Assembly (NCBI RefSeq): GCF_011683955.1
Contig: NZ_JAAQPI010000002.1
Coordinates: 696,157 to 760,156 of the forward strand
DNA: 64,000 nucleotides
Direction: 5' to 3'
Source: Pseudomaricurvus alkylphenolicus
GTDB taxonomy: Bacteria; Pseudomonadota; Gammaproteobacteria; Pseudomonadales; Cellvibrionaceae
Shown: piece by piece, positions 1 through 64,000 of the stretch
How positions within the stretch are numbered: the stretch's first letter is position 1
Layout: each line of letters begins with the position of its first letter
The notes under the pieces: generated by a model
What the model was told of the DNA's origin: nothing
Database searches by the model: none
What the model saw: the letters and a program-made list of their open reading frames with translations, nothing else
Made by a program: the position numbers and the translations under genes

Positions 1-1232
1 ACGACGAGCTTTTAAAGCAGGGCGTGACGGGTCTCTGGGGAGATTTGGGAGAGCCCGAAGTGCATCCGGCGGACATCCATCACAAGGGCGGCAGCGGTGA
101 TGAACTGCACAATGTCTACGGTCATCGCTGGGCACAGATGTTATTCGAGCGATCACTACAGGCCTATCCCGAACGTCGACCCATGATTATGATGCGATCA
201 GGCTTTGCGGGTTCTCAACGCTACGGCATGATTCCCTGGACCGGCGATGTCAGTCGCAGCTGGGGCGGATTGCAACCGCAGGTCGAATTGTCATTGCAGA
301 TGGGATTGCTGGGGCTGGCCTATACCCATTCAGATTTGGGTGGCTTTGCCGGCGGCGACGAATTTGACCCGGAGCTTTATACGCGCTGGTTGCAGTTCGG
401 TGTATTCCAACCGGTGTTCCGCCCTCACGCCCAGGAAAATATTGCACCTGAACCGGTATTCCACTCGGTGGATATACAGGATATGGCGCGGGATCAAATC
501 AACCTGCGCTACCGTCTGCTGCCGTACCTTTACACCATGGCCTGGGAGAATTCCGTTTCCGGAATGCCGTTGGCAAGGCCATTGATGTTCGCCGATGAAT
601 CCGACCCGACATTGATCGACAATACAGACAGCTATCTGTGGGGCGATTCTCTATTGATCACCCCGGTGACCCGACCCGGTGTGGACTCTCAGCAAGTGCA
701 CTTGCCCGCAGGCATCTGGTTCGATTTTCACAGCGATAAACGCATCAAAGGCGGGCGCACCGTAGATATTGATGTTGACCTCAAGGCTATTCCCGTAATG
801 GTTAAGGCCGGTGCGTTTATTCCAATGCTGAGCCACAATATCGCCAATACTAAACAATACTCCACACGCGATCTGACGCTTCACTACTACGCGGACCGTT
901 CAGTAAAAGCGTCCAGCGGTCATATGTATGACGACGATGGCAAGACGCATCAGGCATTCAATAAAGAGCAGTATGAACTTCTGAATTTTGAGGCAACCCA
1001 GAGCGCGAAGAGTCTGACCATTTCACTGCAGCGAGAGGGTTACGCCTATGAAGGTCGACCCGCCAGCCGGCAGATTCAGCTGCAGGTGCACAACTGGCGG
1101 CACAAACCAAAATCTGTACGTGTCGATGGTCAGCGCCTGGACCGCAAGCAGATTCATTACGACCGCAAAGCCCGTTTACTGACCCTGTCGTTTTCCTGGG
1201 ATGGAGAGCGTCGGAAGGTTCGAATTCAATAA
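1..1232 (+). CDS. Alpha-glucosidase, glycoside hydrolase family 31 (5' end outside window)
   Basis: The gene is cut by the left edge; its frame is already open at base 3. GH31 enzymes release glucose from non-reducing ends of alpha-glucans with retention. The visible part starts at the nucleophile region: the motif GLWGDLGEPE carries the predicted nucleophile Asp (codon at 42-44), and PWTGDVSRSW further on is the acid/base Asp region. The last third looks like the beta-sandwich domains that follow the GH31 barrel. It lies directly upstream of two amylases and a sugar transporter in the same direction, so a role in maltodextrin breakdown is inferred. Substrate and linkage cannot be read from this part. 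A GTG at 24 is only an internal codon. Confidence 0.88.
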   Translation, partial: DELLKQGVTGLWGDLGEPEVHPADIHHKGGSGDELHNVYGHRWAQMLFERSLQAYPERRPMIMMRSGFAGSQRYGMIPWTGDVSRSWGGLQPQVELSLQMGLLGLAYTHSDLGGFAGGDEFDPELYTRWLQFGVFQPVFRPHAQENIAPEPVFHSVDIQDMARDQINLRYRLLPYLYTMAWENSVSGMPLARPLMFADESDPTLIDNTDSYLWGDSLLITPVTRPGVDSQQVHLPAGIWFDFHSDKRIKGGRTVDIDVDLKAIPVMVKAGAFIPMLSHNIANTKQYSTRDLTLHYYADRSVKASSGHMYDDDGKTHQAFNKEQYELLNFEATQSAKSLTISLQREGYAYEGRPASRQIQLQVHNWRHKPKSVRVDGQRLDRKQIHYDRKARLLTLSFSWDGERRKVRIQ

Positions 1233-1274
1233 TTAATACACGACTGTAATCAATTAAATAATGAGAGAGTGATT

Positions 1275-2666
1275 ATGATCAAACCGGTTTCTCTTGCACT
1301 GGTGACCAGTTCCCTGTTGTTGGGCTGCATCAACGAACAAGCTTCTGTTCCAAATCCACAGGCTGAAGTGGTAACGGAAACCCAGGACAAAGGTTTCGCA
1401 GAGAACTTTTATTCCCAGGCTTCCATCTACGAAGTTAACGTACGCCAGTTTTCCGAGGCAGGTACGTTAGAGGCTGTAACTGAACAATTGCCCCGGTTGA
1501 AAGCAATGGGTGTGGACATCATTTGGCTGATGCCGATTCAACCCATCAGCGAAGTCAAACGCAAAGGCGAGCTCGGCAGCTATTACTCCATAGCGGATTA
1601 TACCGCCGTTCATCCGGACTACGGTACGCTGGAGGACGTTAAGGCGCTTGTCGCCAAAGCACACGAGCTGAATCAAAAAGTGATTCTTGATTGGGTGGCG
1701 AATCACACGGGTTGGGATCACCCGTGGATTACCCAGCATCCTGACTGGTACAGCAAGAATGCCGACGGTGATATTACCGATCCCATTGACGCGCGCACCG
1801 GTGAATCCTGGGGATGGACTGATGTGGCGGACTTGAATTATGACAACAAGGCGCTGTGGCAGGGGATGAGCGAAGCCATGCAATTCTGGCTTCGGGAAGT
1901 GGATATGGACGGTTTCCGTTGCGATGTTGCCGGTGAGGTACATACGGAGTTCTGGAACCATGTTCGTCCACAGCTTGATGCGATTAAACCCGTGTTTATG
2001 TTGGCTGAAGCAGAAAAACCAGAGCTGCAGCAAGCTTTCGATATGTCCTACGGCTGGGAGGCACACCATCTGATCAATGCCGTGGTGAAGGGTGAAAAAG
2101 CTCCCAAGGTTATCGATGAATACATGCAGCAGCGTGCGGAGAAATTTGCCCCCGACCATCAATTGATGATGTTTACCACCAACCATGATGAAAACTCGTG
2201 GAACGGCACCGTGTTTGAACGCTTCGGCGAAGCCCATAAGGCAGCGGCCGTGCTCAGCTTTACCCTGGATGGCATGCCCCTGATTTACTCAGGTCAGGAG
2301 TCCGCGATGGACAAGCGGCTGAAGTTTTTCCAGAAAGATGCCATTGACTGGAAGGATTATCCACTGCAGGCGTTTTATTCCGACTTGTTGACCCTTAAAG
2401 ACAGTCAGTCCGCACTGTGGAGTGGGCCGGGCGGAGGCAAGTTTCAGGCGCTCAGTTACCAGTCTGACCAGACCAAGGCCTATGCTTTTCGTCGGGTGAA
2501 TAAAGATTCAAATCTCGTGATAGCGGTGAATCTGTCAGACCAACCTGCGAAGGTGACTTTGGAAACGCCCCTGGATGGTTACAAAGCCATATTCGGGCAA
2601 GGCCAATTGATTGGAGAAAGTATTGCCTTGGAACCACATCAGTTCGTGATTCTGAACAACGGTTAA
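1275..2666 (+). CDS. GH13 alpha-amylase family lipoprotein
   Basis: This 463-residue GH13 enzyme would cut alpha-1,4-glucans at the cell surface or in the periplasm. The N-terminus is a lipoprotein signal ending in the lipobox LLLGC, so it should be membrane-anchored. All four GH13 regions are present: DWVANH, GFRCDVA with nucleophile D217, AEAEKP with acid/base E245, and TTNHDE with D305. The ATG at 1275 follows a GAGAGAG ribosome-binding site by about five bases and is preferred to the in-frame GTG at 1269. It sits 42 bp after the GH31 gene and is probably co-transcribed. Cyclodextrin or pullulan activity cannot be excluded. Confidence 0.9.
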   Translation: MIKPVSLALVTSSLLLGCINEQASVPNPQAEVVTETQDKGFAENFYSQASIYEVNVRQFSEAGTLEAVTEQLPRLKAMGVDIIWLMPIQPISEVKRKGELGSYYSIADYTAVHPDYGTLEDVKALVAKAHELNQKVILDWVANHTGWDHPWITQHPDWYSKNADGDITDPIDARTGESWGWTDVADLNYDNKALWQGMSEAMQFWLREVDMDGFRCDVAGEVHTEFWNHVRPQLDAIKPVFMLAEAEKPELQQAFDMSYGWEAHHLINAVVKGEKAPKVIDEYMQQRAEKFAPDHQLMMFTTNHDENSWNGTVFERFGEAHKAAAVLSFTLDGMPLIYSGQESAMDKRLKFFQKDAIDWKDYPLQAFYSDLLTLKDSQSALWSGPGGGKFQALSYQSDQTKAYAFRRVNKDSNLVIAVNLSDQPAKVTLETPLDGYKAIFGQGQLIGESIALEPHQFVILNNG

Positions 2667-2794
2667 GGGGCCTTCAATCTATCTGTCTTGCAAGCCCCTG
2701 AATACGTATGTAGCCGCTTGTTGATGACGGGTCCGGGGGCGTAGCATGGGTAACACGATAAAGCATAAGCGCCTGGCGCGGGAGATTGAGAGAA

Positions 2795-4336
2795 GTGAAT
2801 AAAAGTCGCCCTCAACTGAGTTTTTGGCAAATCTGGAACATGTGTTTTGGCTTCCTCGGCGTCCAGTTCGGGTTCGCCCTGCAAAACGCGAACGTCAGCC
2901 GAATCTTCCAGACCTTGGGAGCGGCCATTGACGACATTCCCATTCTCTGGATCGCGGCTCCCGTCACCGGTTTGCTGGTACAGCCCATCGTTGGCTATAT
3001 GAGTGATCGCACCTGGACCAGTCTGGGTCGTCGCCGTCCGTACTTTTTGTACGGAGCTTTGCTGTCATCCGCCGCACTGCTGTTTATGCCCCATTCCCCA
3101 ACCCTATGGATTGCCGCAGGCATGTTGTGGATTATGGATGCATCGATCAATGTGTCCATGGAACCGTTCCGCGCCTTTGTCGGGGACATGCTGCCCGAGC
3201 AACAGCGCAGCAGCGGTTTTGCCATGCAGAGCTTCTTTATTGGCGTCGGCTCGGTTGTGGCTTCTGCCCTGCCCTGGATGATGGCCAATTGGTGGGATGT
3301 CAGTAATGTGGCCACCGATGGCGGTTTGCCGGATTCGGTTGTGTTCTCATTTTACGCCGGTGGCGTCGTGTTGTTGCTGGCGGTGCTGTGGACGGTGTTT
3401 ACCACCCGCGAATATTCCCCGGAGCAGATGGCCGCATTTGCGGAGCAGGAAATGGATTCCGTACACCAGCAATTGCAGGGCAACGAACCGCCGCGCACCG
3501 CCGCGCAATATCTCAAGGCCTGTTGGGTCTGGATCCTGGCCGGTGGCTTATCCACTGCCCTTGTGGCCGGGTTTGGTCTGGAGAAAGAGCTCTATATTCT
3601 GGGATTCGGCCTGATGCTGTTCGGTGGGTTGCAGCTGCTGGTTGCCAAGCTCAAGCAGGCCGGTAAGGAAGAGACCGGTTTGGGGCAGATTATGGATGAT
3701 CTGTTTGCCATGCCCGAGACCATGAAGCAGTTGGCCTGGGTGCAGTTCTTTTCCTGGTTTGCTCTGTTTGCCATGTGGATCTATGCCACGTCGGCGGTTA
3801 CTGCTCACCATTACGGCACCTCTGACACTACCACCGAGCTGTTCAATGAAGGCGCTAACTGGGTGGGTGTGCTGTTCGCCGCTTACAATGGTTTTGCTGC
3901 TCTGGCGGCGTTCTTTATTGCCTGGTTTGCCAATCGCACCAGCCACAAACTGGCGCATCTTGTGAATCTCTGGTTGGGCGGGCTCGGCTTGATGTCGTTC
4001 CTCTGGATTCGCGATCCGGCCTGGCTGATGCTCTCCATGGTAGGGGTAGGAATTGCCTGGGCTTCCATCTTGTCACTGCCCTACGCCATTCTATCCTGTT
4101 CACTGCCGACACAGAAAATGGGTGTTTACATGGGGATTTTCAACTTCTTTATCGTAATTCCACAGATTCTGGCAGCCAGCATTCTGGGTTTTCTCATCAA
4201 CCATCTGTTTGCCGGTCAGGCCATTTATGCACTGGTACTGGGTGGCGCCAGCTGGATTCTGGCGGGCGTATTGGTACTGAGGGTTAAGGAGCCGCAGGAT
4301 CTGGCCGCCTTTCAGGCAAGCAGCACGGCTCAGTAA
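2795..4336 (+). CDS. MFS sugar transporter (maltose/maltodextrin type)
   Basis: This is a roughly 513-residue, twelve-helix inner-membrane protein. The start NKSRPQLSFWQIWNMCFGFL and the following FALQNANVSR are typical of the MFS sugar carriers found next to amylases in gammaproteobacteria (GPH/SLC45-like). The loop DRTWTSLGRRRPY after helix 2 is the expected MFS signature. GTG at 2795 is preferred: GGAG lies about ten bases upstream; a TTG at 2786 in frame is the alternative. It probably imports maltose or short maltodextrins made by the flanking amylases. The substrate is inferred from context only. Confidence 0.85.
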   Translation: MNKSRPQLSFWQIWNMCFGFLGVQFGFALQNANVSRIFQTLGAAIDDIPILWIAAPVTGLLVQPIVGYMSDRTWTSLGRRRPYFLYGALLSSAALLFMPHSPTLWIAAGMLWIMDASINVSMEPFRAFVGDMLPEQQRSSGFAMQSFFIGVGSVVASALPWMMANWWDVSNVATDGGLPDSVVFSFYAGGVVLLLAVLWTVFTTREYSPEQMAAFAEQEMDSVHQQLQGNEPPRTAAQYLKACWVWILAGGLSTALVAGFGLEKELYILGFGLMLFGGLQLLVAKLKQAGKEETGLGQIMDDLFAMPETMKQLAWVQFFSWFALFAMWIYATSAVTAHHYGTSDTTTELFNEGANWVGVLFAAYNGFAALAAFFIAWFANRTSHKLAHLVNLWLGGLGLMSFLWIRDPAWLMLSMVGVGIAWASILSLPYAILSCSLPTQKMGVYMGIFNFFIVIPQILAASILGFLINHLFAGQAIYALVLGGASWILAGVLVLRVKEPQDLAAFQASSTAQ

Positions 4337-4360
4337 GCTATGACAGGTTGTGATATCGCT

Positions 4361-6043
4361 ATGAAAAAACTCTTATGGTTGGCGGCCAGTATTTCTGCAC
4401 CCCTGTTCGCAGGCGTATCGGAAAACGCTATTTCTGACAGCGCCATGGAGATTGTCGGCACCCATGAGCCGTTCGCGTCCGAGGCCGTGTACTTTGTGAT
4501 TACCGATCGCTTTGTGGACGGTGATCCCGGCAACAATCAAGTCGATCAAGGCGGTAAGCACCCCACTTACGACAGGCCTCTGATAGCACCGGATGGGCGT
4601 CACGCCAATATCGGTTACATGGGAGGTGACTTCCGTGGCTTGCTCAATAATGCGGACTATATCCGTGATATGGGGTTTTCTTCGGTATGGATTTCCCCCA
4701 TTGTGGATAATCCGGACGAAGCATTTGCCGGCGGGGACAAGGTGGAATTCGGCGGCTGGGGTGACCAGGGCAAGACCGGGTTCCACGGTTACTGGGGCAC
4801 GAACTTTTACCGTGTGGACGAGCACTGGGAATCGCCGGGTCTCAGCTTTCGCCAGCTGACACAGGCGCTGGATAACAAGGGACTGAAAACCGTGCTGGAT
4901 GTCGTGGCCAACCATGGTTCGCCCTCGTTCAGCATGCCGATTGATCAACCGGGCTATGGCGAAGTTTACGACGCCGAAAATCGTTTGCTGGCGGATCACC
5001 AAAATAAACTGCCTGAGCAGTTGAATCCGCAAGGCGAGCCTCTGCATGAGTTTTTTCATCCGATTAAGGATCCCCACACGGCTCAGTTGTCCAACTTTAA
5101 CGAGCAGAACCCTGAATTGCAGGAGTATCTGATCAACGCCTATCTGCACTGGATTGATCAGGGTGCCGACGCTTTCCGTATCGATACCGTCAAACACATG
5201 CCGCACAGCTTTTGGAAACTGTTCAGTGAGCGGATTCGCGCACGCCACCCCGGTTTCTTTATGTTTGGCGAGAGCTACAACTGGGAGGCGGAAAAGCTGG
5301 CCGAGCACACCTGGCCGCAAAACGGTGGTATGAGCGTGCTGGACTTCGCCGGACGCCAGCGAATGATTGAAGTCTTTGAAAAGCGCGATACCGACTTTTC
5401 TCAGCTCCTCGACTATCTGCACCTGGAAGATGGGCTCTATGCCAACCCCTATGAGTTGATGACGTTTTACGACAACCACGATATGAGCCGTATCAACGCC
5501 GACGAGAAGGGCTTTATCGACGCCAACAACTGGTTGTTCACATCGCGGGGGATTCCCGTGGTTTACTACGGCTCAGAAATCGGTTTTATGGCGGGTACCC
5601 GCGAGCACGAAGGCAATCGTAATTATTTTGGACAGGCGAATGTCGATAAGGCTGTCACTCATCCCATCTACAAGGCGCTTAAAAAAGTGGCCCACCTGCG
5701 ACGAGACAATATTGCGTTGCAGCGCGGTGTACAGATCAACCTTGAATTTAGCGGACACAGGGCCAGCTTTCTGCGCATCTACCAAAAAGACGGCATACAC
5801 CAGACGGCGCTGGTGCTGTTGAATAAAGGTGACAAAGCGGAGGCCTATTCCCTTGAGAACCTGCTGCCAAAGGGGAGCTGGACCGACGCATTCACCGGTG
5901 AATCGCTAGATCTAGCGCAGGGGCGTTTGAGTGCGGAGGTTGAGGCCCACGGCATTCGGGTACTGCTGTTTAACCAGCCGATTAATCATCCCGAGTTAGT
6001 AAAACGCCTGTCAAAGTCGCCCGGTGTACTGACTCAACGTTAG
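4361..6043 (+). CDS. Secreted GH13 alpha-amylase
   Basis: This 560-residue GH13 enzyme begins with a standard signal peptide (MKKLLWLAASISAPLFAG), giving a periplasmic or secreted amylase. The conserved regions are LDVVANHG, AFRIDTVKH with nucleophile D275, FMFGESYN with acid/base E304, and YDNHDMSR with D374. A C-terminal beta domain follows the barrel. The ATG at 4361 is chosen because it begins the signal peptide; the in-frame ATG at 4340 would add seven residues in front of it. Its stop overlaps the stop of the convergent LacI-type gene by four bases. It is the second amylase of the cluster and differs clearly from the lipoprotein one, so complementary substrates are likely. Confidence 0.9.
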   Translation: MKKLLWLAASISAPLFAGVSENAISDSAMEIVGTHEPFASEAVYFVITDRFVDGDPGNNQVDQGGKHPTYDRPLIAPDGRHANIGYMGGDFRGLLNNADYIRDMGFSSVWISPIVDNPDEAFAGGDKVEFGGWGDQGKTGFHGYWGTNFYRVDEHWESPGLSFRQLTQALDNKGLKTVLDVVANHGSPSFSMPIDQPGYGEVYDAENRLLADHQNKLPEQLNPQGEPLHEFFHPIKDPHTAQLSNFNEQNPELQEYLINAYLHWIDQGADAFRIDTVKHMPHSFWKLFSERIRARHPGFFMFGESYNWEAEKLAEHTWPQNGGMSVLDFAGRQRMIEVFEKRDTDFSQLLDYLHLEDGLYANPYELMTFYDNHDMSRINADEKGFIDANNWLFTSRGIPVVYYGSEIGFMAGTREHEGNRNYFGQANVDKAVTHPIYKALKKVAHLRRDNIALQRGVQINLEFSGHRASFLRIYQKDGIHQTALVLLNKGDKAEAYSLENLLPKGSWTDAFTGESLDLAQGRLSAEVEAHGIRVLLFNQPINHPELVKRLSKSPGVLTQR

Positions 6044-7086
6044 CCTTCAGGTTGGGTAGCTTGGCAACCACAGGACTGCCGTACCACCAGGCGCGGTTCC
6101 AATAACTGCGTGCCAGTGGATTCACCGCGGATTTGGGCCAGGAGATTATCCACCAGCAGCTCTCCGGCGGCACTGGTGTCCTGCAGCACAGTGGTAAGGG
6201 GCGGGTTCACGTAGGCGCTGGAGGGAATATCGTCAAAACCCACTACGGCTACTTGTCCAGGGACTTCTATGCCGGCTTCCTGCAGGGCTTTAATGGCGCC
6301 AATGGCAATCAGGTCGCTGGCGGCCAATAGGGCATCGAAGTCCTGCCCGGATTGCAGTAGTTGCTGGCAGGCCTGATAGCCTGATTCCTCCAGATTCTCA
6401 GCGTCCTCCTGCAGGTGCGGATTGAGGCTGAGGTCGTAGCTTGCAAGGGCGTCGGCACAGCCCAGATAACGTTCCCGGAACTCCGGAAAGTGTCGGGAGG
6501 CATCGCCGAGGAAGGCGATTTTGGTTCTTCCCTGTTTGATCAGGTGTTCCCCGGCGAGAAAGCCGCCCTGGTGATTGTCACAGCCCACTGAGTGGCCTGG
6601 CAAATCTTTCAGGGCCGGGCCCCACAGGGTAAAGTGCGCGCCGGCCTCCTGCAGACGGTCAAGTTTGGGTTTGACGTCAATATAGTCGCCGTAGCCCAAA
6701 AGAATAATGCCATCGGCTCGGTGAGCGTCCTCGTACTGAGCGTGCCAATCCTCCGTCAATTGCTGGAACGACACCAGTAAATCGTAACCCTGGCGGGCGG
6801 TGGCCCGGGTAATACTGCCCAGCATGGAGAGGAAAAACGGATTGATAAGGCTGTCATCGCTGGTAGGGTCCTCACACAGCAACAAGGCAATGGTACGTGT
6901 GGCCTGACTGCGAAGATTACTGGCCATTTTATCGACGTGATAGTTCAGCTCCCTGGCGATGGCCTGAACCCGATCGCGGGTTTCCTGACTGACCAGCGGG
7001 CTGTTGCGCAGCGCCCGGGATACCGTCGACTGGGACACGCCTGCCCGATAGGCGATATCAATGGAGGTGGGTTTATCCTGCTTCAT
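6040..7086 (-). CDS. LacI-family transcriptional regulator
   Basis: This 348-residue protein has the usual LacI/GalR layout: an N-terminal helix-turn-helix (SIDIAYRAGVSQSTVSRALR, about residues 8-27), the hinge near VDKMASNLRS, and a periplasmic-binding-like effector domain. It is convergent to the glucan-utilisation genes and is most likely their maltose- or glucose-responsive repressor, by analogy with MalR/AglR-type regulators. The effector is not known. The start ATG lies immediately before a 55-bp region that contains an 8-bp inverted repeat. Confidence 0.88.
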   Translation of the reverse strand: MKQDKPTSIDIAYRAGVSQSTVSRALRNSPLVSQETRDRVQAIARELNYHVDKMASNLRSQATRTIALLLCEDPTSDDSLINPFFLSMLGSITRATARQGYDLLVSFQQLTEDWHAQYEDAHRADGIILLGYGDYIDVKPKLDRLQEAGAHFTLWGPALKDLPGHSVGCDNHQGGFLAGEHLIKQGRTKIAFLGDASRHFPEFRERYLGCADALASYDLSLNPHLQEDAENLEESGYQACQQLLQSGQDFDALLAASDLIAIGAIKALQEAGIEVPGQVAVVGFDDIPSSAYVNPPLTTVLQDTSAAGELLVDNLLAQIRGESTGTQLLEPRLVVRQSCGCQATQPEG

Positions 7087-7116
7087 AGGCGATCATAATT
7101 GTTATTTTGACTGATA

Positions 7117-7143
7117 TTACCCTATAGCAGGAAATTAGGGTAA
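7117..7143. promoter_or_regulatory. Inverted repeat in front of the LacI-type gene
   Basis: TTACCCTA and TAGGGTAA form a perfect 8-bp inverted repeat separated by 11 bases, 30 bp upstream of the regulator start. It could be an autoregulatory operator or the end of the yqgF transcript. It lacks the central CG typical of LacI operators and has no T-run, so the function is open. Confidence 0.3.
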
Positions 7144-7164
7144 CGGGGCTCAAAAACCAGGTGA

Positions 7165-7581
7165 TTAACGGGTGGATTGCAGCCAGCTTTCCAGAATCAG
7201 TCTGGCGGCAATAGAATCGATGGGGCTGTCGCCATAGTTGCCCCGATGGCCTCGCTCTGCCGCCTCTTGTTTGGCGCTAAAAGTGCTTAGACGTTCATCC
7301 ACCAGTTCCACTTTAACGCCAAAGCGACCGTGTACACGATTGGCAAATTTTCTGGCGCGGGTGCTGAGTTCGCTCTCGCTGTCATCCATATTTAGCGGAA
7401 GTCCAACCAGGACCAGATTCGGCTGCCATTCTTGCAGCAGCTTTTCCACCAGATTCCAATCGGGAATGCCATCACGGGCGGCCAGGGGCGGCTGTTCAGT
7501 TGCCGCGCCGGCGATGGTGTTACCCGTGGCAACGCCGATATTGCGCGTACCATAGTCAAATGCCAATAAGGTTTGTGCCAT
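7165..7581 (-). CDS. ruvX: Putative pre-16S rRNA nuclease / Holliday junction resolvase homologue YqgF
   Basis: This 138-residue protein matches the YqgF/RuvX family in length and motifs. The RNase H-like fold begins with LLAFDYGTRNIGVATG, containing the first catalytic Asp; VDERLST and IDSIAARLILESW follow at the expected places. Family members process the 5' end of 16S rRNA and may resolve recombination intermediates. It is the last gene of the minus-strand block gshB-tonB-yqgE-yqgF, the arrangement known from pseudomonads. The downstream pyrR/pyrB genes often found there are absent and replaced by the glucan cluster. Confidence 0.93.
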   Translation of the reverse strand: MAQTLLAFDYGTRNIGVATGNTIAGAATEQPPLAARDGIPDWNLVEKLLQEWQPNLVLVGLPLNMDDSESELSTRARKFANRVHGRFGVKVELVDERLSTFSAKQEAAERGHRGNYGDSPIDSIAARLILESWLQSTR

Positions 7582-7620
7582 AGGTATGAATATGGGGCCG
7601 GAGAGGTTGTGGCTCGATGA

Positions 7621-8253
7621 TCAGGCGTGGCCCGCAATACCGGAAATCAGGTTCATGTCTACCCCGAGTTGCTGCGAGGCGGCGGCCCAGCGTTGCTCAA
7701 TGGGGGTGTCGAAGATAATGCGGCTATCGGCAGGCAAGGTCAGCCAGGCGTTGTCGGCAATTTCGCTTTCGAGCTGGCCGGGGCCCCACCCGGCATAGCC
7801 GAGAGTCACCTGGGCTTTATGCGGGCCTTCGCCGCGAGCCATGGCTTCAATGATATCCCTCGATGCAGTCAGCATCACCTCATCGGACACCGCCAGGCTG
7901 GAGTCCCACATTTGCTCGGGGCTATGCAGGATAAACCCGCGCTCAGGCTGCACCGGGCCGCCGCAGAGTACCGGCGCCGGGGTATCTTGGCTGATCTGCT
8001 CGCAGTTGAGCTGTTTGTAGACCTCGGTCATATCGATGCCCAGAGGTTGGTTGATCACAAGGCCCATGGCCCCATCGCTGCTGTGGTCACAGAGGTAGGT
8101 GATGGTGTGAGAGAAAATAGAGTCATTCAGACTCGGCATGGCAATCAGGAAGTGATTGCGAAGGTTACCGAGTGGCTGAGTGCTGTCGCCACTTTCGTTT
8201 CCATGCTGACTGTGCTTTCCGTGCCGATGATGTCTTTCTGCTGAATATCCCAT
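7621..8253 (-). CDS. yqgE: YqgE/AlgH family protein (UPF0301/DUF179)
   Basis: The conserved core starts at LRNHFLIAMPSLNDSIFSHT and continues through the family motif DGAMGLVINQPLG. The frame is open far upstream into the tonB gene, so the start is uncertain. The ATG at 8253 is chosen because it is the first after the tonB stop; it gives 210 residues, about 25 more than usual. The extra N-terminus is rich in His and charged residues (RHHRHGKHSQHGNE) and may be a real extension or an untranslated leader. The family's molecular function is unresolved; AlgH was linked to alginate regulation in Pseudomonas. Confidence 0.85.
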   Translation of the reverse strand: MGYSAERHHRHGKHSQHGNESGDSTQPLGNLRNHFLIAMPSLNDSIFSHTITYLCDHSSDGAMGLVINQPLGIDMTEVYKQLNCEQISQDTPAPVLCGGPVQPERGFILHSPEQMWDSSLAVSDEVMLTASRDIIEAMARGEGPHKAQVTLGYAGWGPGQLESEIADNAWLTLPADSRIIFDTPIEQRWAAASQQLGVDMNLISGIAGHA

Positions 8254-8320
8254 AACTTCAGTATTGGGGGCGAAACCCGGGAAAACAAGCTTTTTTTTAT
8301 CGGCCGGGCGCAATCGGGGA

Positions 8321-9241
8321 TCAGGGGGTGTTACTGGCGCTGGTGGAGAGCCCGGTAATTTCGAAGTGCCAGGTACGAATAATCTCCAACTGGTCGACAT
8401 CTTTCTTGATTTCCGGCGGAAATGGAGGAAATGGTGATGCCATGTGGACAATCTGGAGTGCGGCTTCGTCGAGAATGGAATGACCCGAGGATTGCAGAAT
8501 TTCGACGTTCATGATGGTGCCATTTGGCCGTAACACCGTCAGCAGGCGCAACTTTCCGTAGATACGCTGGCGAATGGCCTCACGGGGGAAATTGCGGTTA
8601 CCCACAAACTCTACTTTGCTGGTCCATTTACTGAGGTATTCCGCATCCACAGAGGCTTGAGTGGCCACGGAGGTTATTCGATGAATCCGTGGCCGCCTGG
8701 CAATTGCCTGTCGCTGTTGATCGAGCTTAGCTCTGAGGCTGGCAATTTCGGCGCTCAAAGGGGTATCCACAAGATCCTTGCCGCTGAGCTGCCGCTGTTC
8801 TTCTTGCTGTTCCGAAGTTTTCTTCACTACAGCCTTCAGCCGACTGCGGCTCTCCGTGACAATTGGCTGCACTGTCTCTCTGGGCTCGCGAGAGTGGGCT
8901 TTAACCTGAGGGGTAGGGTTTACCTCCCGAATATGGCTGTCGGCAATAGGGGCAATCTGGTCAGTAGTGACTTCTTTGGCACGTTCACCGGTACCGCTGG
9001 CCTGCTGGTCGTGCTGGGCCAGAAAATCGGCCTTTTCGGGGGCCTCTTTGGCCTTGTGTGTGGCCAGCGTGATTTCCAGTGTGGGATTGGGTTGCTTGTT
9101 CAGGCTGGTCTTAAAGGTAACGCCCAGAATCAGCAGCGCGTGCAGCACCACGGCCACAAACACGGTAAAAGTCAGGCGGTCGACAGTGTCGACCGATACC
9201 GGCTTGAGTTCGGTGGCGTTAATGGGCGCCTGGGCGGTCAT
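8321..9241 (-). CDS. TonB-family energy transducer
   Basis: This 306-residue protein has one transmembrane helix near residues 25-45 (VFVAVVLHALLILGVTF), a long charged periplasmic linker, and a C-terminal TonB domain with LRLLTVLRPNGTIMNVEI and the late ASPFPPFPPEI segment. It would link the proton-motive force to an outer-membrane receptor or serve a structural role. The gene begins nine bases after gshB ends and is part of the gshB-tonB-yqgE-yqgF operon. No exbB/exbD is nearby. Position between gshB and yqgE matches the tonB3-type gene needed for twitching in Pseudomonas aeruginosa; a role in motility is therefore possible but inferred. Confidence 0.87.
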   Translation of the reverse strand: MTAQAPINATELKPVSVDTVDRLTFTVFVAVVLHALLILGVTFKTSLNKQPNPTLEITLATHKAKEAPEKADFLAQHDQQASGTGERAKEVTTDQIAPIADSHIREVNPTPQVKAHSREPRETVQPIVTESRSRLKAVVKKTSEQQEEQRQLSGKDLVDTPLSAEIASLRAKLDQQRQAIARRPRIHRITSVATQASVDAEYLSKWTSKVEFVGNRNFPREAIRQRIYGKLRLLTVLRPNGTIMNVEILQSSGHSILDEAALQIVHMASPFPPFPPEIKKDVDQLEIIRTWHFEITGLSTSASNTP

Positions 9242-9250
9242 GATTGCAGC

Positions 9251-10204
9251 TTAGCGGTCCTGCAGTCGGGCTTCAATTGCGTCCATCAGCCGGCCGCCAA
9301 TGTTGGTGTCATAGGCCTTATCGATTTCTCGCGCGCAGGTTGGGCTGGTCACATTGATTTCGGTAAGGTAATCGCCAATCACGTCCAGGCCAACAAACAG
9401 CAATCCCTTCTCTTTCAGAGTCGGCGCGACCTGGCTTACGATCCATTGGTCTCTCTCGCTCAGTGGCTGGGCGACACCGGAACCTCCGGCGGCCAGGTTG
9501 CCACGGGTTTCTCCTTCAGCCGGAATCCGAGCCAGGGCATAGGGAACGGCCTCTCCGTCAACGACAAGGATCCGCTTGTCCCCGGCTTTAATCTCCGGAA
9601 TATAGCGCTGGGCCATAATCAGTTGGGTACCGTGATGGGTCAGAGTCTCAAGAATGACGCCCACATTGGGATCGTCATGCTTGCAACGGAAAATACCGTC
9701 GCCGCCCATACCATCCAGGGGTTTAAAGATCACGTCCTGATGTTGTTGGTGAAAGGCGCGCAGCTGCTCACTGTTGCGGCTCACCAATACGGGCGGGCAA
9801 CACTGGGGAAACTGGGTGGCGAACACCTTTTCGTTACAGTCCCTCAGGCTTTGGGGGTTGTTGACAATCAGACTGCCTTGTTTCTGGGCCGCTTCCAGAA
9901 TATAGGTGCTGTAAATGTATTCGTTGTCGAAAGGCGGATCCTTGCGCATCAGGATCACGTCCAGTTCACCCAAATCAATGGTCTCGCGGGGCTGCAGTTC
10001 ATACCAATGCTCAGAGTCATTGTAGACGCTCAAGGCCGCGGTCTGAGCCCGGGCGACTCCGTTGTCGAGGAACAGATCTCCCTGTTCCATATAGAACAAT
10101 TGCCAGCCTTTGTCCTGGGCGGCCAACAGCAGCGCCAGGCTGGTATCTTTTTTGGTATTGATGCGTTGAATGGGATCCATCACGATCCCGAGCTTAATGG
10201 TCAT
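9251..10204 (-). CDS. gshB: Glutathione synthetase
   Basis: The 317-residue protein joins gamma-glutamylcysteine and glycine with ATP in the cytoplasm. MTIKLGIVMDPIQRINTKKD is the characteristic N-terminus, and the ATP-grasp segments NPQSLRDCNEKVFATQFPQ, KPLDGMGGDGIFR and INVTSPTCAREID are all present. The start ATG at 10204 agrees with the family; a TTG at 10216 would add four residues. It heads the minus-strand operon and is divergent from pilG, as in pseudomonads. Confidence 0.95.
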   Translation of the reverse strand: MTIKLGIVMDPIQRINTKKDTSLALLLAAQDKGWQLFYMEQGDLFLDNGVARAQTAALSVYNDSEHWYELQPRETIDLGELDVILMRKDPPFDNEYIYSTYILEAAQKQGSLIVNNPQSLRDCNEKVFATQFPQCCPPVLVSRNSEQLRAFHQQHQDVIFKPLDGMGGDGIFRCKHDDPNVGVILETLTHHGTQLIMAQRYIPEIKAGDKRILVVDGEAVPYALARIPAEGETRGNLAAGGSGVAQPLSERDQWIVSQVAPTLKEKGLLFVGLDVIGDYLTEINVTSPTCAREIDKAYDTNIGGRLMDAIEARLQDR

Positions 10205-10647
10205 ATCCGGGCTCAACAGTGGGCGCTATACAGCGGGTTAGGGTCAGACTTGGTGGGCCGTAAGTTAAGACCTAAAGCACTCTAAAGCAAGCCGCCCATA
10301 AGTTCATTCGATGCTAAGCTTATTATTGTCGCTCAAAACGCGGAATGAATGTTGCGCAGTTCACAGCTCTGGCGGAGAAATTCCAGTTTCATGAGTGGCT
10401 TATAGATAAAACCTGTTTTGTATGTTAAAAAGTTCATTCGCTGTTGTGTCAGGCAGGGTTGGCGCACGAGTCTTCATTTTGCAACGCGCCAGTCCGGCGT
10501 CATCTGCACTACACTGAATTCTGACCCACTGTACCCGTTGCGGTGTCCGCATTGGAATCCCAGGAGGGTATCAGAAGGTGTTATTGCTTCCGTCAAGGGG
10601 GTGACGACAGCGATTTATCAGGACAATAATGACGAAGGTCGATGTGT
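10205..10647. other. Divergent intergenic region between gshB and pilG
   Basis: This 440-bp stretch must hold the promoters for both directions, but no sigma-70 or sigma-54 promoter stands out clearly. An 11-bp direct repeat AAGTTCATTCG occurs at 10300-10310 and 10430-10440. A short open frame at 10418-10657 has no good ribosome-binding site and looks non-coding. Confidence 0.5.
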
Positions 10648-11043
10648 ATGGACGTGAATCTAGAAAGCTTGAAAGTGATGGTCATTGATGACAGTAAGAC
10701 CATTCGCCGGACTGCGGAAACCTTGTTAAAAAAGGCGGGTTGCACGGTTGTCACAGCCACTGACGGATTTGATGCTCTGGCCAAGATTGCGGATACGCGA
10801 CCGGACATCATATTTGTGGACATCATGATGCCGCGTCTCGACGGTTACCAGACCTGCGCGTTGATCAAGAACAACAGTGAATTCAAAGATACTCCAGTGA
10901 TCATGCTTTCCAGTAAAGACGGCCTGTTTGACAAGGCCAAAGGACGTATCGTCGGGTCTGACCAATATCTGACCAAACCCTTCAGCAAGAGCGAATTGCT
11001 GGGGGCCATTGAAACCCATGTCGCTGATCGTCAGGCCTCTTGA
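10648..11043 (+). CDS. pilG: Twitching-motility response regulator PilG
   Basis: This is a single CheY-like receiver domain of 131 residues. The acidic pocket VIDDSKTIRR, the phospho-acceptor in DIIFVDIMMPRLDG, the SSKDG switch region and the YLTKPFSK lysine are all visible. In Pseudomonas, PilG is one of two receivers of the Pil-Chp system and promotes type IV pilus extension and cAMP synthesis. ATG at 10648 lies nine bases after GAAGG; ATG at 10642 is too close to it. It is the first gene of the complete cluster. Confidence 0.93.
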   Translation: MDVNLESLKVMVIDDSKTIRRTAETLLKKAGCTVVTATDGFDALAKIADTRPDIIFVDIMMPRLDGYQTCALIKNNSEFKDTPVIMLSSKDGLFDKAKGRIVGSDQYLTKPFSKSELLGAIETHVADRQAS

Positions 11044-11166
11044 GAGGAGCTGGTTCAGTAAGATTGGAACCACTATCACAGGCTTAACGCCGATAGGTTG
11101 GTTGCACACAAAACAGATAATAACTGACCTGAAGTCAGACAAAACAACACCGCATCAGGGGACGCC

Positions 11167-11529
11167 ATGGCCAAGATACTCATCGTTGATGACTCTCCAA
11201 CCGAAACATACAAGCTCACCAGCATTCTGGAGAAAAACGGGCACCAGGTTATCACTGCGGAAAACGGGGAGGCCGGGGTCAGTGCGGCCAAGCAGCAAAG
11301 ACCTGACGCGGTGCTTATGGATATCGTGATGCCGGGACTTAACGGCTTTCAAGCAACGCGGCAACTGAGCAAAGCCCAGGAAACCGCCAATATTCCCGTG
11401 GTGATAGTGACCACCAAAGATCAGGAAACCGATCGAGTCTGGGGGCTTAGACAGGGCGCCAAAGCCTATTTGACCAAACCCATTGAGGAAAAAATCCTAA
11501 TGGATGTGGTCAATGAGGTGTTGGCGTAA
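11167..11529 (+). CDS. pilH: Twitching-motility response regulator PilH
   Basis: This is a second single receiver domain of 120 residues, with ILIVDDSPTETYK, the phospho-acceptor in AVLMDIVMPGLNG, and the lysine in AYLTKPIEE. PilH generally opposes PilG and favours pilus retraction or acts as a phosphate sink. AGGGG seven bases upstream supports the ATG. It is separated from pilG by 123 bp without a gene and from pilI by only six bases. Confidence 0.93.
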   Translation: MAKILIVDDSPTETYKLTSILEKNGHQVITAENGEAGVSAAKQQRPDAVLMDIVMPGLNGFQATRQLSKAQETANIPVVIVTTKDQETDRVWGLRQGAKAYLTKPIEEKILMDVVNEVLA

Positions 11530-11535
11530 TTCGCT

Positions 11536-12105
11536 ATGGCTGAACAAACGGACGCCCTCAGCGCAGAAGATTCGGCCGCCAGGGCTTTCCAGGCGCTGCT
11601 CGGGTTGGCGCGTCAGTGTCGTAAATCTGCCCGCGGTTTACCCGCACAAGTTGATATCAAGCCGCACTGGAGCGGAATTGGTTTTGAGTTGCTCGGGCGT
11701 CGTTTTGTCGCCCCCATGGGTGAAGTGACGGAGATGCTCGAAGTGCCGCCCTACACCCGCCTCCCCGGCGTACAGCCCTGGGTGAAAGGGGTCTCCAACG
11801 TTCGTGGACGCCTACTGCCGGTGTGCGATCTTGCCGCCTTTTTCGGCGAACGACTCACCACGGGGCGCAAACTCCAAAGAATTCTTATATTGGAAAACGA
11901 TGAACTCTACACCGGACTGATGGTGGATCGCGTATTTGGCATGCAACACTTTCCCGTTGATACCTACAGTGACCAAGTGAGTTCAGAACACCCGGCCTCG
12001 GCATTCAGCCGCGGCTGTTATCGTCAGGACGATGTCGAATGGATCGTGTTCAGCCCGGCGTTACTGAGCCAGGATGGGCAATTTCTAAACGCGGCATCAG
12101 CCTGA
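11536..12105 (+). CDS. pilI: CheW-like coupling protein PilI
   Basis: The 189-residue protein contains one CheW domain: GFELLGRRFVAPMGEVTEML opens it, and PGVQPWVKGVSNVRGRLLPV is the conserved centre. PilI couples the receptor PilJ to the ChpA kinase. The order pilH-pilI-pilJ supports the assignment. The N-terminal 40 residues are an extension common in PilI proteins. Confidence 0.92.
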   Translation: MAEQTDALSAEDSAARAFQALLGLARQCRKSARGLPAQVDIKPHWSGIGFELLGRRFVAPMGEVTEMLEVPPYTRLPGVQPWVKGVSNVRGRLLPVCDLAAFFGERLTTGRKLQRILILENDELYTGLMVDRVFGMQHFPVDTYSDQVSSEHPASAFSRGCYRQDDVEWIVFSPALLSQDGQFLNAASA

Positions 12106-12191
12106 GCAAAGAAAGCAGGAAAGGATAAGCAGGGGCGGGCAAGATTGCCCGCAGCGGCTATTAATCGCAACGTCGGTCAGGAGCGCGTAGC

Positions 12192-14435
12192 ATGAAAATT
12201 GAGTCCAGAAACCTCGTCGCCGCCATCAGGGCAAACCGAACCATGACGGTTCTGGTGATTGCCCTGTTTTTGGCCCTGGTGGCGACCGTTGCCAGTGTCA
12301 TCATTGTGCAGCGCGATGCCGGCAGGGATCAGCAGTATCTGCAGCTCACCGCTGAGCTGCGGGCCTATTCATACCGATTGACGGCGCTTTCGCGTGAGTC
12401 CACGTCGGGTAATGAACAGGCTTTTGCGGAGCTGCAAAGCGTGGTGAGCAGTATGAACGACACCTGGGGCAAGCTCCGCTCTGGTGACGCCGGTACCCGC
12501 TCGGCGCTGGCTGACGAAATCGCCGGTTATGAAGGGGTATGGCAGCGGGTCAAGACCAACGCCGAGACCATCATCACCAACAAAGACACCATTATCTTCC
12601 TCAATGATGTGGCCACGACCCTGAACGAGTCTCTGCCGGAGCTGCAGGCCGAGCACAACTACATTGTCGAGATCCTTCTGGAAAACAACGCTCCGGCTGA
12701 CCAGGTAGCGGTAGCCCAGATGCAGTCCTGGCGGGCTGAGCGTATCGGGCGAAACGTCGACAAGATGCTGCGTGGCGGCGGCGATGCCGACAGCGCGGCG
12801 GACCAGTTTAACCTCGACGCCAATCTCTTCGGAAAGGTACTGCTCGGCATGAAAGAGGGCGATACCGCCATGAGTATTTCCCGGGTGACTGACGGCGATG
12901 CGGTGGAATCGCTCAACGAAATTGGCGATTTGTTCGAATTCGTGAGCTCCTCAGTACGCGAGATCTTCGAAGCCTCACCGGCGCTGTTTAAAGCCCGCCA
13001 GGCGGCCGATGCCCTGCTGGATGATGGCCCGGTTCTGCTGGAAGCGTTGAACAAACTGTCTAACGGTATTAGCGCCCAGGCCGGAGAGCGTCAGCCCAAT
13101 AACCTGACGTCACTGATCCTCGGCGGCATTGTGGTGTTGTGTCTGTTGCTGCTGGGTGTACAGATCTATAACGGTACCAGGGAGCGTCTGCAGGAAACGG
13201 CTGAGACCAACGAACGCAACCAGAGCGCGATTTTGCGTCTGCTCGACGAACTGGCGGATCTCGCCGACGGTGACCTGACCACCACGGCGACGGTAACCGA
13301 AGACTTCACCGGTGCGATTGCGGACTCTATCAACTACACCATTGACCAATTGCGGGTGCTGGTATCGCGAATTAACGAAACGGCAGTGAATGTATCCTCG
13401 GCGGCCCAGGATACCCAGCAGACAGCGCTGCATCTCGCCGAAGCTTCTGAACATCAGGCCCAGGAAATTGCCGGAGCCTCAGCGGCCGTCAACGAAATGG
13501 CTGTGACCATTGACCAGGTATCGGCCAACGCCGCCGAATCCGCCGCGGTTGCGGAGCGCTCGGTATCCATTGCGAACAACGGTTCCAAGGTAGTGCAGAA
13601 CACCATTCACGGTATGGACACCATTCGCGAACAGATTCAGGACACCTCCAAGCGGATCAAGCGACTGGGTGAATCGTCCCAGGAGATTGGTGACATCGTA
13701 TCGTTGATTAACGACATTGCCGATCAGACCAACATCCTGGCATTGAACGCGGCCATTCAGGCGTCGATGGCCGGTGATGCCGGGCGAGGCTTTGCGGTGG
13801 TAGCGGACGAAGTACAGCGCCTCGCGGAACGTTCCGCTGCTGCAACCAAACAGATTGAAGCGCTGGTTAAGACCATTCAGAACGATACCAACGAGGCGGT
13901 TATCTCCATGGAGCAGACCACCTCGGAAGTAGTACGAGGGGCACGTCTGGCCCAGGATGCGGGCGTGGCACTGGAAGAGATTGAGGGTGTATCCACCAGC
14001 CTCGCAGACCTGATTCAAAACATTTCCAACGCCGCGCGCCAGCAGGCGTCTTCAGCGGGCCACATTTCCAATACGATGAACGTCATTCAGGAAATTACCT
14101 CACAGACCTCCTCCGGTACCGGAGCGACGGCGGAATCTATTGGACACCTGGCTGATATGGCACTGGATCTGCGTCAGTCGGTTGCCGGTTTCACGCTGCC
14201 CGAAGAGGCCAGCAACGACGAACCGCCTGTTGCCACAGACGACTTCGCGCCAGAAGTGGCCGACTTCAACCTCAGCCCGGAAGCTCAGTCTGCAGATGTA
14301 CAGGCTGCACCGGAACCCCAGGACGACCTTAACGCGGACATCAATCTGGACCTCGACAGCGAAGATCTGGATGGCTTTGATATCGCCAAAGACATTGTTG
14401 ATGACGATCAGGACAACCAACAGCGCCTGGCCTGA
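12192..14435 (+). CDS. pilJ: Methyl-accepting chemotaxis receptor PilJ
   Basis: This 747-residue inner-membrane receptor has a first helix at about residues 18-37, a periplasmic region of about 270 residues typical of PilJ, a second helix near residues 308-325 ([18 protein letters not shown]), a HAMP segment and a long cytoplasmic coiled coil. The hairpin tip [17 protein letters not shown] and [16 protein letters not shown] mark the signalling domain. The C-terminal 70 residues are acidic and rich in D, L and A, an unstructured tail. AGGAG about ten bases upstream supports the start. PilJ senses pilus tension or PilA in Pseudomonas. Confidence 0.95.
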
Positions 14436-14488
14436 CGACAAATGAGTGGTATTTGGCAGAACCGTTCGGGGATTGATGGGTAATCTCG

Positions 14489-15337
14489 ATGGCGTGGTCA
14501 CTAAAGCAGGCGCCGAAACTGACTGACGTGCAGTTTGAGCGTTGGAACAAATTGCTGGAAGAGCGCACAGGTATCCAAGTGTCGCCTCACCAGCGAGGGT
14601 TTCTGCAGATACAGCTGGCCAAGCGCATGAGAGAGCTCAAGGTCAAGCATTACAATCAGTACTTTGATCAAGTCGCCAGTGGCGCGCTTGGTATGGTGGA
14701 GTGGTCGATCCTGATCGATCGACTGGTGGTCAAGGAAACGAGTTTCTTTCGTCATCGGGACTCGGTGGAACTGGTGCGCCAGGATCTCCAGAACCGAATT
14801 AACAACCAGGTGCTGACAGAGAGCTTTGAAGTCTGGAGTCTCGGCTGCGCCACGGGGGAAGAGCCATATTCACTGGCCATGGTCATTAATGATTGCTTCG
14901 AACTGGCCGGGCTTGAGCCCTACTATGGGATCACAGCCACAGACATCAGCCAGCCTGCTCTGCAGCATGCTCGCACCGGCATCTATTCAGCCCGCAAACT
15001 GCAACCGGTCGCCACCGACGAACAGGCCCGCTACTTCAATCGTCTTGAAGACGGACGTATGCAGGTGATTGATAAACTGCGCGACAGGGTCTGCTTTTCG
15101 CCCGGCAATTTGCTGAAAATCTCTGAAGTACCGCGGGTGGCACTGGACATTATTTTCTGCCAAAACGTGTTGATTTACTTCAGGCGCTGGTTGCGCCGGG
15201 AAATCCTCAACGAACTGGCCACCCGGCTCAAACCGGGGGGGATTCTGCTCATCGGCCTGGGAGAAATCGTGGATTGGGAGCATCCCGGTCTGCAGAGAGT
15301 GCCGGATGATCGGGTACAAGCATACATAAGGGTATAG
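14489..15337 (+). CDS. pilK: CheR-type receptor methyltransferase PilK
   Basis: This 282-residue protein is a CheR-family SAM-dependent methyltransferase that would methylate glutamates in PilJ. SLGCATGEEPYSLAM is the SAM-binding motif, and LDIIFCQNVLIYF is the second conserved CheR motif. The N-terminal helical domain with VKETSFFRHRDSVE is typical. Its position between pilJ and the large kinase gene matches Pseudomonas. Confidence 0.93.
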   Translation: MAWSLKQAPKLTDVQFERWNKLLEERTGIQVSPHQRGFLQIQLAKRMRELKVKHYNQYFDQVASGALGMVEWSILIDRLVVKETSFFRHRDSVELVRQDLQNRINNQVLTESFEVWSLGCATGEEPYSLAMVINDCFELAGLEPYYGITATDISQPALQHARTGIYSARKLQPVATDEQARYFNRLEDGRMQVIDKLRDRVCFSPGNLLKISEVPRVALDIIFCQNVLIYFRRWLRREILNELATRLKPGGILLIGLGEIVDWEHPGLQRVPDDRVQAYIRV

Positions 15338-15387
15338 CTCATGAGTGGCCGGATCGCCGCAGACAAGAATAATCAGGGGGAAGCCAG

Positions 15388-18300
15388 ATGATGGCGGATA
15401 ACCGCAACTATACAGCGCTTGACTGGGTCATGGGGGAGATCGAAGAGACTCTCAAACAGGCTCGCCAGGCACTGGAAGCGTACGTGGACAACCCCCAGGA
15501 CTCCACTCGTATCCGCTTCTGCCTGACACATATCCATCAGGTCCACGGCAGTCTGCAGATGGTCGAGGTATTCGGTGCCGCCCTGTTAGCCGAAGAAATG
15601 GAAGCTATCTGTCAGGCTCTGATGAATCAAGGCGTCAGCAATGATACCGAAGCTTACGAGGTATTAATGCGGGCTATTTTGCAGCTGCCCATTTATCTTG
15701 AGCAGGTCAAAGCCCATCGCCATGACGATCCGGGCAGTCTTCTGCCCTTGCTGAATGACCTGCGGGCGGCGCGGGGCTCCAGTCTTTTGTCTGAAAGTCA
15801 GTTTTTTAATCCCGATATTTCCTCCATCCAGCAAGTCAGTGGAGAGCCTAACCCCGCTCGCAATAACCCCAAGCAGTTCAAAGCCATCATGGAAAAACTG
15901 CGGCAGATGTACCAATACGCTGCCGCCGGGGTTATGCGTGGTGTCAAAGTTGACGAGAACCTCCAATACCTGCAGAAAGTATTTGAGCGTCTCCATAACC
16001 TCACATCCGGCAGCCCTCGCCAGCCTCTGTGGGATATCGCCTCTGCCGTAGCCGAAGGACTGGACTCCGAGCATATCCAGATCAGTGTGTCACTAAAGTC
16101 GCTGATGCGGCAGCTGGATCGGGAAATCAAACTGTTTGCCCAGCACGGCCCCAAGGCACTGAACAGCGGCACTCGCGAAGAACTGCTTAAAAACCTGCTT
16201 TATTATGTCGCGCGCAGCGAAGCATCCACTCCTCGGATTGAGCGCCTGCGAGCACAGTTCGCGCTACAAGAGGCTCTGCCGGTCAAAGAGGGCGGAGAAA
16301 AAGAAGGCGGATTGTTATCGGGTCCGGATCCGGAAACCATTCGCAGTGTGGTTCATGCGCTCAATGATGAGCTGACCGCTATCAAGCAGGCACTCGATAT
16401 CAGCTTATCCGGCAATGACGAAGCCGCGGTAAGCGATGCTCTGCCAGTTATGAGAAGGGTGGCCGACACATTGGCGGTGTTGGGTGTTGGCGACCTGCGT
16501 CGCCAGATCATGCTGCAGGCGGATAATCTGGAATGTGCCTATGAGCAGGGCCAGGTCAATCAGGATGTGCTGATCGGCGTTGCCGACGAGGTTGTGGCTA
16601 TTGAGCAGCGCCTGGCGATCATGGCCGGTGCCAGCAATGTCAGTGTCGATGTGGTCGGTACACCACAGGAAGGCCGTCATCTGCAGATCAGTCAGGCACA
16701 GGAATCGGTTTTGCGCGAAGCGCGTAATGGTCTGGAGCAGGCGAAAGACGCGATCATCGAGTTCATTGCTTCACAGTGGAACAGTGAGCATCTGCAGCCT
16801 GTTCCGGAATTGCTAAATGGGATTCGCGGCGGTTTGACTATGATGCCTCTGCCACGCCCCGCTGCAATTCTCGAAGGCTGCGGTCGCTATATTGAAAGGG
16901 AGCTGCTGGGTGGAGAAACCAGCCTGGAGTGGAGCACCCTGGATACATTGGCTGATGCGATTACCAGCGTTGAATACTATCTGGAAAGGCTGAGTGGAGA
17001 TCGTGAGGAAAACGATGATGTCTTACTCACCTTGGCCGAAGAGAGCCTGGCGTCTCTGGGGTATGCCATTACCGGAGACCGACCAGCTGAGCTCGAACCA
17101 GAACCCATCGTGCCGGAACCCGTAGCCAGTGTGGCACCGGAAGATCTTGCTCACCTGTCGCTGGCACCGGAGCCGACTGTTCCCGATCACCATGCCGAGG
17201 AGACGCCGGTATCGACACCACTGGAAACCGAGCCGGAGCACTCTGGTGAGGCCGAGCTCTCGGATTCTCCAGAGCCGCTTGCTGAAGATGAACTCCTGCA
17301 GTACGAACAGCTCGATGATTCAGAATCCATTGAATCGGTAGAAGACGAGGAAATTGAAGAGACGTCCGCGGCAGTCGCAACTGACGCGGATGAGATAGAG
17401 ATTGCTCAATCCGGGTCTTCTGATGAGGCTGACAAAGGCACTGCTGTTGGCGAGGAAATGACGGCACAGGAAGACGATGAGGATGAAGACGAAGTTGACG
17501 AAGAGATCATAGAGATCTTTATCGAAGAAGCTCGGGAAGTCCTGGAAAACATCGATGAATTCTTCCCCCAGTGGGCACAAGACTTCAATAATAGCGAGGC
17601 TTTAGGAGAATTCCGCCGTGCCTTTCACACATTGAAAGGCAGCGGTCGCATGGTAGGCGCGACGGTCATTGGCGAATTGGCCTGGTCTGTCGAAAATATG
17701 CTGAACCGGTTGATTGAAGGCGGTATCACCGCAGACCAGAGACAGGTGGAGCTGATTCGTCAGGTGCGTGAAGTGATTCCCGCCTGTATTGATGCCTTTG
17801 AGCATCGACACCCACTGCAAGATCCTCAACGAGTGGAACAGCTGCGCCTATGGGGCGAAGCGATCAGTCGCGGCGAACAGCCCGATATGACAGAGGCCGC
17901 GGTTACCGAACCGGCTCCCGAGTCCATCGATGGCGTTGAAGCCCCGGGTAGTCTTGCAGGGGCATCAAAAGCCGAGGATGCAGCAGAAGTCACAGCCCCG
18001 GAAGTTGTTACGCAAGACTCCCAGCAAGAAACCGCCGAAGAAGACGATGACAGCAACGCGATTCTGTGGGAGATATTCGGTGGTGAAGCCATTGGCCATC
18101 TACAGGTCGTGGAAGATTTTATTGCCGAAATGGATGAAGCAGCTCCGCTGTTTACGCCACCGAGCGAAGCCATGCAAAGAGCATTGCATACGCTCAAGGG
18201 CAGCGCTCATATGGCTGATGTTCATGCCATTGCGGAATTGGCGACGCCTCTGGAGCGGTTCGCAAAGGAGTTGCGTACTTATCAGCTCAATATCGACGCC

Positions 18301-21300
18301 GATATTCTTCAACTTTTGAAAGATGGCGTTGCCTATACGCACTCAGCGCTGCAACAGATTCGCGACAGGGTTTCCGTCGACATTCCGCGCCTGAGCCAAT
18401 TTCAGGCGCGCGTCGCCGAGCTGCGGGATATGACCGTTGGTCCTCTTGTTCGGAAGGAAGAGCAGGCCAAACAGAAAAAATCTGTCGATCCCCAGCTGCT
18501 GTCCATTTTTATGGCAGAGGAAATGAATCTGTTGCTCGATGCCGACGACATTCTGCAACATTGGCAACAGCAACCCCAGTTGACCGACAAAATAGAACCT
18601 CTAACCCAGGAGTTGGAGGCATTGGCCGAAGGCGCCGAGCTTGCCAATCTGCCTAGCATGGCTCAGATCAGCCGCCAATTGGCCGGGGTATATCGCCAGG
18701 CTCGTGGCGACCTCTCTGCTCTGCAACCGGATGATTATGAGCTGTTGTTGCGAGCCCATGAACAACTGCTCGATACCGTAGACGCCGTCGCTGCCGGTCA
18801 GAATCTGCCGGAGCTGGATACTGTGCAGCAGGAGCAGCTGCGATCTTTAGCTCAACGCCTGTCATCGTCAGACGAAGAGCAGGCTTTGCTCGGGGGTCTG
18901 GAATCCGGATTTATTGTCGATGCTTCCGAGATAGAAGTGATTGACGTGGATGGCGCCGTCCTCGACGAAGATCTCACCGCAAGTCTGTTGCAATCGGTGG
19001 AGGCAGAAACCCCGGATCTGGAGCCATTGCAGCAGCTCAACGATGCCATCGATGGTGAGGAATTACTGGACATTGACGTCGAACCTTTCGACACTGGGCT
19101 GGAAGCCGAAGCCGAAGCCGAAGCCGAAGCCGAAGCCGAAGCCGAAGCCGAAGCCGAAGCCGAAGCCGAAGCCGAAGCCGAAGCCGAAGCCGAAGCCGAA
19201 GCCGAAGCCGAAGCCGAAGCCGAAGCCGAAGCCGAAGCCCATACTTCGCTCCACGACTTTGATCCTGAGATTGTGGAAATCTTCCTTGATGAAGCCGATG
19301 AGCTGATGGAAGAAATCGAGCAGTCCGTGCACGACTGGACAGAGGACTGGAGCCGCAGCGATTGCGCTGAAGCACTTAAACGCTCGCTCCACACCCTCAA
19401 GGGAGGTGCCCGACTTGCGGGCCTGATGGGCCTAGGCAACGTCGCTCACGACTTCGAATCCGACCTGATCAGCCTTACCGGCAATGATCAGCTTGATGAC
19501 GGTTTCTTTGACAAGGTCTACGCCTATCAAGACCAATTATTTAAGGGCGTGGAACAGGTCAAAACCGCCATGGCAAGCGGCGCCTTACCCGCTGACTTAT
19601 TGGGAGAGCCCTCAGCTGGGTATGAACAGCCCTCAGCGGGAGATGAACAGCCCTCAGCTGGGTATGAACAGCCCTCAGCGGGAGATGAACAGCCCTCAGC
19701 TGGGTATGAACAGCCCTCAGCGGGAGATGAACAGCCCTCGGCGGAACTGGAACCCGTCGTTGGAAATGAAGAACCCTCAACCGAACAAGAGCTTGCAGCT
19801 GGCCATGAGGAGCCCGCAGCGGCAGACGAACAGCTGATACCGGAATCGGGCAGCCTTGAGGCGGAAACAACTCCCCAGGATATCGAGTCACACTCCGAGG
19901 CGACGGAACCCACCACAGAAGCCGCCGTATCAGACTTGCAATTCGATCCGGAAATTGTGGAAATCTTCTTGGATGAAGCCGATGAGCTGATGGAAGAAGT
20001 CGAACAGTCGGTCCACGACTGGTCTGAGGATTGGAGTCGTACGGATTGCGCTGAGGCTCTCAAACGCAGCTTGCACACCCTTAAAGGCGGCGCGCGCCTG
20101 GCAGGCCTGATGGAGCTGGGCAATGTTGCCCACGATTTCGAAACTGATCTGATCAACCTCAGCAGTAATGATTCGCTTGACGACAACTTCTTCGCCAAAG
20201 TGCATGCCTATCAGGACCAATTACTGCAAGGCGTAGAGCAGGTCAAAACGGCAATGGCAGGCGGTTCATCGGATATTCTGCTGGCAGGTGAGCCTGTGGA
20301 ATCCGAGATGGCATCCTTGCCGCAGGCAGTGGAAGACGTTGACACAGCAGCCGAGGCGGAAACCGGCACAACCAGCCCGGAGAGCGGCGGTGCGGACATC
20401 CTGCCGTTTACTCCCAAAGACAACATACCAACAGTCACCAGTGGCGACGATTTCAAGTTGCCTTCTGCTGCTCAACAAGTAGCACCGGCTGCGACCGGTG
20501 GGGCCGCTCAGGCTCCGTTGCAGGCACGTCGGGCGGCTCCACAAGAAGTCGTCAAGGTCTCTGCGGAACTGCTGGAAGAATTGGTCAATCTGGCGGGTGA
20601 AACCTCTATCAGCCGGGCTCGAATGGAAGAGCAGGTGAGTGAACTCGGAGGCGCCATTGATGAGATGGATTCCACCATTTCCCGCCTGCAGGAACAGCTG
20701 CGCCGACTGGACATCGAAACCGAAGCACAGATTCTTTTCCGACAAGAACAGATGGCGGAAATGGAGGATTTCGATCCGCTCGAAATGGACCGCTACTCGC
20801 AGTTGCAGCAGCTATCGCGTTCTCTGATCGAGTCCGCTTCAGACTTGATGGACCTGAAGAACACTCTGACAGACAAGACCCGGGACGCCGAAACCCTGCT
20901 TCTGCAACAGTCTCGAATCAACACCGACTTGCAAGAAGGCCTGATGCGATCGCGAATGGTGCCTTTCTCGCGTCTGGTGCCGAGACTGCGCCGGATTATT
21001 CGCCAGGTGTCAGGAGAGTTGAACAAACGGGTCAATTTCGAACTCGATAATATCGAAGGCGAACTGGACAGAACGGTGCTTGAGCGCATGGTCGCCCCCC
21101 TGGAACACATGCTGCGCAATGCTGTGGACCACGGCATCGAAGCGCCGCAAGAGCGGATTGCCGCGGGCAAGCCGGAAGCGGGACGCATCATATTAAGCCT
21201 CGGGCGGGAAGGCGGCGACGTTATCCTGCGTCTGATCGACGATGGTCGCGGTATCAACCTGGAGAGGGTTCGGGAAAAGGCCATCGAGCGAGGGCTCATG

Positions 21301-22410
21301 AGCCCCGAAGCCAAACTCAGTGATCGCGACATCATGCAGTTTATTCTCCACGCTGGCTTCAGTACGGCGGAGAATGTGACACAGATCTCCGGTCGTGGAG
21401 TGGGCATGGATGTGTTGCATTCCGAAATCAAACAGCTGGGCGGCGGAGTGACCATCAACTCCCGCTGGGGCGAAGGCACGGAATTTACCGTACGGCTGCC
21501 CTTTACTGTCTCGGTAAACCGGGCACTGATGGTCAGAATCGGTGACGACCGCTACGCTATTCCACTCAATACCATCGAGGGTATTGTGCGCGTCAGCCCC
21601 TTCGAGCTGGAGCATTATTACCGCAACGAGGACGCGCGCTTTGAATACGCCGGTGAAAAATACCAGGTACGTTATCTTGGCAATCTGCTGAATCTGGATG
21701 CCCGGCCCAAGCTTGAGGGCCAGGCGATGCCGCTTCCGGTTGTGCTGGTGCGAACGGCTCAAAACACGGTTGCCATGCAAGTGGATATGCTCATGGGAAG
21801 CCGTGAAATCGTGGTAAAGAGCCTGGGCCAACAATTCTCCAATGTGCTGGGGGTTTCGGGGGCTACTGTGATGGGGGACGGCAGCGTAGTGGTCATTCTG
21901 GATCCACACGCGATGATCCGACAGGAAGCGGCATTGATGCATCATGCCGAACTGCTGCTCGACCAGCCTCCCAAGCCCGATAGCGATGTCGGCCTTAAAA
22001 CCATTATGGTGGTGGATGATTCGGTGACGGTACGTAAAGTAACCGGCCGCTTCCTGGAACGGGAAGGCTATGAAGTCCTGACCGCCAAAGATGGTGCGGA
22101 TGCGCTCCAGCTGCTTCAGGACCATATTCCCGATGCCATGTTGCTCGACATCGAAATGCCTAGAATGGATGGCTTTGAGGTGGCCAAAAATGTGCGTGGC
22201 AGCAGTCGTCTCAAGGATATTCCCATTATCATGATTACTTCACGAACCGGAGACAAGCACCGTCAGCGGGCGTTGTCGCTGGGCGTGAACATGTATATGG
22301 GTAAACCTTATCAGGAAGAAAAACTGTTGGAGAACATACGCCAGGTAACCGGTGAAAGCGTGAACCCAGATGGCTACCGAGGGAGCATCGAGGAAACTAA
22401 GGATGAGTGA
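15388..22410 (+). CDS. chpA: Giant multi-HPt CheA-type hybrid histidine kinase ChpA
   Basis: The 2340-residue kinase of the Pil-Chp system phosphorylates PilG and PilH. It begins with phosphotransfer-like domains: H50 sits in a weak HPt motif, followed by modules whose His is lost (for example LLNGIRGGL). Clear HPt sites are H747 (FHTLKGSG), H934, H1335 and H1563, with acidic linkers between them. Residues 1239-1284 are 23 Glu-Ala pairs; residues from 1408 are three copies of PSAGYEQPSAGDEQ. The kinase core follows: dimer helix from about 1722, N-box LRNAVDHGIE near 1908, G-boxes DDGRGIN and GRGVGMDV near 1950-2001, a CheW domain, and a receiver from about 2205 with phospho-acceptor D2254. 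The two HPt domains around H1335 and H1563 are near duplicates. Confidence 0.96.
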   Translation: MMADNRNYTALDWVMGEIEETLKQARQALEAYVDNPQDSTRIRFCLTHIHQVHGSLQMVEVFGAALLAEEMEAICQALMNQGVSNDTEAYEVLMRAILQLPIYLEQVKAHRHDDPGSLLPLLNDLRAARGSSLLSESQFFNPDISSIQQVSGEPNPARNNPKQFKAIMEKLRQMYQYAAAGVMRGVKVDENLQYLQKVFERLHNLTSGSPRQPLWDIASAVAEGLDSEHIQISVSLKSLMRQLDREIKLFAQHGPKALNSGTREELLKNLLYYVARSEASTPRIERLRAQFALQEALPVKEGGEKEGGLLSGPDPETIRSVVHALNDELTAIKQALDISLSGNDEAAVSDALPVMRRVADTLAVLGVGDLRRQIMLQADNLECAYEQGQVNQDVLIGVADEVVAIEQRLAIMAGASNVSVDVVGTPQEGRHLQISQAQESVLREARNGLEQAKDAIIEFIASQWNSEHLQPVPELLNGIRGGLTMMPLPRPAAILEGCGRYIERELLGGETSLEWSTLDTLADAITSVEYYLERLSGDREENDDVLLTLAEESLASLGYAITGDRPAELEPEPIVPEPVASVAPEDLAHLSLAPEPTVPDHHAEETPVSTPLETEPEHSGEAELSDSPEPLAEDELLQYEQLDDSESIESVEDEEIEETSAAVATDADEIEIAQSGSSDEADKGTAVGEEMTAQEDDEDEDEVDEEIIEIFIEEAREVLENIDEFFPQWAQDFNNSEALGEFRRAFHTLKGSGRMVGATVIGELAWSVENMLNRLIEGGITADQRQVELIRQVREVIPACIDAFEHRHPLQDPQRVEQLRLWGEAISRGEQPDMTEAAVTEPAPESIDGVEAPGSLAGASKAEDAAEVTAPEVVTQDSQQETAEEDDDSNAILWEIFGGEAIGHLQVVEDFIAEMDEAAPLFTPPSEAMQRALHTLKGSAHMADVHAIAELATPLERFAKELRTYQLNIDADILQLLKDGVAYTHSALQQIRDRVSVDIPRLSQFQARVAELRDMTVGPLVRKEEQAKQKKSVDPQLLSIFMAEEMNLLLDADDILQHWQQQPQLTDKIEPLTQELEALAEGAELANLPSMAQISRQLAGVYRQARGDLSALQPDDYELLLRAHEQLLDTVDAVAAGQNLPELDTVQQEQLRSLAQRLSSSDEEQALLGGLESGFIVDASEIEVIDVDGAVLDEDLTASLLQSVEAETPDLEPLQQLNDAIDGEELLDIDVEPFDTGLEAEAEAEAEAEAEAEAEAEAEAEAEAEAEAEAEAEAEAEAEAEAEAHTSLHDFDPEIVEIFLDEADELMEEIEQSVHDWTEDWSRSDCAEALKRSLHTLKGGARLAGLMGLGNVAHDFESDLISLTGNDQLDDGFFDKVYAYQDQLFKGVEQVKTAMASGALPADLLGEPSAGYEQPSAGDEQPSAGYEQPSAGDEQPSAGYEQPSAGDEQPSAELEPVVGNEEPSTEQELAAGHEEPAAADEQLIPESGSLEAETTPQDIESHSEATEPTTEAAVSDLQFDPEIVEIFLDEADELMEEVEQSVHDWSEDWSRTDCAEALKRSLHTLKGGARLAGLMELGNVAHDFETDLINLSSNDSLDDNFFAKVHAYQDQLLQGVEQVKTAMAGGSSDILLAGEPVESEMASLPQAVEDVDTAAEAETGTTSPESGGADILPFTPKDNIPTVTSGDDFKLPSAAQQVAPAATGGAAQAPLQARRAAPQEVVKVSAELLEELVNLAGETSISRARMEEQVSELGGAIDEMDSTISRLQEQLRRLDIETEAQILFRQEQMAEMEDFDPLEMDRYSQLQQLSRSLIESASDLMDLKNTLTDKTRDAETLLLQQSRINTDLQEGLMRSRMVPFSRLVPRLRRIIRQVSGELNKRVNFELDNIEGELDRTVLERMVAPLEHMLRNAVDHGIEAPQERIAAGKPEAGRIILSLGREGGDVILRLIDDGRGINLERVREKAIERGLMSPEAKLSDRDIMQFILHAGFSTAENVTQISGRGVGMDVLHSEIKQLGGGVTINSRWGEGTEFTVRLPFTVSVNRALMVRIGDDRYAIPLNTIEGIVRVSPFELEHYYRNEDARFEYAGEKYQVRYLGNLLNLDARPKLEGQAMPLPVVLVRTAQNTVAMQVDMLMGSREIVVKSLGQQFSNVLGVSGATVMGDGSVVVILDPHAMIRQEAALMHHAELLLDQPPKPDSDVGLKTIMVVDDSVTVRKVTGRFLEREGYEVLTAKDGADALQLLQDHIPDAMLLDIEMPRMDGFEVAKNVRGSSRLKDIPIIMITSRTGDKHRQRALSLGVNMYMGKPYQEEKLLENIRQVTGESVNPDGYRGSIEETKDE
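19102..19239 (+). repeat. Hexanucleotide tandem repeat GAAGCC x23 inside chpA
   Basis: Twenty-three perfect copies of GAAGCC encode an uninterrupted (Glu-Ala)23 linker between a degenerate phosphotransfer-like domain and the HPt domain at H1335. The absence of any synonymous change shows recent expansion. The repeat is in frame, so copy-number change would alter linker length without breaking the gene. Confidence 0.98.
19255..19572 (+). repeat. HPt domain copy 1 of an intragenic duplication
   Basis: This 106-codon segment, starting FDPEIVEIFLDEADEL, encodes the HPt domain with phospho-acceptor H1335. I count 92 of 106 identical residues with the second copy at 19939-20256. It is therefore a recent tandem duplication of a whole module. 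Confidence 0.93.
19609..19734 (+). repeat. 42-bp minisatellite x3 inside chpA
   Basis: Three perfect copies of a 42-bp unit encode PSAGYEQPSAGDEQ. The unit is itself two 21-bp halves. A degenerate Pro/Ser/Glu tail to about 19830 looks like older, decayed copies. The array forms the linker between the two duplicated HPt domains. Confidence 0.96.
19939..20256 (+). repeat. HPt domain copy 2 of an intragenic duplication
   Basis: This is the second copy of the HPt module, with phospho-acceptor H1563. The 14 differences from copy 1 are mostly conservative (I/V, T/S, S/T, F/L) and the HTLKGGARLAG active-site segment is unchanged, so both copies should accept phosphate. Confidence 0.93.
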
Positions 22411-22438
22411 TTCCATAGCGATAGTGGATCTGGCATGA
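22403..22438 (+). CDS. 11-codon leader ORF overlapping the chpA stop and chpB start
   Basis: An ATG at 22403 lies seven bases after a good GAGGAA ribosome-binding site and encodes MSDSIAIVDLA. It overlaps the chpA stop codon, and its own TGA overlaps the chpB ATG in the sequence ATGA. The chpB start itself has only a poor ribosome-binding site. A translational-coupling leader is the likely role, but no family similarity can be expected for so short a peptide. Confidence 0.4.
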   Translation: MSDSIAIVDLA

Positions 22439-23349
22439 CCACAGGAGGCCTTCGCCTGGGGCTGCTGGTGGAATCAGGAGCTCAACTCAATCAGTTGCGC
22501 AACCTGATTCAGGACAGTGGTAACCGGGTGCAGGTCGCTCTGCTTACCAATGCTTTTAATGCAGATAGGCCGCCCGCTGATGAGCAGGTGGATGCCTGGC
22601 TGGTGATCCTTGAGCGGGAACACCCTCTGCTTGAAAACTGGTTGGCGCAACTCGATCAAGCGGTGATTGTTGATGAAGGCTGCAGTGAGAGTGATCAACT
22701 GACAGCCTGGTGTCGGCGTATGCAGGAAAAGCTGCACCAGCTGAAAGGCACCGTCAATCTGGCGAAGAAAGCCCAAGGTGTTGCCAATGAGGTGTGGATC
22801 CTGGCCGCCTCCACTGGCGGGCCTGAAGCGGTACGGGCTTTTTTTAGCGAGTTGTCAGGTGGATTGGCATTGGGTTTTGTCTATGTCCAGCATATGGACC
22901 CCGGGTATGAGCAGACACTGGCACAAATGCTTGAGCGACATGGCCAATACCCGGCGTACATCGCTCGCCACGGCGACATCCTGCGTGCCGGCAGCGTAGG
23001 CGTAATCGCCAACGCAGATCGCATAGAGTTGCAGGAAAACGGCACCTTTGCCGCCAACGCCGAAGCCTGGCCCGGCCCGTATTGCCCCTCAATCGATCAG
23101 GTGCTTGGCAATCTCGCTTGTCACTACGGGCAATACTGCGGTGCCATCATCTTTACTGGCATGGGTGACGATGGCGCGGCCGGTGCACGAATCGTGCAGC
23201 ATCGGGGTGGTCAGGTTTGGGTGCAGGAGCCGCAAACCTGTACCGTCAGTGCCATGCCTGACGCCGCTCTGGATACGGGGGTGGTAAGCTACCAGGGTAG
23301 CCCCGCACAACTGGCCCAACAGTTAAATCGTGTTTGCGTGAATCGCTGA
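22435..23349 (+). CDS. chpB: CheB-type methylesterase ChpB
   Basis: The 304-residue protein removes methyl groups from the PilJ receptor, opposing PilK. The catalytic triad is visible: S126 in AASTGGPEAV, H153 in VQHMDPG, and D246 in TGMGDDGAAG. The N-terminal 110 residues occupy the place of a receiver domain but lack a clear phospho-acceptor motif, so control by phosphorylation is doubtful; this is usual for ChpB. Translation may be coupled to chpA through the short ORF across the junction. Confidence 0.9.
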   Translation: MTTGGLRLGLLVESGAQLNQLRNLIQDSGNRVQVALLTNAFNADRPPADEQVDAWLVILEREHPLLENWLAQLDQAVIVDEGCSESDQLTAWCRRMQEKLHQLKGTVNLAKKAQGVANEVWILAASTGGPEAVRAFFSELSGGLALGFVYVQHMDPGYEQTLAQMLERHGQYPAYIARHGDILRAGSVGVIANADRIELQENGTFAANAEAWPGPYCPSIDQVLGNLACHYGQYCGAIIFTGMGDDGAAGARIVQHRGGQVWVQEPQTCTVSAMPDAALDTGVVSYQGSPAQLAQQLNRVCVNR

Positions 23350-23388
23350 GACAACCACGGAACAGAAAACGACGTAAGAGGATTCAAC

Positions 23389-23880
23389 ATGGAAAATGAG
23401 GTTCAGGTGCTGGAATCCGGTCTGACCGACGTTCTGCCCAGCCTGATGATTCCACTGGAAGACCGCATTTTATTGGCACCAACGGTGTCAGTAGCGGAGA
23501 TGGTGCCCTATTCAATGCCGCAAGCGATTGACAACGCACCGGCGTGGCTATTGGGATTATTGCGCTGGCGGGATCAGCAGGTACCTCTGATGATGCTTGA
23601 AGTTCTGAATGGGGGCGCCAAACCCGAGGTACACCGCTACAGTCGGATAGCCGTGTTTAATCATACCGGCGTGGATGAAGAACTCCCTTTTGTAGCGCTG
23701 TTGACTCAGGGGATTCCCAAGCTGGCACGAGTCAGCGAAGAAGACTTGCGGGTTACCGAAGGTAAGGAAGCCCGGCCCTTCGAGCGCATGCACGTGACCT
23801 TAAGTGGCGAAGATGTGGTGATTCCGGATATTACCGCGCTCGAATGGGCGTACCTGGACTGGAGGACGAGTAACAACTGA
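23389..23880 (+). CDS. chpC: CheW-domain protein ChpC
   Basis: This 163-residue CheW-like protein (MIPLEDRILLAPTVSVAEMV and APAWLLGLLRWRDQQVPLMM) is the second coupling protein of the system, placed last in the operon as in Pseudomonas. ChpC may connect additional receptors to ChpA. AAGAGG lies upstream of the ATG. No clear terminator follows before the convergent HDOD gene. Confidence 0.88.
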   Translation: MENEVQVLESGLTDVLPSLMIPLEDRILLAPTVSVAEMVPYSMPQAIDNAPAWLLGLLRWRDQQVPLMMLEVLNGGAKPEVHRYSRIAVFNHTGVDEELPFVALLTQGIPKLARVSEEDLRVTEGKEARPFERMHVTLSGEDVVIPDITALEWAYLDWRTSNN

Positions 23881-23917
23881 TTGAATTACCTGTTCTGAGT
23901 TTGGGATGTTGGGCTGG

Positions 23918-24793
23918 TCAATGCAGAGTCTGGGCCGAGTCCACTATCTCCTTAAGGTTGGACATCACCAATTGCAGTAACCCGTTTTTACTGAGCTGTG
24001 CCAGGCTAGCTGGTAAACGCTGGTAGCAATCCAGATTTGTCAGCGCCGGCAAAGAGTGGTCCCGTTTAAGTAAGCTGACGCTGTGATAGAGCGACAGGTT
24101 TACGATGTCCAGCGTAGTCAAGGGGCTGTTATCCGTCGATTTCACCTGCTGCCATTCACCGCAACCCCTGGCAATTTCCACATAGCGGCTGTCCATATCC
24201 CACTTCTTGAGAATAATCACTGCCAACGATTTGCTGTATGCCCGGCACAGGCGCAGGTAAGCGACCTGATCCGGTACTTGCCGTGTTTCGCTGAGGGCCG
24301 ACAGGATCGCCAGTGTACCCACCTCGCTAAGCAGGCTGGAGATAAACGCTTCATCCGGGGTTTGCATTCCCAGTTTCACCGCCAGGAAACGGCTCATGGA
24401 TGCCTTTAAGGCCTGGCGTTTCCAGCTGATGGCGAATAGTGCTTTGAGACCGGGATTCTGTACCAGAAACAGACTCTTAAGGCTGTGGATCATCACCAAA
24501 TTGACAACATAGGGAATGCCCATCAGACGAATGGCATCCTCCAGGGATTTGGCTTCAGTACGGGTCTTAAACAGGGGGCTGCGAGAGTGGTGCATTACCA
24601 CGACCGTCAGACTCGGATCCTGTCCAATCATATCGCTGAGGTTCTGAATCGTGGTATTGGGATCCGCGGCGGCGCGACGAATTTTGAGTGTAATGGTAGG
24701 CAGGCTGGGGAGGCGTTCCTGCCCTCTCATCACCTGCTCAATGCTGGTGCGATAAATGGAAAAGCTGTTGTTGGAAGATGTGCTGGATGCCAT
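23918..24793 (-). CDS. HDOD-domain signalling protein
   Basis: The 291-residue cytoplasmic protein consists of one HDOD domain: RLPSLPTITLKIRRAAADPN is the usual entry and MIGQDPSLTVVVMHHSRS follows. HDOD domains are HD-like but lack full metal ligands and act in signalling, often with c-di-GMP or chemotaxis genes. Convergence with the Pil-Chp operon suggests, without proof, a motility link. No output domain is attached. Confidence 0.83.
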   Translation of the reverse strand: MASSTSSNNSFSIYRTSIEQVMRGQERLPSLPTITLKIRRAAADPNTTIQNLSDMIGQDPSLTVVVMHHSRSPLFKTRTEAKSLEDAIRLMGIPYVVNLVMIHSLKSLFLVQNPGLKALFAISWKRQALKASMSRFLAVKLGMQTPDEAFISSLLSEVGTLAILSALSETRQVPDQVAYLRLCRAYSKSLAVIILKKWDMDSRYVEIARGCGEWQQVKSTDNSPLTTLDIVNLSLYHSVSLLKRDHSLPALTNLDCYQRLPASLAQLSKNGLLQLVMSNLKEIVDSAQTLH

Positions 24794-24851
24794 GGCAACG
24801 TTGCTTCAGTATTTCAATCCTTATTCTAGACGTTGTTGCCTGAGGTTACTA

Positions 24852-25583
24852 TCAACCGGCCAGATCACCCCACAAGTATTGCAGCACACTGATAGCGGCA
24901 ATGGGGGCGGTTTCAGTCCGTAACACACGTGGCCCCAGAGCCAGCGGCTGGAACTGATATTCACCGCAGCGCGCAATTTCGTCGGCAGAGAGGCCGCCTT
25001 CCGGACCTATAACCAAAGCGACGGAAGAGGGCGGCGGCTGTTGTGCCAGGGATTGTTCGGTTCGATGGTGCAGGACGAAACGTGCAGCCTCGGTGATGGC
25101 AGGCAACCACTGATTAAACGTCAGGGCGGTGTTCAATTGTGGCAACCGATTACGCTGGCACTGCTCGCAGGCACTGATGAGGATCTGCTGCCAGTGGTTG
25201 TGCTTCTTATCCAGTCTCGGACCCGTGAGCTTGACTTCGGTGCGTTCCGTAAACAAAGGCGTAATTTGGCTGACGCCCAACTCGGTGGCCTTTTGCAATA
25301 CCCAGTCCATGCGCTCACCCCGTGAAATGCCGATGCCCAAATGAATGCTCAGCGGTGATTCCCGTTCGCAATCCTGAAATTCGCCCAGATCCACGCTGAC
25401 GCGCTTCTTGCCCACTTCAGCGATGGTTGCCGGGTACTCGCCACCTTCTCCGTTGAACAGTACCAAACCCCGTCCGACCTGCATGCGCAACACCCTGCCC
25501 ACATGACGAGAGGCGTTTTCATCCAGTTCTACACGGCTATTGGGGGCCAGGGGCCCCCCGGAAAAAATGCGAGGTACACGCAT
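24852..25583 (-). CDS. rsmE: 16S rRNA (uracil1498-N3)-methyltransferase
   Basis: This 243-residue SPOUT methyltransferase modifies U1498 of 16S rRNA using SAM. The PUA-like N-terminus (RVPRIFSGGPL and ENASRHVGRVLRMQVGR) and the C-terminal knot (VALVIGPEGGLSADEI, LALGPRVLRTETAP) are all present. It begins 12 bp after metF and is the last enzyme gene of the SAM-cycle operon, so it may be co-expressed with SAM supply. Confidence 0.95.
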   Translation of the reverse strand: MRVPRIFSGGPLAPNSRVELDENASRHVGRVLRMQVGRGLVLFNGEGGEYPATIAEVGKKRVSVDLGEFQDCERESPLSIHLGIGISRGERMDWVLQKATELGVSQITPLFTERTEVKLTGPRLDKKHNHWQQILISACEQCQRNRLPQLNTALTFNQWLPAITEAARFVLHHRTEQSLAQQPPPSSVALVIGPEGGLSADEIARCGEYQFQPLALGPRVLRTETAPIAAISVLQYLWGDLAG

Positions 25584-25595
25584 GGGTGAGCAGTA

Positions 25596-26438
25596 TCAAT
25601 CCAGTCCGAGATTGCGAACGATGGTCGCTGTCGGGTCTGTCTGGTTCATGGTATAGAAGTGCAAACCCGGCGCGCCGTTGTCGAGCAGAGTTTCACACAG
25701 TTCGCTGACCAAGTCGATTCCAAACGCTTTGACACTGGCAATGTCGTCACCAAAGCTTTCGAGACGTTTGCGCAGCCAACGGGGAATGTCGGCGCCGCAA
25801 TTGTCGCTGAAACGAATCAGGTTGCGATAATTGAGAATCGGCATAATACCCGGGTAGATCGGTTTGTCGATCCCCGCTCTCTGGCACTGATCCATAAAGT
25901 AAAAGTAAGCGTCCGGGCTATAAAAATACTGCGTCAATGCGCTGTCGGCACCGGCGTCGAACTTGCCCTTCAGATAACGGACATCGTCATCGTAACTGGT
26001 GGCCTCAGGGTGGATCTCCGGATACGCAGCGACTTCCAGATGAAACTGATTGTCAAAATGCTTGCGAATAAAGGCAACCAACTGATTGGCATACACCATC
26101 TGGAAAGCGCCGCCCATGCCCGAGGGCATATCGCCACGCAGGGCAACAATGCGATCCACCCCGGCATCCAGGTATTCCTGCAGCAGGGTTTTCATGGTGT
26201 CTTCATCATCGCCACCGAACGACAGATGCGGTGCCACAGAGACGCCCTGGTTTTTGAATTCCACGATGATGCCCTTGGTGTTGTCGCGGGTTGAACCGCC
26301 GGCACCGTAGGTCACCGAAAAGAATTCCGGCTGTAACTCACTGAGTTCCTCACGCACTTTCAGCAGCTTGGTTCTTCCCTCTTCTGTTTTAGGAGGAAAG
26401 AATTCAAAGCTGAGGCGCAAATCGTCTTGCTTGTTCAT
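25596..26438 (-). CDS. metF: 5,10-methylenetetrahydrofolate reductase
   Basis: The 280-residue FAD enzyme makes 5-methyl-THF, the methyl donor for methionine synthesis. It opens with LSFEFFPPKTEEG, and YGAGGSTRDNTKG and ALRGDMPSGMGG are the folate/FAD motifs. GAGAAG upstream supports the ATG. It lies 25 bp after ahcY in the methionine-cycle operon. Confidence 0.96.
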   Translation of the reverse strand: MNKQDDLRLSFEFFPPKTEEGRTKLLKVREELSELQPEFFSVTYGAGGSTRDNTKGIIVEFKNQGVSVAPHLSFGGDDEDTMKTLLQEYLDAGVDRIVALRGDMPSGMGGAFQMVYANQLVAFIRKHFDNQFHLEVAAYPEIHPEATSYDDDVRYLKGKFDAGADSALTQYFYSPDAYFYFMDQCQRAGIDKPIYPGIMPILNYRNLIRFSDNCGADIPRWLRKRLESFGDDIASVKAFGIDLVSELCETLLDNGAPGLHFYTMNQTDPTATIVRNLGLD

Positions 26439-26463
26439 AGTCTTCTCAAAATCAACTCAAGTA

Positions 26464-27849
26464 TCAATACTTGTAGGATTCGGGCTTGAAGGGGCCGTTA
26501 ACATCAACGTTAATATAGTCCGCCTGAGCCTCAGTCATCCGGGTAATCACGCCGCCAAAGCCTTCGACCATATCCTGAGCCACTTCTTCATCCAGCTTCT
26601 TGGGCAACACCTTAACGTACAGATTGTCGGTTTTCTCTGCATCCGGCAAATCCGCGAATTTGGCTTCGTACAGATAGATCTGCGCCAGCACCTGGTTGGC
26701 GAAGGAGCCATCCATAATGCGCGAAGGGTGGCCGGTGGCATTGCCAAGATTCACAAGGCGGCCTTCGGACAGAAGAATCAGGTGATCATTGCTGGCCTTA
26801 TCGCGGTAGATCTTGTGTACCTGTGGCTTCACTTCATCCCACTCGTAGTTGTTACGCAGGAAGGCGGTATCAATTTCGTTATCGAAGTGACCGATGTTAC
26901 AAACCACCGCACCGCTCTTCAGGGTTTGCAGCATGGCAGCATCACACACATTGATATTGCCGGTAGTGGTAACGACCAGATCGGTGGTGCTCAGAACGTC
27001 AACATTGATGTCTTTGGTCTCACCGGTGTTAACACCACCGTTATAAGGTGAAACCACTTCAAAGCCATCCATACAGGCTTGCATAGCACAGATTGGATCA
27101 ATCTCGGTGACTTTTACAATCATGCCTTCCTGGCGCAGGGAAGCCGCTGACCCCTTACCCACATCGCCATAGCCAATCACCAGAGCTTTCTTGCCCGCCA
27201 GCAGATGATCGGTGCCGCGTTTGATGGCATCGTTCAACGAGTGACGGCAGCCATACTTATTGTCGTTCTTGGATTTGGTGACGGAGTCGTTCACATTGAT
27301 GGCGGGTACTTTCAGAGTCCCTTTTTCCAGCATTTCCAACAAACGGTGAACACCAGTGGTGGTCTCTTCAGAGATACCGTGAATATCGTTCAACAGATCC
27401 GCATACTTGGCGTGAACCATCTCGGTCAGGTCACCACCGTCGTCGAGAATCATGTTGGCATCCCAAACTTGGTTACCATCTTTCTCTGCCAGAATGGTCT
27501 GCTCAATACACCACAAGAATTCCTCTTCGGTTTCACCTTTCCAGGCAAAAACTGGAATGCCCGCAGCGGCAATGGCAGCAGCGGCGTGATCCTGGGTGGA
27601 AAAAATGTTACAGGACGACCAGCGCACATCGGCGCCCAGATCCACCAGGGTTTCAATTAAAACCGCGGTTTGAATGGTCATGTGAATACAGCCCATGATT
27701 TTGGCATTGGCCAGGGGCTGACTGTCTTTGTACTTGCGACGCAGAGCCATCAGAGCCGGCATCTCGCCTTCGGCGATTTCAATTTCCTTGCGGCCCCAGT
27801 CGGCGAGGCTGATGTCGGCAACTTTGTAATCGGTAAATTCGGTGGTCAT
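26464..27849 (-). CDS. ahcY: S-adenosylhomocysteine hydrolase
   Basis: The 461-residue NAD-dependent enzyme splits SAH into homocysteine and adenosine, removing an inhibitor of methyltransferases. Conserved parts include [16 protein letters not shown], the NAD loop [28 protein letters not shown] and the C-terminus [10 protein letters not shown]. The 37-bp gap to metK has no room for an SAH riboswitch, so control must lie further upstream. Confidence 0.97.
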
Positions 27850-27886
27850 CTCGGTATCTCCAAAAATATGTCGTCTGGCGGGCCTG

Positions 27887-29101
27887 TTAACCCAGGGCGG
27901 CCTTCAGCTCGTCCACTTTGTCAGTCTTTTCCCAGGTGAATGCGGTAAAGGTTTCGGTCTGTTCTTCGCCGCCGTTATCGCGCCAGGTGTAGGTGTGTTC
28001 AAAAGGTTCGCGACCAAAGTGGCCGTAGGCGGCCGTCAGTTGGTACATTGGGTGCAGCAGGTCCAGCATTTTGGTGATGGCGTAAGGTCGCAGATCGAAT
28101 GTTTCACGGATCGCTTTAATCAACTTCTCGTCACTGACTTTGCCGGTACCGAAAGTGTTGACAGAAATGGAAGTGGGTTCTGCCACACCGATGGCGTAAG
28201 ACACCTGAACCTCACAGCGGTCGGCGAGGCCGGCAGCCACCACATTTTTGGCCACGTAACGACCGGCGTAGGCAGCGGAACGGTCCACCTTGGAGGGATC
28301 CTTACCGGAGAAAGCGCCGCCCCCGTGGCGAGCCATACCGCCGTAGGTGTCCACAATAATCTTACGGCCTGTAAGACCGGCATCGCCAACAGGGCCGCCA
28401 ATCACAAAATTACCTGTGGGATTAATGTGGAACTGAGTTTCCGCGTGCAGCAGATCCGAGGGCAACACATGCTTGATGATATTTTCCATCACGGCTTCGC
28501 GAATATCGCGCTGACTGACCTCGGGATTATGCTGTGTAGACAAGACCACCGCATCAATCGCCACGGGTTTGCCGTTTTCATAGCGCAGAGTCACCTGGCT
28601 CTTGGCATCGGGACGCAACCAGGGCAGAACGCCGTCTTTACGCAGCTGAGCCTGGCGTTCCACCAGTCGGTGGGAATAGTAAACAGGCGCCGGCATCAAC
28701 GAAGGTGTTTCATTGGTGGCGTAGCCAAACATCAGCCCCTGGTCCCCGGCACCCTGATCTTCCGGTTTGGCACGGTCCACACCCTGGTTGATATCCACGG
28801 ATTGCTTGCCAATGGCATTCAGAACAGCGCAAGTGGCACCGTCGTAACCTACGTCGGAGCTGTTGTAACCGATACCTGTGATGACCTGACGAATAATGTC
28901 TTCGAGGTCCACATAGCAGGAGGTGGTCAATTCACCAGCGACAATCGCCATTCCCGTTTTTACCAGGGTTTCTACGGCGACACGGGCGTACTTGTCACGG
29001 GCCAGAATGGCATCCAGCACGGCGTCGGAGATCTGGTCCGCCATTTTATCGGGATGTCCCTCGGAAACGGATTCGGAGGTAAATACGGAATATTCAGACA
29101 T
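27887..29101 (-). CDS. metK: S-adenosylmethionine synthetase
   Basis: The 404-residue enzyme makes SAM from methionine and [37 protein letters not shown], and [19 protein letters not shown] are diagnostic. It is slightly longer than the usual 384 residues. AGGAGAA upstream is a strong ribosome-binding site. It follows the ArsR-type regulator by 35 bp and precedes ahcY and metF in one minus-strand operon. Confidence 0.97.
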
Positions 29102-29136
29102 CTAGTCGTTCTCCTAATGTCAAAGGCCGCCGCGCA

Positions 29137-30129
29137 TCAGCGTGGGGGCTTAAAAAAGTGTCGTATTTGAATTTGAAAACCATTGCGCAGGGCAATGTAC
29201 TGGCTTTGTCCTTCTTGCAAACCAGCCAACCCAGCCCATGTAGAAAAGTCGTCGGGCTCAAAACCCAGCCACATATCACCACAGGCTTCCCGCGCCCACT
29301 GTTGATCATGGCGACAGAGATCCGTGACCAGCAGGTGACCAGTGGGGCGCAACAGCTGGCTGATATCGTCGAAAATCTCCGCAGGTGAGGGTACATGGTG
29401 CAAGACCATATTGATCACTGCGCAGTCCACTTGGAGATGTCGCGAAACGGCGAGCTTGGAATCACCGTGCAGAAACTCCACGTTATTCAAAGCTTCCTGT
29501 CTGGCGAACGCGCGTGCTTTCTCAAGCATGGATTCTGAGTTATCCAGCGCCACAACCTGTTTGAAGCGAGGGGCCAGTTGAGACAGGAATTCGCCTTCAC
29601 CGGGGCCCACCTCGAGTGCAGTACCGTTTTTGGCTGTATCGAGGCTCGCCAGCATTTCGCCGACGGCGTCAGCATAGACGGGATAGCTGGCAATCAGATC
29701 CTGTTGAGCGCGAAATTTCGTCGCGTTGTCCGCAAAAAATGCCTGGGAGGCAGAGGCTCGTTCTTGCTGAATCTGCCCCAACCGCTGCTGCACCAAAAGG
29801 CTGAGCGAATGCCCATCCAGAGTCACAAACAGGCTGTTTAATAGCTCGTGGTGCGGTCCGGCACTGGGCAGCGCACGGCGATAAAAAATGGAGTTCCCCT
29901 CGCGTCGGCTGGCCACCAGGCCGGCATTGGCCAATACCTTGAGGTGATGACTCATCCCCGACTGCTTAATCTCGAAGATGCGGCTCAACTCCATTACCCC
30001 AAAGGAATCCCGCGCCAGCAGGCGCAAAATCTCCAGGCGCAGCGGATCACCCGCCGCCTTGAGTGTGGCGGCCAGGTCGCTGGTGGCGCTGGATTCGGGC
30101 GCCGAAAGGGTGGAAACGGACTGAGACAT
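29137..30129 (-). CDS. ArsR-family regulator fused to a SAM-dependent methyltransferase (SahR-like)
   Basis: The 330-residue protein has an N-terminal ArsR winged helix (LAATLKAAGDPLRLEILRLL, ELSRIFEIKQSGMSHHLKVL) and a C-terminal class I methyltransferase-like domain (TALEVGPGEGEFLSQL, VVALDNSESMLEKAR). It heads the metK-ahcY-metF operon. SahR repressors of the ArsR family sense S-adenosylhomocysteine and control this cycle in Proteobacteria; the position fits. The methyltransferase fold probably binds SAH/SAM as the sensor. No strong ribosome-binding site precedes the ATG. Confidence 0.88.
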   Translation of the reverse strand: MSQSVSTLSAPESSATSDLAATLKAAGDPLRLEILRLLARDSFGVMELSRIFEIKQSGMSHHLKVLANAGLVASRREGNSIFYRRALPSAGPHHELLNSLFVTLDGHSLSLLVQQRLGQIQQERASASQAFFADNATKFRAQQDLIASYPVYADAVGEMLASLDTAKNGTALEVGPGEGEFLSQLAPRFKQVVALDNSESMLEKARAFARQEALNNVEFLHGDSKLAVSRHLQVDCAVINMVLHHVPSPAEIFDDISQLLRPTGHLLVTDLCRHDQQWAREACGDMWLGFEPDDFSTWAGLAGLQEGQSQYIALRNGFQIQIRHFFKPPR

Positions 30130-30152
30130 GGCAAGCAGTCTAGCAGAGATTT

Positions 30153-30182
30153 AATCTATATCAAATTTTTTTGATATAGATT
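30153..30182 (-). promoter_or_regulatory. Perfect 30-bp palindrome, likely operator of the SAM-cycle operon
   Basis: AATCTATATCAAA and its exact reverse complement flank four T residues, 24 bp before the regulator start. An ATATCAA-type dyad is what an ArsR-family dimer such as SahR would bind. It could in principle form a hairpin ending the preceding DUF3080 transcript, but the stem is almost GC-free and no T-tract follows. Confidence 0.75.
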
Positions 30183-30186
30183 TTGG

Positions 30187-31287
30187 TCAGGAAGGTGCAG
30201 GATTCCCCGGGCTGAGACCGCAGTCACTGAGCAGGCTTTGCCACATCTGAGTATGGGCGGCAATGGCGGCATTGAACCTCGACCAGGTTGACGGGGGTTG
30301 TTCTCCCCAGGTGCCGTGCCAGTAGTGGTCGAAGGCCTCTCTCGCTCCGGGGAACAGGGCTCGAAGGCTTATCAACTCTTGCCGCAATTCCTTGCTGTGG
30401 CGGTGGACCTGAGCGATATAGGGCTGCACCTCACCGATGTAAAACTTCAGAAATACCTGCTGCAGGCTGCGAGCTTCCGGCGTGGGGGCGCCGGTCAGGC
30501 ATAGATGGCGGCGAGCCAGACGCTCGTCCACGGCCAGGGTCATCCTATTCAGGGTTTCTGACAGTTGCGCCTGAGCCTGCAACAAGCGACCTGCCTGCTT
30601 ATCGCTGCCAATAATGGCATAGTGTGCTTCGAACTCGCCCCCCTCGGGAGGCGTGGAGAGTGTCAGAGCTTTGCGCAATGCGGTCATTGCCTGAAGCAAT
30701 TGTGCCTGTCCCCGTGTCGCCTCGATCGGAGATAGGGCGGGAGTGGCGGTTGAAAACAACTGCTGGAACTCGCGGCTGCCAAAACTGGCATTCCATTGGG
30801 CTGCGGGAAGATCTTTCTGTTTTTCAGCCAAGGCCAGCTCCAACGCTCTGACCAACGCCTCGCTATCGTTTAAATCAGTGAGAAATCGCAGACACTCATG
30901 GGTCAGCAGAATAAAACGCCGGTGGTAAAGCAGCTGCTGGGAGTGGGCCATCACCTTGCCGAGGCTGGAATTGCGCTCTCCAATCAAACGCTGCAGATCA
31001 CAGCGGGAAAGTTGTAGAAACTCCAATAGATCGATCTGCAGCGGTGTTAACGGCTGTTCAAGTTGGCGTTGTGTCGGGTAACGAGACAATGCATCTTGAT
31101 CAGATGGACGCAGTAAATCTGCTTTCAGATCCAAAACAGAGCTCACTCGACCTTGGTAATTGTTGAGAAGTGAGTCGAGGGAATCCTTCCCCTGGCATCC
31201 ACCCAAAGCCAGAAACACCAGCAGCAAGGAGGCTGCCATTACCTGCCGCTCAAAGCGATTTTCACTCCGGATCCGATATCGCAACAC
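30187..31287 (-). CDS. DUF3080-family lipoprotein
   Basis: This 366-residue lipoprotein has the lipobox LALGGC after a hydrophobic stretch (LLLVFLALGG). The rest is helical, with many Leu, Gln and Arg residues and no known catalytic motif. The family is of unknown function and occurs in pseudomonads and relatives. Two starts are possible: GTG at 31287, which adds a basic 16-residue n-region, or ATG at 31239 with AGGT close before it. It is separated from the SAM-cycle operon by 57 bp containing the palindrome. Confidence 0.75.
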   Translation of the reverse strand: MLRYRIRSENRFERQVMAASLLLVFLALGGCQGKDSLDSLLNNYQGRVSSVLDLKADLLRPSDQDALSRYPTQRQLEQPLTPLQIDLLEFLQLSRCDLQRLIGERNSSLGKVMAHSQQLLYHRRFILLTHECLRFLTDLNDSEALVRALELALAEKQKDLPAAQWNASFGSREFQQLFSTATPALSPIEATRGQAQLLQAMTALRKALTLSTPPEGGEFEAHYAIIGSDKQAGRLLQAQAQLSETLNRMTLAVDERLARRHLCLTGAPTPEARSLQQVFLKFYIGEVQPYIAQVHRHSKELRQELISLRALFPGAREAFDHYWHGTWGEQPPSTWSRFNAAIAAHTQMWQSLLSDCGLSPGNPAPS

Positions 31288-31354
31288 TGCACCCTGTTGT
31301 TAGGAGTCCGTCCTGTCACGTCCTCCGGCTCCAATTTTAATTGGGTTCCGGGGC

Positions 31355-31408
31355 TTGACTCAAAGATTTAAGGTGCTACATTTGTAGCATGGTGCTAAAA
31401 ATGTAGCA
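31355..31408 (+). promoter_or_regulatory. Promoter with tandem BlaI-type operators
   Basis: TTGACT (31355-31360) and TACATT (31377-31382) make a -35/-10 pair spaced 16 bp. The -10 lies inside the dyad TGCTACA-TT-TGTAGCA (31374-31389). A second, imperfect copy (TGCTAAAAATGTAGCA) covers 31393-31408. The core TACA-N2-TGTA is the established BlaI/MecI recognition pattern, so the regulator encoded just downstream should repress itself here. Confidence 0.82.
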
Positions 31409-31511
31409 TCCTGGTTGTAAGTTCTACCTCGACACTGCAAGGCAGGTTTTACAACTGAAGTTGAATTCTCCGATTTGTCCGCAGTCAGACTGCGCAAGCA
31501 AGGGTATCGTC

Positions 31512-31913
31512 ATGACAGAAAAAAACACCAGCGGTTCCGAGATCAAGCTCAGCCGCCGCGAGCGGGAAATTGTGGACATTCTGTACGCCAAAGAGGAGGC
31601 CTCAGCCCAACAGGTGCAAGAGTCCATGAGCGATGCGCCGTCCTATTCGACGGTTCGGGCACTGTTGGCTCGCCTGCTGGATAAGGGCGCGGTGGATAAG
31701 CGTCAGGATGGCGCTCGTTATATCTATTTCCCTCGTCAGGACAAACGGGCGGTCAGCCAGAATGCGCTACAGCGTGTGGTGAAGACCTTTTTCGAAGGGT
31801 CGGCGGCCAAAGCGGTGAATGCCCTTTTGGGTGGGGGTGAGAAAAAACTCAGCAATGCCGAAATTGAAGAATTAGAGGCACTGATCGCCGAGGCGAAACG
31901 AAACAATCGTTAA
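31512..31913 (+). CDS. BlaI/MecI-family transcriptional repressor
   Basis: The 133-residue winged-helix protein carries KLSRREREIVDILY, the recognition helix region SYSTVRALLARLLDKGAV, and the wing DGARYIYFPRQDK. The C-terminal part forms the dimerisation helices with LSNAEIEELEALIAEAK. ATG at 31512 is preferred because AAGGG lies about eight bases upstream and homologues begin near here. It is followed after 31 bp by an M56 peptidase gene, the usual partner that inactivates BlaI by proteolysis. Confidence 0.9.
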   Translation: MTEKNTSGSEIKLSRREREIVDILYAKEEASAQQVQESMSDAPSYSTVRALLARLLDKGAVDKRQDGARYIYFPRQDKRAVSQNALQRVVKTFFEGSAAKAVNALLGGGEKKLSNAEIEELEALIAEAKRNNR

Positions 31914-31944
31914 CCGAAGGGATGGCGCTGCCGGAGGATTTGAA

Positions 31945-33453
31945 ATGACTCACCTGATCACCATTGGACTGCTAAAGCCCCTGTTGATATTGCTGTTGGG
32001 GTGGTTTCAGTTTCTGGGGCTAAAGAGCTTCTCCGCCACCACCCGACACCTCAACCTGCTGATGGTACTGGCTCTACTGCCCTTGTCGTTGCTGGTGGCA
32101 TGGTGGTTTCCTGCTCCCTTGACCATTGCGACAGCGCAGTTCCAGGTACCCGCGGAATGGCTTCAATCCAATCGTTGGACGCTGTTGGGAATCTACCTGT
32201 TTGCGTTGCTCTGGGGCGTCAATTACCTGTTGCTCGGTATATGGCAGCTGAGTCGGCGTCAGCCGGATATCACTTTGCCAGGCTATGATCAGCTGCAACA
32301 GGAAATCGATCATCTGAGCCGAATCAGTGGCATCGATCGGCCTGTCAGACTTATGTTGACCGAGGCAGAGCGCCCACCGGTTTCATGGGGGCTGTGGCGA
32401 CCGGTTATTGAGATGCCAGTGGAAGCGCTGCAGTGGGGGGCTGCAAGCCGGCAGCTGATTATTCTTCACGAGCTGGCGCACATCGGCCGAGGGGATTGGT
32501 TCACCATGCTATTGGGCAAGGTCATTTGCCTGTTGTTTTGGTTCTTGCCGCCAGTATGGTGGTTAAACCGTCTCCTTGCCGATATGGCAGAACGTGCCTG
32601 CGATGACTGGGTGCTGAATCATCGTGACCGCAACGAGGACTATGCGCAGCTCCTGTTGCAACTCGAACGGGGAGTGGGTGAAACCGATCTGCCGGTGACA
32701 CCACTGTTGCAAAACAGCAACTATGCCCGTATCAGAGCGCTGCTCGAACGCTACGCTGATCACGATATTCTGGTGCGTCAGGAATGGAAGAGTGCACTGG
32801 TAATGGCAGTGGCACTGTTGCTGCCGCTGAGCGCCGTGGGTCTGCGCGATCCGGGGCGTCAAACAACAGCAGAGCCGGTAAAGGCCATGCCGTTAGCGGA
32901 AATGGGACTGCAGGCCGCAAGGCCGTCTAGCTGGGATCACCTGATTCCAGAGCAGGACTACCGCCGACCCAGAACTCTTGTACAGGTACCGCCTCCGCAG
33001 GATCGACCGATGGAGCACTTGGCGGTGGTGGCGGCTCCGACCTTGAGCGTCCCGCCAAGTTTGATCGCGAGCGTCGACAACCCCAGTTTTGCCCAACCGG
33101 CTGTGCGGGTAAGAGGCTACCTGCCGGTAAAAATGGTGACGCCGGTCTACCCCCGCCGCGCCATAGAGCGACAATTGGAAGGGCGGGTAATGGTGCAATT
33201 TACCGTGGATGCTGAGGGCCACCCCCGCCATCCCCAAATTATCTACGCGCAACCCAAGGGGGTGTTCGAACGTACGGTATTGCGGGCGCTGGATGCATCG
33301 CGATTTGTTCCGCTGACAATTAATGGAGAGGCCGTGGACATGCACGGTGTCAGCGAAGAGTTTATTTTCCGCCTTACCGATGAATCTGCCGGAGGCAAAC
33401 CCCCACCTCGTTCTTCACCACCTGCGGTCACCGAGATCGCATTTACCTACTAG
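31945..33453 (+). CDS. BlaR1-like M56 membrane metallopeptidase with C-terminal TonB domain
   Basis: The 502-residue protein has about five membrane helices, with the zinc site HELAH at residues 175-179 in a cytoplasmic loop, as in BlaR1/MecR1. After the last helix comes a Pro-rich periplasmic stretch and then a TonB C-terminal domain (TPVYPRRAIERQLEGRVMVQ) in place of a penicillin-binding sensor. It should sense a periplasmic or outer-membrane signal and cleave the BlaI-type repressor. The signal is unknown; a beta-lactam is unlikely because no SxxK/SxN sensor is present. Confidence 0.88.
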   Translation: MTHLITIGLLKPLLILLLGWFQFLGLKSFSATTRHLNLLMVLALLPLSLLVAWWFPAPLTIATAQFQVPAEWLQSNRWTLLGIYLFALLWGVNYLLLGIWQLSRRQPDITLPGYDQLQQEIDHLSRISGIDRPVRLMLTEAERPPVSWGLWRPVIEMPVEALQWGAASRQLIILHELAHIGRGDWFTMLLGKVICLLFWFLPPVWWLNRLLADMAERACDDWVLNHRDRNEDYAQLLLQLERGVGETDLPVTPLLQNSNYARIRALLERYADHDILVRQEWKSALVMAVALLLPLSAVGLRDPGRQTTAEPVKAMPLAEMGLQAARPSSWDHLIPEQDYRRPRTLVQVPPPQDRPMEHLAVVAAPTLSVPPSLIASVDNPSFAQPAVRVRGYLPVKMVTPVYPRRAIERQLEGRVMVQFTVDAEGHPRHPQIIYAQPKGVFERTVLRALDASRFVPLTINGEAVDMHGVSEEFIFRLTDESAGGKPPPRSSPPAVTEIAFTY

Positions 33454-33513
33454 AGCAACGGCGGTAAACACCGCACGACTCTGACTTAACCAAACCTTGT
33501 AAGGAGGGTGTCT

Positions 33514-34131
33514 ATGGACATCGCAGCTACCGCTCGGCCTGAATTTACCTTTCTCAAAAGTCTGTTGGGGGCGACATGCGTTACCCTGGGGCTATTGTAT
33601 TTTATGCATTTTCTGGTGCATACAGAGGACATACCGCAGACCGTCGAACCGTCGGGGCCCATCGTTGATGTAGTGGCGGTACCGAAGGTGATAGAAACCC
33701 GCATCGAAGAAACAAAACCCGAACCACCGCAAGATCCGGCCATCGAGCCGACTATTGATCCACCGCCAATGGACACAGACTTAACCCTGGAACGCACAGA
33801 CATCAGCTCGACCATCCGATACACGCCCGAGACCGGCGCGCTTAGCGGTGTCACACTTGGTGGTGGGGGGCTTGTGCAGCAGGTGATGATTCCGCCCACC
33901 TATCCGCGCCGCGCCATTCAAAAGGAGGTGGAAGGATTTGTGGATGTGCGCTTTGAGGTCAACGGTGCCGGTGCGACCACTAATGTTCAGGTAGTTCACG
34001 CCAATCCGGAGGGTGTGTTTGAGAAATCAGCGGTGCGCGCGGTCAAGCGCTGGAAATACATACCGGATGAAAACAGGGTGGCGCCATGGCCCGTACTGAC
34101 CGAGCGTATTCGATTTACGCTCGATCAGTAG
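33514..34131 (+). CDS. TonB-family protein
   Basis: The 205-residue protein has one N-terminal helix (LLGATCVTLGLLYFMHFLV), a Pro/Glu-rich linker (TKPEPPQDPAIEPTIDPPP) and a C-terminal TonB domain with YPRRAIQKEVEGFVDVRFEV. This last domain closely resembles that of the upstream peptidase, so the two may share a partner. ATG at 33514 follows a perfect AAGGAGGG by five bases; GTG at 33508 overlaps it. It completes the three-gene module. Confidence 0.9.
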   Translation: MDIAATARPEFTFLKSLLGATCVTLGLLYFMHFLVHTEDIPQTVEPSGPIVDVVAVPKVIETRIEETKPEPPQDPAIEPTIDPPPMDTDLTLERTDISSTIRYTPETGALSGVTLGGGGLVQQVMIPPTYPRRAIQKEVEGFVDVRFEVNGAGATTNVQVVHANPEGVFEKSAVRAVKRWKYIPDENRVAPWPVLTERIRFTLDQ

Positions 34132-34158
34132 GGTTGAAATCTATCGCTTTGCGCGATA

Positions 34159-34578
34159 CTAACGGTGCTGCCGAATGGAATGCAGCACCACCCCTTCGAT
34201 GCGCAGCTCGGCGCTGTCGCCAAGGGACACTGGCGGCAGGTTCTCATCTCCGGACAGCAGCAGGCTGTTGCGCAAATCCAGTTCGCGACAAATCAGTTCA
34301 CCATCCAAAACCGCCACCACAATATCGCCATGTTGGGGCTTGAGGGCGCGATCAATGACCAGCAGATCGCCGTCCTGGATACCTTGATGCAGCAGCGCGT
34401 CACCCTTGGCGCGGGCATAAAAGGAGTTATCCGGCTGGCGCAGCAAATAATCGTTAAGGTCCAGGCCTGGTTCTTCTTCATCCAGCGGGCTACCAAAACC
34501 GGCGGTATCGCTGTGGAGGAACAGGGGTAACGCAATTTGGGAGCGAATCTCTACCGGAGCGAGTTCGGAAACATTCAT
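34159..34578 (-). CDS. UmuD-like S24 protein with both catalytic residues replaced
   Basis: This 139-residue protein aligns end to end with UmuD, and is the same length as the E. coli protein. The cleavage-site region reads TAGFGSPLDE with Ala26-Gly27. Where UmuD has GDSM the sequence is GDAL, so the nucleophilic Ser is Ala61; where UmuD has TVKKL it is ICREL, so the general-base Lys is Arg98. Self-cleavage is therefore not expected. Both codons (GCG, CGC) were read on the minus strand. ATG at 34578 is chosen because a LexA box lies just upstream; a longer frame to 34641 would run through that box. No umuC is adjacent. LexA itself is excluded because there is no DNA-binding domain. Confidence 0.88.
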   Translation of the reverse strand: MNVSELAPVEIRSQIALPLFLHSDTAGFGSPLDEEEPGLDLNDYLLRQPDNSFYARAKGDALLHQGIQDGDLLVIDRALKPQHGDIVVAVLDGELICRELDLRNSLLLSGDENLPPVSLGDSAELRIEGVVLHSIRQHR

Positions 34579-34596
34579 AGGGCTGCACTCAGATTG

Positions 34597-34616
34597 TACT
34601 GTGTTTTCATACAGTA
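34597..34616 (-). promoter_or_regulatory. LexA (SOS) box
   Basis: TACTGT-GTTTTCAT-ACAGTA matches the gammaproteobacterial LexA consensus CTGT-N8-ACAG, with perfect 6-bp arms. It lies 18 bp before the UmuD-like start, so the gene should be DNA-damage inducible. Confidence 0.93.
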
Positions 34617-34651
34617 TAAGAGGTTGCCTTACCGATTCCAACCCTTGAATG

Positions 34652-35665
34652 TCAGTCCGCCGGGACAGCGTAGAACAGGCAGTCGCTGGTGGCGATTTCG
34701 GGATTGCTGGTAGCCATAAAGATCTTCAATGGCATTGCAGGGTGAAGCCAGCCGCGATCAATACGGAAGAGTCTGCTGGCATGATCCTCCCCGTCGCGAT
34801 CGAGAGCCTGTATCAACCCAATGCCATCATTCCCTACCCATCCCAGTGAAGTGTCGATACCGGTGGTGCCGAAGTTACAGTGCTCGATACTTGGCCAGAG
34901 TGTAATGTCCGCATCTTCGCAGGGAGCTTCGTGATAGCGAACACTTACTCCAGGCTTGAGCTCAACCCGCTGGGGGTGCAAGAGAACCTCAGGCTCATGA
35001 GGGGGGGACTTAAAAATATCCTCGTGCACAGCCACCTGATGAATGCCCTGGTAAGCCACCTGCAGGGACTCCTCGTCCCGGGCCCCGCCACATTCAATGG
35101 TGATGGTGGGGCAGCCCGCATCAACTTCCATCAGACTGCCCAAGCGCACGTCGGGTACGATTACCCGGTTGCAAAACCAGCTGATCAGGGCGAGATGCCT
35201 GGGGCTGTAATCCATCGCAACAGCAAAAGATGGACCGCTGCCGGAGGTATTGTGGATGTCGATCAGGGCTTCGGGTTCCAGGTAGGCTATATCATCGGTA
35301 ATCTGGCGGGCCAGCCGACCGCAATCATCATCGTAAGGGGGGGCAAAGCACCGATTGAGGTCGCGGCTTCCGGGCAGCATCCGGTGACTGAACTCCGGAG
35401 GAGTCAGCGCTGTGGCCACAGAGGCCAGTAAGCAATAAAGGTCACAGGCCGGTGTGACATCCTCTTTGAGCCAGGCGAGCAGGGCTTCGGTGCCAGAGGG
35501 CTCGTTGCCATGCAATAGTGTGACGATGACACGCCGGCGTTTGGGGTTCCAGCCCGGTACGTAGATCCAGCAACTGTCCTGCAGCTGGTTCAGCCAGTCG
35601 TAAGCGGAGTGTGGCAAGTCCGTCTGGCGGGAGATAACGGGTAAACTGAGTGAAAGAGGGACCAT
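34652..35665 (-). CDS. M14 zinc deacylase, succinylglutamate desuccinylase/aspartoacylase family
   Basis: The 337-residue protein shows the M14/AstE zinc motif HGNEPSGTEA (His and Glu ligands) and the later ligand His in LIDIHNTSGSG. Such enzymes hydrolyse N-acyl amino acids or gamma-amide bonds. ATG at 35665 starts one base after the stop of the upstream GCS2-type ligase gene, so the two are translationally coupled. The ligase partner suggests that one enzyme forms and the other cleaves an amide; the substrate is unknown. Confidence 0.82.
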   Translation of the reverse strand: MVPLSLSLPVISRQTDLPHSAYDWLNQLQDSCWIYVPGWNPKRRRVIVTLLHGNEPSGTEALLAWLKEDVTPACDLYCLLASVATALTPPEFSHRMLPGSRDLNRCFAPPYDDDCGRLARQITDDIAYLEPEALIDIHNTSGSGPSFAVAMDYSPRHLALISWFCNRVIVPDVRLGSLMEVDAGCPTITIECGGARDEESLQVAYQGIHQVAVHEDIFKSPPHEPEVLLHPQRVELKPGVSVRYHEAPCEDADITLWPSIEHCNFGTTGIDTSLGWVGNDGIGLIQALDRDGEDHASRLFRIDRGWLHPAMPLKIFMATSNPEIATSDCLFYAVPAD

Positions 35666-35666
35666 G

Positions 35667-37172
35667 TCAGTAAGGCTGCCACAAATGCACCGGCTGTCCG
35701 CTGCGTTGTTGTTCACAGTAGCTCTCGAACATGGCCTTACAGGCAGCCGGCCTGGACAGCTTCTGCTCATAGTGGTCCAGGCAGTTGCGTTGCCAGCGCG
35801 CGGGAGAGCACTGCCGTTCAAAGCGTTGTTCAATGACACTCAAGTAGCGCTCGATGTCTTCCTCGACCACACCGGCGGTCTTTAATCCTTCGCGGCCAAA
35901 CGGCAAGGCTGACTCCACCACATCCAGCAGCGGGACTTCCGCCAACCGATGCAGATTCGGGTCCGGCCAGACCAGTACCGCATCCAGGCCACGTTGAGCG
36001 GCACGATAGAAATTGTACTCGGCGTAATAAAACGGAATAGAGGGCAGCCAGTCCCGGATGCGATCCCTTAACCCAAGTGCCAGGCCAACATAAAGCGCTG
36101 CCGCGGCCACCATATCCAGTGGGGTCGGGCCGGAGGGCAGGGCTCGCATCTCGATACGCAAATGGCCACCGTCGTTGTGATCATAAACCGCCCGGTTCCA
36201 GGGCCAGACGGAGCCCATATGCAGATTCAGCTCTGGCAGCTCGGGTGCGATAATCTCTTCAGGGTGCTCGTACAATTCATGGTAGCGCTGGTGAGGGTCG
36301 CGGTCGGAAAGCACCGTCATGATCGGGCGATGCAATGCCACGGTTTCCGCAAACAATTCCCAGGCGCCGTCTCTCACCCAGCCCTGCCCGAATGAGACCC
36401 GGGCGGGGTGCTGCCAGCGGCCGCTGCCACGATGACGATAATCCACAGATTGTTTAAACAAGGCGATGCGGGTTTCGTCCCAAAGGCGCCGCTGTAACAG
36501 TAACGGTGAATTGGCGCTCAGGGCCACCACCAGTGGAGACACCAGCTGCAAGGTATTAAAGGTATCGGCATAATGTTGGGGTTCCACCCGCAAATGCACC
36601 TGAAAGCTGGTATTGGCGCCCTCAAACACCACTTGTGAGGTACTTACCTGCAGGTCATCATCGCCGTGAATATCGACTTTAAAGTCGCCGCCGCGAAGCC
36701 GGTTTAAGGTGTTCGACAAAACCCGGTAACGCGTCAGGTCGGTCATGGCTTCTTCGGTGAGGTCGCGGTGTTCGAGGGTTGGCAGGATACCTATGGGAAC
36801 AATCTGTCCACCGCGTGCCTGAGCGGCATTGCCCATCAGAGTCAGACACTGGTCCATCTCACTGTGCAAGCGGCTAAAAGGGCTTCCGTGCAGCAACTGG
36901 GGAGCGAAGTTATATTCGATATTGTAGCGATTGAGCTCAAGCTGCAGCTGCGGATGTTGCAAATCATCCAGCAGCAGGCGATTTATGGACAGGGGCCGCC
37001 CTTTGTCGTCGGTAATGTAGCTTTCCAGCTCAGCGCCCAGACTGAGCTCTCCGCGTCCGAAATCGGGGTGTTGCAACAGCTTCTTCAGAACGCCCAGGCT
37101 CTGCTGCAGGCGCTCTTCGAACTGTTCAGCCTCTTGCTCGCTGAAGCTCTCACTGTGGATATCCTGACCCAT
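35667..37172 (-). CDS. Glutamate-cysteine ligase family 2-like (GCS2) carboxylate-amine ligase
   Basis: The 501-residue protein resembles the GCS2 family: LSLGAELESYITDDKGRPL holds the ATP/metal Glu residues, and ANTSFQVHLRVEP, HRGSGRWQHPARVSFG and LRIEMRALPSGPTPLDM are conserved blocks. The family forms amide bonds between a carboxylate and an amine using ATP; true glutathione synthesis is not certain. ATG at 37172 follows GGAGG by about eight bases and is preferred to TTG at 37178. It is the first gene of a two-gene unit with the M14 deacylase. Confidence 0.8.
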   Translation of the reverse strand: MGQDIHSESFSEQEAEQFEERLQQSLGVLKKLLQHPDFGRGELSLGAELESYITDDKGRPLSINRLLLDDLQHPQLQLELNRYNIEYNFAPQLLHGSPFSRLHSEMDQCLTLMGNAAQARGGQIVPIGILPTLEHRDLTEEAMTDLTRYRVLSNTLNRLRGGDFKVDIHGDDDLQVSTSQVVFEGANTSFQVHLRVEPQHYADTFNTLQLVSPLVVALSANSPLLLQRRLWDETRIALFKQSVDYRHRGSGRWQHPARVSFGQGWVRDGAWELFAETVALHRPIMTVLSDRDPHQRYHELYEHPEEIIAPELPELNLHMGSVWPWNRAVYDHNDGGHLRIEMRALPSGPTPLDMVAAAALYVGLALGLRDRIRDWLPSIPFYYAEYNFYRAAQRGLDAVLVWPDPNLHRLAEVPLLDVVESALPFGREGLKTAGVVEEDIERYLSVIEQRFERQCSPARWQRNCLDHYEQKLSRPAACKAMFESYCEQQRSGQPVHLWQPY

Positions 37173-37461
37173 CGGCAAACCTCCGGGTGTGGTGACAATT
37201 TATTAGAAAGTATTGTCGCACCGCAGGTATTAATCCAGATCAAGCCTTAATCAGGTAAATTGCTGGCTGCCGCAGGCCATTCGAATCAATACCAATCATT
37301 GAGTATCACGCCGATGCAGAGCAATTTCCGAACAAGTGACGCCGGCATGCTTCGGGACCATCGGGTCACGCTTGCCAGGGGATCTGACATGTTTCACACT
37401 CCCTAGCGGATTCAATTTCAACTAAGCACACGATCCAAAGCAGCAATAAGGAGATACAACA

Positions 37462-37941
37462 ATGAGCATTCAAGCGGGCGACAAAATACCTTCAGTAACC
37501 CTGCAGGTGATGGGCGCAGAGGGCCCTCAGGAAGTTACGACTGATGAACTGTTTGCGGGTAAAAAAGTAGTGATGCTGGCAGTACCCGGTGCATTTACAC
37601 CCGGTTGTTCCATGACCCACCTGCCCGGTTTTGTGGTTAATGCGGACAATATCAAGGCCAAGGGCGTTGACGAGATCGTGTGTACTTCTGTCAATGATGT
37701 GTTTGTCATGGGAGCCTGGGGCAAGGACCAAAATGCGGAACACATTACCATGTTGGCCGACGGCAACGGCGAACTGGCTGAGGCCCTGGGACTGATTATG
37801 GACGCCAGTGGTTTCAAAATGGGTCCTCTGCGCAGCAAGCGTTACGCCATGATTGTGAATGACGGGGTGGTGGAACTGCTCAACGTAGACACCAAAGGTA
37901 TCGACAAAAGCAGCGCTGAAACCATTCTCGCGGCGCTTTAA
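37462..37941 (+). CDS. Peroxiredoxin, Prx5 type
   Basis: The 159-residue thiol peroxidase has the peroxidatic cysteine C49 in VPGAFTPGCSMTHLPGF and a second Cys in EIVCTSVNDVFVMGAW, matching glutathione- or glutaredoxin-dependent Prx5 proteins. AAGGAG precedes the ATG. The 290-bp region upstream, divergent from the GCS2 gene, contains no ORF and no clear OxyR site. The following nuclease-like gene starts 23 bp later. Confidence 0.92.
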   Translation: MSIQAGDKIPSVTLQVMGAEGPQEVTTDELFAGKKVVMLAVPGAFTPGCSMTHLPGFVVNADNIKAKGVDEIVCTSVNDVFVMGAWGKDQNAEHITMLADGNGELAEALGLIMDASGFKMGPLRSKRYAMIVNDGVVELLNVDTKGIDKSSAETILAAL

Positions 37942-37964
37942 TCGGTACAGAAAACAGGTACAGC

Positions 37965-39071
37965 ATGAAATACTTGGGTGTCGGCGCTTTGGTCCTTTTG
38001 ACCACGGCGCTTGGAGTGATGGCTTGGGCCTGGCAGTCCGTGGATTGGTACCCACCGGTCCTGGACGTGGAGACACAATGCCACAGTGAAGCTCAACCCT
38101 GGGACGAATCGCAACCGCTTAAAGTGGTCAGCTTTAACGTGCAGTATCTGGCGGGTAAAAACTACGTCTTTTTTTACGACGTGGCGGACGGGCCGGACAC
38201 GCAACCCAGCGAGGAGGATCTCGGTCTGACGCTGGAGCGGGTGGCCGATATCATTCGCTCAGAGTCGGCCGATATCGTCCTGCTGCAAGAGCTCAATGAC
38301 GCTGATGACAGTCGCACCCACTACCAGGACCAGCTAGCCCTGTTGCAACAGCAGCTCGGGGAGGCGGCCTATCCCTGTGAGGCCAATGCACACTATTGGA
38401 AAGCTGGCCTGGTGTTGCACCCGAAAATTCTTGGGCCGGTGAGCATGAAGCTCACCACCCTGTCGCGCTATCCGATGACCCAGGCGCGCCGCCATCAATT
38501 GCCCTATATGCATCAGGATTCACTCACCCGGCGCTTTTATTTCCAGAGGGCGATTCTCGAAACCCGCATGATCAGTCAACAGGGCCGCTCCCTGGCTCTG
38601 TTGAACACCCATTTCGATGCCTGGGGAGACGGTTCAGACTTAATGCCCGCGCAGGTGGGGGTGGCTATGAACCTGTTTCAGCGGCTTGAACGGGAACAGA
38701 TTCCGTGGATTATTGGGGGCGACTTTAATTTGCTGCCGCCGGATGAAGGTCGCCAGTGGCACAAACTGGAGGCGGCCGGTACCGCCGACTTTGACCGGGA
38801 AACCGCACTGGCACCGCTGTATGAGCAGTTTGGTGCGATTCCTTCACGCCAGCACCTCATTGGCGAAAAACCCCACCTCTGGTACACCCACTTTCCCAAT
38901 GACCCTCGTGTAGAAGGTCCCGATCGCACCATCGATTATCTGTTCTACAGCCACCACTGGCAGCTGCAAAAAGGCTATGTGCGCCAGCACGATACTCTGG
39001 ATGTTTCTGACCATTTACCCGTGGTCGGTCAATGGCGTTTACAGGAACCCAAAACCGCCTCTCTGCATTGA
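37965..39071 (+). CDS. Endonuclease/exonuclease/phosphatase-fold protein
   Basis: This 368-residue protein has an N-terminal helix (VGALVLLTTALGVMAWAW) that would anchor or export it, then an EEP domain: KVVSFNVQYL, VLLQELND with the metal Glu, IGGDFNLLP, and VSDHLPVVGQW at the end. The family covers Mg-dependent nucleases and lipid or sugar phosphatases. The active site is complete. The substrate cannot be assigned. Confidence 0.85.
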   Translation: MKYLGVGALVLLTTALGVMAWAWQSVDWYPPVLDVETQCHSEAQPWDESQPLKVVSFNVQYLAGKNYVFFYDVADGPDTQPSEEDLGLTLERVADIIRSESADIVLLQELNDADDSRTHYQDQLALLQQQLGEAAYPCEANAHYWKAGLVLHPKILGPVSMKLTTLSRYPMTQARRHQLPYMHQDSLTRRFYFQRAILETRMISQQGRSLALLNTHFDAWGDGSDLMPAQVGVAMNLFQRLEREQIPWIIGGDFNLLPPDEGRQWHKLEAAGTADFDRETALAPLYEQFGAIPSRQHLIGEKPHLWYTHFPNDPRVEGPDRTIDYLFYSHHWQLQKGYVRQHDTLDVSDHLPVVGQWRLQEPKTASLH

Positions 39072-39120
39072 TTGATATCAAGGGGTTGGCACGTAAATCA
39101 TTTTGTTGTAACTTGTGCCT

Positions 39121-39208
39121 ATCGAAAAGGGCTACCCCCGGCGAAAGCCGGGGTTCGCAAAGTCTACGGTCTAAGGGGGTAATACCCTATGATGGCGGAT
39201 TGCCGATG
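39121..39208 (+). ncRNA. Cyclic-di-GMP-I (GEMM-I) riboswitch aptamer
   Basis: The fold matches GEMM-I: a CCCGGC-GAAA-GCCGGG hairpin with a GAAA tetraloop, the invariant linker CGCAAAGTC, then CTAAGGGGG and a second stem ending TATG, and a 3' GATTGCCGA strand. The tetraloop-receptor pair reads TCTAAG/TATGA instead of CCTAAG/TATGG, a compensated base-pair change. The RNA lies about 100 bases before the next start. ATCG (39121-39124) and CGAT (39204-39207) can close P1. Confidence 0.87.
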
Positions 39209-39241
39209 ATCCCGTCTTGCAAGCATTCATCGAACCTTTTT
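39204..39241 (+). terminator. Possible expression platform of the c-di-GMP riboswitch
   Basis: CGATGA (39204-39209), which contains the 3' strand of P1, can instead pair with TCATCG (39227-39232), followed by AACCTTTTT. Ligand binding would keep P1 closed and prevent this weak terminator, giving an ON switch. The stem is only six base pairs with a long loop, so this is tentative. Confidence 0.35.
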
Positions 39242-39288
39242 CACTCCAATATTGAAAGTAGCAATGAATAGCCGCAGTAACGGTTACT

Positions 39289-40077
39289 GTGCCGGCGGCA
39301 TCGAGGAATGTTTTGAAACCGTTTTGGCAGGCGCTGTGTCTGGTGCTGGGGTGGGGGCTGCTGTGCCCTTTGAGTGTGTCCAATCCTCTGGAGGGTGAAC
39401 CTCGCCGTTTATCTCTGGCGTTTGGCGCCGCTTTTGAAAGTCAATTCAGCAAAACGGGCCATTATAATTGGCTCCGAGACGCCTTACTGTTCGAGGGTTA
39501 TGATTTCGACGTGGTCTGGATGCCCAACAAACGGGGTATGGTAGAGGCCAATGCCGGTCGTATCGACGGGGATCTGACTAAGGCCGCGACAGTTGCAGCA
39601 GGTTTCACCAACCTGGTGCAGGTCGATGAGCCTTTCTTCTATGCCTGTGTTGTCGCCTACGGAGTGCCTGCCAATGCCAGCCAGTCCATCCGCCACCTGG
39701 GGGTGATCAGGGGGCTGGAATATCTCAACCAGTCGATACCCAAATTGAATCAAGAGTACCAATTTTACCCGGTGGAGCGGCTCCAGCAGGGTTTGGATAT
39801 GGTGGCCTATGGTCGGCTCGATGCGTTGCTATTGCCGACAGTGGTGTCTAAGCTGCTGCCGCCGTCCCAGATGAAAGGATTGGAGATCATCTCGCCAACC
39901 CTGTTGGAGTACCCTACCTACATCTATCTGCACCGTCGTCATAGGGAGCTGGCTGAGCGACTCCAGCGACGTCTCAGTGAGACTCGTCCCAAGGAGATCC
40001 AAAATCACTGTGATACCAGAGTTTCCTCTGAAGCGGCCGCAGTGCGCATTTCGCTGCAAAACAAGCTACGGCAATAG
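39289..40077 (+). CDS. Periplasmic solute-binding-like protein (SBP_bac_3 type)
   Basis: The 262-residue protein starts with a signal peptide (FWQALCLVLGWGLLCPLSV) followed by a short family-3 binding-protein fold: RRLSLAFGAAFESQ, DFDVVWMPNKRGMVEANAGRIDGDL, and VERLQQGLDMVAYGRLDALL. No permease or ATPase gene is nearby, so it is probably a sensory or orphan binding protein. GTG at 39289 is given; TTG at 39313, six bases after GAGGAA, is an equally good start. The c-di-GMP riboswitch in the leader ties expression to the motile/sessile switch. Confidence 0.75.
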   Translation: MPAASRNVLKPFWQALCLVLGWGLLCPLSVSNPLEGEPRRLSLAFGAAFESQFSKTGHYNWLRDALLFEGYDFDVVWMPNKRGMVEANAGRIDGDLTKAATVAAGFTNLVQVDEPFFYACVVAYGVPANASQSIRHLGVIRGLEYLNQSIPKLNQEYQFYPVERLQQGLDMVAYGRLDALLLPTVVSKLLPPSQMKGLEIISPTLLEYPTYIYLHRRHRELAERLQRRLSETRPKEIQNHCDTRVSSEAAAVRISLQNKLRQ

Positions 40078-40103
40078 GGCTGGCCACTCAGTCCGCGATC
40101 AGC

Positions 40104-40946
40104 TTACTCCAGGGCCAGATTGTTGTAGTCTTCCTCGATATCCGAGTAGTCGAGATCCGAAAGGCCCATTGCCGCAAGCACCTGATCACCGACGCGAATC
40201 CAGTCTGTGGTGGGTTTGAAGCGGCGGGTCTGTTCCACCAGGTTTTCAGCCGCTTTGAGGCAGGAATACATCCACAGGAACTCTGATGAGACCTTGCCGT
40301 TGAGCGCGTCCATGGCGTGATGTTGAAGGATTACGCTGCAGAGTTCCTTGGGCAGACCCCAGGAGCTGGCAATGTAATAACCGATGACAGCATGATTACA
40401 GTGATATCGCTCCTCTTCCAGCTCTGTCAGCAGAAGATTCGGTTGTTCATTGGCTTGGCGCAGCGTGTCTACGTAATCCGGAAACTTGATCGACATGGCC
40501 GGAAGCCCACAATCGTGAAACAGCCCGGTTACGTGGAGGTTTTCCAGAGGAATGTTCGAGTTTACCCGTTTGCCTATAAATACCATGGCGTTGGCAATTT
40601 CGGCCGCGCTGTCCCAAAAACGTTCCAGGGAGATACAGGAGTCGCCGGTAAATGCGCGGCGAATTTCGTAGCTGGCCACCAGGGCCTTTATGCTCTCGAT
40701 GCCCAGCATCATAGTGGCCTGACGCACGTCAGAAATCGTGCGGCTCATGCCATAAAACGGGGAGTTTAGAGTTTTCAGGACCGCGGAAGATAGGCCCACG
40801 TCGCTAGCAACGCAGTCACCGATGTCGGAGATACTGCCCTCGGGGTCGTTGGCAATGTCTTGAATCGTGTTCAGAATCTCCGGCTTGGGAGGGATATGAA
40901 AGCCGGATTCCACGTGTTTGATGACGGATTCATCGAGTTTGATCAC
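40104..40946 (-). CDS. HDOD-domain signalling protein
   Basis: The 280-residue protein is a second stand-alone HDOD domain: FHIPPKPEILNTIQDIANDP, DCVASDVGLSSAVLKTLNSPF, and the degenerate HD region FHDCGLPAMSI with LEEERYHCNHAVIGYYIASSW. More of the HD-type His/Asp residues remain than in the HDOD gene near 24 kb. It is convergent with the riboswitch-controlled gene. No output domain is attached; a regulatory role is inferred from the family. Confidence 0.85.
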   Translation of the reverse strand: MIKLDESVIKHVESGFHIPPKPEILNTIQDIANDPEGSISDIGDCVASDVGLSSAVLKTLNSPFYGMSRTISDVRQATMMLGIESIKALVASYEIRRAFTGDSCISLERFWDSAAEIANAMVFIGKRVNSNIPLENLHVTGLFHDCGLPAMSIKFPDYVDTLRQANEQPNLLLTELEEERYHCNHAVIGYYIASSWGLPKELCSVILQHHAMDALNGKVSSEFLWMYSCLKAAENLVEQTRRFKPTTDWIRVGDQVLAAMGLSDLDYSDIEEDYNNLALE

Positions 40947-41122
40947 AGTTAAAACCTTCCGTTACTTCTTGTACTTCTTTTGCGGCATCTATCGATGACC
41001 GCCGTGTTTAGTGTTTGCTGCTATGTCTGCTGTGGTTAGACGTGCCCTGCGTTTGCGGCAGGGTTCGACGGATTGAATTGGTGGCTAGGCGGGTCAGTTT
41101 ACCACTCTCCTTCAGCCCCCTG

Positions 41123-41521
41123 TCAGCCATTCAGGGGAGGATCGCAATACAACGAGTCGCTTCCGTAGTTTAGCTCCAGCGACGTTCGCTCGGCCTTCTT
41201 CAAGCCCCTGACGACCAGGGAATAGGAATGGTCGATCATGCGCTCGACTTCGTGGGAGGGAATACTGTCGTCCAGGACGAGCGTGTTCCAGTGTTTTTTG
41301 TTCATGTGATAGCCAGGCCGCACAGACTCAAAAACGGTTCGCAGCGCGAGAGCCTGCTCTGGGTCACACTTTAAATTCATGTGCGGCACACCATCATCCC
41401 GGCTAAGGGTCGCATACATCTTGCCTTTTACCTTAAACACAGCGACATCTGGATAAAAGGGGTAGTCCTCCAGTGCCTCCGGTTTTGCCAGCAAGTAACG
41501 TTTGGCCTGATCAAAGTTCAT
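41123..41521 (-). CDS. MmcQ/YjbR-family protein
   Basis: The 132-residue protein has the YjbR signature: MNFDQAKRYLLAKPEALEDYPF, VFKVKGKMYATLS, and PGYHMNKKHWNTLVLD. The family has a double-wing DNA-binding-like fold but no proven function. ATG at 41521 fits homologues; the frame upstream to 41563 is unlikely to be translated. It is transcribed alone. Confidence 0.87.
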   Translation of the reverse strand: MNFDQAKRYLLAKPEALEDYPFYPDVAVFKVKGKMYATLSRDDGVPHMNLKCDPEQALALRTVFESVRPGYHMNKKHWNTLVLDDSIPSHEVERMIDHSYSLVVRGLKKAERTSLELNYGSDSLYCDPPLNG

Positions 41522-41598
41522 AGGCGCACGGCCTGTATTCACACGCGTTTTAGATTGCCTCAAAGTGAAGGAAACATCAAACTGTGACGTGGTCTAAA

Positions 41599-42198
41599 TC
41601 ACTTCAGAAACTCTCTTTGGGTGAAGCTACCGGGCGGGTGAAACAAGTCCCCATCAGTGGCGACCGCACCGAGTGGAATATCCCAGCTGGCAAGTTTCAG
41701 CCTGTCCACTTGCTGGCAGCCATGGGCAAGCCCAATCAGATAGGGTTTATGTGCGTTCACATGCTGTTTGAAGCTGAAGCTGCGGTCATAAAAGCCGCCT
41801 CCCATGCCCATACGGCCGCCAAAGCGGTCAAAACCCACCAAAGGCAATAACACCAGATCCAGATCCTGCGCCCGGCGGCGCCGGCGGAAATCGGGTCGGG
41901 GTTCGCTAATACCATAGCGGTTCTTCACCATAGGAGTGCTATCGGTATAGCGCACAAACCACAATCGGTTGACGTTGCCTGGCGCCAGCACCGGCAGGTA
42001 GCAGTGCTTGCCCAACCTCTGTGCGGCGACGATAAGTGGACGAGGGTCGATTTCTCCATCGTTTGGCAAATAAAACGCAATATGGCGACTGCGGATAAAC
42101 AGGGGTTGGCAGAGCAGCAGTCTGCATAGGCGCCTGGCGGCAAGTTTTTGCTCGCGGGAGCTGAGGGCGCGACGTTTAGCCCGCAACGAGCGGCGCAA
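41599..42198 (-). CDS. ygfA: 5-formyltetrahydrofolate cyclo-ligase
   Basis: The 199-residue protein converts 5-formyl-THF to 5,10-methenyl-THF using ATP. The motif FDRFGGRMGMGGGFYDRSF is the signature, and IAFYLPNDGEIDPRPL is conserved. No ATG exists at the expected start. The frame is open back to 42271, and the upstream codons DRKQLRRSLRAKRRAL continue the family N-terminus, so translation may begin at the TTG at 42198 or at an unusual upstream codon such as the ATC at 42243. It follows 6S RNA, the classic gammaproteobacterial arrangement. Confidence 0.9.
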   Translation of the reverse strand: MRRSLRAKRRALSSREQKLAARRLCRLLLCQPLFIRSRHIAFYLPNDGEIDPRPLIVAAQRLGKHCYLPVLAPGNVNRLWFVRYTDSTPMVKNRYGISEPRPDFRRRRRAQDLDLVLLPLVGFDRFGGRMGMGGGFYDRSFSFKQHVNAHKPYLIGLAHGCQQVDRLKLASWDIPLGAVATDGDLFHPPGSFTQREFLK

Positions 42199-42291
42199 CT
42201 GCTTGCGGTCGAGAGGTGGTTGTGTAGGTTTACTATTATCGATGGGCCAGATCCCAACTATTTGAGTAGTTCAGAAAATCGTGGCCTGAAA

Positions 42292-42470
42292 ATCAGAAGC
42301 CCCGAACGTGCGGCTGTCAACTTGGCCTTGAACCGTAAGGCTCAAGGTGGAGGTTCCTGCAATGCCTCAGGCTTTCCGTCATGCGGACATGCACACCGAC
42401 ACTGGCTAGTTACCCCCGGGGTATACATTATCGGCTCGAGGACTCGTCAACTGGCCAACACATCAGGGTT
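42292..42470 (-). ncRNA. ssrS: 6S RNA
   Basis: Read on the minus strand, the 179-base RNA begins CTCAACCCTGATGTG and closes with CGCACGTTCGGGG, forming the terminal stem. Internal conserved blocks include GAGCCGATA, GGTGTGCATGTCCGCATGACGG, AAAGCCTGAGG and the hairpin CCTTGAGCC-TTAC-GGTTCAAGG. The open central bubble mimics a promoter and binds sigma-70 RNA polymerase in stationary phase. Its place between zapA and ygfA is the standard synteny. The ends are accurate to about five bases. Confidence 0.92.
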
Positions 42471-42476
42471 GAGTGG

Positions 42477-42505
42477 ATTATAACGCAGATGATCGATCGC
42501 CAAAA
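42477..42505 (-). promoter_or_regulatory. Promoter of 6S RNA
   Basis: On the minus strand a perfect TATAAT (42482-42477) lies about seven bases before the expected 6S 5' end. TTTTGG (42505-42500), 17 bp upstream, or the overlapping TTGGCG with a 15-bp spacer, could be the -35 element. Confidence 0.7.
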
Positions 42506-42565
42506 TCTTGTATTTTTCTGCGTTTCATCGTATGGAGGAGGTATCCAGCTGCTTGGTGACTCACA

Positions 42566-42853
42566 TCAGAATTTGTCAAGGGCTCGATCAAGCTTTTCTG
42601 TCAGGCGCTGCAGGGTGTCATTATCCACGGGGTCCGGCACCACGTTTTTGGCCTCAAGCAATTCATGACTGAGGTTCAAGGCGGCCATCACCGCAATGCG
42701 TTCCAGGCCAATCACATTGCCTCCAGCCCGAATATCGCGCATGCGTTCGTCGAGTTTGCGGGCAGCCTGCATCAGCGCGTCTCTTTCACCTGGCGGGCAG
42801 GCGACCTGATATTCCTTATCCAGGATTTGCACAAAGACGGTTTCACTACTCAT
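42566..42853 (-). CDS. zapA: Cell-division protein ZapA
   Basis: The 95-residue protein bundles FtsZ filaments. VFVQILDKEYQVACPPGERDAL is the N-terminal domain and IAVMAALNLSHELLEAK leads into the C-terminal coiled coil. ATG at 42853 fits the family; a frame upstream to 42913 overlaps the preceding gene and is not expected to be used. It sits upstream of 6S RNA on the same strand. Confidence 0.93.
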   Translation of the reverse strand: MSSETVFVQILDKEYQVACPPGERDALMQAARKLDERMRDIRAGGNVIGLERIAVMAALNLSHELLEAKNVVPDPVDNDTLQRLTEKLDRALDKF

Positions 42854-42909
42854 AGTGGTGGCTCTCGATGGCGGCTCCTGTGGCTCCGGTAGCATCGCGT
42901 TTAAATACT

Positions 42910-43140
42910 TCAATTCTGTGATTCCAGGCTCTTGAGGCGGGAGATCATGGCTTCCACCCGATTGCGCGCCAGCTCGTTCTTCTCAATCAGCCGCGTGCGC
43001 TCTCCCTGCCAGCTGGCCTCACGTTCCTGGGCAGCGGCTGCGTCTTCCTTAAGCGCGTCGTTCTCCAGCCTCAGACGCTCACATTGGTCAATCAACTGGT
43101 CCAGTTTGATTTCCAGGGTAAGCAGGTGTTGGTTGGTCAT
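42910..43140 (-). CDS. Small coiled-coil protein, TIGR02449 family, ZapB-like
   Basis: The 76-residue protein is one continuous coiled coil (LLTLEIKLDQLIDQCERLRLENDALKE begins it; heptads run to the end). This family regularly accompanies zapA in pseudomonads and resembles ZapB in size and composition. A division role with ZapA is inferred. It starts the minus-strand unit with zapA. Confidence 0.82.
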   Translation of the reverse strand: MTNQHLLTLEIKLDQLIDQCERLRLENDALKEDAAAAQEREASWQGERTRLIEKNELARNRVEAMISRLKSLESQN

Positions 43141-43268
43141 GGACGGGAGGCCTGGTTGCGGTACTCAATCAAGCTAATATAAGTCGACGCCGGAGAGGGG
43201 TCAACATGGCGCTGCAACTTATCTAGAAATGATCTATAGAATGTGGGCTAGAACACTGTTTTTACAGG

Positions 43269-43291
43269 AAAAAAGCAGGCTTTAGTCCTGC
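43269..43291 (-). terminator. Hairpin with T-run on the minus strand
   Basis: Read on the minus strand, GCAGG-ACTAAAG-CCTGC is followed by six T residues, the pattern of an intrinsic terminator. No minus-strand gene ends here, since ygfB to the right is on the plus strand. It may block antisense transcription into the zapA unit, or be chance. Confidence 0.35.
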
Positions 43292-43364
43292 CTTGCGGAC
43301 GCTCGGGCGCATTCATGATAGGATGCCCGGTTAAATCGCCCTGTAAGTTCCCGGGATACCCTTC

Positions 43365-43967
43365 ATGAGTGCCACCGATAAAGCCCCAGAAGCCCTTATT
43401 TCATTTGAAGAATTGAACCACCTGTTGGTGCCTCTTGGGGCCCTGAACAGTCCGTCAGAGCTGCACGGTATGCTGTGTGGCAAGCTCACCGGCGGGCAAC
43501 GCCTCGAAGCCGACCAATGGATGGAAGAAGCCCTGGTGTTCTTGGATGTGATCACCTCTGAAGAAGAGGGAGTCGTTGGTGACGATGAAGACCGAGGCCA
43601 AACCGAACTGGCTCGCCTCTATACGGTTGTACTTTCTCAATTGGAAGACAGTGAATTTGGTTTTCAGTTGCTGCTGCCACAGGACGATGCCGAGATGGAC
43701 CTGCGTACCCGTGCATTGGGAGAGTGGTGTCACGGATTTTTGTCCGGGTTTGGCAGTGCCGGTCTGGATCCAAGCGCTAAATTTTCTGCCGAAGCCGCTG
43801 ATGCGCTGAGGGATATGGCGGCAATTGTCAGTATTGGCGACGGCATGGATGAAGATGATGCGGAAGCGGACTTTACCGAAATTGTGGAATACGTGCGTCT
43901 GGCGGTCATGACGCTGTTTTCCGATTTTGGCACTGGCCCCAAAGATGAAGGCCCCACCCTCCATTAA
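43365..43967 (+). CDS. ygfB: UPF0149 family protein YgfB
   Basis: The 200-residue acidic protein belongs to the YecA/YgfB family: FEELNHLLVPLGALNSPSELHGMLCGKLTGG and LGEWCHGFLSGFGSAGL are its two conserved blocks. In Pseudomonas aeruginosa, YgfB modulates ampD-related antitermination. It heads the ygfB-pepP-ubiH-ubiI operon and lacks the C-terminal zinc motif of longer YecA proteins. Confidence 0.92.
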   Translation: MSATDKAPEALISFEELNHLLVPLGALNSPSELHGMLCGKLTGGQRLEADQWMEEALVFLDVITSEEEGVVGDDEDRGQTELARLYTVVLSQLEDSEFGFQLLLPQDDAEMDLRTRALGEWCHGFLSGFGSAGLDPSAKFSAEAADALRDMAAIVSIGDGMDEDDAEADFTEIVEYVRLAVMTLFSDFGTGPKDEGPTLH

Positions 43968-44019
43968 CGTCGCCCTCTGGCAGCATCGCTGACAAAGACT
44001 CAGATTCGACAGGACAAAT

Positions 44020-45351
44020 ATGACCATTACCAAGCAGGAATTTGCCCGCCGCCGCAAGCAATTGATGGCGATGATGGAGCCTAACAGTATCGCCATTTTG
44101 CCGGCGGCACCGGAAAAGATCCGATCGCGGGATACCGAATATTCCTATCGACAGGATAGCGACTTTTATTACTTATCCGGTTTCGTCGAGCCCGAAGCCG
44201 TATTGGTGTTATTGCCTGGCCGTGAGCACGGTGAGTATGTGCTGTTCTGTCGGGAAAAAGACCGTGAAAAGGAAGTGTGGCACGGTTACCGTACCGGTCC
44301 GGAAGCCGCTTGCAAAACATTCGGTGCCGACGACGCGTTTCCGATCGACGACATTGACGATATTCTGCCCGGACTGATCGAAGGGCGTGAACGCATTTAT
44401 TACGCTATGGGGCGAGATGCCGACTTCGATCATCAGGTGATGGTGTGGGTGAACGCCATTCGAGCGCGGGTGCGCACGGGAGCCATTCCGCCCGGTGAGT
44501 TGCTGGACCTGGATCATACTCTTCACGACATGCGGCTCTATAAAAGTGCGGCTGAGGTGCGACTGCTGCAACGGGCGGGGGAAATTTCAGCCGCCGCTCA
44601 TCTGCGAGCCATGAAGGCCTGCCGCCCCGGGCGCTTTGAATTTCAGCTGGAAGCAGAAATTCAACATGAGTTTGCGATGAACGGCGCGCGTTTCCCGGCC
44701 TATAACACCATAGTGGGTGGTGGTGCCAACGGCTGCATTCTGCACTATGTGGAGAACTCGGACGAACTCAAGGACGGTGATCTGGTATTGATCGATGCCG
44801 GCTGTGAATTGGAATATTACGCCGCAGATATTACCCGTACATTTCCGGTAAATGGTGTTTTTAATCCGGAACAGAGGCAGCTTTACGAACTGACACTCAA
44901 GGCACAACAAGCCGCCATCGACAAAATCAAACCCGGAAACCACTGGAACGAGCCCCACGAAGCCTCCATCAGAGTGATCACCGAGGGTCTGGTTGAGTTA
45001 GGGCTTTTGTTGGGTGATGTTGACGAGCTGATCGAAAACGAAGCCTACAAAGAATTCTATATGCACCGCATTGGCCACTGGTTGGGTATTGATGTTCACG
45101 ACGTGGGCGATTATCGCGTCGGTGGTGAGTGGCGTGTGCTGGAGCCGGGCATGTGCATGACGGTGGAGCCGGGCATCTATGTGGCACCTGACAATGCCGG
45201 CGTGGATGCCAAGTGGCGTGGCATTGGCATTCGTATTGAGGACGATGTGATTATCACAAAAGAAGGTTGTGATGTTCTCACCTCTGCGGTACCCAAAAGC
45301 ATCGAGGCCATTGAGGCCCTGATGGCTGAACAATTGATGGCTGAACAATAG
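44020..45351 (+). CDS. pepP: Xaa-Pro aminopeptidase (M24B)
   Basis: The 443-residue dimetal peptidase removes N-terminal residues before proline. The metal ligands lie in VLIDAGCELEYYAADITRTF (two Asp), RIGHWLGIDVHD (His), MTVEPGIYV (Glu) and GIRIEDDVIITKEG (Glu). The N-terminal domain (DTEYSYRQDSDFYYLSGF) is conserved. The C-terminus ends in a directly repeated MAEQLMAEQ. It is second in the ygfB operon. Confidence 0.96.
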   Translation: MTITKQEFARRRKQLMAMMEPNSIAILPAAPEKIRSRDTEYSYRQDSDFYYLSGFVEPEAVLVLLPGREHGEYVLFCREKDREKEVWHGYRTGPEAACKTFGADDAFPIDDIDDILPGLIEGRERIYYAMGRDADFDHQVMVWVNAIRARVRTGAIPPGELLDLDHTLHDMRLYKSAAEVRLLQRAGEISAAAHLRAMKACRPGRFEFQLEAEIQHEFAMNGARFPAYNTIVGGGANGCILHYVENSDELKDGDLVLIDAGCELEYYAADITRTFPVNGVFNPEQRQLYELTLKAQQAAIDKIKPGNHWNEPHEASIRVITEGLVELGLLLGDVDELIENEAYKEFYMHRIGHWLGIDVHDVGDYRVGGEWRVLEPGMCMTVEPGIYVAPDNAGVDAKWRGIGIRIEDDVIITKEGCDVLTSAVPKSIEAIEALMAEQLMAEQ

Positions 45352-45366
45352 ACGAGCCGCAACGCC

Positions 45367-46602
45367 ATGAATGAGCTGGAACCTGTGGACATCGCCATCA
45401 TTGGTGGAGGCATGGTTGGTGCCACTTTGGCCGCCTTGCTGGCTCAGGCCAATCCCAATTGGCGTATCGCTTTGCTGGAAGCGTTTGAATTACCGGCCGC
45501 TGGTGAGCCAATTTACCAGCCCAGTTTTGATGACCGTTCAACGGCCATTGCCTGGGGCAGTGTCACCTTGCTCCAGCAGGCCGGCCTGTGGGATATTCTC
45601 AGACAGCAGGCGACCCCTATTCATCAGGTGCACGTTTCTGATCGCGGCCATTTGGGAGGCAGTCTGATCGATCGTCACCAGGCCGGCGTCGAAGCGCTGG
45701 GCTATGTGGTGCCCAACACCTGGATCGGTCGGACTCTGCTCAGTCATTTGCATCAGTTACCGAATTTGCAGTTGCTGGCGCCGGCGCAGGTTGGGCGCAT
45801 ACAACCCGTGGCGGACGGCGCCAGGCTCTCGCTCCGTTATCAGGGTGAAGAGTACAGTCTTCACACAGATTTGGTGGTCATTGCCGACGGTGCCCGCTCG
45901 CCCCTGCGCGAAAGTCTGGGTATTGATCTGGCGGTGGAGGACTACCGGCAGACTGCCGTCATAGCCAATATCAGTCTGGATCAACCTCACCAGGGGGTTG
46001 CCTATGAACGCTTTACCGACGAAGGCCCGCTGGCGTTGTTACCTCTGGGCGGCTCTGTACAAGGTTGCCAAAGTGCGCTGGTATGGACGCAACCGAGTGA
46101 GTGTGTGGGCGAATTGCTGCAAGCGTCCGACGACGACTTTCTGCAGCGACTGCAGCAGCGCTTTGGCTATCGTCTGGGCAGACTGATTGAGGTTGGCAAA
46201 CGCGATAGCTACCCGCTGGCATTGTCTGTGGCAAAAGAGCAGGTGCGTTCCTCCATCGTGATTATGGGCAATGCAGCGCACTTCCTGCACCCCGTCGCAG
46301 GGCAGGGGTTTAATTTGGCGCTGCGCGACTGTGCGGCTCTGGCAGCCACGTTGAAACAAAATATACCAGGCGAGCGATTAGGCAGTTTGAGCCGTTTGCA
46401 GCAATACCAGCAGCAGCAACAACTCGACCAACAACTGACCATACAATTCAGTGATCAGCTCACCAAATGGTTTTCCAGCAGCGCGCTGCCCCGTGCCGCG
46501 TTAAGGGCGTTAGGTTTTATTGGTCTGGAAGCGGTGGCGCCGGCAAAAGGATGGCTGACCCAGCAGACTATGGGCAGCGCCGGGCGCAAAGTGATTCTCT
46601 GA
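45367..46602 (+). CDS. ubiH: 2-octaprenyl-6-methoxyphenol hydroxylase (ubiquinone synthesis)
   Basis: The 411-residue flavin monooxygenase hydroxylates C1 of the ubiquinone ring. The FAD-binding GGGMVGATLAALLA is at the N-terminus and MGNAAHFLHPVAGQGFNLALRD is the second FAD motif, with the GNAAH variant usual for UbiH. It begins 15 bp after pepP and precedes a paralogous hydroxylase. Confidence 0.94.
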   Translation: MNELEPVDIAIIGGGMVGATLAALLAQANPNWRIALLEAFELPAAGEPIYQPSFDDRSTAIAWGSVTLLQQAGLWDILRQQATPIHQVHVSDRGHLGGSLIDRHQAGVEALGYVVPNTWIGRTLLSHLHQLPNLQLLAPAQVGRIQPVADGARLSLRYQGEEYSLHTDLVVIADGARSPLRESLGIDLAVEDYRQTAVIANISLDQPHQGVAYERFTDEGPLALLPLGGSVQGCQSALVWTQPSECVGELLQASDDDFLQRLQQRFGYRLGRLIEVGKRDSYPLALSVAKEQVRSSIVIMGNAAHFLHPVAGQGFNLALRDCAALAATLKQNIPGERLGSLSRLQQYQQQQQLDQQLTIQFSDQLTKWFSSSALPRAALRALGFIGLEAVAPAKGWLTQQTMGSAGRKVIL

Positions 46603-46632
46603 CGGCATTTCCTTTTTAAAGAATCCAGGATT

Positions 46633-47871
46633 ATGGACACCACATCGTCATCTACTCATGAATTCTACGACCTTATCATTGTCGGCGCCGGTCTTGTCGG
46701 CAGCGCCATGGCCTGTGCACTGGCAAGCTCACCGGAGGGGGCGCACCTGCGCATCGCTGTGGTGGAAGCCGGTGGAGATCCGGCGCAGTTTTCCGGAACC
46801 GATTTTGACCCGAGAGTCGTCGCTTTAACTCATGCATCCCGTTCACTGTTGGAACAGGTCGATGTTTGGCATGACATTGTGGCGCAACGGGTGTGCCCCT
46901 ACACCGATATGGATGTCTGGGATGCTGAAGGTACCGGTCAGATTCATTTCGATTGTCGCGAAGTGCAGCAGCTAAGCCTTGGCCATATTGTTGAAAACAG
47001 CGTGGTAACCCGTGCACTGCTCAGCCGGATCGATTTGCTCGATGCCATCGATCTGTTGCGTCCGGCCAAAGTGCTGAACGTGCAATATGATGAACAGAGA
47101 GAGGTTCGTCTCGTCAATCTCGAAGACGGCCGAGAGCTGCACGCGCCTCTGGTCATCGCGGCCGATGGTGCCAACTCGCCGATACGCCAGATGGCGGGTT
47201 TGCATACTCGAGAATGGAGTTATGGGCACAGTGCCATTGTCACCACCGTCAAGACGGAGCTTTCTCATCAGTTCACCGCCTGGCAGCGTTTTTTGCCAAC
47301 CGGCCCTCTGGCGTTTTTGCCGTTGCAGAGCGACGCGGGTAACGCTTGTTCCAACTACAGTTCAATCGTATGGTCGATCGAAGATCAACTCGTTGACGAG
47401 TTGATGTCACTGGATGACAAAGCGTTCCGCAAGGCATTGGCTGATGCCTTCGAATACCGTCTCGGTGATATCGTTGATGTGGCAAAGCGCTACAGCTTTC
47501 CACTGCGCCAGCGCCACGCCACCGATTATGTAGACAGAGGCCTGGCTCTGGTAGGGGACGCCGCTCATACCATCCACCCCCTGGCAGGGCAGGGGGTCAA
47601 CCTCGGATTTCTGGATGTTGCAGTTTTAACGGAGGAAATCCTTCGTGGCTGCGAGCGCCAATTGCCTCTCTCGGAGCATTCCATTCTTAAACGCTATCAG
47701 CGCCGTCGCAAGAGCCACAATCTCAGCATGATGGCAATCATGGAAGCTTTCAAGCGCCTCTTTGGCACCCGCGACTTGCCCGTGCGCTGGTTACGCAATG
47801 AAGGCATGCGTCAGCTCAATGGCCTGGCGCCACTAAAAAACGCTATCGTTCGCCAGGCCATGGGGCTTTGA
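46633..47871 (+). CDS. ubiI: UbiI/VisC-type FAD monooxygenase (ubiquinone C5 hydroxylase)
   Basis: The 412-residue protein is a paralogue of UbiH: IVGAGLVGSAMACALA and LVGDAAHTIHPLAGQGVNLGF are the FAD sites. UbiI hydroxylates C5 of the ubiquinone precursor at the inner membrane. It is the last gene of the operon and converges with the membrane-protein gene 20 bp away. Confidence 0.92.
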   Translation: MDTTSSSTHEFYDLIIVGAGLVGSAMACALASSPEGAHLRIAVVEAGGDPAQFSGTDFDPRVVALTHASRSLLEQVDVWHDIVAQRVCPYTDMDVWDAEGTGQIHFDCREVQQLSLGHIVENSVVTRALLSRIDLLDAIDLLRPAKVLNVQYDEQREVRLVNLEDGRELHAPLVIAADGANSPIRQMAGLHTREWSYGHSAIVTTVKTELSHQFTAWQRFLPTGPLAFLPLQSDAGNACSNYSSIVWSIEDQLVDELMSLDDKAFRKALADAFEYRLGDIVDVAKRYSFPLRQRHATDYVDRGLALVGDAAHTIHPLAGQGVNLGFLDVAVLTEEILRGCERQLPLSEHSILKRYQRRRKSHNLSMMAIMEAFKRLFGTRDLPVRWLRNEGMRQLNGLAPLKNAIVRQAMGL

Positions 47872-47890
47872 GACAGGTCTGTAAGACAGG

Positions 47891-48721
47891 TCACTGAGTT
47901 TGGGCCGATTTGCTGCCCTGGTGCGCGTGAGGTCTTCGCAAATGACCGTGCAATAGAATATTCCACAGCGCATATTTCAATCGCCTGGCTTTGGCATAGA
48001 TATCTCCGTCGCCGATTTTGATCAGATAACCCAGCTCGCGAAATGCCCGGCGGCGGTCCCGTCCGGCCCAGTAGCGGGCCAGCGTGATTCGCGTCAACAG
48101 GCGGTAGCAGGAATACAAATGGAAGTTCAGAAGCTGGCGTTCCCACTCATCAAGCTCGCGTTGTTTTAATACGCCCTTACGACGAAGGCTTTTATATTCT
48201 TGTCGCACCAGTTTGTGCTCATTGCGCAGTCCTACCAGATTGAATGCATGGATAGGGGAGCGAAATTCCTGCTTGAGCAATTTCTGCAGATGCTTGATTT
48301 CCTTCCTCAAGTTACCACCCTTTACCGCCTGTCCCATTAACACGCCAATGATCTGATCCTCCTGATGACTGGGCAAAGACGGAAAAAACAAGTGGCGCTG
48401 GAAAAAGTAGCGCACAAAGGAGCACAAACCGGACAGATAGGGAAAGAAGTGGGCGCCGATCAGTAGTGCCAGGGCCAACCAGGATGCTCTTTCCGGAGTC
48501 ATGATGTTTTCCAGCAGGGAGGTCATGACATAGAGTAAAAAGTAGCTCCAACCGGCATAGATTAACGTCATCACCACCAAGCGAATCGGGGTCGCCGTAT
48601 GGTGGATACTGAGCGGCCAGGGTTCGCCCTCGGACTCATTGGTCAGCAGCTCCGGCAGGGTTTGCCAGTGGAACAGGGTCCACAACGTAAAGGCGAGAAA
48701 GATAATGGTGACGGTCAGCAT
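47891..48721 (-). CDS. Uncharacterised membrane protein downstream of phaZ
   Basis: I do not recognise this 276-residue protein. It has three or four membrane helices in the N-terminal half (VTIIFLAFTLWTLFH, VVMTLIYAGWSYFLLYVM, LALALLIGAHFFPYLSGL) and a basic, helical cytoplasmic C-terminal half with many Arg, Lys and Leu. It begins 17 bp after the PHA depolymerase gene and is probably co-transcribed, so a role near PHA turnover or the envelope is possible but unproven. Confidence 0.7.
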   Translation of the reverse strand: MLTVTIIFLAFTLWTLFHWQTLPELLTNESEGEPWPLSIHHTATPIRLVVMTLIYAGWSYFLLYVMTSLLENIMTPERASWLALALLIGAHFFPYLSGLCSFVRYFFQRHLFFPSLPSHQEDQIIGVLMGQAVKGGNLRKEIKHLQKLLKQEFRSPIHAFNLVGLRNEHKLVRQEYKSLRRKGVLKQRELDEWERQLLNFHLYSCYRLLTRITLARYWAGRDRRRAFRELGYLIKIGDGDIYAKARRLKYALWNILLHGHLRRPHAHQGSKSAQTQ

Positions 48722-48738
48722 GGTCTATCTCCTCAGTA

Positions 48739-49611
48739 TCAGTGCACGACGCCGTGACCTGATTCGGCGTCGTGGCCGGAGTCAATGTCGGCAAATTGCA
48801 GAAATTCCACAATCCTGGCAGAGATCTCCACCATTCGGGTCATCAGTAACAGATGGCCGCAGTCCACCTCGATCAATTGACTGTAAGGAATTCGACTGTG
48901 GAGGATGCGGGCGTTAACAATGGGCACTAATGGATCGTCCCGACCGGCGAGAATCAGCGTTTGTTGAGGTAATTTCGATAGCCAGTGAATACTGGTCCAA
49001 AGCGAGGCGGCATAAAGCTGGTAAAGATACCCTTGTGCCGACTTGGGCGCCCTTACGCGATCGGTGTACTCTTCCATAAGCTGGGGGTCCTTGCGCAGTT
49101 CGCCGCCATAAATGTGCTGGGCGATGTCGCGCAGATAATGCTTATCAAAGTAACGCTTCGGGTTCGACAGTTTCATAAACACCGATGGTTTGCCCGGTAC
49201 CATAATGGCGCCGGCACTGGTCGCTGCCAGCACCAGATTCTGGCAGCGCTTGGGGTAACGGTAGGCAAATTCCTGCGCCATACCTCCGCCCCAGGAAACC
49301 CCCAGAACGTCGACTTTGCCATAGCCGAAATGGTCGAGAATTTGGGTCGACATTCGCGCCAGGCCCTTAAATCGCATCGGCATCTTCGAAACCTCTGACA
49401 AACCGATACCGGGCATGTCAAAGGTCAGGCACTCGATGCCTTTAAGCTCTTGCATGAGCGGATAGAGAATCTCCGTATTGGCACCGATACCATTAAACAA
49501 CAGCAGTGGTCGCTGACTGCAACCCGCTTTACGGGCAATACGAATCTGCAGACCCATGACCTCCACGAAGCTCTCCTCAATGTCGATCGTGCAGTCGGCG
49601 GGTGCATTCAT
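48739..49611 (-). CDS. phaZ: Poly(3-hydroxyalkanoate) depolymerase
   Basis: The 290-residue alpha/beta hydrolase resembles the intracellular medium-chain PHA depolymerase of pseudomonads. PLLLFNGIGANTEILYPL carries the oxyanion region, VLGVSWGGGMAQEFA the nucleophile Ser, LAGRDDPLVPI the Asp and EVDCGHLLLMTR the His. It is divergent from the phasin and synthase genes, which supports a storage-granule role over a general esterase. Confidence 0.88.
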   Translation of the reverse strand: MNAPADCTIDIEESFVEVMGLQIRIARKAGCSQRPLLLFNGIGANTEILYPLMQELKGIECLTFDMPGIGLSEVSKMPMRFKGLARMSTQILDHFGYGKVDVLGVSWGGGMAQEFAYRYPKRCQNLVLAATSAGAIMVPGKPSVFMKLSNPKRYFDKHYLRDIAQHIYGGELRKDPQLMEEYTDRVRAPKSAQGYLYQLYAASLWTSIHWLSKLPQQTLILAGRDDPLVPIVNARILHSRIPYSQLIEVDCGHLLLMTRMVEISARIVEFLQFADIDSGHDAESGHGVVH

Positions 49612-50047
49612 TGTGATGGCCTAATGGGGCATGAGAAATTCAGTATGTGCATCGCTAATGATTTATCAAGCGTCTGTGACCGTTTTTTTAAACAACGTCG
49701 AAAATGACGAAAAAAAGACAGCCTCCTGCGCCATGTTTTATCCCTGTCACAATTTCTTGCACCTTTGTGGGGCGATGTTTCGCGCCATTTCAAGATTAAC
49801 AATTTTTTCATCGTTTCTTCATTGACAAGTCACCGTTAATCTCCATATTTTGAAACTGTACCAAGCGCCCTGAATCCGAAACTCGTTGAGTATCTCAAAT
49901 CCAGGGGCGCCAGCAATCTCGGATGCGATTTTGTCACACTCCACAAACAGGGAATTTATCAGGGCAAGGATAGCCGCTTCCAGATGCTCCAGTTTCTTCT
50001 GATCAAACGCCACATCAGATGGCCTACATTTTTTTGAGGTTATAGAC
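49612..50047. other. Divergent region between phaZ and the phasin gene
   Basis: This AT-rich 436-bp region lies between two divergent PHA genes. A plus-strand TTGACA (49822-49827) with TATTTT 18 bp on could drive the phasin and synthase genes with a leader of about 190 bases. A minus-strand frame at 49819-50049 could encode 76 residues with natural composition but lacks a ribosome-binding site. Confidence 0.5.
49822..49851 (+). promoter_or_regulatory. Candidate sigma-70 promoter for phasin and phaC
   Basis: A perfect -35 box TTGACA is followed by a TATTTT -10 box at 18 bp. It is the only good promoter match in the AT-rich intergenic region on this strand. Confidence 0.45.
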
Positions 50048-50533
50048 ATGTCAGTTGCCAATGAAATTGAAGTAACACAATCCACAACCCCCAAAAAGCC
50101 AATACGTCAATTGGTTGGTCAGGTGGGGAACGCCTACAAATTCGCCTGGCACACCTGCCTGGGTGCCGCCGTGACTGCGGAAGAAAAGATCACCGAATTT
50201 GCGCGGGAAATGGCGGAAAAAGGAGCCAAGGTTGAGTTTAACCCCCCTCGCCGGATTCTGGAGCGTCGCGAAAAGCTCACATCTGCCAGCGAAGATATCA
50301 AGCACAAGGCCCAGGAACGCATCGAAGACGTTGAACACATGATCGACGAAGGTGTGAATCGCTCTCTGCACTTTATGGGCGTTCCCAGTCGAAAGGACAT
50401 GGACGAGATGACTTCTCTGATGAAAGACATGGCCGACTCAATTACTGAGTTGTCTTCGCAGTTGCAAGCGCAGAAAAGTACCGCGAGTCGGGCTAAAAAA
50501 ACCAGCAAAACTGAGTCTACCACCGCCGCCTGA
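50048..50533 (+). CDS. Phasin (PHA granule-associated protein)
   Basis: The 161-residue protein matches PhaI/PhaF-type phasins: KKPIRQLVGQVGNAYKFAWH begins the helical domain, KGAKVEFNPPRRILERREKL follows, and a coiled-coil (MKDMADSITELSSQLQAQ) precedes a short Lys/Ala/Ser tail. Phasins coat PHA granules. A TTGAGG lies about ten bases before the ATG. The tail is too short for the histone-like repeats of PhaF. Confidence 0.85.
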   Translation: MSVANEIEVTQSTTPKKPIRQLVGQVGNAYKFAWHTCLGAAVTAEEKITEFAREMAEKGAKVEFNPPRRILERREKLTSASEDIKHKAQERIEDVEHMIDEGVNRSLHFMGVPSRKDMDEMTSLMKDMADSITELSSQLQAQKSTASRAKKTSKTESTTAA

Positions 50534-50629
50534 TTGATACCGGTAGGGTGTTACTTGTGCGCATCTTTCGATGCAGGTTGGTATTCCATCTAGGTGTTGC
50601 CGACCGAATTAACAGCAGTGAGAAGTACA

Positions 50630-52645
50630 ATGAATTCAGGCAGCCCAATTCCGGAGCTGGCGGCTCTTGCCCCGGAAGCTTCAGTGGACATCAAGTTGGC
50701 GGACTTGCCAACTGAGATCGCCGCCGGCAACGGAACCGTTTTTCGACGCGAACCGCTTTCCGTTATTAACGAGATTTCTCTAGACTGTCCTGATGATGAA
50801 CTCTTGTCCAGTCTCGAACGAGTTCAAAGCAGTGCGCAGAAACTTAATCGCTTCGTGAATGCTTTTCGCAAATCTCGCTATGAAACTGCAAAAGCGAGTT
50901 CTGGCGACGCAACAAAAACGACTACCAGAACAACATCAACGGCCAGTTTGAAGACACAAGCCAGTTCTGATGTCCAGGTTGCCAAAGCCGAGGCTTCCGC
51001 CGGCTCCAATGTGTCGAAGTCAGACAAAAAACTGCCCGGCAAAGGTGTGCTGGAATCGTTTGGGCTGTTCTTTCGGCAAACGTCCCGGCAACCAGAGGTG
51101 TTTGTTGATCACTGCTCAAGTTTCGTCAAGGAAGTAGCCAGGATTGCCACCAACAAATCGGACATTGAACCCGAACGGGGCGATAAACGTTTTCGTGACG
51201 CGGTCTGGAGAGAAAACTTTCTCTATCGAAAGACACTGCAAACCTACTTAGCCTGGGATCGGGAAGTATCCGGTTGGGTGGATGATCTCGATCTGGATGA
51301 TGCGGATCATCGTCGCACCCATTTTCTCTACCAGCAGGTTAGCGCGTTAATCTCGCCCACTAACTCGCCCATGAATCCGGTAGCGGTTAAGCGTGCGTTT
51401 CAGACCGGTGGCAAGAGCTATGTCGATGGGGTCAGTAATCTCCTGCAGGACTGGCGCACCAACCACGGTATGCCCACCCAGATAAAGTCAGACGCCTTTG
51501 AGGTCGGCCGCAATCTTGCTAACAGTGCGGGAGCAGTGGTGCACCGCAGTGATGTATTGGAGCTGATCCAGTATCGTATGGAAGAAGGACAAACCGTACA
51601 AAAGCGCCCGGTGCTTATTGTCCCGCCTCAGGTGAATAAATTTTACGTGTTCGACCTGACACCCAAAAACAGCCTGGTGCACTACCTCAAGACGCAGGGC
51701 ATTCAACCATTTGTTATCAGCTGGCGTAACCCCAATGCACACTGCGCTGACTGGGGGTTGGATCGCTATGTTACCGAGTTGGAAAAAGCCATTGAGGTGA
51801 TGTGCGAAATTACCGGCAATGACAGCATTAACCTGGCCAGCGCCTGTGCCGGTGGTATTACTTCCATGGCGCTATTGGGTTACCTGGCGGCCGTCGACAA
51901 ACCGCTGGTGCATTCTCATTCCATGTTTGTGACCGCGCTGCAAACAGATGACACCTCCGCGCTAGGTTTGTTCGCCACCCGTGAAGCCGTGGAGTTGAGT
52001 CGAAAACGGTCACAGGCCCAGGGTTTCATGAACGGCAAGGAGTTGTCACATATCTTCGCCTGGTTGCGTCCAACGGATTTGGTCTGGAACTACTGGGTGA
52101 ACAATTACTTGCTGGGCAAGGAACCGCCCTCGATGGATATACTTTATTGGGACAACGACTCCACCCGCTTGCCGGCGGGGTTGCACAGTGACTTTCTGGA
52201 TATCCTGATTGACGATGCCTTTGCCGAGCCCGGTCGGTTGGTGGTCAAGGGGCAGCCAGTTGATATTCGGCGAATTAGCATGGATTTTTATTGTGTCGGC
52301 GGCGACGAAGACTATTTGATGCCCTGGAAAAAATGCTACGAAGTGCCCGACCTGCTGAATACCGATTGCACGTTTGTGCTCAGTACCAGCGGGCATATTC
52401 AAAGTATTCTGCGGCCACCGGGTATTGCCAATACTTTTTATTACACCAACGACTCGCGCCCGGCCAACGCGGACCAATGGCGGGCTGATGCACAGCGCCA
52501 CAGTGGCAGCTGGTGGGAGCACTGGCAGCAGTGGCTGGTGGAGCACTCAGATGAGGAGCAAGTCGCGCCTGAGCGTTTGGGAAGTTACCGCTATCCGCCA
52601 TTGTGTCAGGCTCCAGGTCTGTACGTAAACGAAAGAGTCACCTGA
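50630..52645 (+). CDS. phaC: Poly(3-hydroxyalkanoate) polymerase
   Basis: The 671-residue synthase polymerises 3-hydroxyacyl-CoA. The catalytic triad is C406 in the box ASACAGGIT, D559 in VGGDEDYLMPW and H589 in STSGHIQSIL; the spacings 153 and 30 are close to class I/II synthases. The first 150 residues are extra: a Ser/Thr/Ala/Lys-rich low-complexity stretch lies at about 85-135. ATG at 50630 follows GAGAAG; the frame upstream to 50594 is not needed. It follows the phasin gene by 96 bp. Confidence 0.92.
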   Translation: MNSGSPIPELAALAPEASVDIKLADLPTEIAAGNGTVFRREPLSVINEISLDCPDDELLSSLERVQSSAQKLNRFVNAFRKSRYETAKASSGDATKTTTRTTSTASLKTQASSDVQVAKAEASAGSNVSKSDKKLPGKGVLESFGLFFRQTSRQPEVFVDHCSSFVKEVARIATNKSDIEPERGDKRFRDAVWRENFLYRKTLQTYLAWDREVSGWVDDLDLDDADHRRTHFLYQQVSALISPTNSPMNPVAVKRAFQTGGKSYVDGVSNLLQDWRTNHGMPTQIKSDAFEVGRNLANSAGAVVHRSDVLELIQYRMEEGQTVQKRPVLIVPPQVNKFYVFDLTPKNSLVHYLKTQGIQPFVISWRNPNAHCADWGLDRYVTELEKAIEVMCEITGNDSINLASACAGGITSMALLGYLAAVDKPLVHSHSMFVTALQTDDTSALGLFATREAVELSRKRSQAQGFMNGKELSHIFAWLRPTDLVWNYWVNNYLLGKEPPSMDILYWDNDSTRLPAGLHSDFLDILIDDAFAEPGRLVVKGQPVDIRRISMDFYCVGGDEDYLMPWKKCYEVPDLLNTDCTFVLSTSGHIQSILRPPGIANTFYYTNDSRPANADQWRADAQRHSGSWWEHWQQWLVEHSDEEQVAPERLGSYRYPPLCQAPGLYVNERVT

Positions 52646-52720
52646 GAAAAGTTGATATTCCCCCCATTGCGGTCTCAGCTATACTGAAGATATTCAGGGG
52701 ACTTCAGGTTAGACAGCTTG

Positions 52721-53113
52721 ATGACGGTGATCGGGGAATATAAGCATATTCTGGTTGAAGGGCAGGTAGTTCATACATACCCTTCTGCGGATTTCGATGC
52801 TATCGCAATTGATCAGGCCTTTGACCAAGTGGAGCAAACTGCTGCCTCTCTCGACAGCTGGATTCTCTACGAGCACCCGGACGAAACCGCGGGCTTTACC
52901 TCTGGCGCTATGGGTCAGCTAATGGAGCGATATCGTCAGTTGCAGTCCCAGGGGTGTATCGGTGTCGCCTGTCATGTGGACAGCATTTTTGGTCGCATAC
53001 TGCGGCAAAATCTGCCCGCAGAGTTTCCACTGCCGGTGTTAATCGATGCCCAGCGTCAGGCGCTGGACGACTTTGTGGTGAAATTATTGCACGAGCACCG
53101 TCAATCCAGCTGA
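52721..53113 (+). CDS. Small cytoplasmic protein of unknown function, possibly STAS-like
   Basis: This 130-residue protein is not recognised. Alternating strands and helices (GEYKHILVEGQVVHTYPSAD, then ILYEHPDETAG, GVACHVDSIFGRIL and a C-terminal helix) suggest a SpoIIAA/STAS-like fold, which is only an impression. It converges with and overlaps the stop of the Lrp-type gene by 13 bases. It may be a PHA-locus accessory or stand alone. Confidence 0.65.
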   Translation: MTVIGEYKHILVEGQVVHTYPSADFDAIAIDQAFDQVEQTAASLDSWILYEHPDETAGFTSGAMGQLMERYRQLQSQGCIGVACHVDSIFGRILRQNLPAEFPLPVLIDAQRQALDDFVVKLLHEHRQSS

Positions 53114-53580
53114 GTATCCAACGGCAGAGCAGTGGTGTTCTTGATGGTGGTGACCGCCACGTTGGAATGAATCTCCTGAATGCCGGGCATCTGCGAAAGA
53201 AAGGTTCTTACAAACTGCTCGTAATGCCGGATATCCCTGGTTACGATCTTGAGCATGTAGTCCATGGTGCCGGTCATGGTGTAACACTCGGTCACTTCCG
53301 GTAACCGCCGCACGGCTTCTTCAAACTCTTCCAATGACTGTCTGCCGTGGACAGAGAGGTTTACGGTGCAAAATACTACTACGTCCATACCCAGCTTTTC
53401 GGCGTCCAGCAAAGCCACGCGCTTATGGATAAAGCCTTCTTGCTCCAAACGGTTGACCCGGCGCCAGCAGGGGCTCTGAGACAGTCCGATTCGGTCAGCC
53501 AACTGCGCTGCGGTGAGACTGCAGTCGTCCTGTAACTGTTTGAGAATCTTCAGGTCGATGCTGGATATTGAATCCTGCAT
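53101..53580 (-). CDS. Lrp/AsnC-family transcriptional regulator
   Basis: The 159-residue protein has the Lrp helix-turn-helix (LTAAQLADRIGLSQSPCWRRVNRL) and the ligand-binding RAM domain (VEVTE-type strands; VTECYTMTGTMDYMLKIVTRD). It is divergent from leucine dehydrogenase by 138 bp and is likely its amino-acid-responsive regulator, like BkdR. The effector is inferred to be a branched-chain amino acid. Confidence 0.9.
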   Translation of the reverse strand: MQDSISSIDLKILKQLQDDCSLTAAQLADRIGLSQSPCWRRVNRLEQEGFIHKRVALLDAEKLGMDVVVFCTVNLSVHGRQSLEEFEEAVRRLPEVTECYTMTGTMDYMLKIVTRDIRHYEQFVRTFLSQMPGIQEIHSNVAVTTIKNTTALPLDTQLD

Positions 53581-53718
53581 AAATTTTCCTTCAAAGCGCC
53601 AATTCTCGGTTTATTTATTCACTATAGTCCGGAATTGCCGGCAGAAAACAAAAATTTGCCTGCTGTTGTCGCCTAAAATTTCTTTAGACGTAGAGGAAAT
53701 TACCCGTGGAGGCTGACA

Positions 53719-54786
53719 ATGAGTGTATTTGAGCATCGCTCCTACGACGATCATGAGCACGTGGCGTTTTGCCACGACCGGGAGACAGGCCTCAATGCCA
53801 TTATTGCCATTCACAACACCTGCCTTGGAAACGCCATGGGCGGCTGCCGCATGGTTAACTACCGCAGCGCCGACGAGGCATTAAATGATGTGCTGCGCCT
53901 TTCCCGTGGCATGACGTACAAGTCCGCAGCGGCCAATCTGCCCTTGGGTGGCGGTAAATCCGTGATTCTGGGGGACCCGAGAGAACATAAGACCAAGGAT
54001 ATGCTGCGGGCCATGGGGCGCTTCGTAGACAGCCTCAATGGCCGTTACGTTGTGGCCGAAGACTCCGGCATGGGCGAGGCTGATATGCGGGTGATGGCGG
54101 AACAGACGCCTCACGTCGTCGGTTATGCCAAACACGATGGCGAGCGGGGTGATCCGGCGCCCGCCACCGCCTATGGGGTATTCCTGGGATTGCGGACTGC
54201 TGTAGCTCACCGTTACAAGACCAGCGATATTCGCGACATGCGGGTAGCCATCCAGGGCATGGGTAATGTGGGTTATCGTCTGGCCAAATTGCTGCACGAA
54301 GCCGGGGCACAATTACTCGTCAGCGATATATTCCGTGACAATACGGACCGTGCACGGCGGGAGTTTGGTGCCACTGTGGTGCCTCCTGAGCAAATATTCA
54401 ATCAGGACGTTGAGGTCATATCTCCCTGCGCACTGGGAGCGGTCATTGATGATCGCGTGCTCAACCAGCTTCGCGCGGGAGTCATTGCAGGCTCAGCCAA
54501 TAATCAACTGGCCTATGACGATATCGGCAATGCCCTGAAGGCCAAAAGCATTCTCTATGCGCCGGACTATGTGATCAATGCGGGCGGCATTATCGATGTT
54601 TACTACCAAACCCGCGGATTACCTTACGCTCAGGCCCAGCGCCACATGACCAAGTGCATCAGCAGCACCCTCACCGAAGTGTTCCGGCGTGCGGCCAGCA
54701 GTGATCAGTCCACAAATGTTATCGCCGACCAGGTGGCTCGCAGTCGCTTCGATCCCGATTATCACCCCATCAACGATGCGGCCTGA
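53719..54786 (+). CDS. Leucine (branched-chain amino acid) dehydrogenase
   Basis: The 355-residue NAD enzyme deaminates Leu, Val or Ile to 2-oxo acids. CLGNAMGGCRMVNY, the catalytic Lys in LPLGGGKSVILGDP, and the Rossmann motif AIQGMGNVGYRLAKLL are all visible. GGAGG precedes the ATG. The Lrp-type gene opposite suggests induction by its substrate. Phenylalanine dehydrogenase is the nearest alternative. Confidence 0.92.
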   Translation: MSVFEHRSYDDHEHVAFCHDRETGLNAIIAIHNTCLGNAMGGCRMVNYRSADEALNDVLRLSRGMTYKSAAANLPLGGGKSVILGDPREHKTKDMLRAMGRFVDSLNGRYVVAEDSGMGEADMRVMAEQTPHVVGYAKHDGERGDPAPATAYGVFLGLRTAVAHRYKTSDIRDMRVAIQGMGNVGYRLAKLLHEAGAQLLVSDIFRDNTDRARREFGATVVPPEQIFNQDVEVISPCALGAVIDDRVLNQLRAGVIAGSANNQLAYDDIGNALKAKSILYAPDYVINAGGIIDVYYQTRGLPYAQAQRHMTKCISSTLTEVFRRAASSDQSTNVIADQVARSRFDPDYHPINDAA

Positions 54787-54894
54787 CCGGGCCGCTGCTC
54801 GAAAAAGTCAATTAAATTAAGCGGTAACAGCATCCTCCGGTACCATTGTGCAAGGTAAACTGGTATCAATGAGTCATAAAAGGGGAGCCATCGG

Positions 54895-55806
54895 ATGCCG
54901 CAGTCGCAGCCCAATCATCAGCTAATCAACGCCAACGGGGGAGAGTTGTCAGTCTACCAGTGGGGGGAAGCCTTTCGGGGCGAGGCTCCGACACTGGTGT
55001 TGGCCCACGCCACCGGTTTCCACGCCCGCTGCTGGGATCAGGTGATCAGCCATCTGGGGGATCGGCACATTATAGCCCTTGACCAACGAGGTCACGGTCA
55101 CAGCGACAAGCGTTCATTCGACAGCTGGCGGGATTTTGGCGAAGATCTGCAAGCGCTGCTAAACCATCTTGAGGTTACGCAAGCCTTTGGTGTTGGGCAC
55201 TCCATGGGAGGGCATGCCACTGTGGTGGCCGCAGCTGCCCAGCCTGAACTTTACCAGCGCCTGCTGCTGATCGATCCGGTGATTCTCGAGCCCGCTTTCT
55301 ACGACATGTGGAACCCCAACATTCTGACCAGTGAGCCCACCCATCCTGCGGCGCGCAGGCGAGCGGTATTTAAAAATGTGGAGGCAATGATCGAACGCTA
55401 CCGCGAGCGTCTGCCATACAGCCTGTTTACCGCTGAGGCGATGCAAGACTATTGTCGCTATGGTCTAGTGCCAACGCCGGACGCCGACGTAGAGCTGGCT
55501 TGCCCGCCGCAGCTGGAAGCCCGGATCTACGATACGGTATGCAGTAATCAGACGATTCTGGACCAGGTGGCTTCCATCGAAGTGCCGGTGACCGTCGTCA
55601 GAGCGATGCAACCGCGTACACAGGAAGACATCATGGACTTCCGCTACTCGCCCACCTGGCCCAATCTGGCGGACCATTTTCCCAATGGCCATGACATCTG
55701 CCTGCCAGAGTTAACGCATTTTATGCCCATGCAGGCACCAGAGCTGGTGGCAAGGCTGATCTCTGAACCCGCCTCAGGTCAGGGTACTACTTCAGATATC
55801 GTCTGA
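54895..55806 (+). CDS. Alpha/beta hydrolase
   Basis: The 303-residue protein is a classic alpha/beta hydrolase: LAHATGFHARCWDQVI (oxyanion), ALDQRGHGHSDK, nucleophile GHSMGGHATV, and a C-terminal LPELTHFMPMQAP with the His. The ATG is preceded by GGGGAG. Its 3' end overlaps the convergent esterase gene by 20 bases. The substrate is unknown; an epoxide hydrolase or ester hydrolase role are both possible. Confidence 0.82.
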   Translation: MPQSQPNHQLINANGGELSVYQWGEAFRGEAPTLVLAHATGFHARCWDQVISHLGDRHIIALDQRGHGHSDKRSFDSWRDFGEDLQALLNHLEVTQAFGVGHSMGGHATVVAAAAQPELYQRLLLIDPVILEPAFYDMWNPNILTSEPTHPAARRRAVFKNVEAMIERYRERLPYSLFTAEAMQDYCRYGLVPTPDADVELACPPQLEARIYDTVCSNQTILDQVASIEVPVTVVRAMQPRTQEDIMDFRYSPTWPNLADHFPNGHDICLPELTHFMPMQAPELVARLISEPASGQGTTSDIV

Positions 55807-56800
55807 CTTTCTCACAGATCAGTTGCAGGCCCGGGTAACCCTGGGGCAGCGCCTTGGGCAACGATAAAAACGCATGCAGTGCGCCCGGCTGGCAGTGATA
55901 TTCCACTGGCACGCCCTGTTTTTCCAAATGCCGGGCATAGGCAAATCCTTCGTCCCGCAGCGGATCACATCCCGCTGTCAAAATAAAGGCCGGTGGCATT
56001 GTCTTGACATCCTCCGCCAGCAACGGAGAAACCCTGGCGTCATAAACCAGTTCAGAATCTTTGAGATAGAGATCCCGCACCCATTCAATCTGAGCTTCGC
56101 TCAGCAGCAATTCGCCACCGCCGAGGTGTTGCCGCGATGGGTAATCGATGTCATGCCTCAGGTCGGTCATCGGGTAGAGCAGAAACTGGGCCGCTGGCCG
56201 TTGCATCGCTCGCTCCGCTGCCAGGCGGCAGGTTACAGTGGCGAGATTGCCTCCGGCGCTGTCGCCCATGATTCCCAGGCGGTTGATATCGGCGTTTAGT
56301 TGGTCATGGTTCTCCTGCAGCCATTGTAACGCGGAAACACAATCCTCCAGACCTGCAGGAAATGGGTGCTCAGGCGCCAAATGGTAATCGACATTAATCA
56401 CCAGGCAGCCACTGTGGGCACACAGGTAACGCATCAGATCGGCGTAACTCTCGAGATCACCCTGGCACCAGCCTCCGCCGTGCAAGAACAACAGTGTGGG
56501 TAACGGCTCGCTATCAGGTTGGCCATTAGCCGCGTTCGCTGGCCAAAACAGATCCACAGCGAAGTCACCGCTGGCCCCGTTCAGCCAATGTCGCTCGCGC
56601 CGCGCTACCTCTGCGGGGGCCGGACCGAACTGAAGGAACAGCGATGACAGCATTCGCCGCGAGTGCAGGAGTAAGCTCTGTGAGTCTTTTGTAGTGGGTA
56701 CGGCAAGATTCTGCAAAAATGCTTGGGATGGCTGATTCAGTTGATTGAGAGTGACGTCCATGTCGGGAGTTTGTTGAGCAGAGGCATTGCTGGATTCCAT
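55787..56800 (-). CDS. Esterase/lipase, hormone-sensitive lipase family
   Basis: The 337-residue protein belongs to the HSL (family IV) esterases: oxyanion hole LFLHGGGWCQGD, nucleophile GDSAGGNLATV, Asp in TAGCDPLRDEGF and His in PGALHAFLSL. It has no signal peptide. It follows the TonB-dependent receptor gene by 18 bp, so the pair may import and hydrolyse an ester compound. Confidence 0.9.
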   Translation of the reverse strand: MESSNASAQQTPDMDVTLNQLNQPSQAFLQNLAVPTTKDSQSLLLHSRRMLSSLFLQFGPAPAEVARRERHWLNGASGDFAVDLFWPANAANGQPDSEPLPTLLFLHGGGWCQGDLESYADLMRYLCAHSGCLVINVDYHLAPEHPFPAGLEDCVSALQWLQENHDQLNADINRLGIMGDSAGGNLATVTCRLAAERAMQRPAAQFLLYPMTDLRHDIDYPSRQHLGGGELLLSEAQIEWVRDLYLKDSELVYDARVSPLLAEDVKTMPPAFILTAGCDPLRDEGFAYARHLEKQGVPVEYHCQPGALHAFLSLPKALPQGYPGLQLICEKVRRYLK

Positions 56801-56818
56801 GGGATTGCTCTTCGGTGA

Positions 56819-58960
56819 TCAGTATCGATAGGATGCAGTGAGGCTGTAAGTTCTTGGTGCGCCGTAGTAACCCAGCTGATAGCCCAAGCTGTCCGACAGA
56901 TCAAAGCCGTGCGCCAGATACGCCTTATCGGTCAGGTTTTTGCCCCCGAGGGCAATGCGCCAGCGCTGGTCTGGTGCTTCCAGGCTGATGCCGGCATTGA
57001 CCAGGCTATAGCCATCCTGGGCCAGAACTTCACTGCTGCTCACGGTGGTGTAGGTTTTGTCCCGATAGCTGACATCCAGGCTGAAGGTCAGATCACCCAG
57101 GTCTCCCAGCGGCAGGGTATAACGTGGGGCGAGTCTGGCTGTCCATTCAGGGGTATTCACCAGATGGCGCTGAGCGCTGATGTCAGTGCCGTTGGGGCCG
57201 ATATATTCCTTGTAGTCGGCGTCCATATAGCCGAGATTAACGTCCACGCTCAGGTTTTCAGTAACCAGCCCCGTCAGTTCGATTTCCAGTCCCTGTATCT
57301 TCGCTTCACCGGCATTGGTAAACAGTGCAGCAAAGCTGCCCCCGTCGTCGGCGATAAAGCTGCTCAGTTGCAGGTCTTTGTAATCATTCACAAAAACGGC
57401 GGCATTAAAGCGCAGGCGCTGCTGCAACCATTGGGATTTAATCCCGGCCTCAAAGGCGGTTAGAATTTCCGGTTGGTAGGGGGTGGCCTGGAACGGGGTC
57501 TGTGAGCGGCCGTCAAAACCACCGCTTTTGAAGCCCTGGCTGGCATTGAAGAACACCATCACATCGGCGTTGAGTTGGTACTGTAATCCCAGTCTGGGAG
57601 AGACTTCCGACCAAGTATCGTGTGCCCGAACATCAGTGATCAGAAGCCCCTGACCCAGCCTTGGCGGGTAGGCTGTGGCGGGGTCAAAGAACTCCTGCTG
57701 GCGTGAGAAGTCCTTATCTTCGCGGGTATAGCGTATACCTGCAATCAGAGTCAAACTTTCGCCCAGCTGCTGGTTGAGTTGGCCGTAGAGCGCCAGGCTG
57801 TCGTTCTCCTGCCGGTTCAGAGAGTTAGTAACAAAGGCAAGGTCAGGCCCAAAGATCCCCGATTCGGTGTCATCCTCTTCGTGGAATGCATACAGCCCGG
57901 CGACCACCCGCGTGGAGTCGTTGTCGAAACTGAGTTGAAACTCCTGGCTCCATTGTTCCTGCTCCTGATCCACAAAGACGCCAAATAACGCCAGGGAAGT
58001 GGCGTCCAGATCCAAATGGGTGCGGTAGTCCATGCTTCGAACGGAACTGATGGATTTGAACTGCCACTGGTCATTCAAGTCCCAGCGCGCACGCATGGAG
58101 AATCCTTCTACCTCCAGTTCATTACGATCATTAAAGTTGGCATCCACTCTTCGTACGTCCGTATTGGCAGGAATACCGAAGACTGCTGTTTCTCTAACCG
58201 GTGTGCGAGAGGTGTCACTGTCACCGGAGGATCGATCCAACGCGACATCCAACTGCAGGCGTTCATTGATCTGCCAGAGCAGGTCGCCACGCCAGGCGAT
58301 GGTGTCTTTGTCACCATCGTCACTGCTGTCAAACAGATTATCGGAGTAGCCCTCCCGGTCCAGTGAGGCAACGGAAAACTTGCCAAACAGGTGATTTTCT
58401 ATCAGGGAGCCGTTGATGGTGGCGCGCAAATCCCGGCGCTGGTAGTTGCCGAAGCTGGCTTCCAGTTCGGTATAAAACTCCTCGCTGGCCGGCGTGGAAA
58501 CGTATTTGACGGCACCTCCAATGGTGTTACGGCCATAAAGTGTGCCCTGGGGGCCCCGCAGTACCTCAATGCGCTCAACATCCAGCACATCCAGAAAAGC
58601 ACCCTGCGCCCGCCCGAGGTAGACATCATCGAGGTAGATGCCCACACCGGGATCAGCGAATGACAAGGAATCGATTTGGCCAACCCCGCGCAGGTAAACC
58701 ACCGCGTTGGAGGCGTCGCCGTCGTGCAAGGTCAGGTTGGGCACCGCGTTCTGGATATCACCAAGGGTTGTGGCTTGCAGCGTCTGCAAGGAATCTTTGG
58801 AAAAGGCGGAGACTGAGAGTGGCACCGACTGCAGACTGGCGGAACGGCGTTCAGCGGTGACCGTAACCTCTTCGATGGCCAGAGGCGCCCCTGCGGCTGC
58901 AACGACACCGCAGGTGGCCGAGAGGGTCAGGCATAATGCTGTTTTGTTAAAATTATTCAT
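56819..58960 (-). CDS. TonB-dependent outer-membrane receptor
   Basis: The 713-residue protein has a signal peptide, a TonB-box-like IEEVTVTAERR, the plug motif VERIEVLRGPQGTLYGRNTIGG, and a 22-strand barrel ending in SLTASYRY with the C-terminal aromatic residue. It resembles the iron-complex/organic-ligand group of receptors rather than SusC. The linked esterase suggests an ester-containing ligand. GTTAA-rich DNA upstream shows no clear Fur box. Confidence 0.92.
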   Translation of the reverse strand: MNNFNKTALCLTLSATCGVVAAAGAPLAIEEVTVTAERRSASLQSVPLSVSAFSKDSLQTLQATTLGDIQNAVPNLTLHDGDASNAVVYLRGVGQIDSLSFADPGVGIYLDDVYLGRAQGAFLDVLDVERIEVLRGPQGTLYGRNTIGGAVKYVSTPASEEFYTELEASFGNYQRRDLRATINGSLIENHLFGKFSVASLDREGYSDNLFDSSDDGDKDTIAWRGDLLWQINERLQLDVALDRSSGDSDTSRTPVRETAVFGIPANTDVRRVDANFNDRNELEVEGFSMRARWDLNDQWQFKSISSVRSMDYRTHLDLDATSLALFGVFVDQEQEQWSQEFQLSFDNDSTRVVAGLYAFHEEDDTESGIFGPDLAFVTNSLNRQENDSLALYGQLNQQLGESLTLIAGIRYTREDKDFSRQQEFFDPATAYPPRLGQGLLITDVRAHDTWSEVSPRLGLQYQLNADVMVFFNASQGFKSGGFDGRSQTPFQATPYQPEILTAFEAGIKSQWLQQRLRFNAAVFVNDYKDLQLSSFIADDGGSFAALFTNAGEAKIQGLEIELTGLVTENLSVDVNLGYMDADYKEYIGPNGTDISAQRHLVNTPEWTARLAPRYTLPLGDLGDLTFSLDVSYRDKTYTTVSSSEVLAQDGYSLVNAGISLEAPDQRWRIALGGKNLTDKAYLAHGFDLSDSLGYQLGYYGAPRTYSLTASYRY

Positions 58961-59067
58961 AACCGAGGACTCCGATAGAGTATGGCGTTGTTTACCGGGT
59001 TCTCAGTACTTTAGTGGGCTGGCGCAAAAATACACCCGCAGATATTGCGGTTAAATCTGCGGGTATT

Positions 59068-59466
59068 TTATTTTGCCACCTGAGACAACAGCGTCAGGGT
59101 TTCTTTCAAGGTTCGCGTCAGGTGCCCAATCATAACCCGCTGCAACTTTTCCGAGGGTAAAAGAGCGATCTCGCGCCCATCTTCCGGGTGTTTGTGTTTT
59201 TCCAGATAACCGTCGAGAACGGCTTTCTTTATGCGTTCTTCGCGGGTGCGCTGGGACCCGGTTTTCATGGACTGGCAGGCCTGGCTTATCGTCAGTGGGC
59301 TGCCGCGCCACTGTCCCTTAAGGCAATTGATAAACAGATACCAATATTCCTGAGTGTAATAACTGGGTTTATTTTCAAAAGTGGTATCCCAGTCGCGCGC
59401 GTAGTGTTCCAGAGCCTCGGCCCAATTCAGTAAGGTCAGCTCGGAGGGTTGGTCGTCGGTGTGCAA
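59068..59466 (-). CDS. Small winged-helix-like protein of unknown function
   Basis: I do not recognise this 132-residue protein. The centre (WRGSPLTISQACQSMKTGSQRTREERIKK) reads like a helix-turn-helix, with DGYLEKHKHPEDGREIALLPSE as a possible wing, and the C-terminus is a helix. A MarR-like regulator is possible. It stands alone between the TonB receptor start and the metal-uptake unit. Confidence 0.62.
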   Translation of the reverse strand: MHTDDQPSELTLLNWAEALEHYARDWDTTFENKPSYYTQEYWYLFINCLKGQWRGSPLTISQACQSMKTGSQRTREERIKKAVLDGYLEKHKHPEDGREIALLPSEKLQRVMIGHLTRTLKETLTLLSQVAK

Positions 59467-59583
59467 GCGTACAGTTTCCCTTTAACTGGTCTCAGGAGTT
59501 TGTAGCGCTTTTGTCGCAACTTTTCAAATACAACCGCCGAAAGACTGAAGCAGGTCAGTGGTCCAATTTATCGATCAGGGGAA

Positions 59584-59617
59584 TAAAAAAATGGGCCAGT
59601 TTCTTTCGAAACGGCCC
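59584..59617 (-). terminator. Rho-independent terminator of the metal-uptake unit
   Basis: On the minus strand GGGCC-GTTTC, loop GAAA, GAAAC-TGGCCC forms a ten-pair stem with one bulged base, followed by A and a T-run. It lies 100 bp after the 43-residue protein gene and ends that transcript. The 250 bp between 59467 and 59716 hold nothing else that I can see. Confidence 0.85.
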
Positions 59618-59716
59618 GAGTGATAGCCAAAGGTCTATTGGGAACTGTGTTGCAAACTACTCACTAAGGAGTAGAAGGCGAAGTTGATTGAAACGTATGA
59701 TTCCGGGCCTTTAAGC

Positions 59717-59848
59717 TCAGTGAGCGTCGCCGTGATCGGCGCGTCCGTCAGCCCAGTACAGAAACAGTCCTGCCAGTGTGGCGCCGACGACAATAGCACC
59801 CATACTGATCGCCATTCCCAAGGTACCTACCACTACTGCATCTGCCAT
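59717..59848 (-). CDS. 43-residue single-helix membrane protein
   Basis: This short gene has a strong AGGAG site six bases before its ATG. It encodes 43 residues: a hydrophobic, Gly/Val/Ala-rich helix (VGATLAGLFLYW) and a charged C-terminal tail DGRADHGDAH with two His. It follows the metal-type TonB receptor gene by 94 bp on the same strand and precedes a good terminator, so co-expression is likely. It resembles small accessory subunits of metal transporters or oxidases in form only. Confidence 0.72.
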   Translation of the reverse strand: MADAVVVGTLGMAISMGAIVVGATLAGLFLYWADGRADHGDAH

Positions 59849-59942
59849 GACACTCTCCTGTCTCTGTGTCGTTGATCATGGTTGTAGATTACAGCAGTGG
59901 TCGAAAAGGTTTTTGATGTGAATCAACTAATGGTTGATGTCG

Positions 59943-62090
59943 TTAAAAAGAGAACCTCACACCGGCACTCAGCCCGCGACCCGCTTCCGGCGCAACTTCG
60001 CGCAGGAAGGAAGTGGCGTGGCGGATTTCCTCGTCGAGAAGATTGGTTGCACGGAAGAACACCAATCCACTATTTTCGCCAACGGAGAATGGCACATTGA
60101 TCGATGCATCCAGGCGGGTGTAACCATCGGTGGCTTCCTCGCCCTCGCCGGGACGATCCTGTTCACCGGCTTCGATGATCTGCAGTGAGCCTGACCAGCG
60201 AGTCTGCTCAATGCTGAACTCAGCGCCGACCCTGTCCGGAGAAACGCGGGGTACATCACCACCCTGATCAAATTCGGCACGAACGGCGTCTGCAAACAGT
60301 CTCAGCTTCACGGATTCACTGAGAGACAGATTGAGTTCAACTTCCGCGCCTTTAAAAGTCGCATCCTGTTGGTCGTACTGGAAAATCAGGAACTCGGAAT
60401 CGTGATCTTCTTCACCGGTGTTGCGCTGGTATATGTAATCGCCGATATCGTTATAAAACACATTTACTTTCAGATCGGAAACCAGGCCGCCAGGAGCTGG
60501 CTGCCACTCGTAGCCCAAATCCAGGTTACGACTGTTCTCGGTGTCCAGGCTGCGGTCACCCAGGTCATAGGTCTGAGTGGCAATGTGAGCGCCATCAGAC
60601 ACCAGCTCTTCCATGCTCGGCGCTCGTTCCGCCATGCCCAGCACCACACTGAACTGATGGATATCTTCCAGGCTCCAGTGATAGCCCAGTGAGGCACTGG
60701 TGGAGTCGTGATCGATGCTGCGGGCATCGTCGGGGTCCACACTTTGTTGTTCCAGGCGCAAACCGAATTCCAGCCACTGATGTTTCCAGTGCTTTTCTTC
60801 AATCCAGTACAGACCGGTTCGCTGGATATTGGTCATGGAAGGAATAAAGGCTTCTTCACCCTCGGCACCATAGTCGCGGTCGAGGTGCTGCAGACCAAAA
60901 GCGCCTATCCAGCCGTTGCGTTCTTTGTGCACCAGTTCGATCAGCGTTTCAAAGGCCTCACTGGTGTATAGGGTACCGATTTCGGCACCTTCCAGCTCAG
61001 TGTGCTCATAGTCGTTATAGGCGGCTCGCCAGGTCAGCTTGTCAAAGCCGGCAAAGGGCTGGTTGAGCTGGCCTTTCAAATCGTAGCGGGTCTGCTCCAT
61101 GTCCACCCGCACCGGGGCTTCATCTTCATGGCCCTCTTCGTCGTGATGAGCCTCGTCATCATGGTGTTCTTCTTCCTCGTGATGTTCCTCATCCTCGTGG
61201 TGCTCTTCTTCCTCGTGATGATCCTCGTCGTCATGATGCTCTTCCTCATCATGATGATGCTCGTGTGCGCCGGCTGGGATGCCGTAATTGTTTTCCTGGC
61301 GATTCACACTGAATCCAACAAAACCACGCTCACCGATCCAGGAAAAGCCCAGACTGCCGGCTTTGGCGTTGGCATTGGAATTTTCGATAAAGCCATCACT
61401 GGATTCTTCCGGTTCTTCCTCGTTGGCAAAACCGGGGATATCCACATTGTTGCTTTCGCGATAGAGAGCATCCGCGTGCCAGGCGAAGTGCCCCCCGGCT
61501 TCCAGGGCCCGCTGGCCATCCAGGCGCAGGACGCTGGCGGTTTCATCATTGACGCTGTTGTGGCGGGTTTCCAGGGCACCACTGAAGGGTTCTTTCTTGA
61601 GTTGGCCTGGAATGCGGTTATCGATCACATTCACCACACCACCGATGGCGCCGCTGCCAAAACGGAGGGTGGCCGGACCCCGCAGTACCTCGATCTGCTC
61701 CGCCAGCAGAGGCTCAGTGGTGTTGGCATGGTCGGCACTGGTGTTTGAGGCGTCCAGAGTGTCGAGATTGTCCTGCATCACCTTAACCCGGTTGGCGCTC
61801 TGGCCCCGAATCACCGGATTACCGACACCAGGACCAAAGGAGGCGGCGCTGATACCCACCTGCCCGGTCAGGGTCTGGGAGAGGGTGGCGGCGGCCTTAT
61901 TGCGCAGCTCCTCACCGTTGAGTACCGAGATAGGACGGGCGTTATCGCTGTGCTGGCTGTGGATGGGAGAGGCACTGACCACCATCTCTTCCATATCGTG
62001 GTGTGGATTAACGGCGACGGCCAGCGGCGACAGCATAGAAACAGGAACAGCGGCCATCACGGCGGCCAGGGGTATATAACGGTTTTTCAT
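59943..62090 (-). CDS. TonB-dependent receptor with His-rich loop (ZnuD-like, zinc/metal uptake)
   Basis: The 715-residue outer-membrane receptor has a signal peptide, plug motifs (GEELRNKAAATLSQTL, GPGVGNPVIRGQSANRV, IEVLRGPATLRFGSGAIGG) and a barrel ending in AGVRFSF. Around the middle is a tandem array of seven hexapeptides HH(D/E)4 (61124-61266), facing the outside as a probable metal trap. ZnuD zinc receptors have His-rich loops of this kind. ATG at 62090 follows GGAGAAG; GTG at 62102 is the alternative. Nickel or copper are possible substrates. Confidence 0.9.
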   Translation of the reverse strand: MKNRYIPLAAVMAAVPVSMLSPLAVAVNPHHDMEEMVVSASPIHSQHSDNARPISVLNGEELRNKAAATLSQTLTGQVGISAASFGPGVGNPVIRGQSANRVKVMQDNLDTLDASNTSADHANTTEPLLAEQIEVLRGPATLRFGSGAIGGVVNVIDNRIPGQLKKEPFSGALETRHNSVNDETASVLRLDGQRALEAGGHFAWHADALYRESNNVDIPGFANEEEPEESSDGFIENSNANAKAGSLGFSWIGERGFVGFSVNRQENNYGIPAGAHEHHHDEEEHHDDEDHHEEEEHHEDEEHHEEEEHHDDEAHHDEEGHEDEAPVRVDMEQTRYDLKGQLNQPFAGFDKLTWRAAYNDYEHTELEGAEIGTLYTSEAFETLIELVHKERNGWIGAFGLQHLDRDYGAEGEEAFIPSMTNIQRTGLYWIEEKHWKHQWLEFGLRLEQQSVDPDDARSIDHDSTSASLGYHWSLEDIHQFSVVLGMAERAPSMEELVSDGAHIATQTYDLGDRSLDTENSRNLDLGYEWQPAPGGLVSDLKVNVFYNDIGDYIYQRNTGEEDHDSEFLIFQYDQQDATFKGAEVELNLSLSESVKLRLFADAVRAEFDQGGDVPRVSPDRVGAEFSIEQTRWSGSLQIIEAGEQDRPGEGEEATDGYTRLDASINVPFSVGENSGLVFFRATNLLDEEIRHATSFLREVAPEAGRGLSAGVRFSF
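61124..61266 (-). repeat. His-rich hexapeptide repeat in the TonB receptor
   Basis: An 18-bp unit encoding HHDEEE-type hexapeptides is repeated about seven times with third-position and D/E variation. The array is in the receptor's barrel region, most likely an extracellular loop. Confidence 0.9.
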
Positions 62091-62172
62091 GATCTTCTCC
62101 ACAGGAACGCACCCTCCTCAGGAGGCCTCCCCGTAATACTCGGTAGTGTTATCGGGCAGAGCCCGGTAATAA

Positions 62173-62496
62173 TCAGACTTGGACGAGTAAAAGCGCCGGT
62201 GGCGCACGAATGGAGAAAGAAGCCGTGAGATCCGCGCCAAAACCGTTGTGGACGGCTGGAGTCGATGGCCCGGTCAAGGCGATATCAGTAAGCCCAGCGG
62301 CCGGGGCTACCATTACATCGCCTTCGGTCGCCTGCTGCAGACAGAGGCTGCAATCAACGACGCTATGATCATCCAGATGCCAGTGGGTAGCCGTGGACAG
62401 CTGTGCCAAAGCCACCAGCAGTACCAGTAAGGGTACCCAGCGCAGATGCTGCCGCCAGCGCTGGCGCAGCAAAGGTGTTGAGGCAATGGTGGACAT
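62173..62496 (-). CDS. Small exported His/Cys protein, DUF2946-like
   Basis: The 107-residue protein has a basic N-terminus, one hydrophobic helix (WVPLLVLLVALAQLSTA) and then ATHWHLDDHSVVDCSLCLQQ, a dense set of His, Asp and Cys residues fit to bind a metal. It resembles DUF2946 proteins found next to metal receptor genes. It is 82 bp upstream of the His-rich receptor and shares its strand. Function is inferred from context. Confidence 0.7.
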   Translation of the reverse strand: MSTIASTPLLRQRWRQHLRWVPLLVLLVALAQLSTATHWHLDDHSVVDCSLCLQQATEGDVMVAPAAGLTDIALTGPSTPAVHNGFGADLTASFSIRAPPALLLVQV

Positions 62497-62550
62497 GGAC
62501 GTTTGGCTAGCTGGAGCTGCTGCAGATTTGATCGATATTTAATCTTGACC

Positions 62551-62566
62551 GTTACATTGTTGCATT
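62551..62566 (-). promoter_or_regulatory. Weak Zur-like site
   Basis: GTTACATTGTTGCATT (written on the plus strand) matches 11 of 16 positions of the Zur-type dyad GTTATAATATAACATT. It lies 55 bp before the small exported protein gene. The match is modest and could be chance. Confidence 0.25.
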
Positions 62567-62702
62567 TGCTCCATAGCTTGACAAGCGCCGGGTTTGAGTG
62601 GGCTTTGGACTGGGCCAACCCCCAAGTGCGGGGTATAATCCGCGCCTCACGGCCCTCGGGCCAGCAACATCAAACGGAGATCGCCCTCCGACGGAGAGTA
62701 TT

Positions 62703-63296
62703 ATGGCGGAACGTACCGCAACTGTTAGTCGTGACACCCTGGAAACCCAGATTACCGTCAGTGCCAATCTCGATGGCACCGGTAAGGGTGAATTTGATAC
62801 CGGGGTGCCCTTTCTGGAGCACATGATGGACCAGATCTCACGGCATGGGCTGATCGACCTTAACGTGACCTGTAATGGTGACAATCATATCGATGACCAC
62901 CATTCGGTTGAAGATATCGGTATTACCATGGGGCAGGCGATATCCCAGGCTCTGGGCGACAAAAAGGGCATTCGTCGTTATGGTCACGCCTATGTCCCTC
63001 TGGATGAGGCCCTGTCCCGTGTGGTGATCGATTTTTCCGGCAGACCCGAGCTGATTATGAATGTGCCCTTTACCCAAAAACGGGTTGGCCAGTTCGATAC
63101 TGAGCTGTTCTGGGAGTTTTTCCAGGGGTTCGTTAACCACGCTCAGGTTACATTGCACATAGATTGCCTGCGGGGCCACAACGCGCACCACCAGATTGAG
63201 ACTGTGTTCAAAGCCTTTGGGCGGGCACTGCGTATGGCGCTGGAGCTGGACCCACGGATGGCAGGCATGATGCCTTCCACCAAGGGTACTTTGTAA
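62703..63296 (+). CDS. hisB: Imidazoleglycerol-phosphate dehydratase
   Basis: The 197-residue manganese enzyme performs the sixth step of histidine synthesis. [24 protein letters not shown] and [19 protein letters not shown] carry the metal-binding His and Glu residues. ATG at 62703 follows ACGGAGAG; the open frame upstream to 62598 is untranslated. It is the monofunctional form without the phosphatase domain. hisH follows by 32 bp. Confidence 0.96.
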
Positions 63297-63328
63297 GTTC
63301 GACCGACTATCTTAAAGAGAGCAGAAAT

Positions 63329-63982
63329 ATGGCAAGCAATCGTGTGGCGGTCATCGACTATGGCATGGGCAATCTTCACTCCGTGGCCAGTGCCCTGGAG
63401 CACGTCGCTCCCGACGCCGAAGTACTGATCAGTGCCGACAAAAAGGTGATTGAATCGGCCGATCATGTGATTTTTCCCGGCGTTGGTGCTATTCGCGACT
63501 GTATGGCCGAGATCCGTCGGCTCGGATTTGATCAGCTGGTGCCGGAAATCATCGCCAGTGGCAAGCCGGTGCTGGGTATTTGCGTCGGTATGCAGGCGCT
63601 GATGCAGCATAGTGAGGAGAATGGCGGTATCGAATGTCTGTCGCAGTTAGAAGGGCAGGTTAAGTTTTTCGGACAGGATCTGCATGACGAGCAGGGCACC
63701 CACCTTAAGGTGCCTCACATGGGATGGAATCAGGTGGGGCAGTTGCGTGATCACCCAATGTGGCAAGGTATCGAAGATGGCAGCCGCTTTTATTTTGTGC
63801 ACAGCTACTACGTGTCAGCCGAGCGCCAGGATGAGGTGGTCGGTCGTTGTCATTACGGGGTTGATTTCGATGTTGCACTTAGTCACAACAACCTCTTCGC
63901 GGTGCAATTTCACCCGGAAAAGAGCCACACAGCGGGCCTGCAGTTATTGAAGAACTTTGTCGGCTGGAACGGCCGTGTCTGA
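63329..63982 (+). CDS. hisH: Imidazole glycerol phosphate synthase, glutaminase subunit
   Basis: The 217-residue class I glutamine amidotransferase supplies ammonia to HisF. The nucleophile Cys is in [14 protein letters not shown], and the His-Glu pair is in [26 protein letters not shown] is the usual N-terminus. The last 18 bases of the window after its stop show nothing; hisA would be expected next. Confidence 0.96.
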
Positions 63983-64000
63983 TTCCAAGGCAGCACTGGA

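Follow-up and report, generated by a model that had tools for sequence, protein, structure and literature searches.

A UmuD-like protein without its catalytic dyad or UmuC carries a predicted sliding-clamp motif

Analyzing a 64,000-nucleotide stretch of the Pseudomaricurvus alkylphenolicus genome (the window), we found an intact gene for a UmuD-like protein in which both residues of the catalytic dyad are replaced, with no umuC beside it and with a canonical, predicted β-clamp-binding hexapeptide in its N-terminal arm. The reading that we consider somewhat probable is that this protein is induced in the SOS response, stays full-length for good and has turned into a stand-alone binder of the sliding clamp that restrains or manages polymerases without UmuC; its binding, its induction and its non-cleavage are inferred. 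Overall, the analysis suggests that some marine gammaproteobacteria use a UmuD relative, with a predicted grip on the clamp, as a natural means of braking or managing DNA synthesis after damage.

The protein resembles UmuD in sequence as well as in modeled structure. It matched Pfam Peptidase_S24 at 61.8 bits (cut-off 23.3), and its best solved relative by sequence was E. coli UmuD (8gmt_B; phmmer E 3.6e-24, residues 7-137). An AlphaFold2 model from a 71-sequence alignment (mean pLDDT 83, pTM 0.65) had UmuD and UmuD' as its best PDB matches (8gmt, 1ay9 and 1umu; TM-score on target 0.85-0.87), with the arm region, i.e., the first 40 residues, modeled at lower confidence (block means 54-72). The S24/UmuD fold expected of a UmuD is thus present by Pfam, phmmer and the model, and the catalytic Ser and Lys are not: given these matches and the replacement of Ser60 and Lys97, the fold is that of UmuD and the dyad is lost. 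Alignment and codons, along with Pfam and phmmer, bear out the original prediction of a 139-residue UmuD-like protein with Ala61 and Arg98, and the Ala26-Gly27 cleavage-site region that it had pointed to is kept in the alignment (Table 1). The minus-strand frame opens with an ATG at 34578 and ends with a stop codon at 34159-34161. On the NCBIfam model for the Pol V UmuD (NF007621), the window protein scored 95.7 bits, under the cut-off of 110, with seven other dyad-less, umuC-free UmuDs (described below) at 61.4-109 bits and a relative with Ser and Lys (L033) at 143.4 bits.

Table 1. Features of the umuD-like locus, in window coordinates.
Feature	Position	Strand	Basis
UmuD-like protein, 139 aa, broken Ser/Lys dyad	34162..34578	minus	Pfam, phmmer, AlphaFold2 model
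Arg98 (CGC) replacing general-base Lys97 of E. coli UmuD	34285..34287	minus	alignment and codons
Ala61 (GCG) replacing nucleophile Ser60 of E. coli UmuD	34396..34398	minus	alignment and codons
Ala26-Gly27, cleavage-site remnant	34498..34503	minus	alignment; missing from several relatives
QIALPL, codons 14-19, canonical β-clamp-binding hexapeptide (predicted) in the N-terminal arm	34522..34539	minus	sequence
LexA (SOS) box CTGTATGAAAACACAG, extended TACTGT-N8-ACAGTA	34599..34614	minus	sequence, pattern searches
Sigma-70-like promoter TTGGAA-N17-TATACT, -10 overlapping the LexA box	34613..34641	minus	consensus match only; shuffles give 0.3

The loss of the dyad is common to the genus. Orthologues with an open frame, 60-62% identical, occur in four of the five other genomes of the genus, namely Aestuariicella hydrocarbonica (G002), A. 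albida (G004), the Cellvibrionaceae MAG SAT230 (G003) and Pseudomaricurvus sp. HS19 (G005). At the Ser/Lys positions, the copies of the window, A. albida and SAT230 read A/R, that of A. hydrocarbonica S/R and the remaining genus copy L/R, i.e., Lys is lost in five of five and Ser in four of five. Sister homologues that kept Ser and Lys would have pointed to a recent inactivation, which is not indicated, as none of the five keeps both. For the closest genus pair (A. hydrocarbonica and A. albida), we obtained a pN of 0.049, a pS of 0.577 and a dN/dS of 0.046; two close pairs of a second group, in family f6, gave 0.055 and 0.033, and the other pairs with finite dS 0.06-0.34 (0.19-0.27 for pairs involving the window copy). 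Judged from these ratios, which are rough because dS exceeded 1 for most pairs, the protein with the broken protease is under purifying selection. A decaying pseudogene of a lost umuDC operon, a reading to which we give next to no credence, could account for the missing umuC and for a sixth genome of the genus that lacks the gene, but it is contradicted by the selection data: the closest-pair ratios are low, the copies show a third-position excess and open frames (uninterrupted in all five carriers of the genus, where an ORF broken in most copies would have spoken for decay), and operator and synteny are kept. With the Ser/Lys pair intact in no genus copy, open frames and purifying selection, the permanently full-length, damage-induced UmuD-like protein of the original prediction is the likeliest state, its dyad loss being kept under selection.

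All five genus copies (5/5 carriers) share one chromosomal neighborhood, with some neighbors missing from some loci. On one side lie what we take, by our own recognition except where profile-scanned, to be genes for a formyltetrahydrofolate cyclo-ligase, an exonuclease-phosphatase-family protein and a peroxiredoxin, and on the other presumably those for an ArsR-methyltransferase, MetK, AhcY, MetF and RsmE. In G001, the sixth genome of the genus, the umuD-like gene is absent though the flanking genes are present. The flanking ArsR-methyltransferase-like gene was present in 14 of the 16 genomes searched; in this region of G001, G010, G006 and G014, we found no ORF of at least 90 aa matching the window UmuD at E 1e-8 and no CTGT-N8-ACAG box. 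This four-genome comparison shows absence without distinguishing loss from gain, and only in G001 are the neighbors well enough kept to compare. As separate observations, the window genome (G000) measures 8.88 Mb in 70 contigs, large for a genus whose other five genomes span 4.0-5.7 Mb, and three plus-strand genes in a row at 31461-34131 of the window encode a BlaI-type repressor, an M56 (BlaR1) peptidase that has gained a TonB C-terminal domain, and a further protein of the TonB C-terminal type; relatives of the trio occupy this locus in G003 and also, with lower identity, in G014.

Beyond the genus, we assembled a panel of 176 distinct UmuD-type proteins among the matches listed (145 from 151 loci, 34 added and three dropped), drawn from searches of relatives, the family, the genome contigs, the order and the class, for which 80 regions were retrieved. 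Because its loci were chosen as those matching the window protein or A1-A3 best, the panel does not sample UmuDs at random, and L228-L230 came from a search with model A2, which itself includes the arm motif treated below. Short LexA-type matches (L016-L030) were not part of it; the motif count excludes L015, L122 (47 aa) and L179 (15 aa), and L239 had no match. Linkage to umuC was judged in the flanks, about 1.5-1.7 kb for most loci. Ser and Lys were both kept in 155 of the 176 proteins (139 with a umuC match in the flanks, 16 without) and not both kept in 21 (5 beside umuC, 16 without). The latter 16, hereafter dyad-less orphans, comprise the five genus copies; L009 from another genus of the same family, with G/G at the dyad; L117 (S/R), L139 and L142 (both S/C) of family f14; six copies from one genus of family f6, all A/R and present in 6/6 of its genomes; and L150 of family f43 (A/R). 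Hence, dyad-less UmuDs with umuC-free flanks occur in three other families of the order, an extension beyond the genus that the earlier reading missed. Their arms are 25-26 residues long in 16/16 cases, which leaves no N-terminal DNA-binding extension of the UmuDAb type, and the Ala-Gly cleavage site is also missing in L117, L139, L142 and the six f6 copies. A class-wide search added 29 further proteins, all with Ser and Lys.

Two observations on other members of the panel stand apart. In L150 (1656-2156 of the plus strand; G396), the 3' end overlaps an ORF and a LexA-like box begins 30 bp upstream; we presume from our own recognition that the ORF encodes a relative of YedK/SRAP proteins, NCBIfam giving only a sub-cut-off "hypothetical protein" match. 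UmuC-like polymerases have been linked with SRAP-like proteins (PMC12926913). Among the umuC-linked UmuDs with a broken dyad (L058, G/R; L059 and L060, C/K; L062, A/R; L177, G/K), that of Candidatus Kaiserbacteria (L062, 10001-10363) has an Ala/Arg dyad and an arm that reaches the cleavage-site Gly after only 8 residues. By its sequence it resembles a pre-cleaved UmuD' form, which may be a different route to doing without self-cleavage.

We found a clamp motif in the arm to be the feature that accompanies the dyad-less orphans. Natural clamp motifs read Q-aliphatic-x-[L/M]-[F/L] or Q-aliphatic-x-[L/M]-x-[F/L] (PMC11139829), a pattern that QIALPL at residues 14-19 of the window protein meets, within an arm modeled at low confidence (residues 1-30, block means 54-72). 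Defining a strict (Q[LIMV]xL[PAS]L) and a loose (Q[LIMV]x[LM]x[LF]) form, we found the strict motif in 15/16 dyad-less orphans (hereafter the motif carriers; L150 is the one without) versus 1/155 UmuDs with Ser and Lys (L095) in this panel of best matches (Fisher p 2e-19, ignoring kinship), and in 0/5 of the dyad-less, umuC-linked ones. The loose form occurred in 15/16 versus 4/155 (L095, L114, L169 and L195), and in 12/13 versus 4/125 before the motif-containing model A2 was used, whereas on shuffling the strict motif arose in 0.5% of the arms of dyad-less orphans and in 0.07% of those from UmuDs with Ser and Lys. As L095, in strict form, and L114, L169 and L195, in loose form, have the motif beside an intact dyad, the motif alone is not a sign of cleavage loss. 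In an alignment of eight members of the window group (identity to the first row 30-99%), no arm residue other than Met1, Q14, L17 and L19 was invariant. Residues 14-19 read QLNLPL or QLTLPL in the f6 group; QLSLPL built into the E. coli epsilon subunit made a strong clamp binder (PMC4478557). It is predicted, from the motif only and with no binding data, that the motif carriers bind the clamp. The motif, which had been missed earlier, would give the original idea of an "inhibitor or adaptor" a specific target.

The same segment could instead be an arm-docking element, i.e., a hydrophobic stretch that locks onto the protein's own body, with Gln14 adding a structural contact. QIALPL aligns with residues 12-17 of E. 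coli UmuD (IVTFPL, which has no Gln), residues 14, 17 and 18 anchor the E. coli arm (UmuD 3A, PMC5342242), and the PL[FY] part is also common in UmuDs with Ser and Lys. However, the added features are a Gln and an aliphatic residue at the very positions that define clamp ligands, and the hexapeptide is kept in two divergent groups, where the nearby cleavage-site residues are not, and we consider docking alone fairly improbable. Hardly any weight, in turn, goes to a residual autoprotease in which Arg serves as a weak general base and Ser, where kept, still cuts slowly. LexA with Lys156 changed to Arg keeps slow cleavage at high pH, a point in its favor for which we found no paper, and Ser is retained in four motif carriers, L002 and L117 (with Arg) and L139 and L142 (with Cys), for which slow residual cleavage is possible; against this, Ser is replaced by Ala, Leu or Gly in the other 11 of the 15, the window copy included.

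The gene is likely under LexA control, although regulation is inferred from the site only, so that the LexA-controlled promoter expected of a UmuD is met at site level. The original prediction was right about the LexA box itself and wrong about its distance from the ATG, which is 20 bp rather than 18 bp for CTGTATGAAAACACAG. Counted as a single site, the box is not significant, as one CTGT-N8-ACAG in the 64-kb window is what chance predicts (expected 0.82), and the 17 genome-wide matches of TACTGT-N8-ACAG, at 14 distinct places (three on both strands), compare with 13 for a backward control, making a lone half-extended box weak evidence. The argument rests instead on the full symmetry of the longer pattern and on the retention of boxes ahead of the orthologous genes. 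In the whole genome, TACTGT-N8-ACAGTA has only three occurrences: one is the box of the window gene, a second precedes recA by about 115 bp, and the third is on contig C68, close to where a long minus-strand ORF has its 5' end; imuA has a half-extended box beginning 29 bp before its ATG (recA and ImuA were identified by NCBIfam). TTGGAA-N17-TATACT was the sole promoter-like site in 34100-34700. Within 200 bp upstream of the 15 motif carriers, we found CTGT-N8-ACAG in nine cases and CTGG-N8-ACAG in three, and no LexA-type box in that interval for L117, L139 or L142. Elsewhere in the window genome, a box (CTGTATATATTTACAG) starts 26 bp before an ORF (L066:1527-2618, plus strand) for a PA0069-family radical SAM protein (496.5 bits, cut-off 360), a gene that may for this reason belong to the SOS regulon.

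As had been noted in the original prediction, no umuC lies next to the window gene. Searching with PF00817, we found two Y-family genes in the window genome, a DinB (508.6 bits to the NCBIfam Pol IV model) and a weak IMS match directly behind ImuA (197.3 bits, cut-off 150; called ImuB by position), and no UmuC among the matches, which answers with a DinB alone the question of a umuC or dinB elsewhere and leaves the UmuC partner expected of a UmuD missing. Across the 15 motif-carrier genomes, we classed each Y-family protein by which of three references (a DinB, a UmuC and an ImuB) it matched with the highest score; the first two references pass NCBIfam cut-offs, and the third is named by its place behind ImuA. 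All 15 genomes have DinB, 9 have an ImuB-type gene and 3 have UmuC; the absences are less sure in G003 and G281, because these genomes are 87% and 84% complete. With UmuC absent from 12/15, it is not a general partner, and the checkpoint formed together with UmuC by uncleavable UmuD in E. coli cannot be the general mechanism; the clamp, the replicase and DinB, the only Y-family protein common to all carriers, are the candidates for a common partner.

This distribution bears on two further readings. One is an uncleaved accessory subunit that binds DinB or an ImuB-DnaE2 mutasome and tunes fidelity, the motif only placing the complex on the clamp. UmuD affects DinB frameshifts in E. coli (PMC3901139), and the reading fits the universal DinB and the frequent ImuB; but ImuB is absent from 6/15 carriers, DinB is so common that its co-occurrence says little, and the flanks of all 15 carriers lack umuC, with no other polymerase gene recognized by eye in the ORF-listed loci. 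We regard it as unlikely, yet as an explanation to be kept in mind. Far less probable to us is a dominant-negative partner, or trans-cleaved substrate, of a live UmuD through heterodimers. S60A arms are trans-cleaved in E. coli (PMC5342242), and the three carriers with UmuC (G002, G004 and G281) each also have a UmuD with Ser and Lys beside umuC. The other 12 carriers have no UmuC, however, and in G000, G003 and G005 the only other match to the UmuD search was weak and lay in a frame of 208-273 residues, the length of LexA; L117, L139, L142 and the six f6 copies, moreover, have no site left to be cleaved.

Returning to the stand-alone clamp binder, we hypothesize the following sequence of events. 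LexA would repress the gene, and DNA damage would free it along with recA and the imuA-imuB cassette, as inferred from the box positions. The protein, which by sequence and model folds as UmuD and retains a 26-residue arm, would never have this arm cut off, since the dyad is lost, and QIALPL would remain free to dock into the hydrophobic cleft of the β sliding clamp. There, the protein may compete with other users of the clamp or manage them, the replicase and DinB being the most plausible of these, and would so be a natural counterpart of the engineered S60A UmuD that disrupts the α-β contact in E. coli. With an arm that would not be removed and a better clamp motif, the protein would hold the clamp-bound state until dilution or degradation, the output being a damage-induced brake or polymerase switch that is ended by dilution or proteolysis and not by self-cleavage. 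Non-cleavage, clamp binding and the braking or managing of polymerases rest on inference. In E. coli, UmuD binds the clamp with a KD of 5.5 μM (PMC11139829), α-β FRET was lowered by full-length UmuD and UmuD8-S60A and not by UmuD', and overexpressed UmuD8-S60A sensitized cells to UV even without UmuC (PMC5342242).

Compared with E. coli UmuD, the accessory autoprotease of Pol V, the window protein shares the S24/UmuD fold (37% identity to 8gmt_A over 98 columns), an N-terminal arm (26 versus 24 residues), a LexA box and, in the genus, a cleavage-site remnant, and differs in the replaced Ser60/Lys97, the missing umuC, the consensus clamp motif in the arm and a score under the NCBI UmuD cut-off. 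HumD of phage P1, a UmuD'-like protein of related fold (window protein 40.1 bits, under the NCBIfam cut-off of 120), is an armless, pre-processed form, whereas the window protein keeps its arm. Like engineered S60A-type UmuDs, non-cleavable forms that act on α and β (PMC5342242), it has Ala for the nucleophile and, by inference, persists at full length; unlike in those variants, the change is natural, common in the genus, selected, without UmuC and accompanied by an added Gln-aliphatic clamp motif. UmuDAb of Acinetobacter is likewise a UmuD relative with a role beyond that of a Pol V subunit, but it has an N-terminal DNA-binding domain and cleaves at A83-G84 (PMC4807011), in contrast to the plain 26-residue arm and missing dyad of the window protein. 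ImuB, also a TLS-family protein with its catalysis lost (PMC11791113), bears the clamp motif of its complex (PMC3901139), yet is of unrelated fold and partners DnaE2, while the window protein has no known polymerase partner.

Full-text searches of the literature, which left most subscription journals and bioRxiv preprints out of scope, returned engineered S60A-type variants, UmuDAb and reviews, and nothing on a natural UmuD that lacks both dyad and UmuC and carries a clamp motif. UmuD as a manager of polymerases is already known; the dyad-less, UmuC-free form with a clamp motif appears to be new. To our knowledge, E. coli variants that were engineered or overproduced are the main support for the notion of full-length UmuD as a replication checkpoint. 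An uncleavable UmuD that is fixed in nature, has no UmuC and is controlled by LexA would be evolution's version of the S60A experiment and would allow the UmuD-clamp contact to be studied apart from Pol V. It also calls for caution, in that proteins annotated as "Pol V autoproteolytic subunit" may be neither autoproteolytic nor components of Pol V.

Whether the motif groups arose once or twice remains undecided. In a first tree, the window group lay on one side of a 97/94 branch, with the long-branch L062 placed next to it; the f6 group, represented by three rows at that stage and supported at 100/99, stood among UmuDs with Ser and Lys. For a second tree, we removed the arm and dyad columns, thinned near-copies (167 to 136 rows) and left out nine long-branch rows (L053, L058, L061, L062, L177, L185, L187, L192 and L195); the best tree on these columns needed three changes for the 16 dyad-less orphans. 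A single clade of the two motif groups was not rejected (AU test, p 0.54), and the tree that held them together was 3.6 log units better than the free quick search. Hence, two origins are not claimed and the motif may have a single gain, with convergence possible. The counts are not phylogenetically independent, and the independent pairs (2 on supported branches, 3 on all) were too few for a test. With this in mind, we tentatively propose, in a generalization that we think nearly as apt to hold as to fail, that UmuD gave rise, perhaps repeatedly, to a distinct class of damage-inducible clamp-binding regulators, in which protease and polymerase partner were dropped, the arm was kept and a weak clamp contact was rebuilt as a consensus motif at the same position, yielding a natural, UmuC-independent replication checkpoint.

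Scans of viral sequences gave 81 loci with 72 distinct UmuDs, a set that was not used to form the idea: 69 had Ser and Lys, two C/R beside umuC and one A/K without umuC, and neither the strict nor the loose motif occurred in any of the 72. A viral or plasmid origin was set aside; the matches counted in annotated phage and plasmid records, for plasmids among the 5000 records listed, were all below 60% identity. Cys in place of the nucleophile Ser was seen beside umuC both in L059 and L060, which keep Lys, and in the viral L264 and L271, which have Arg, and these UmuDs are possibly a thiol variant.
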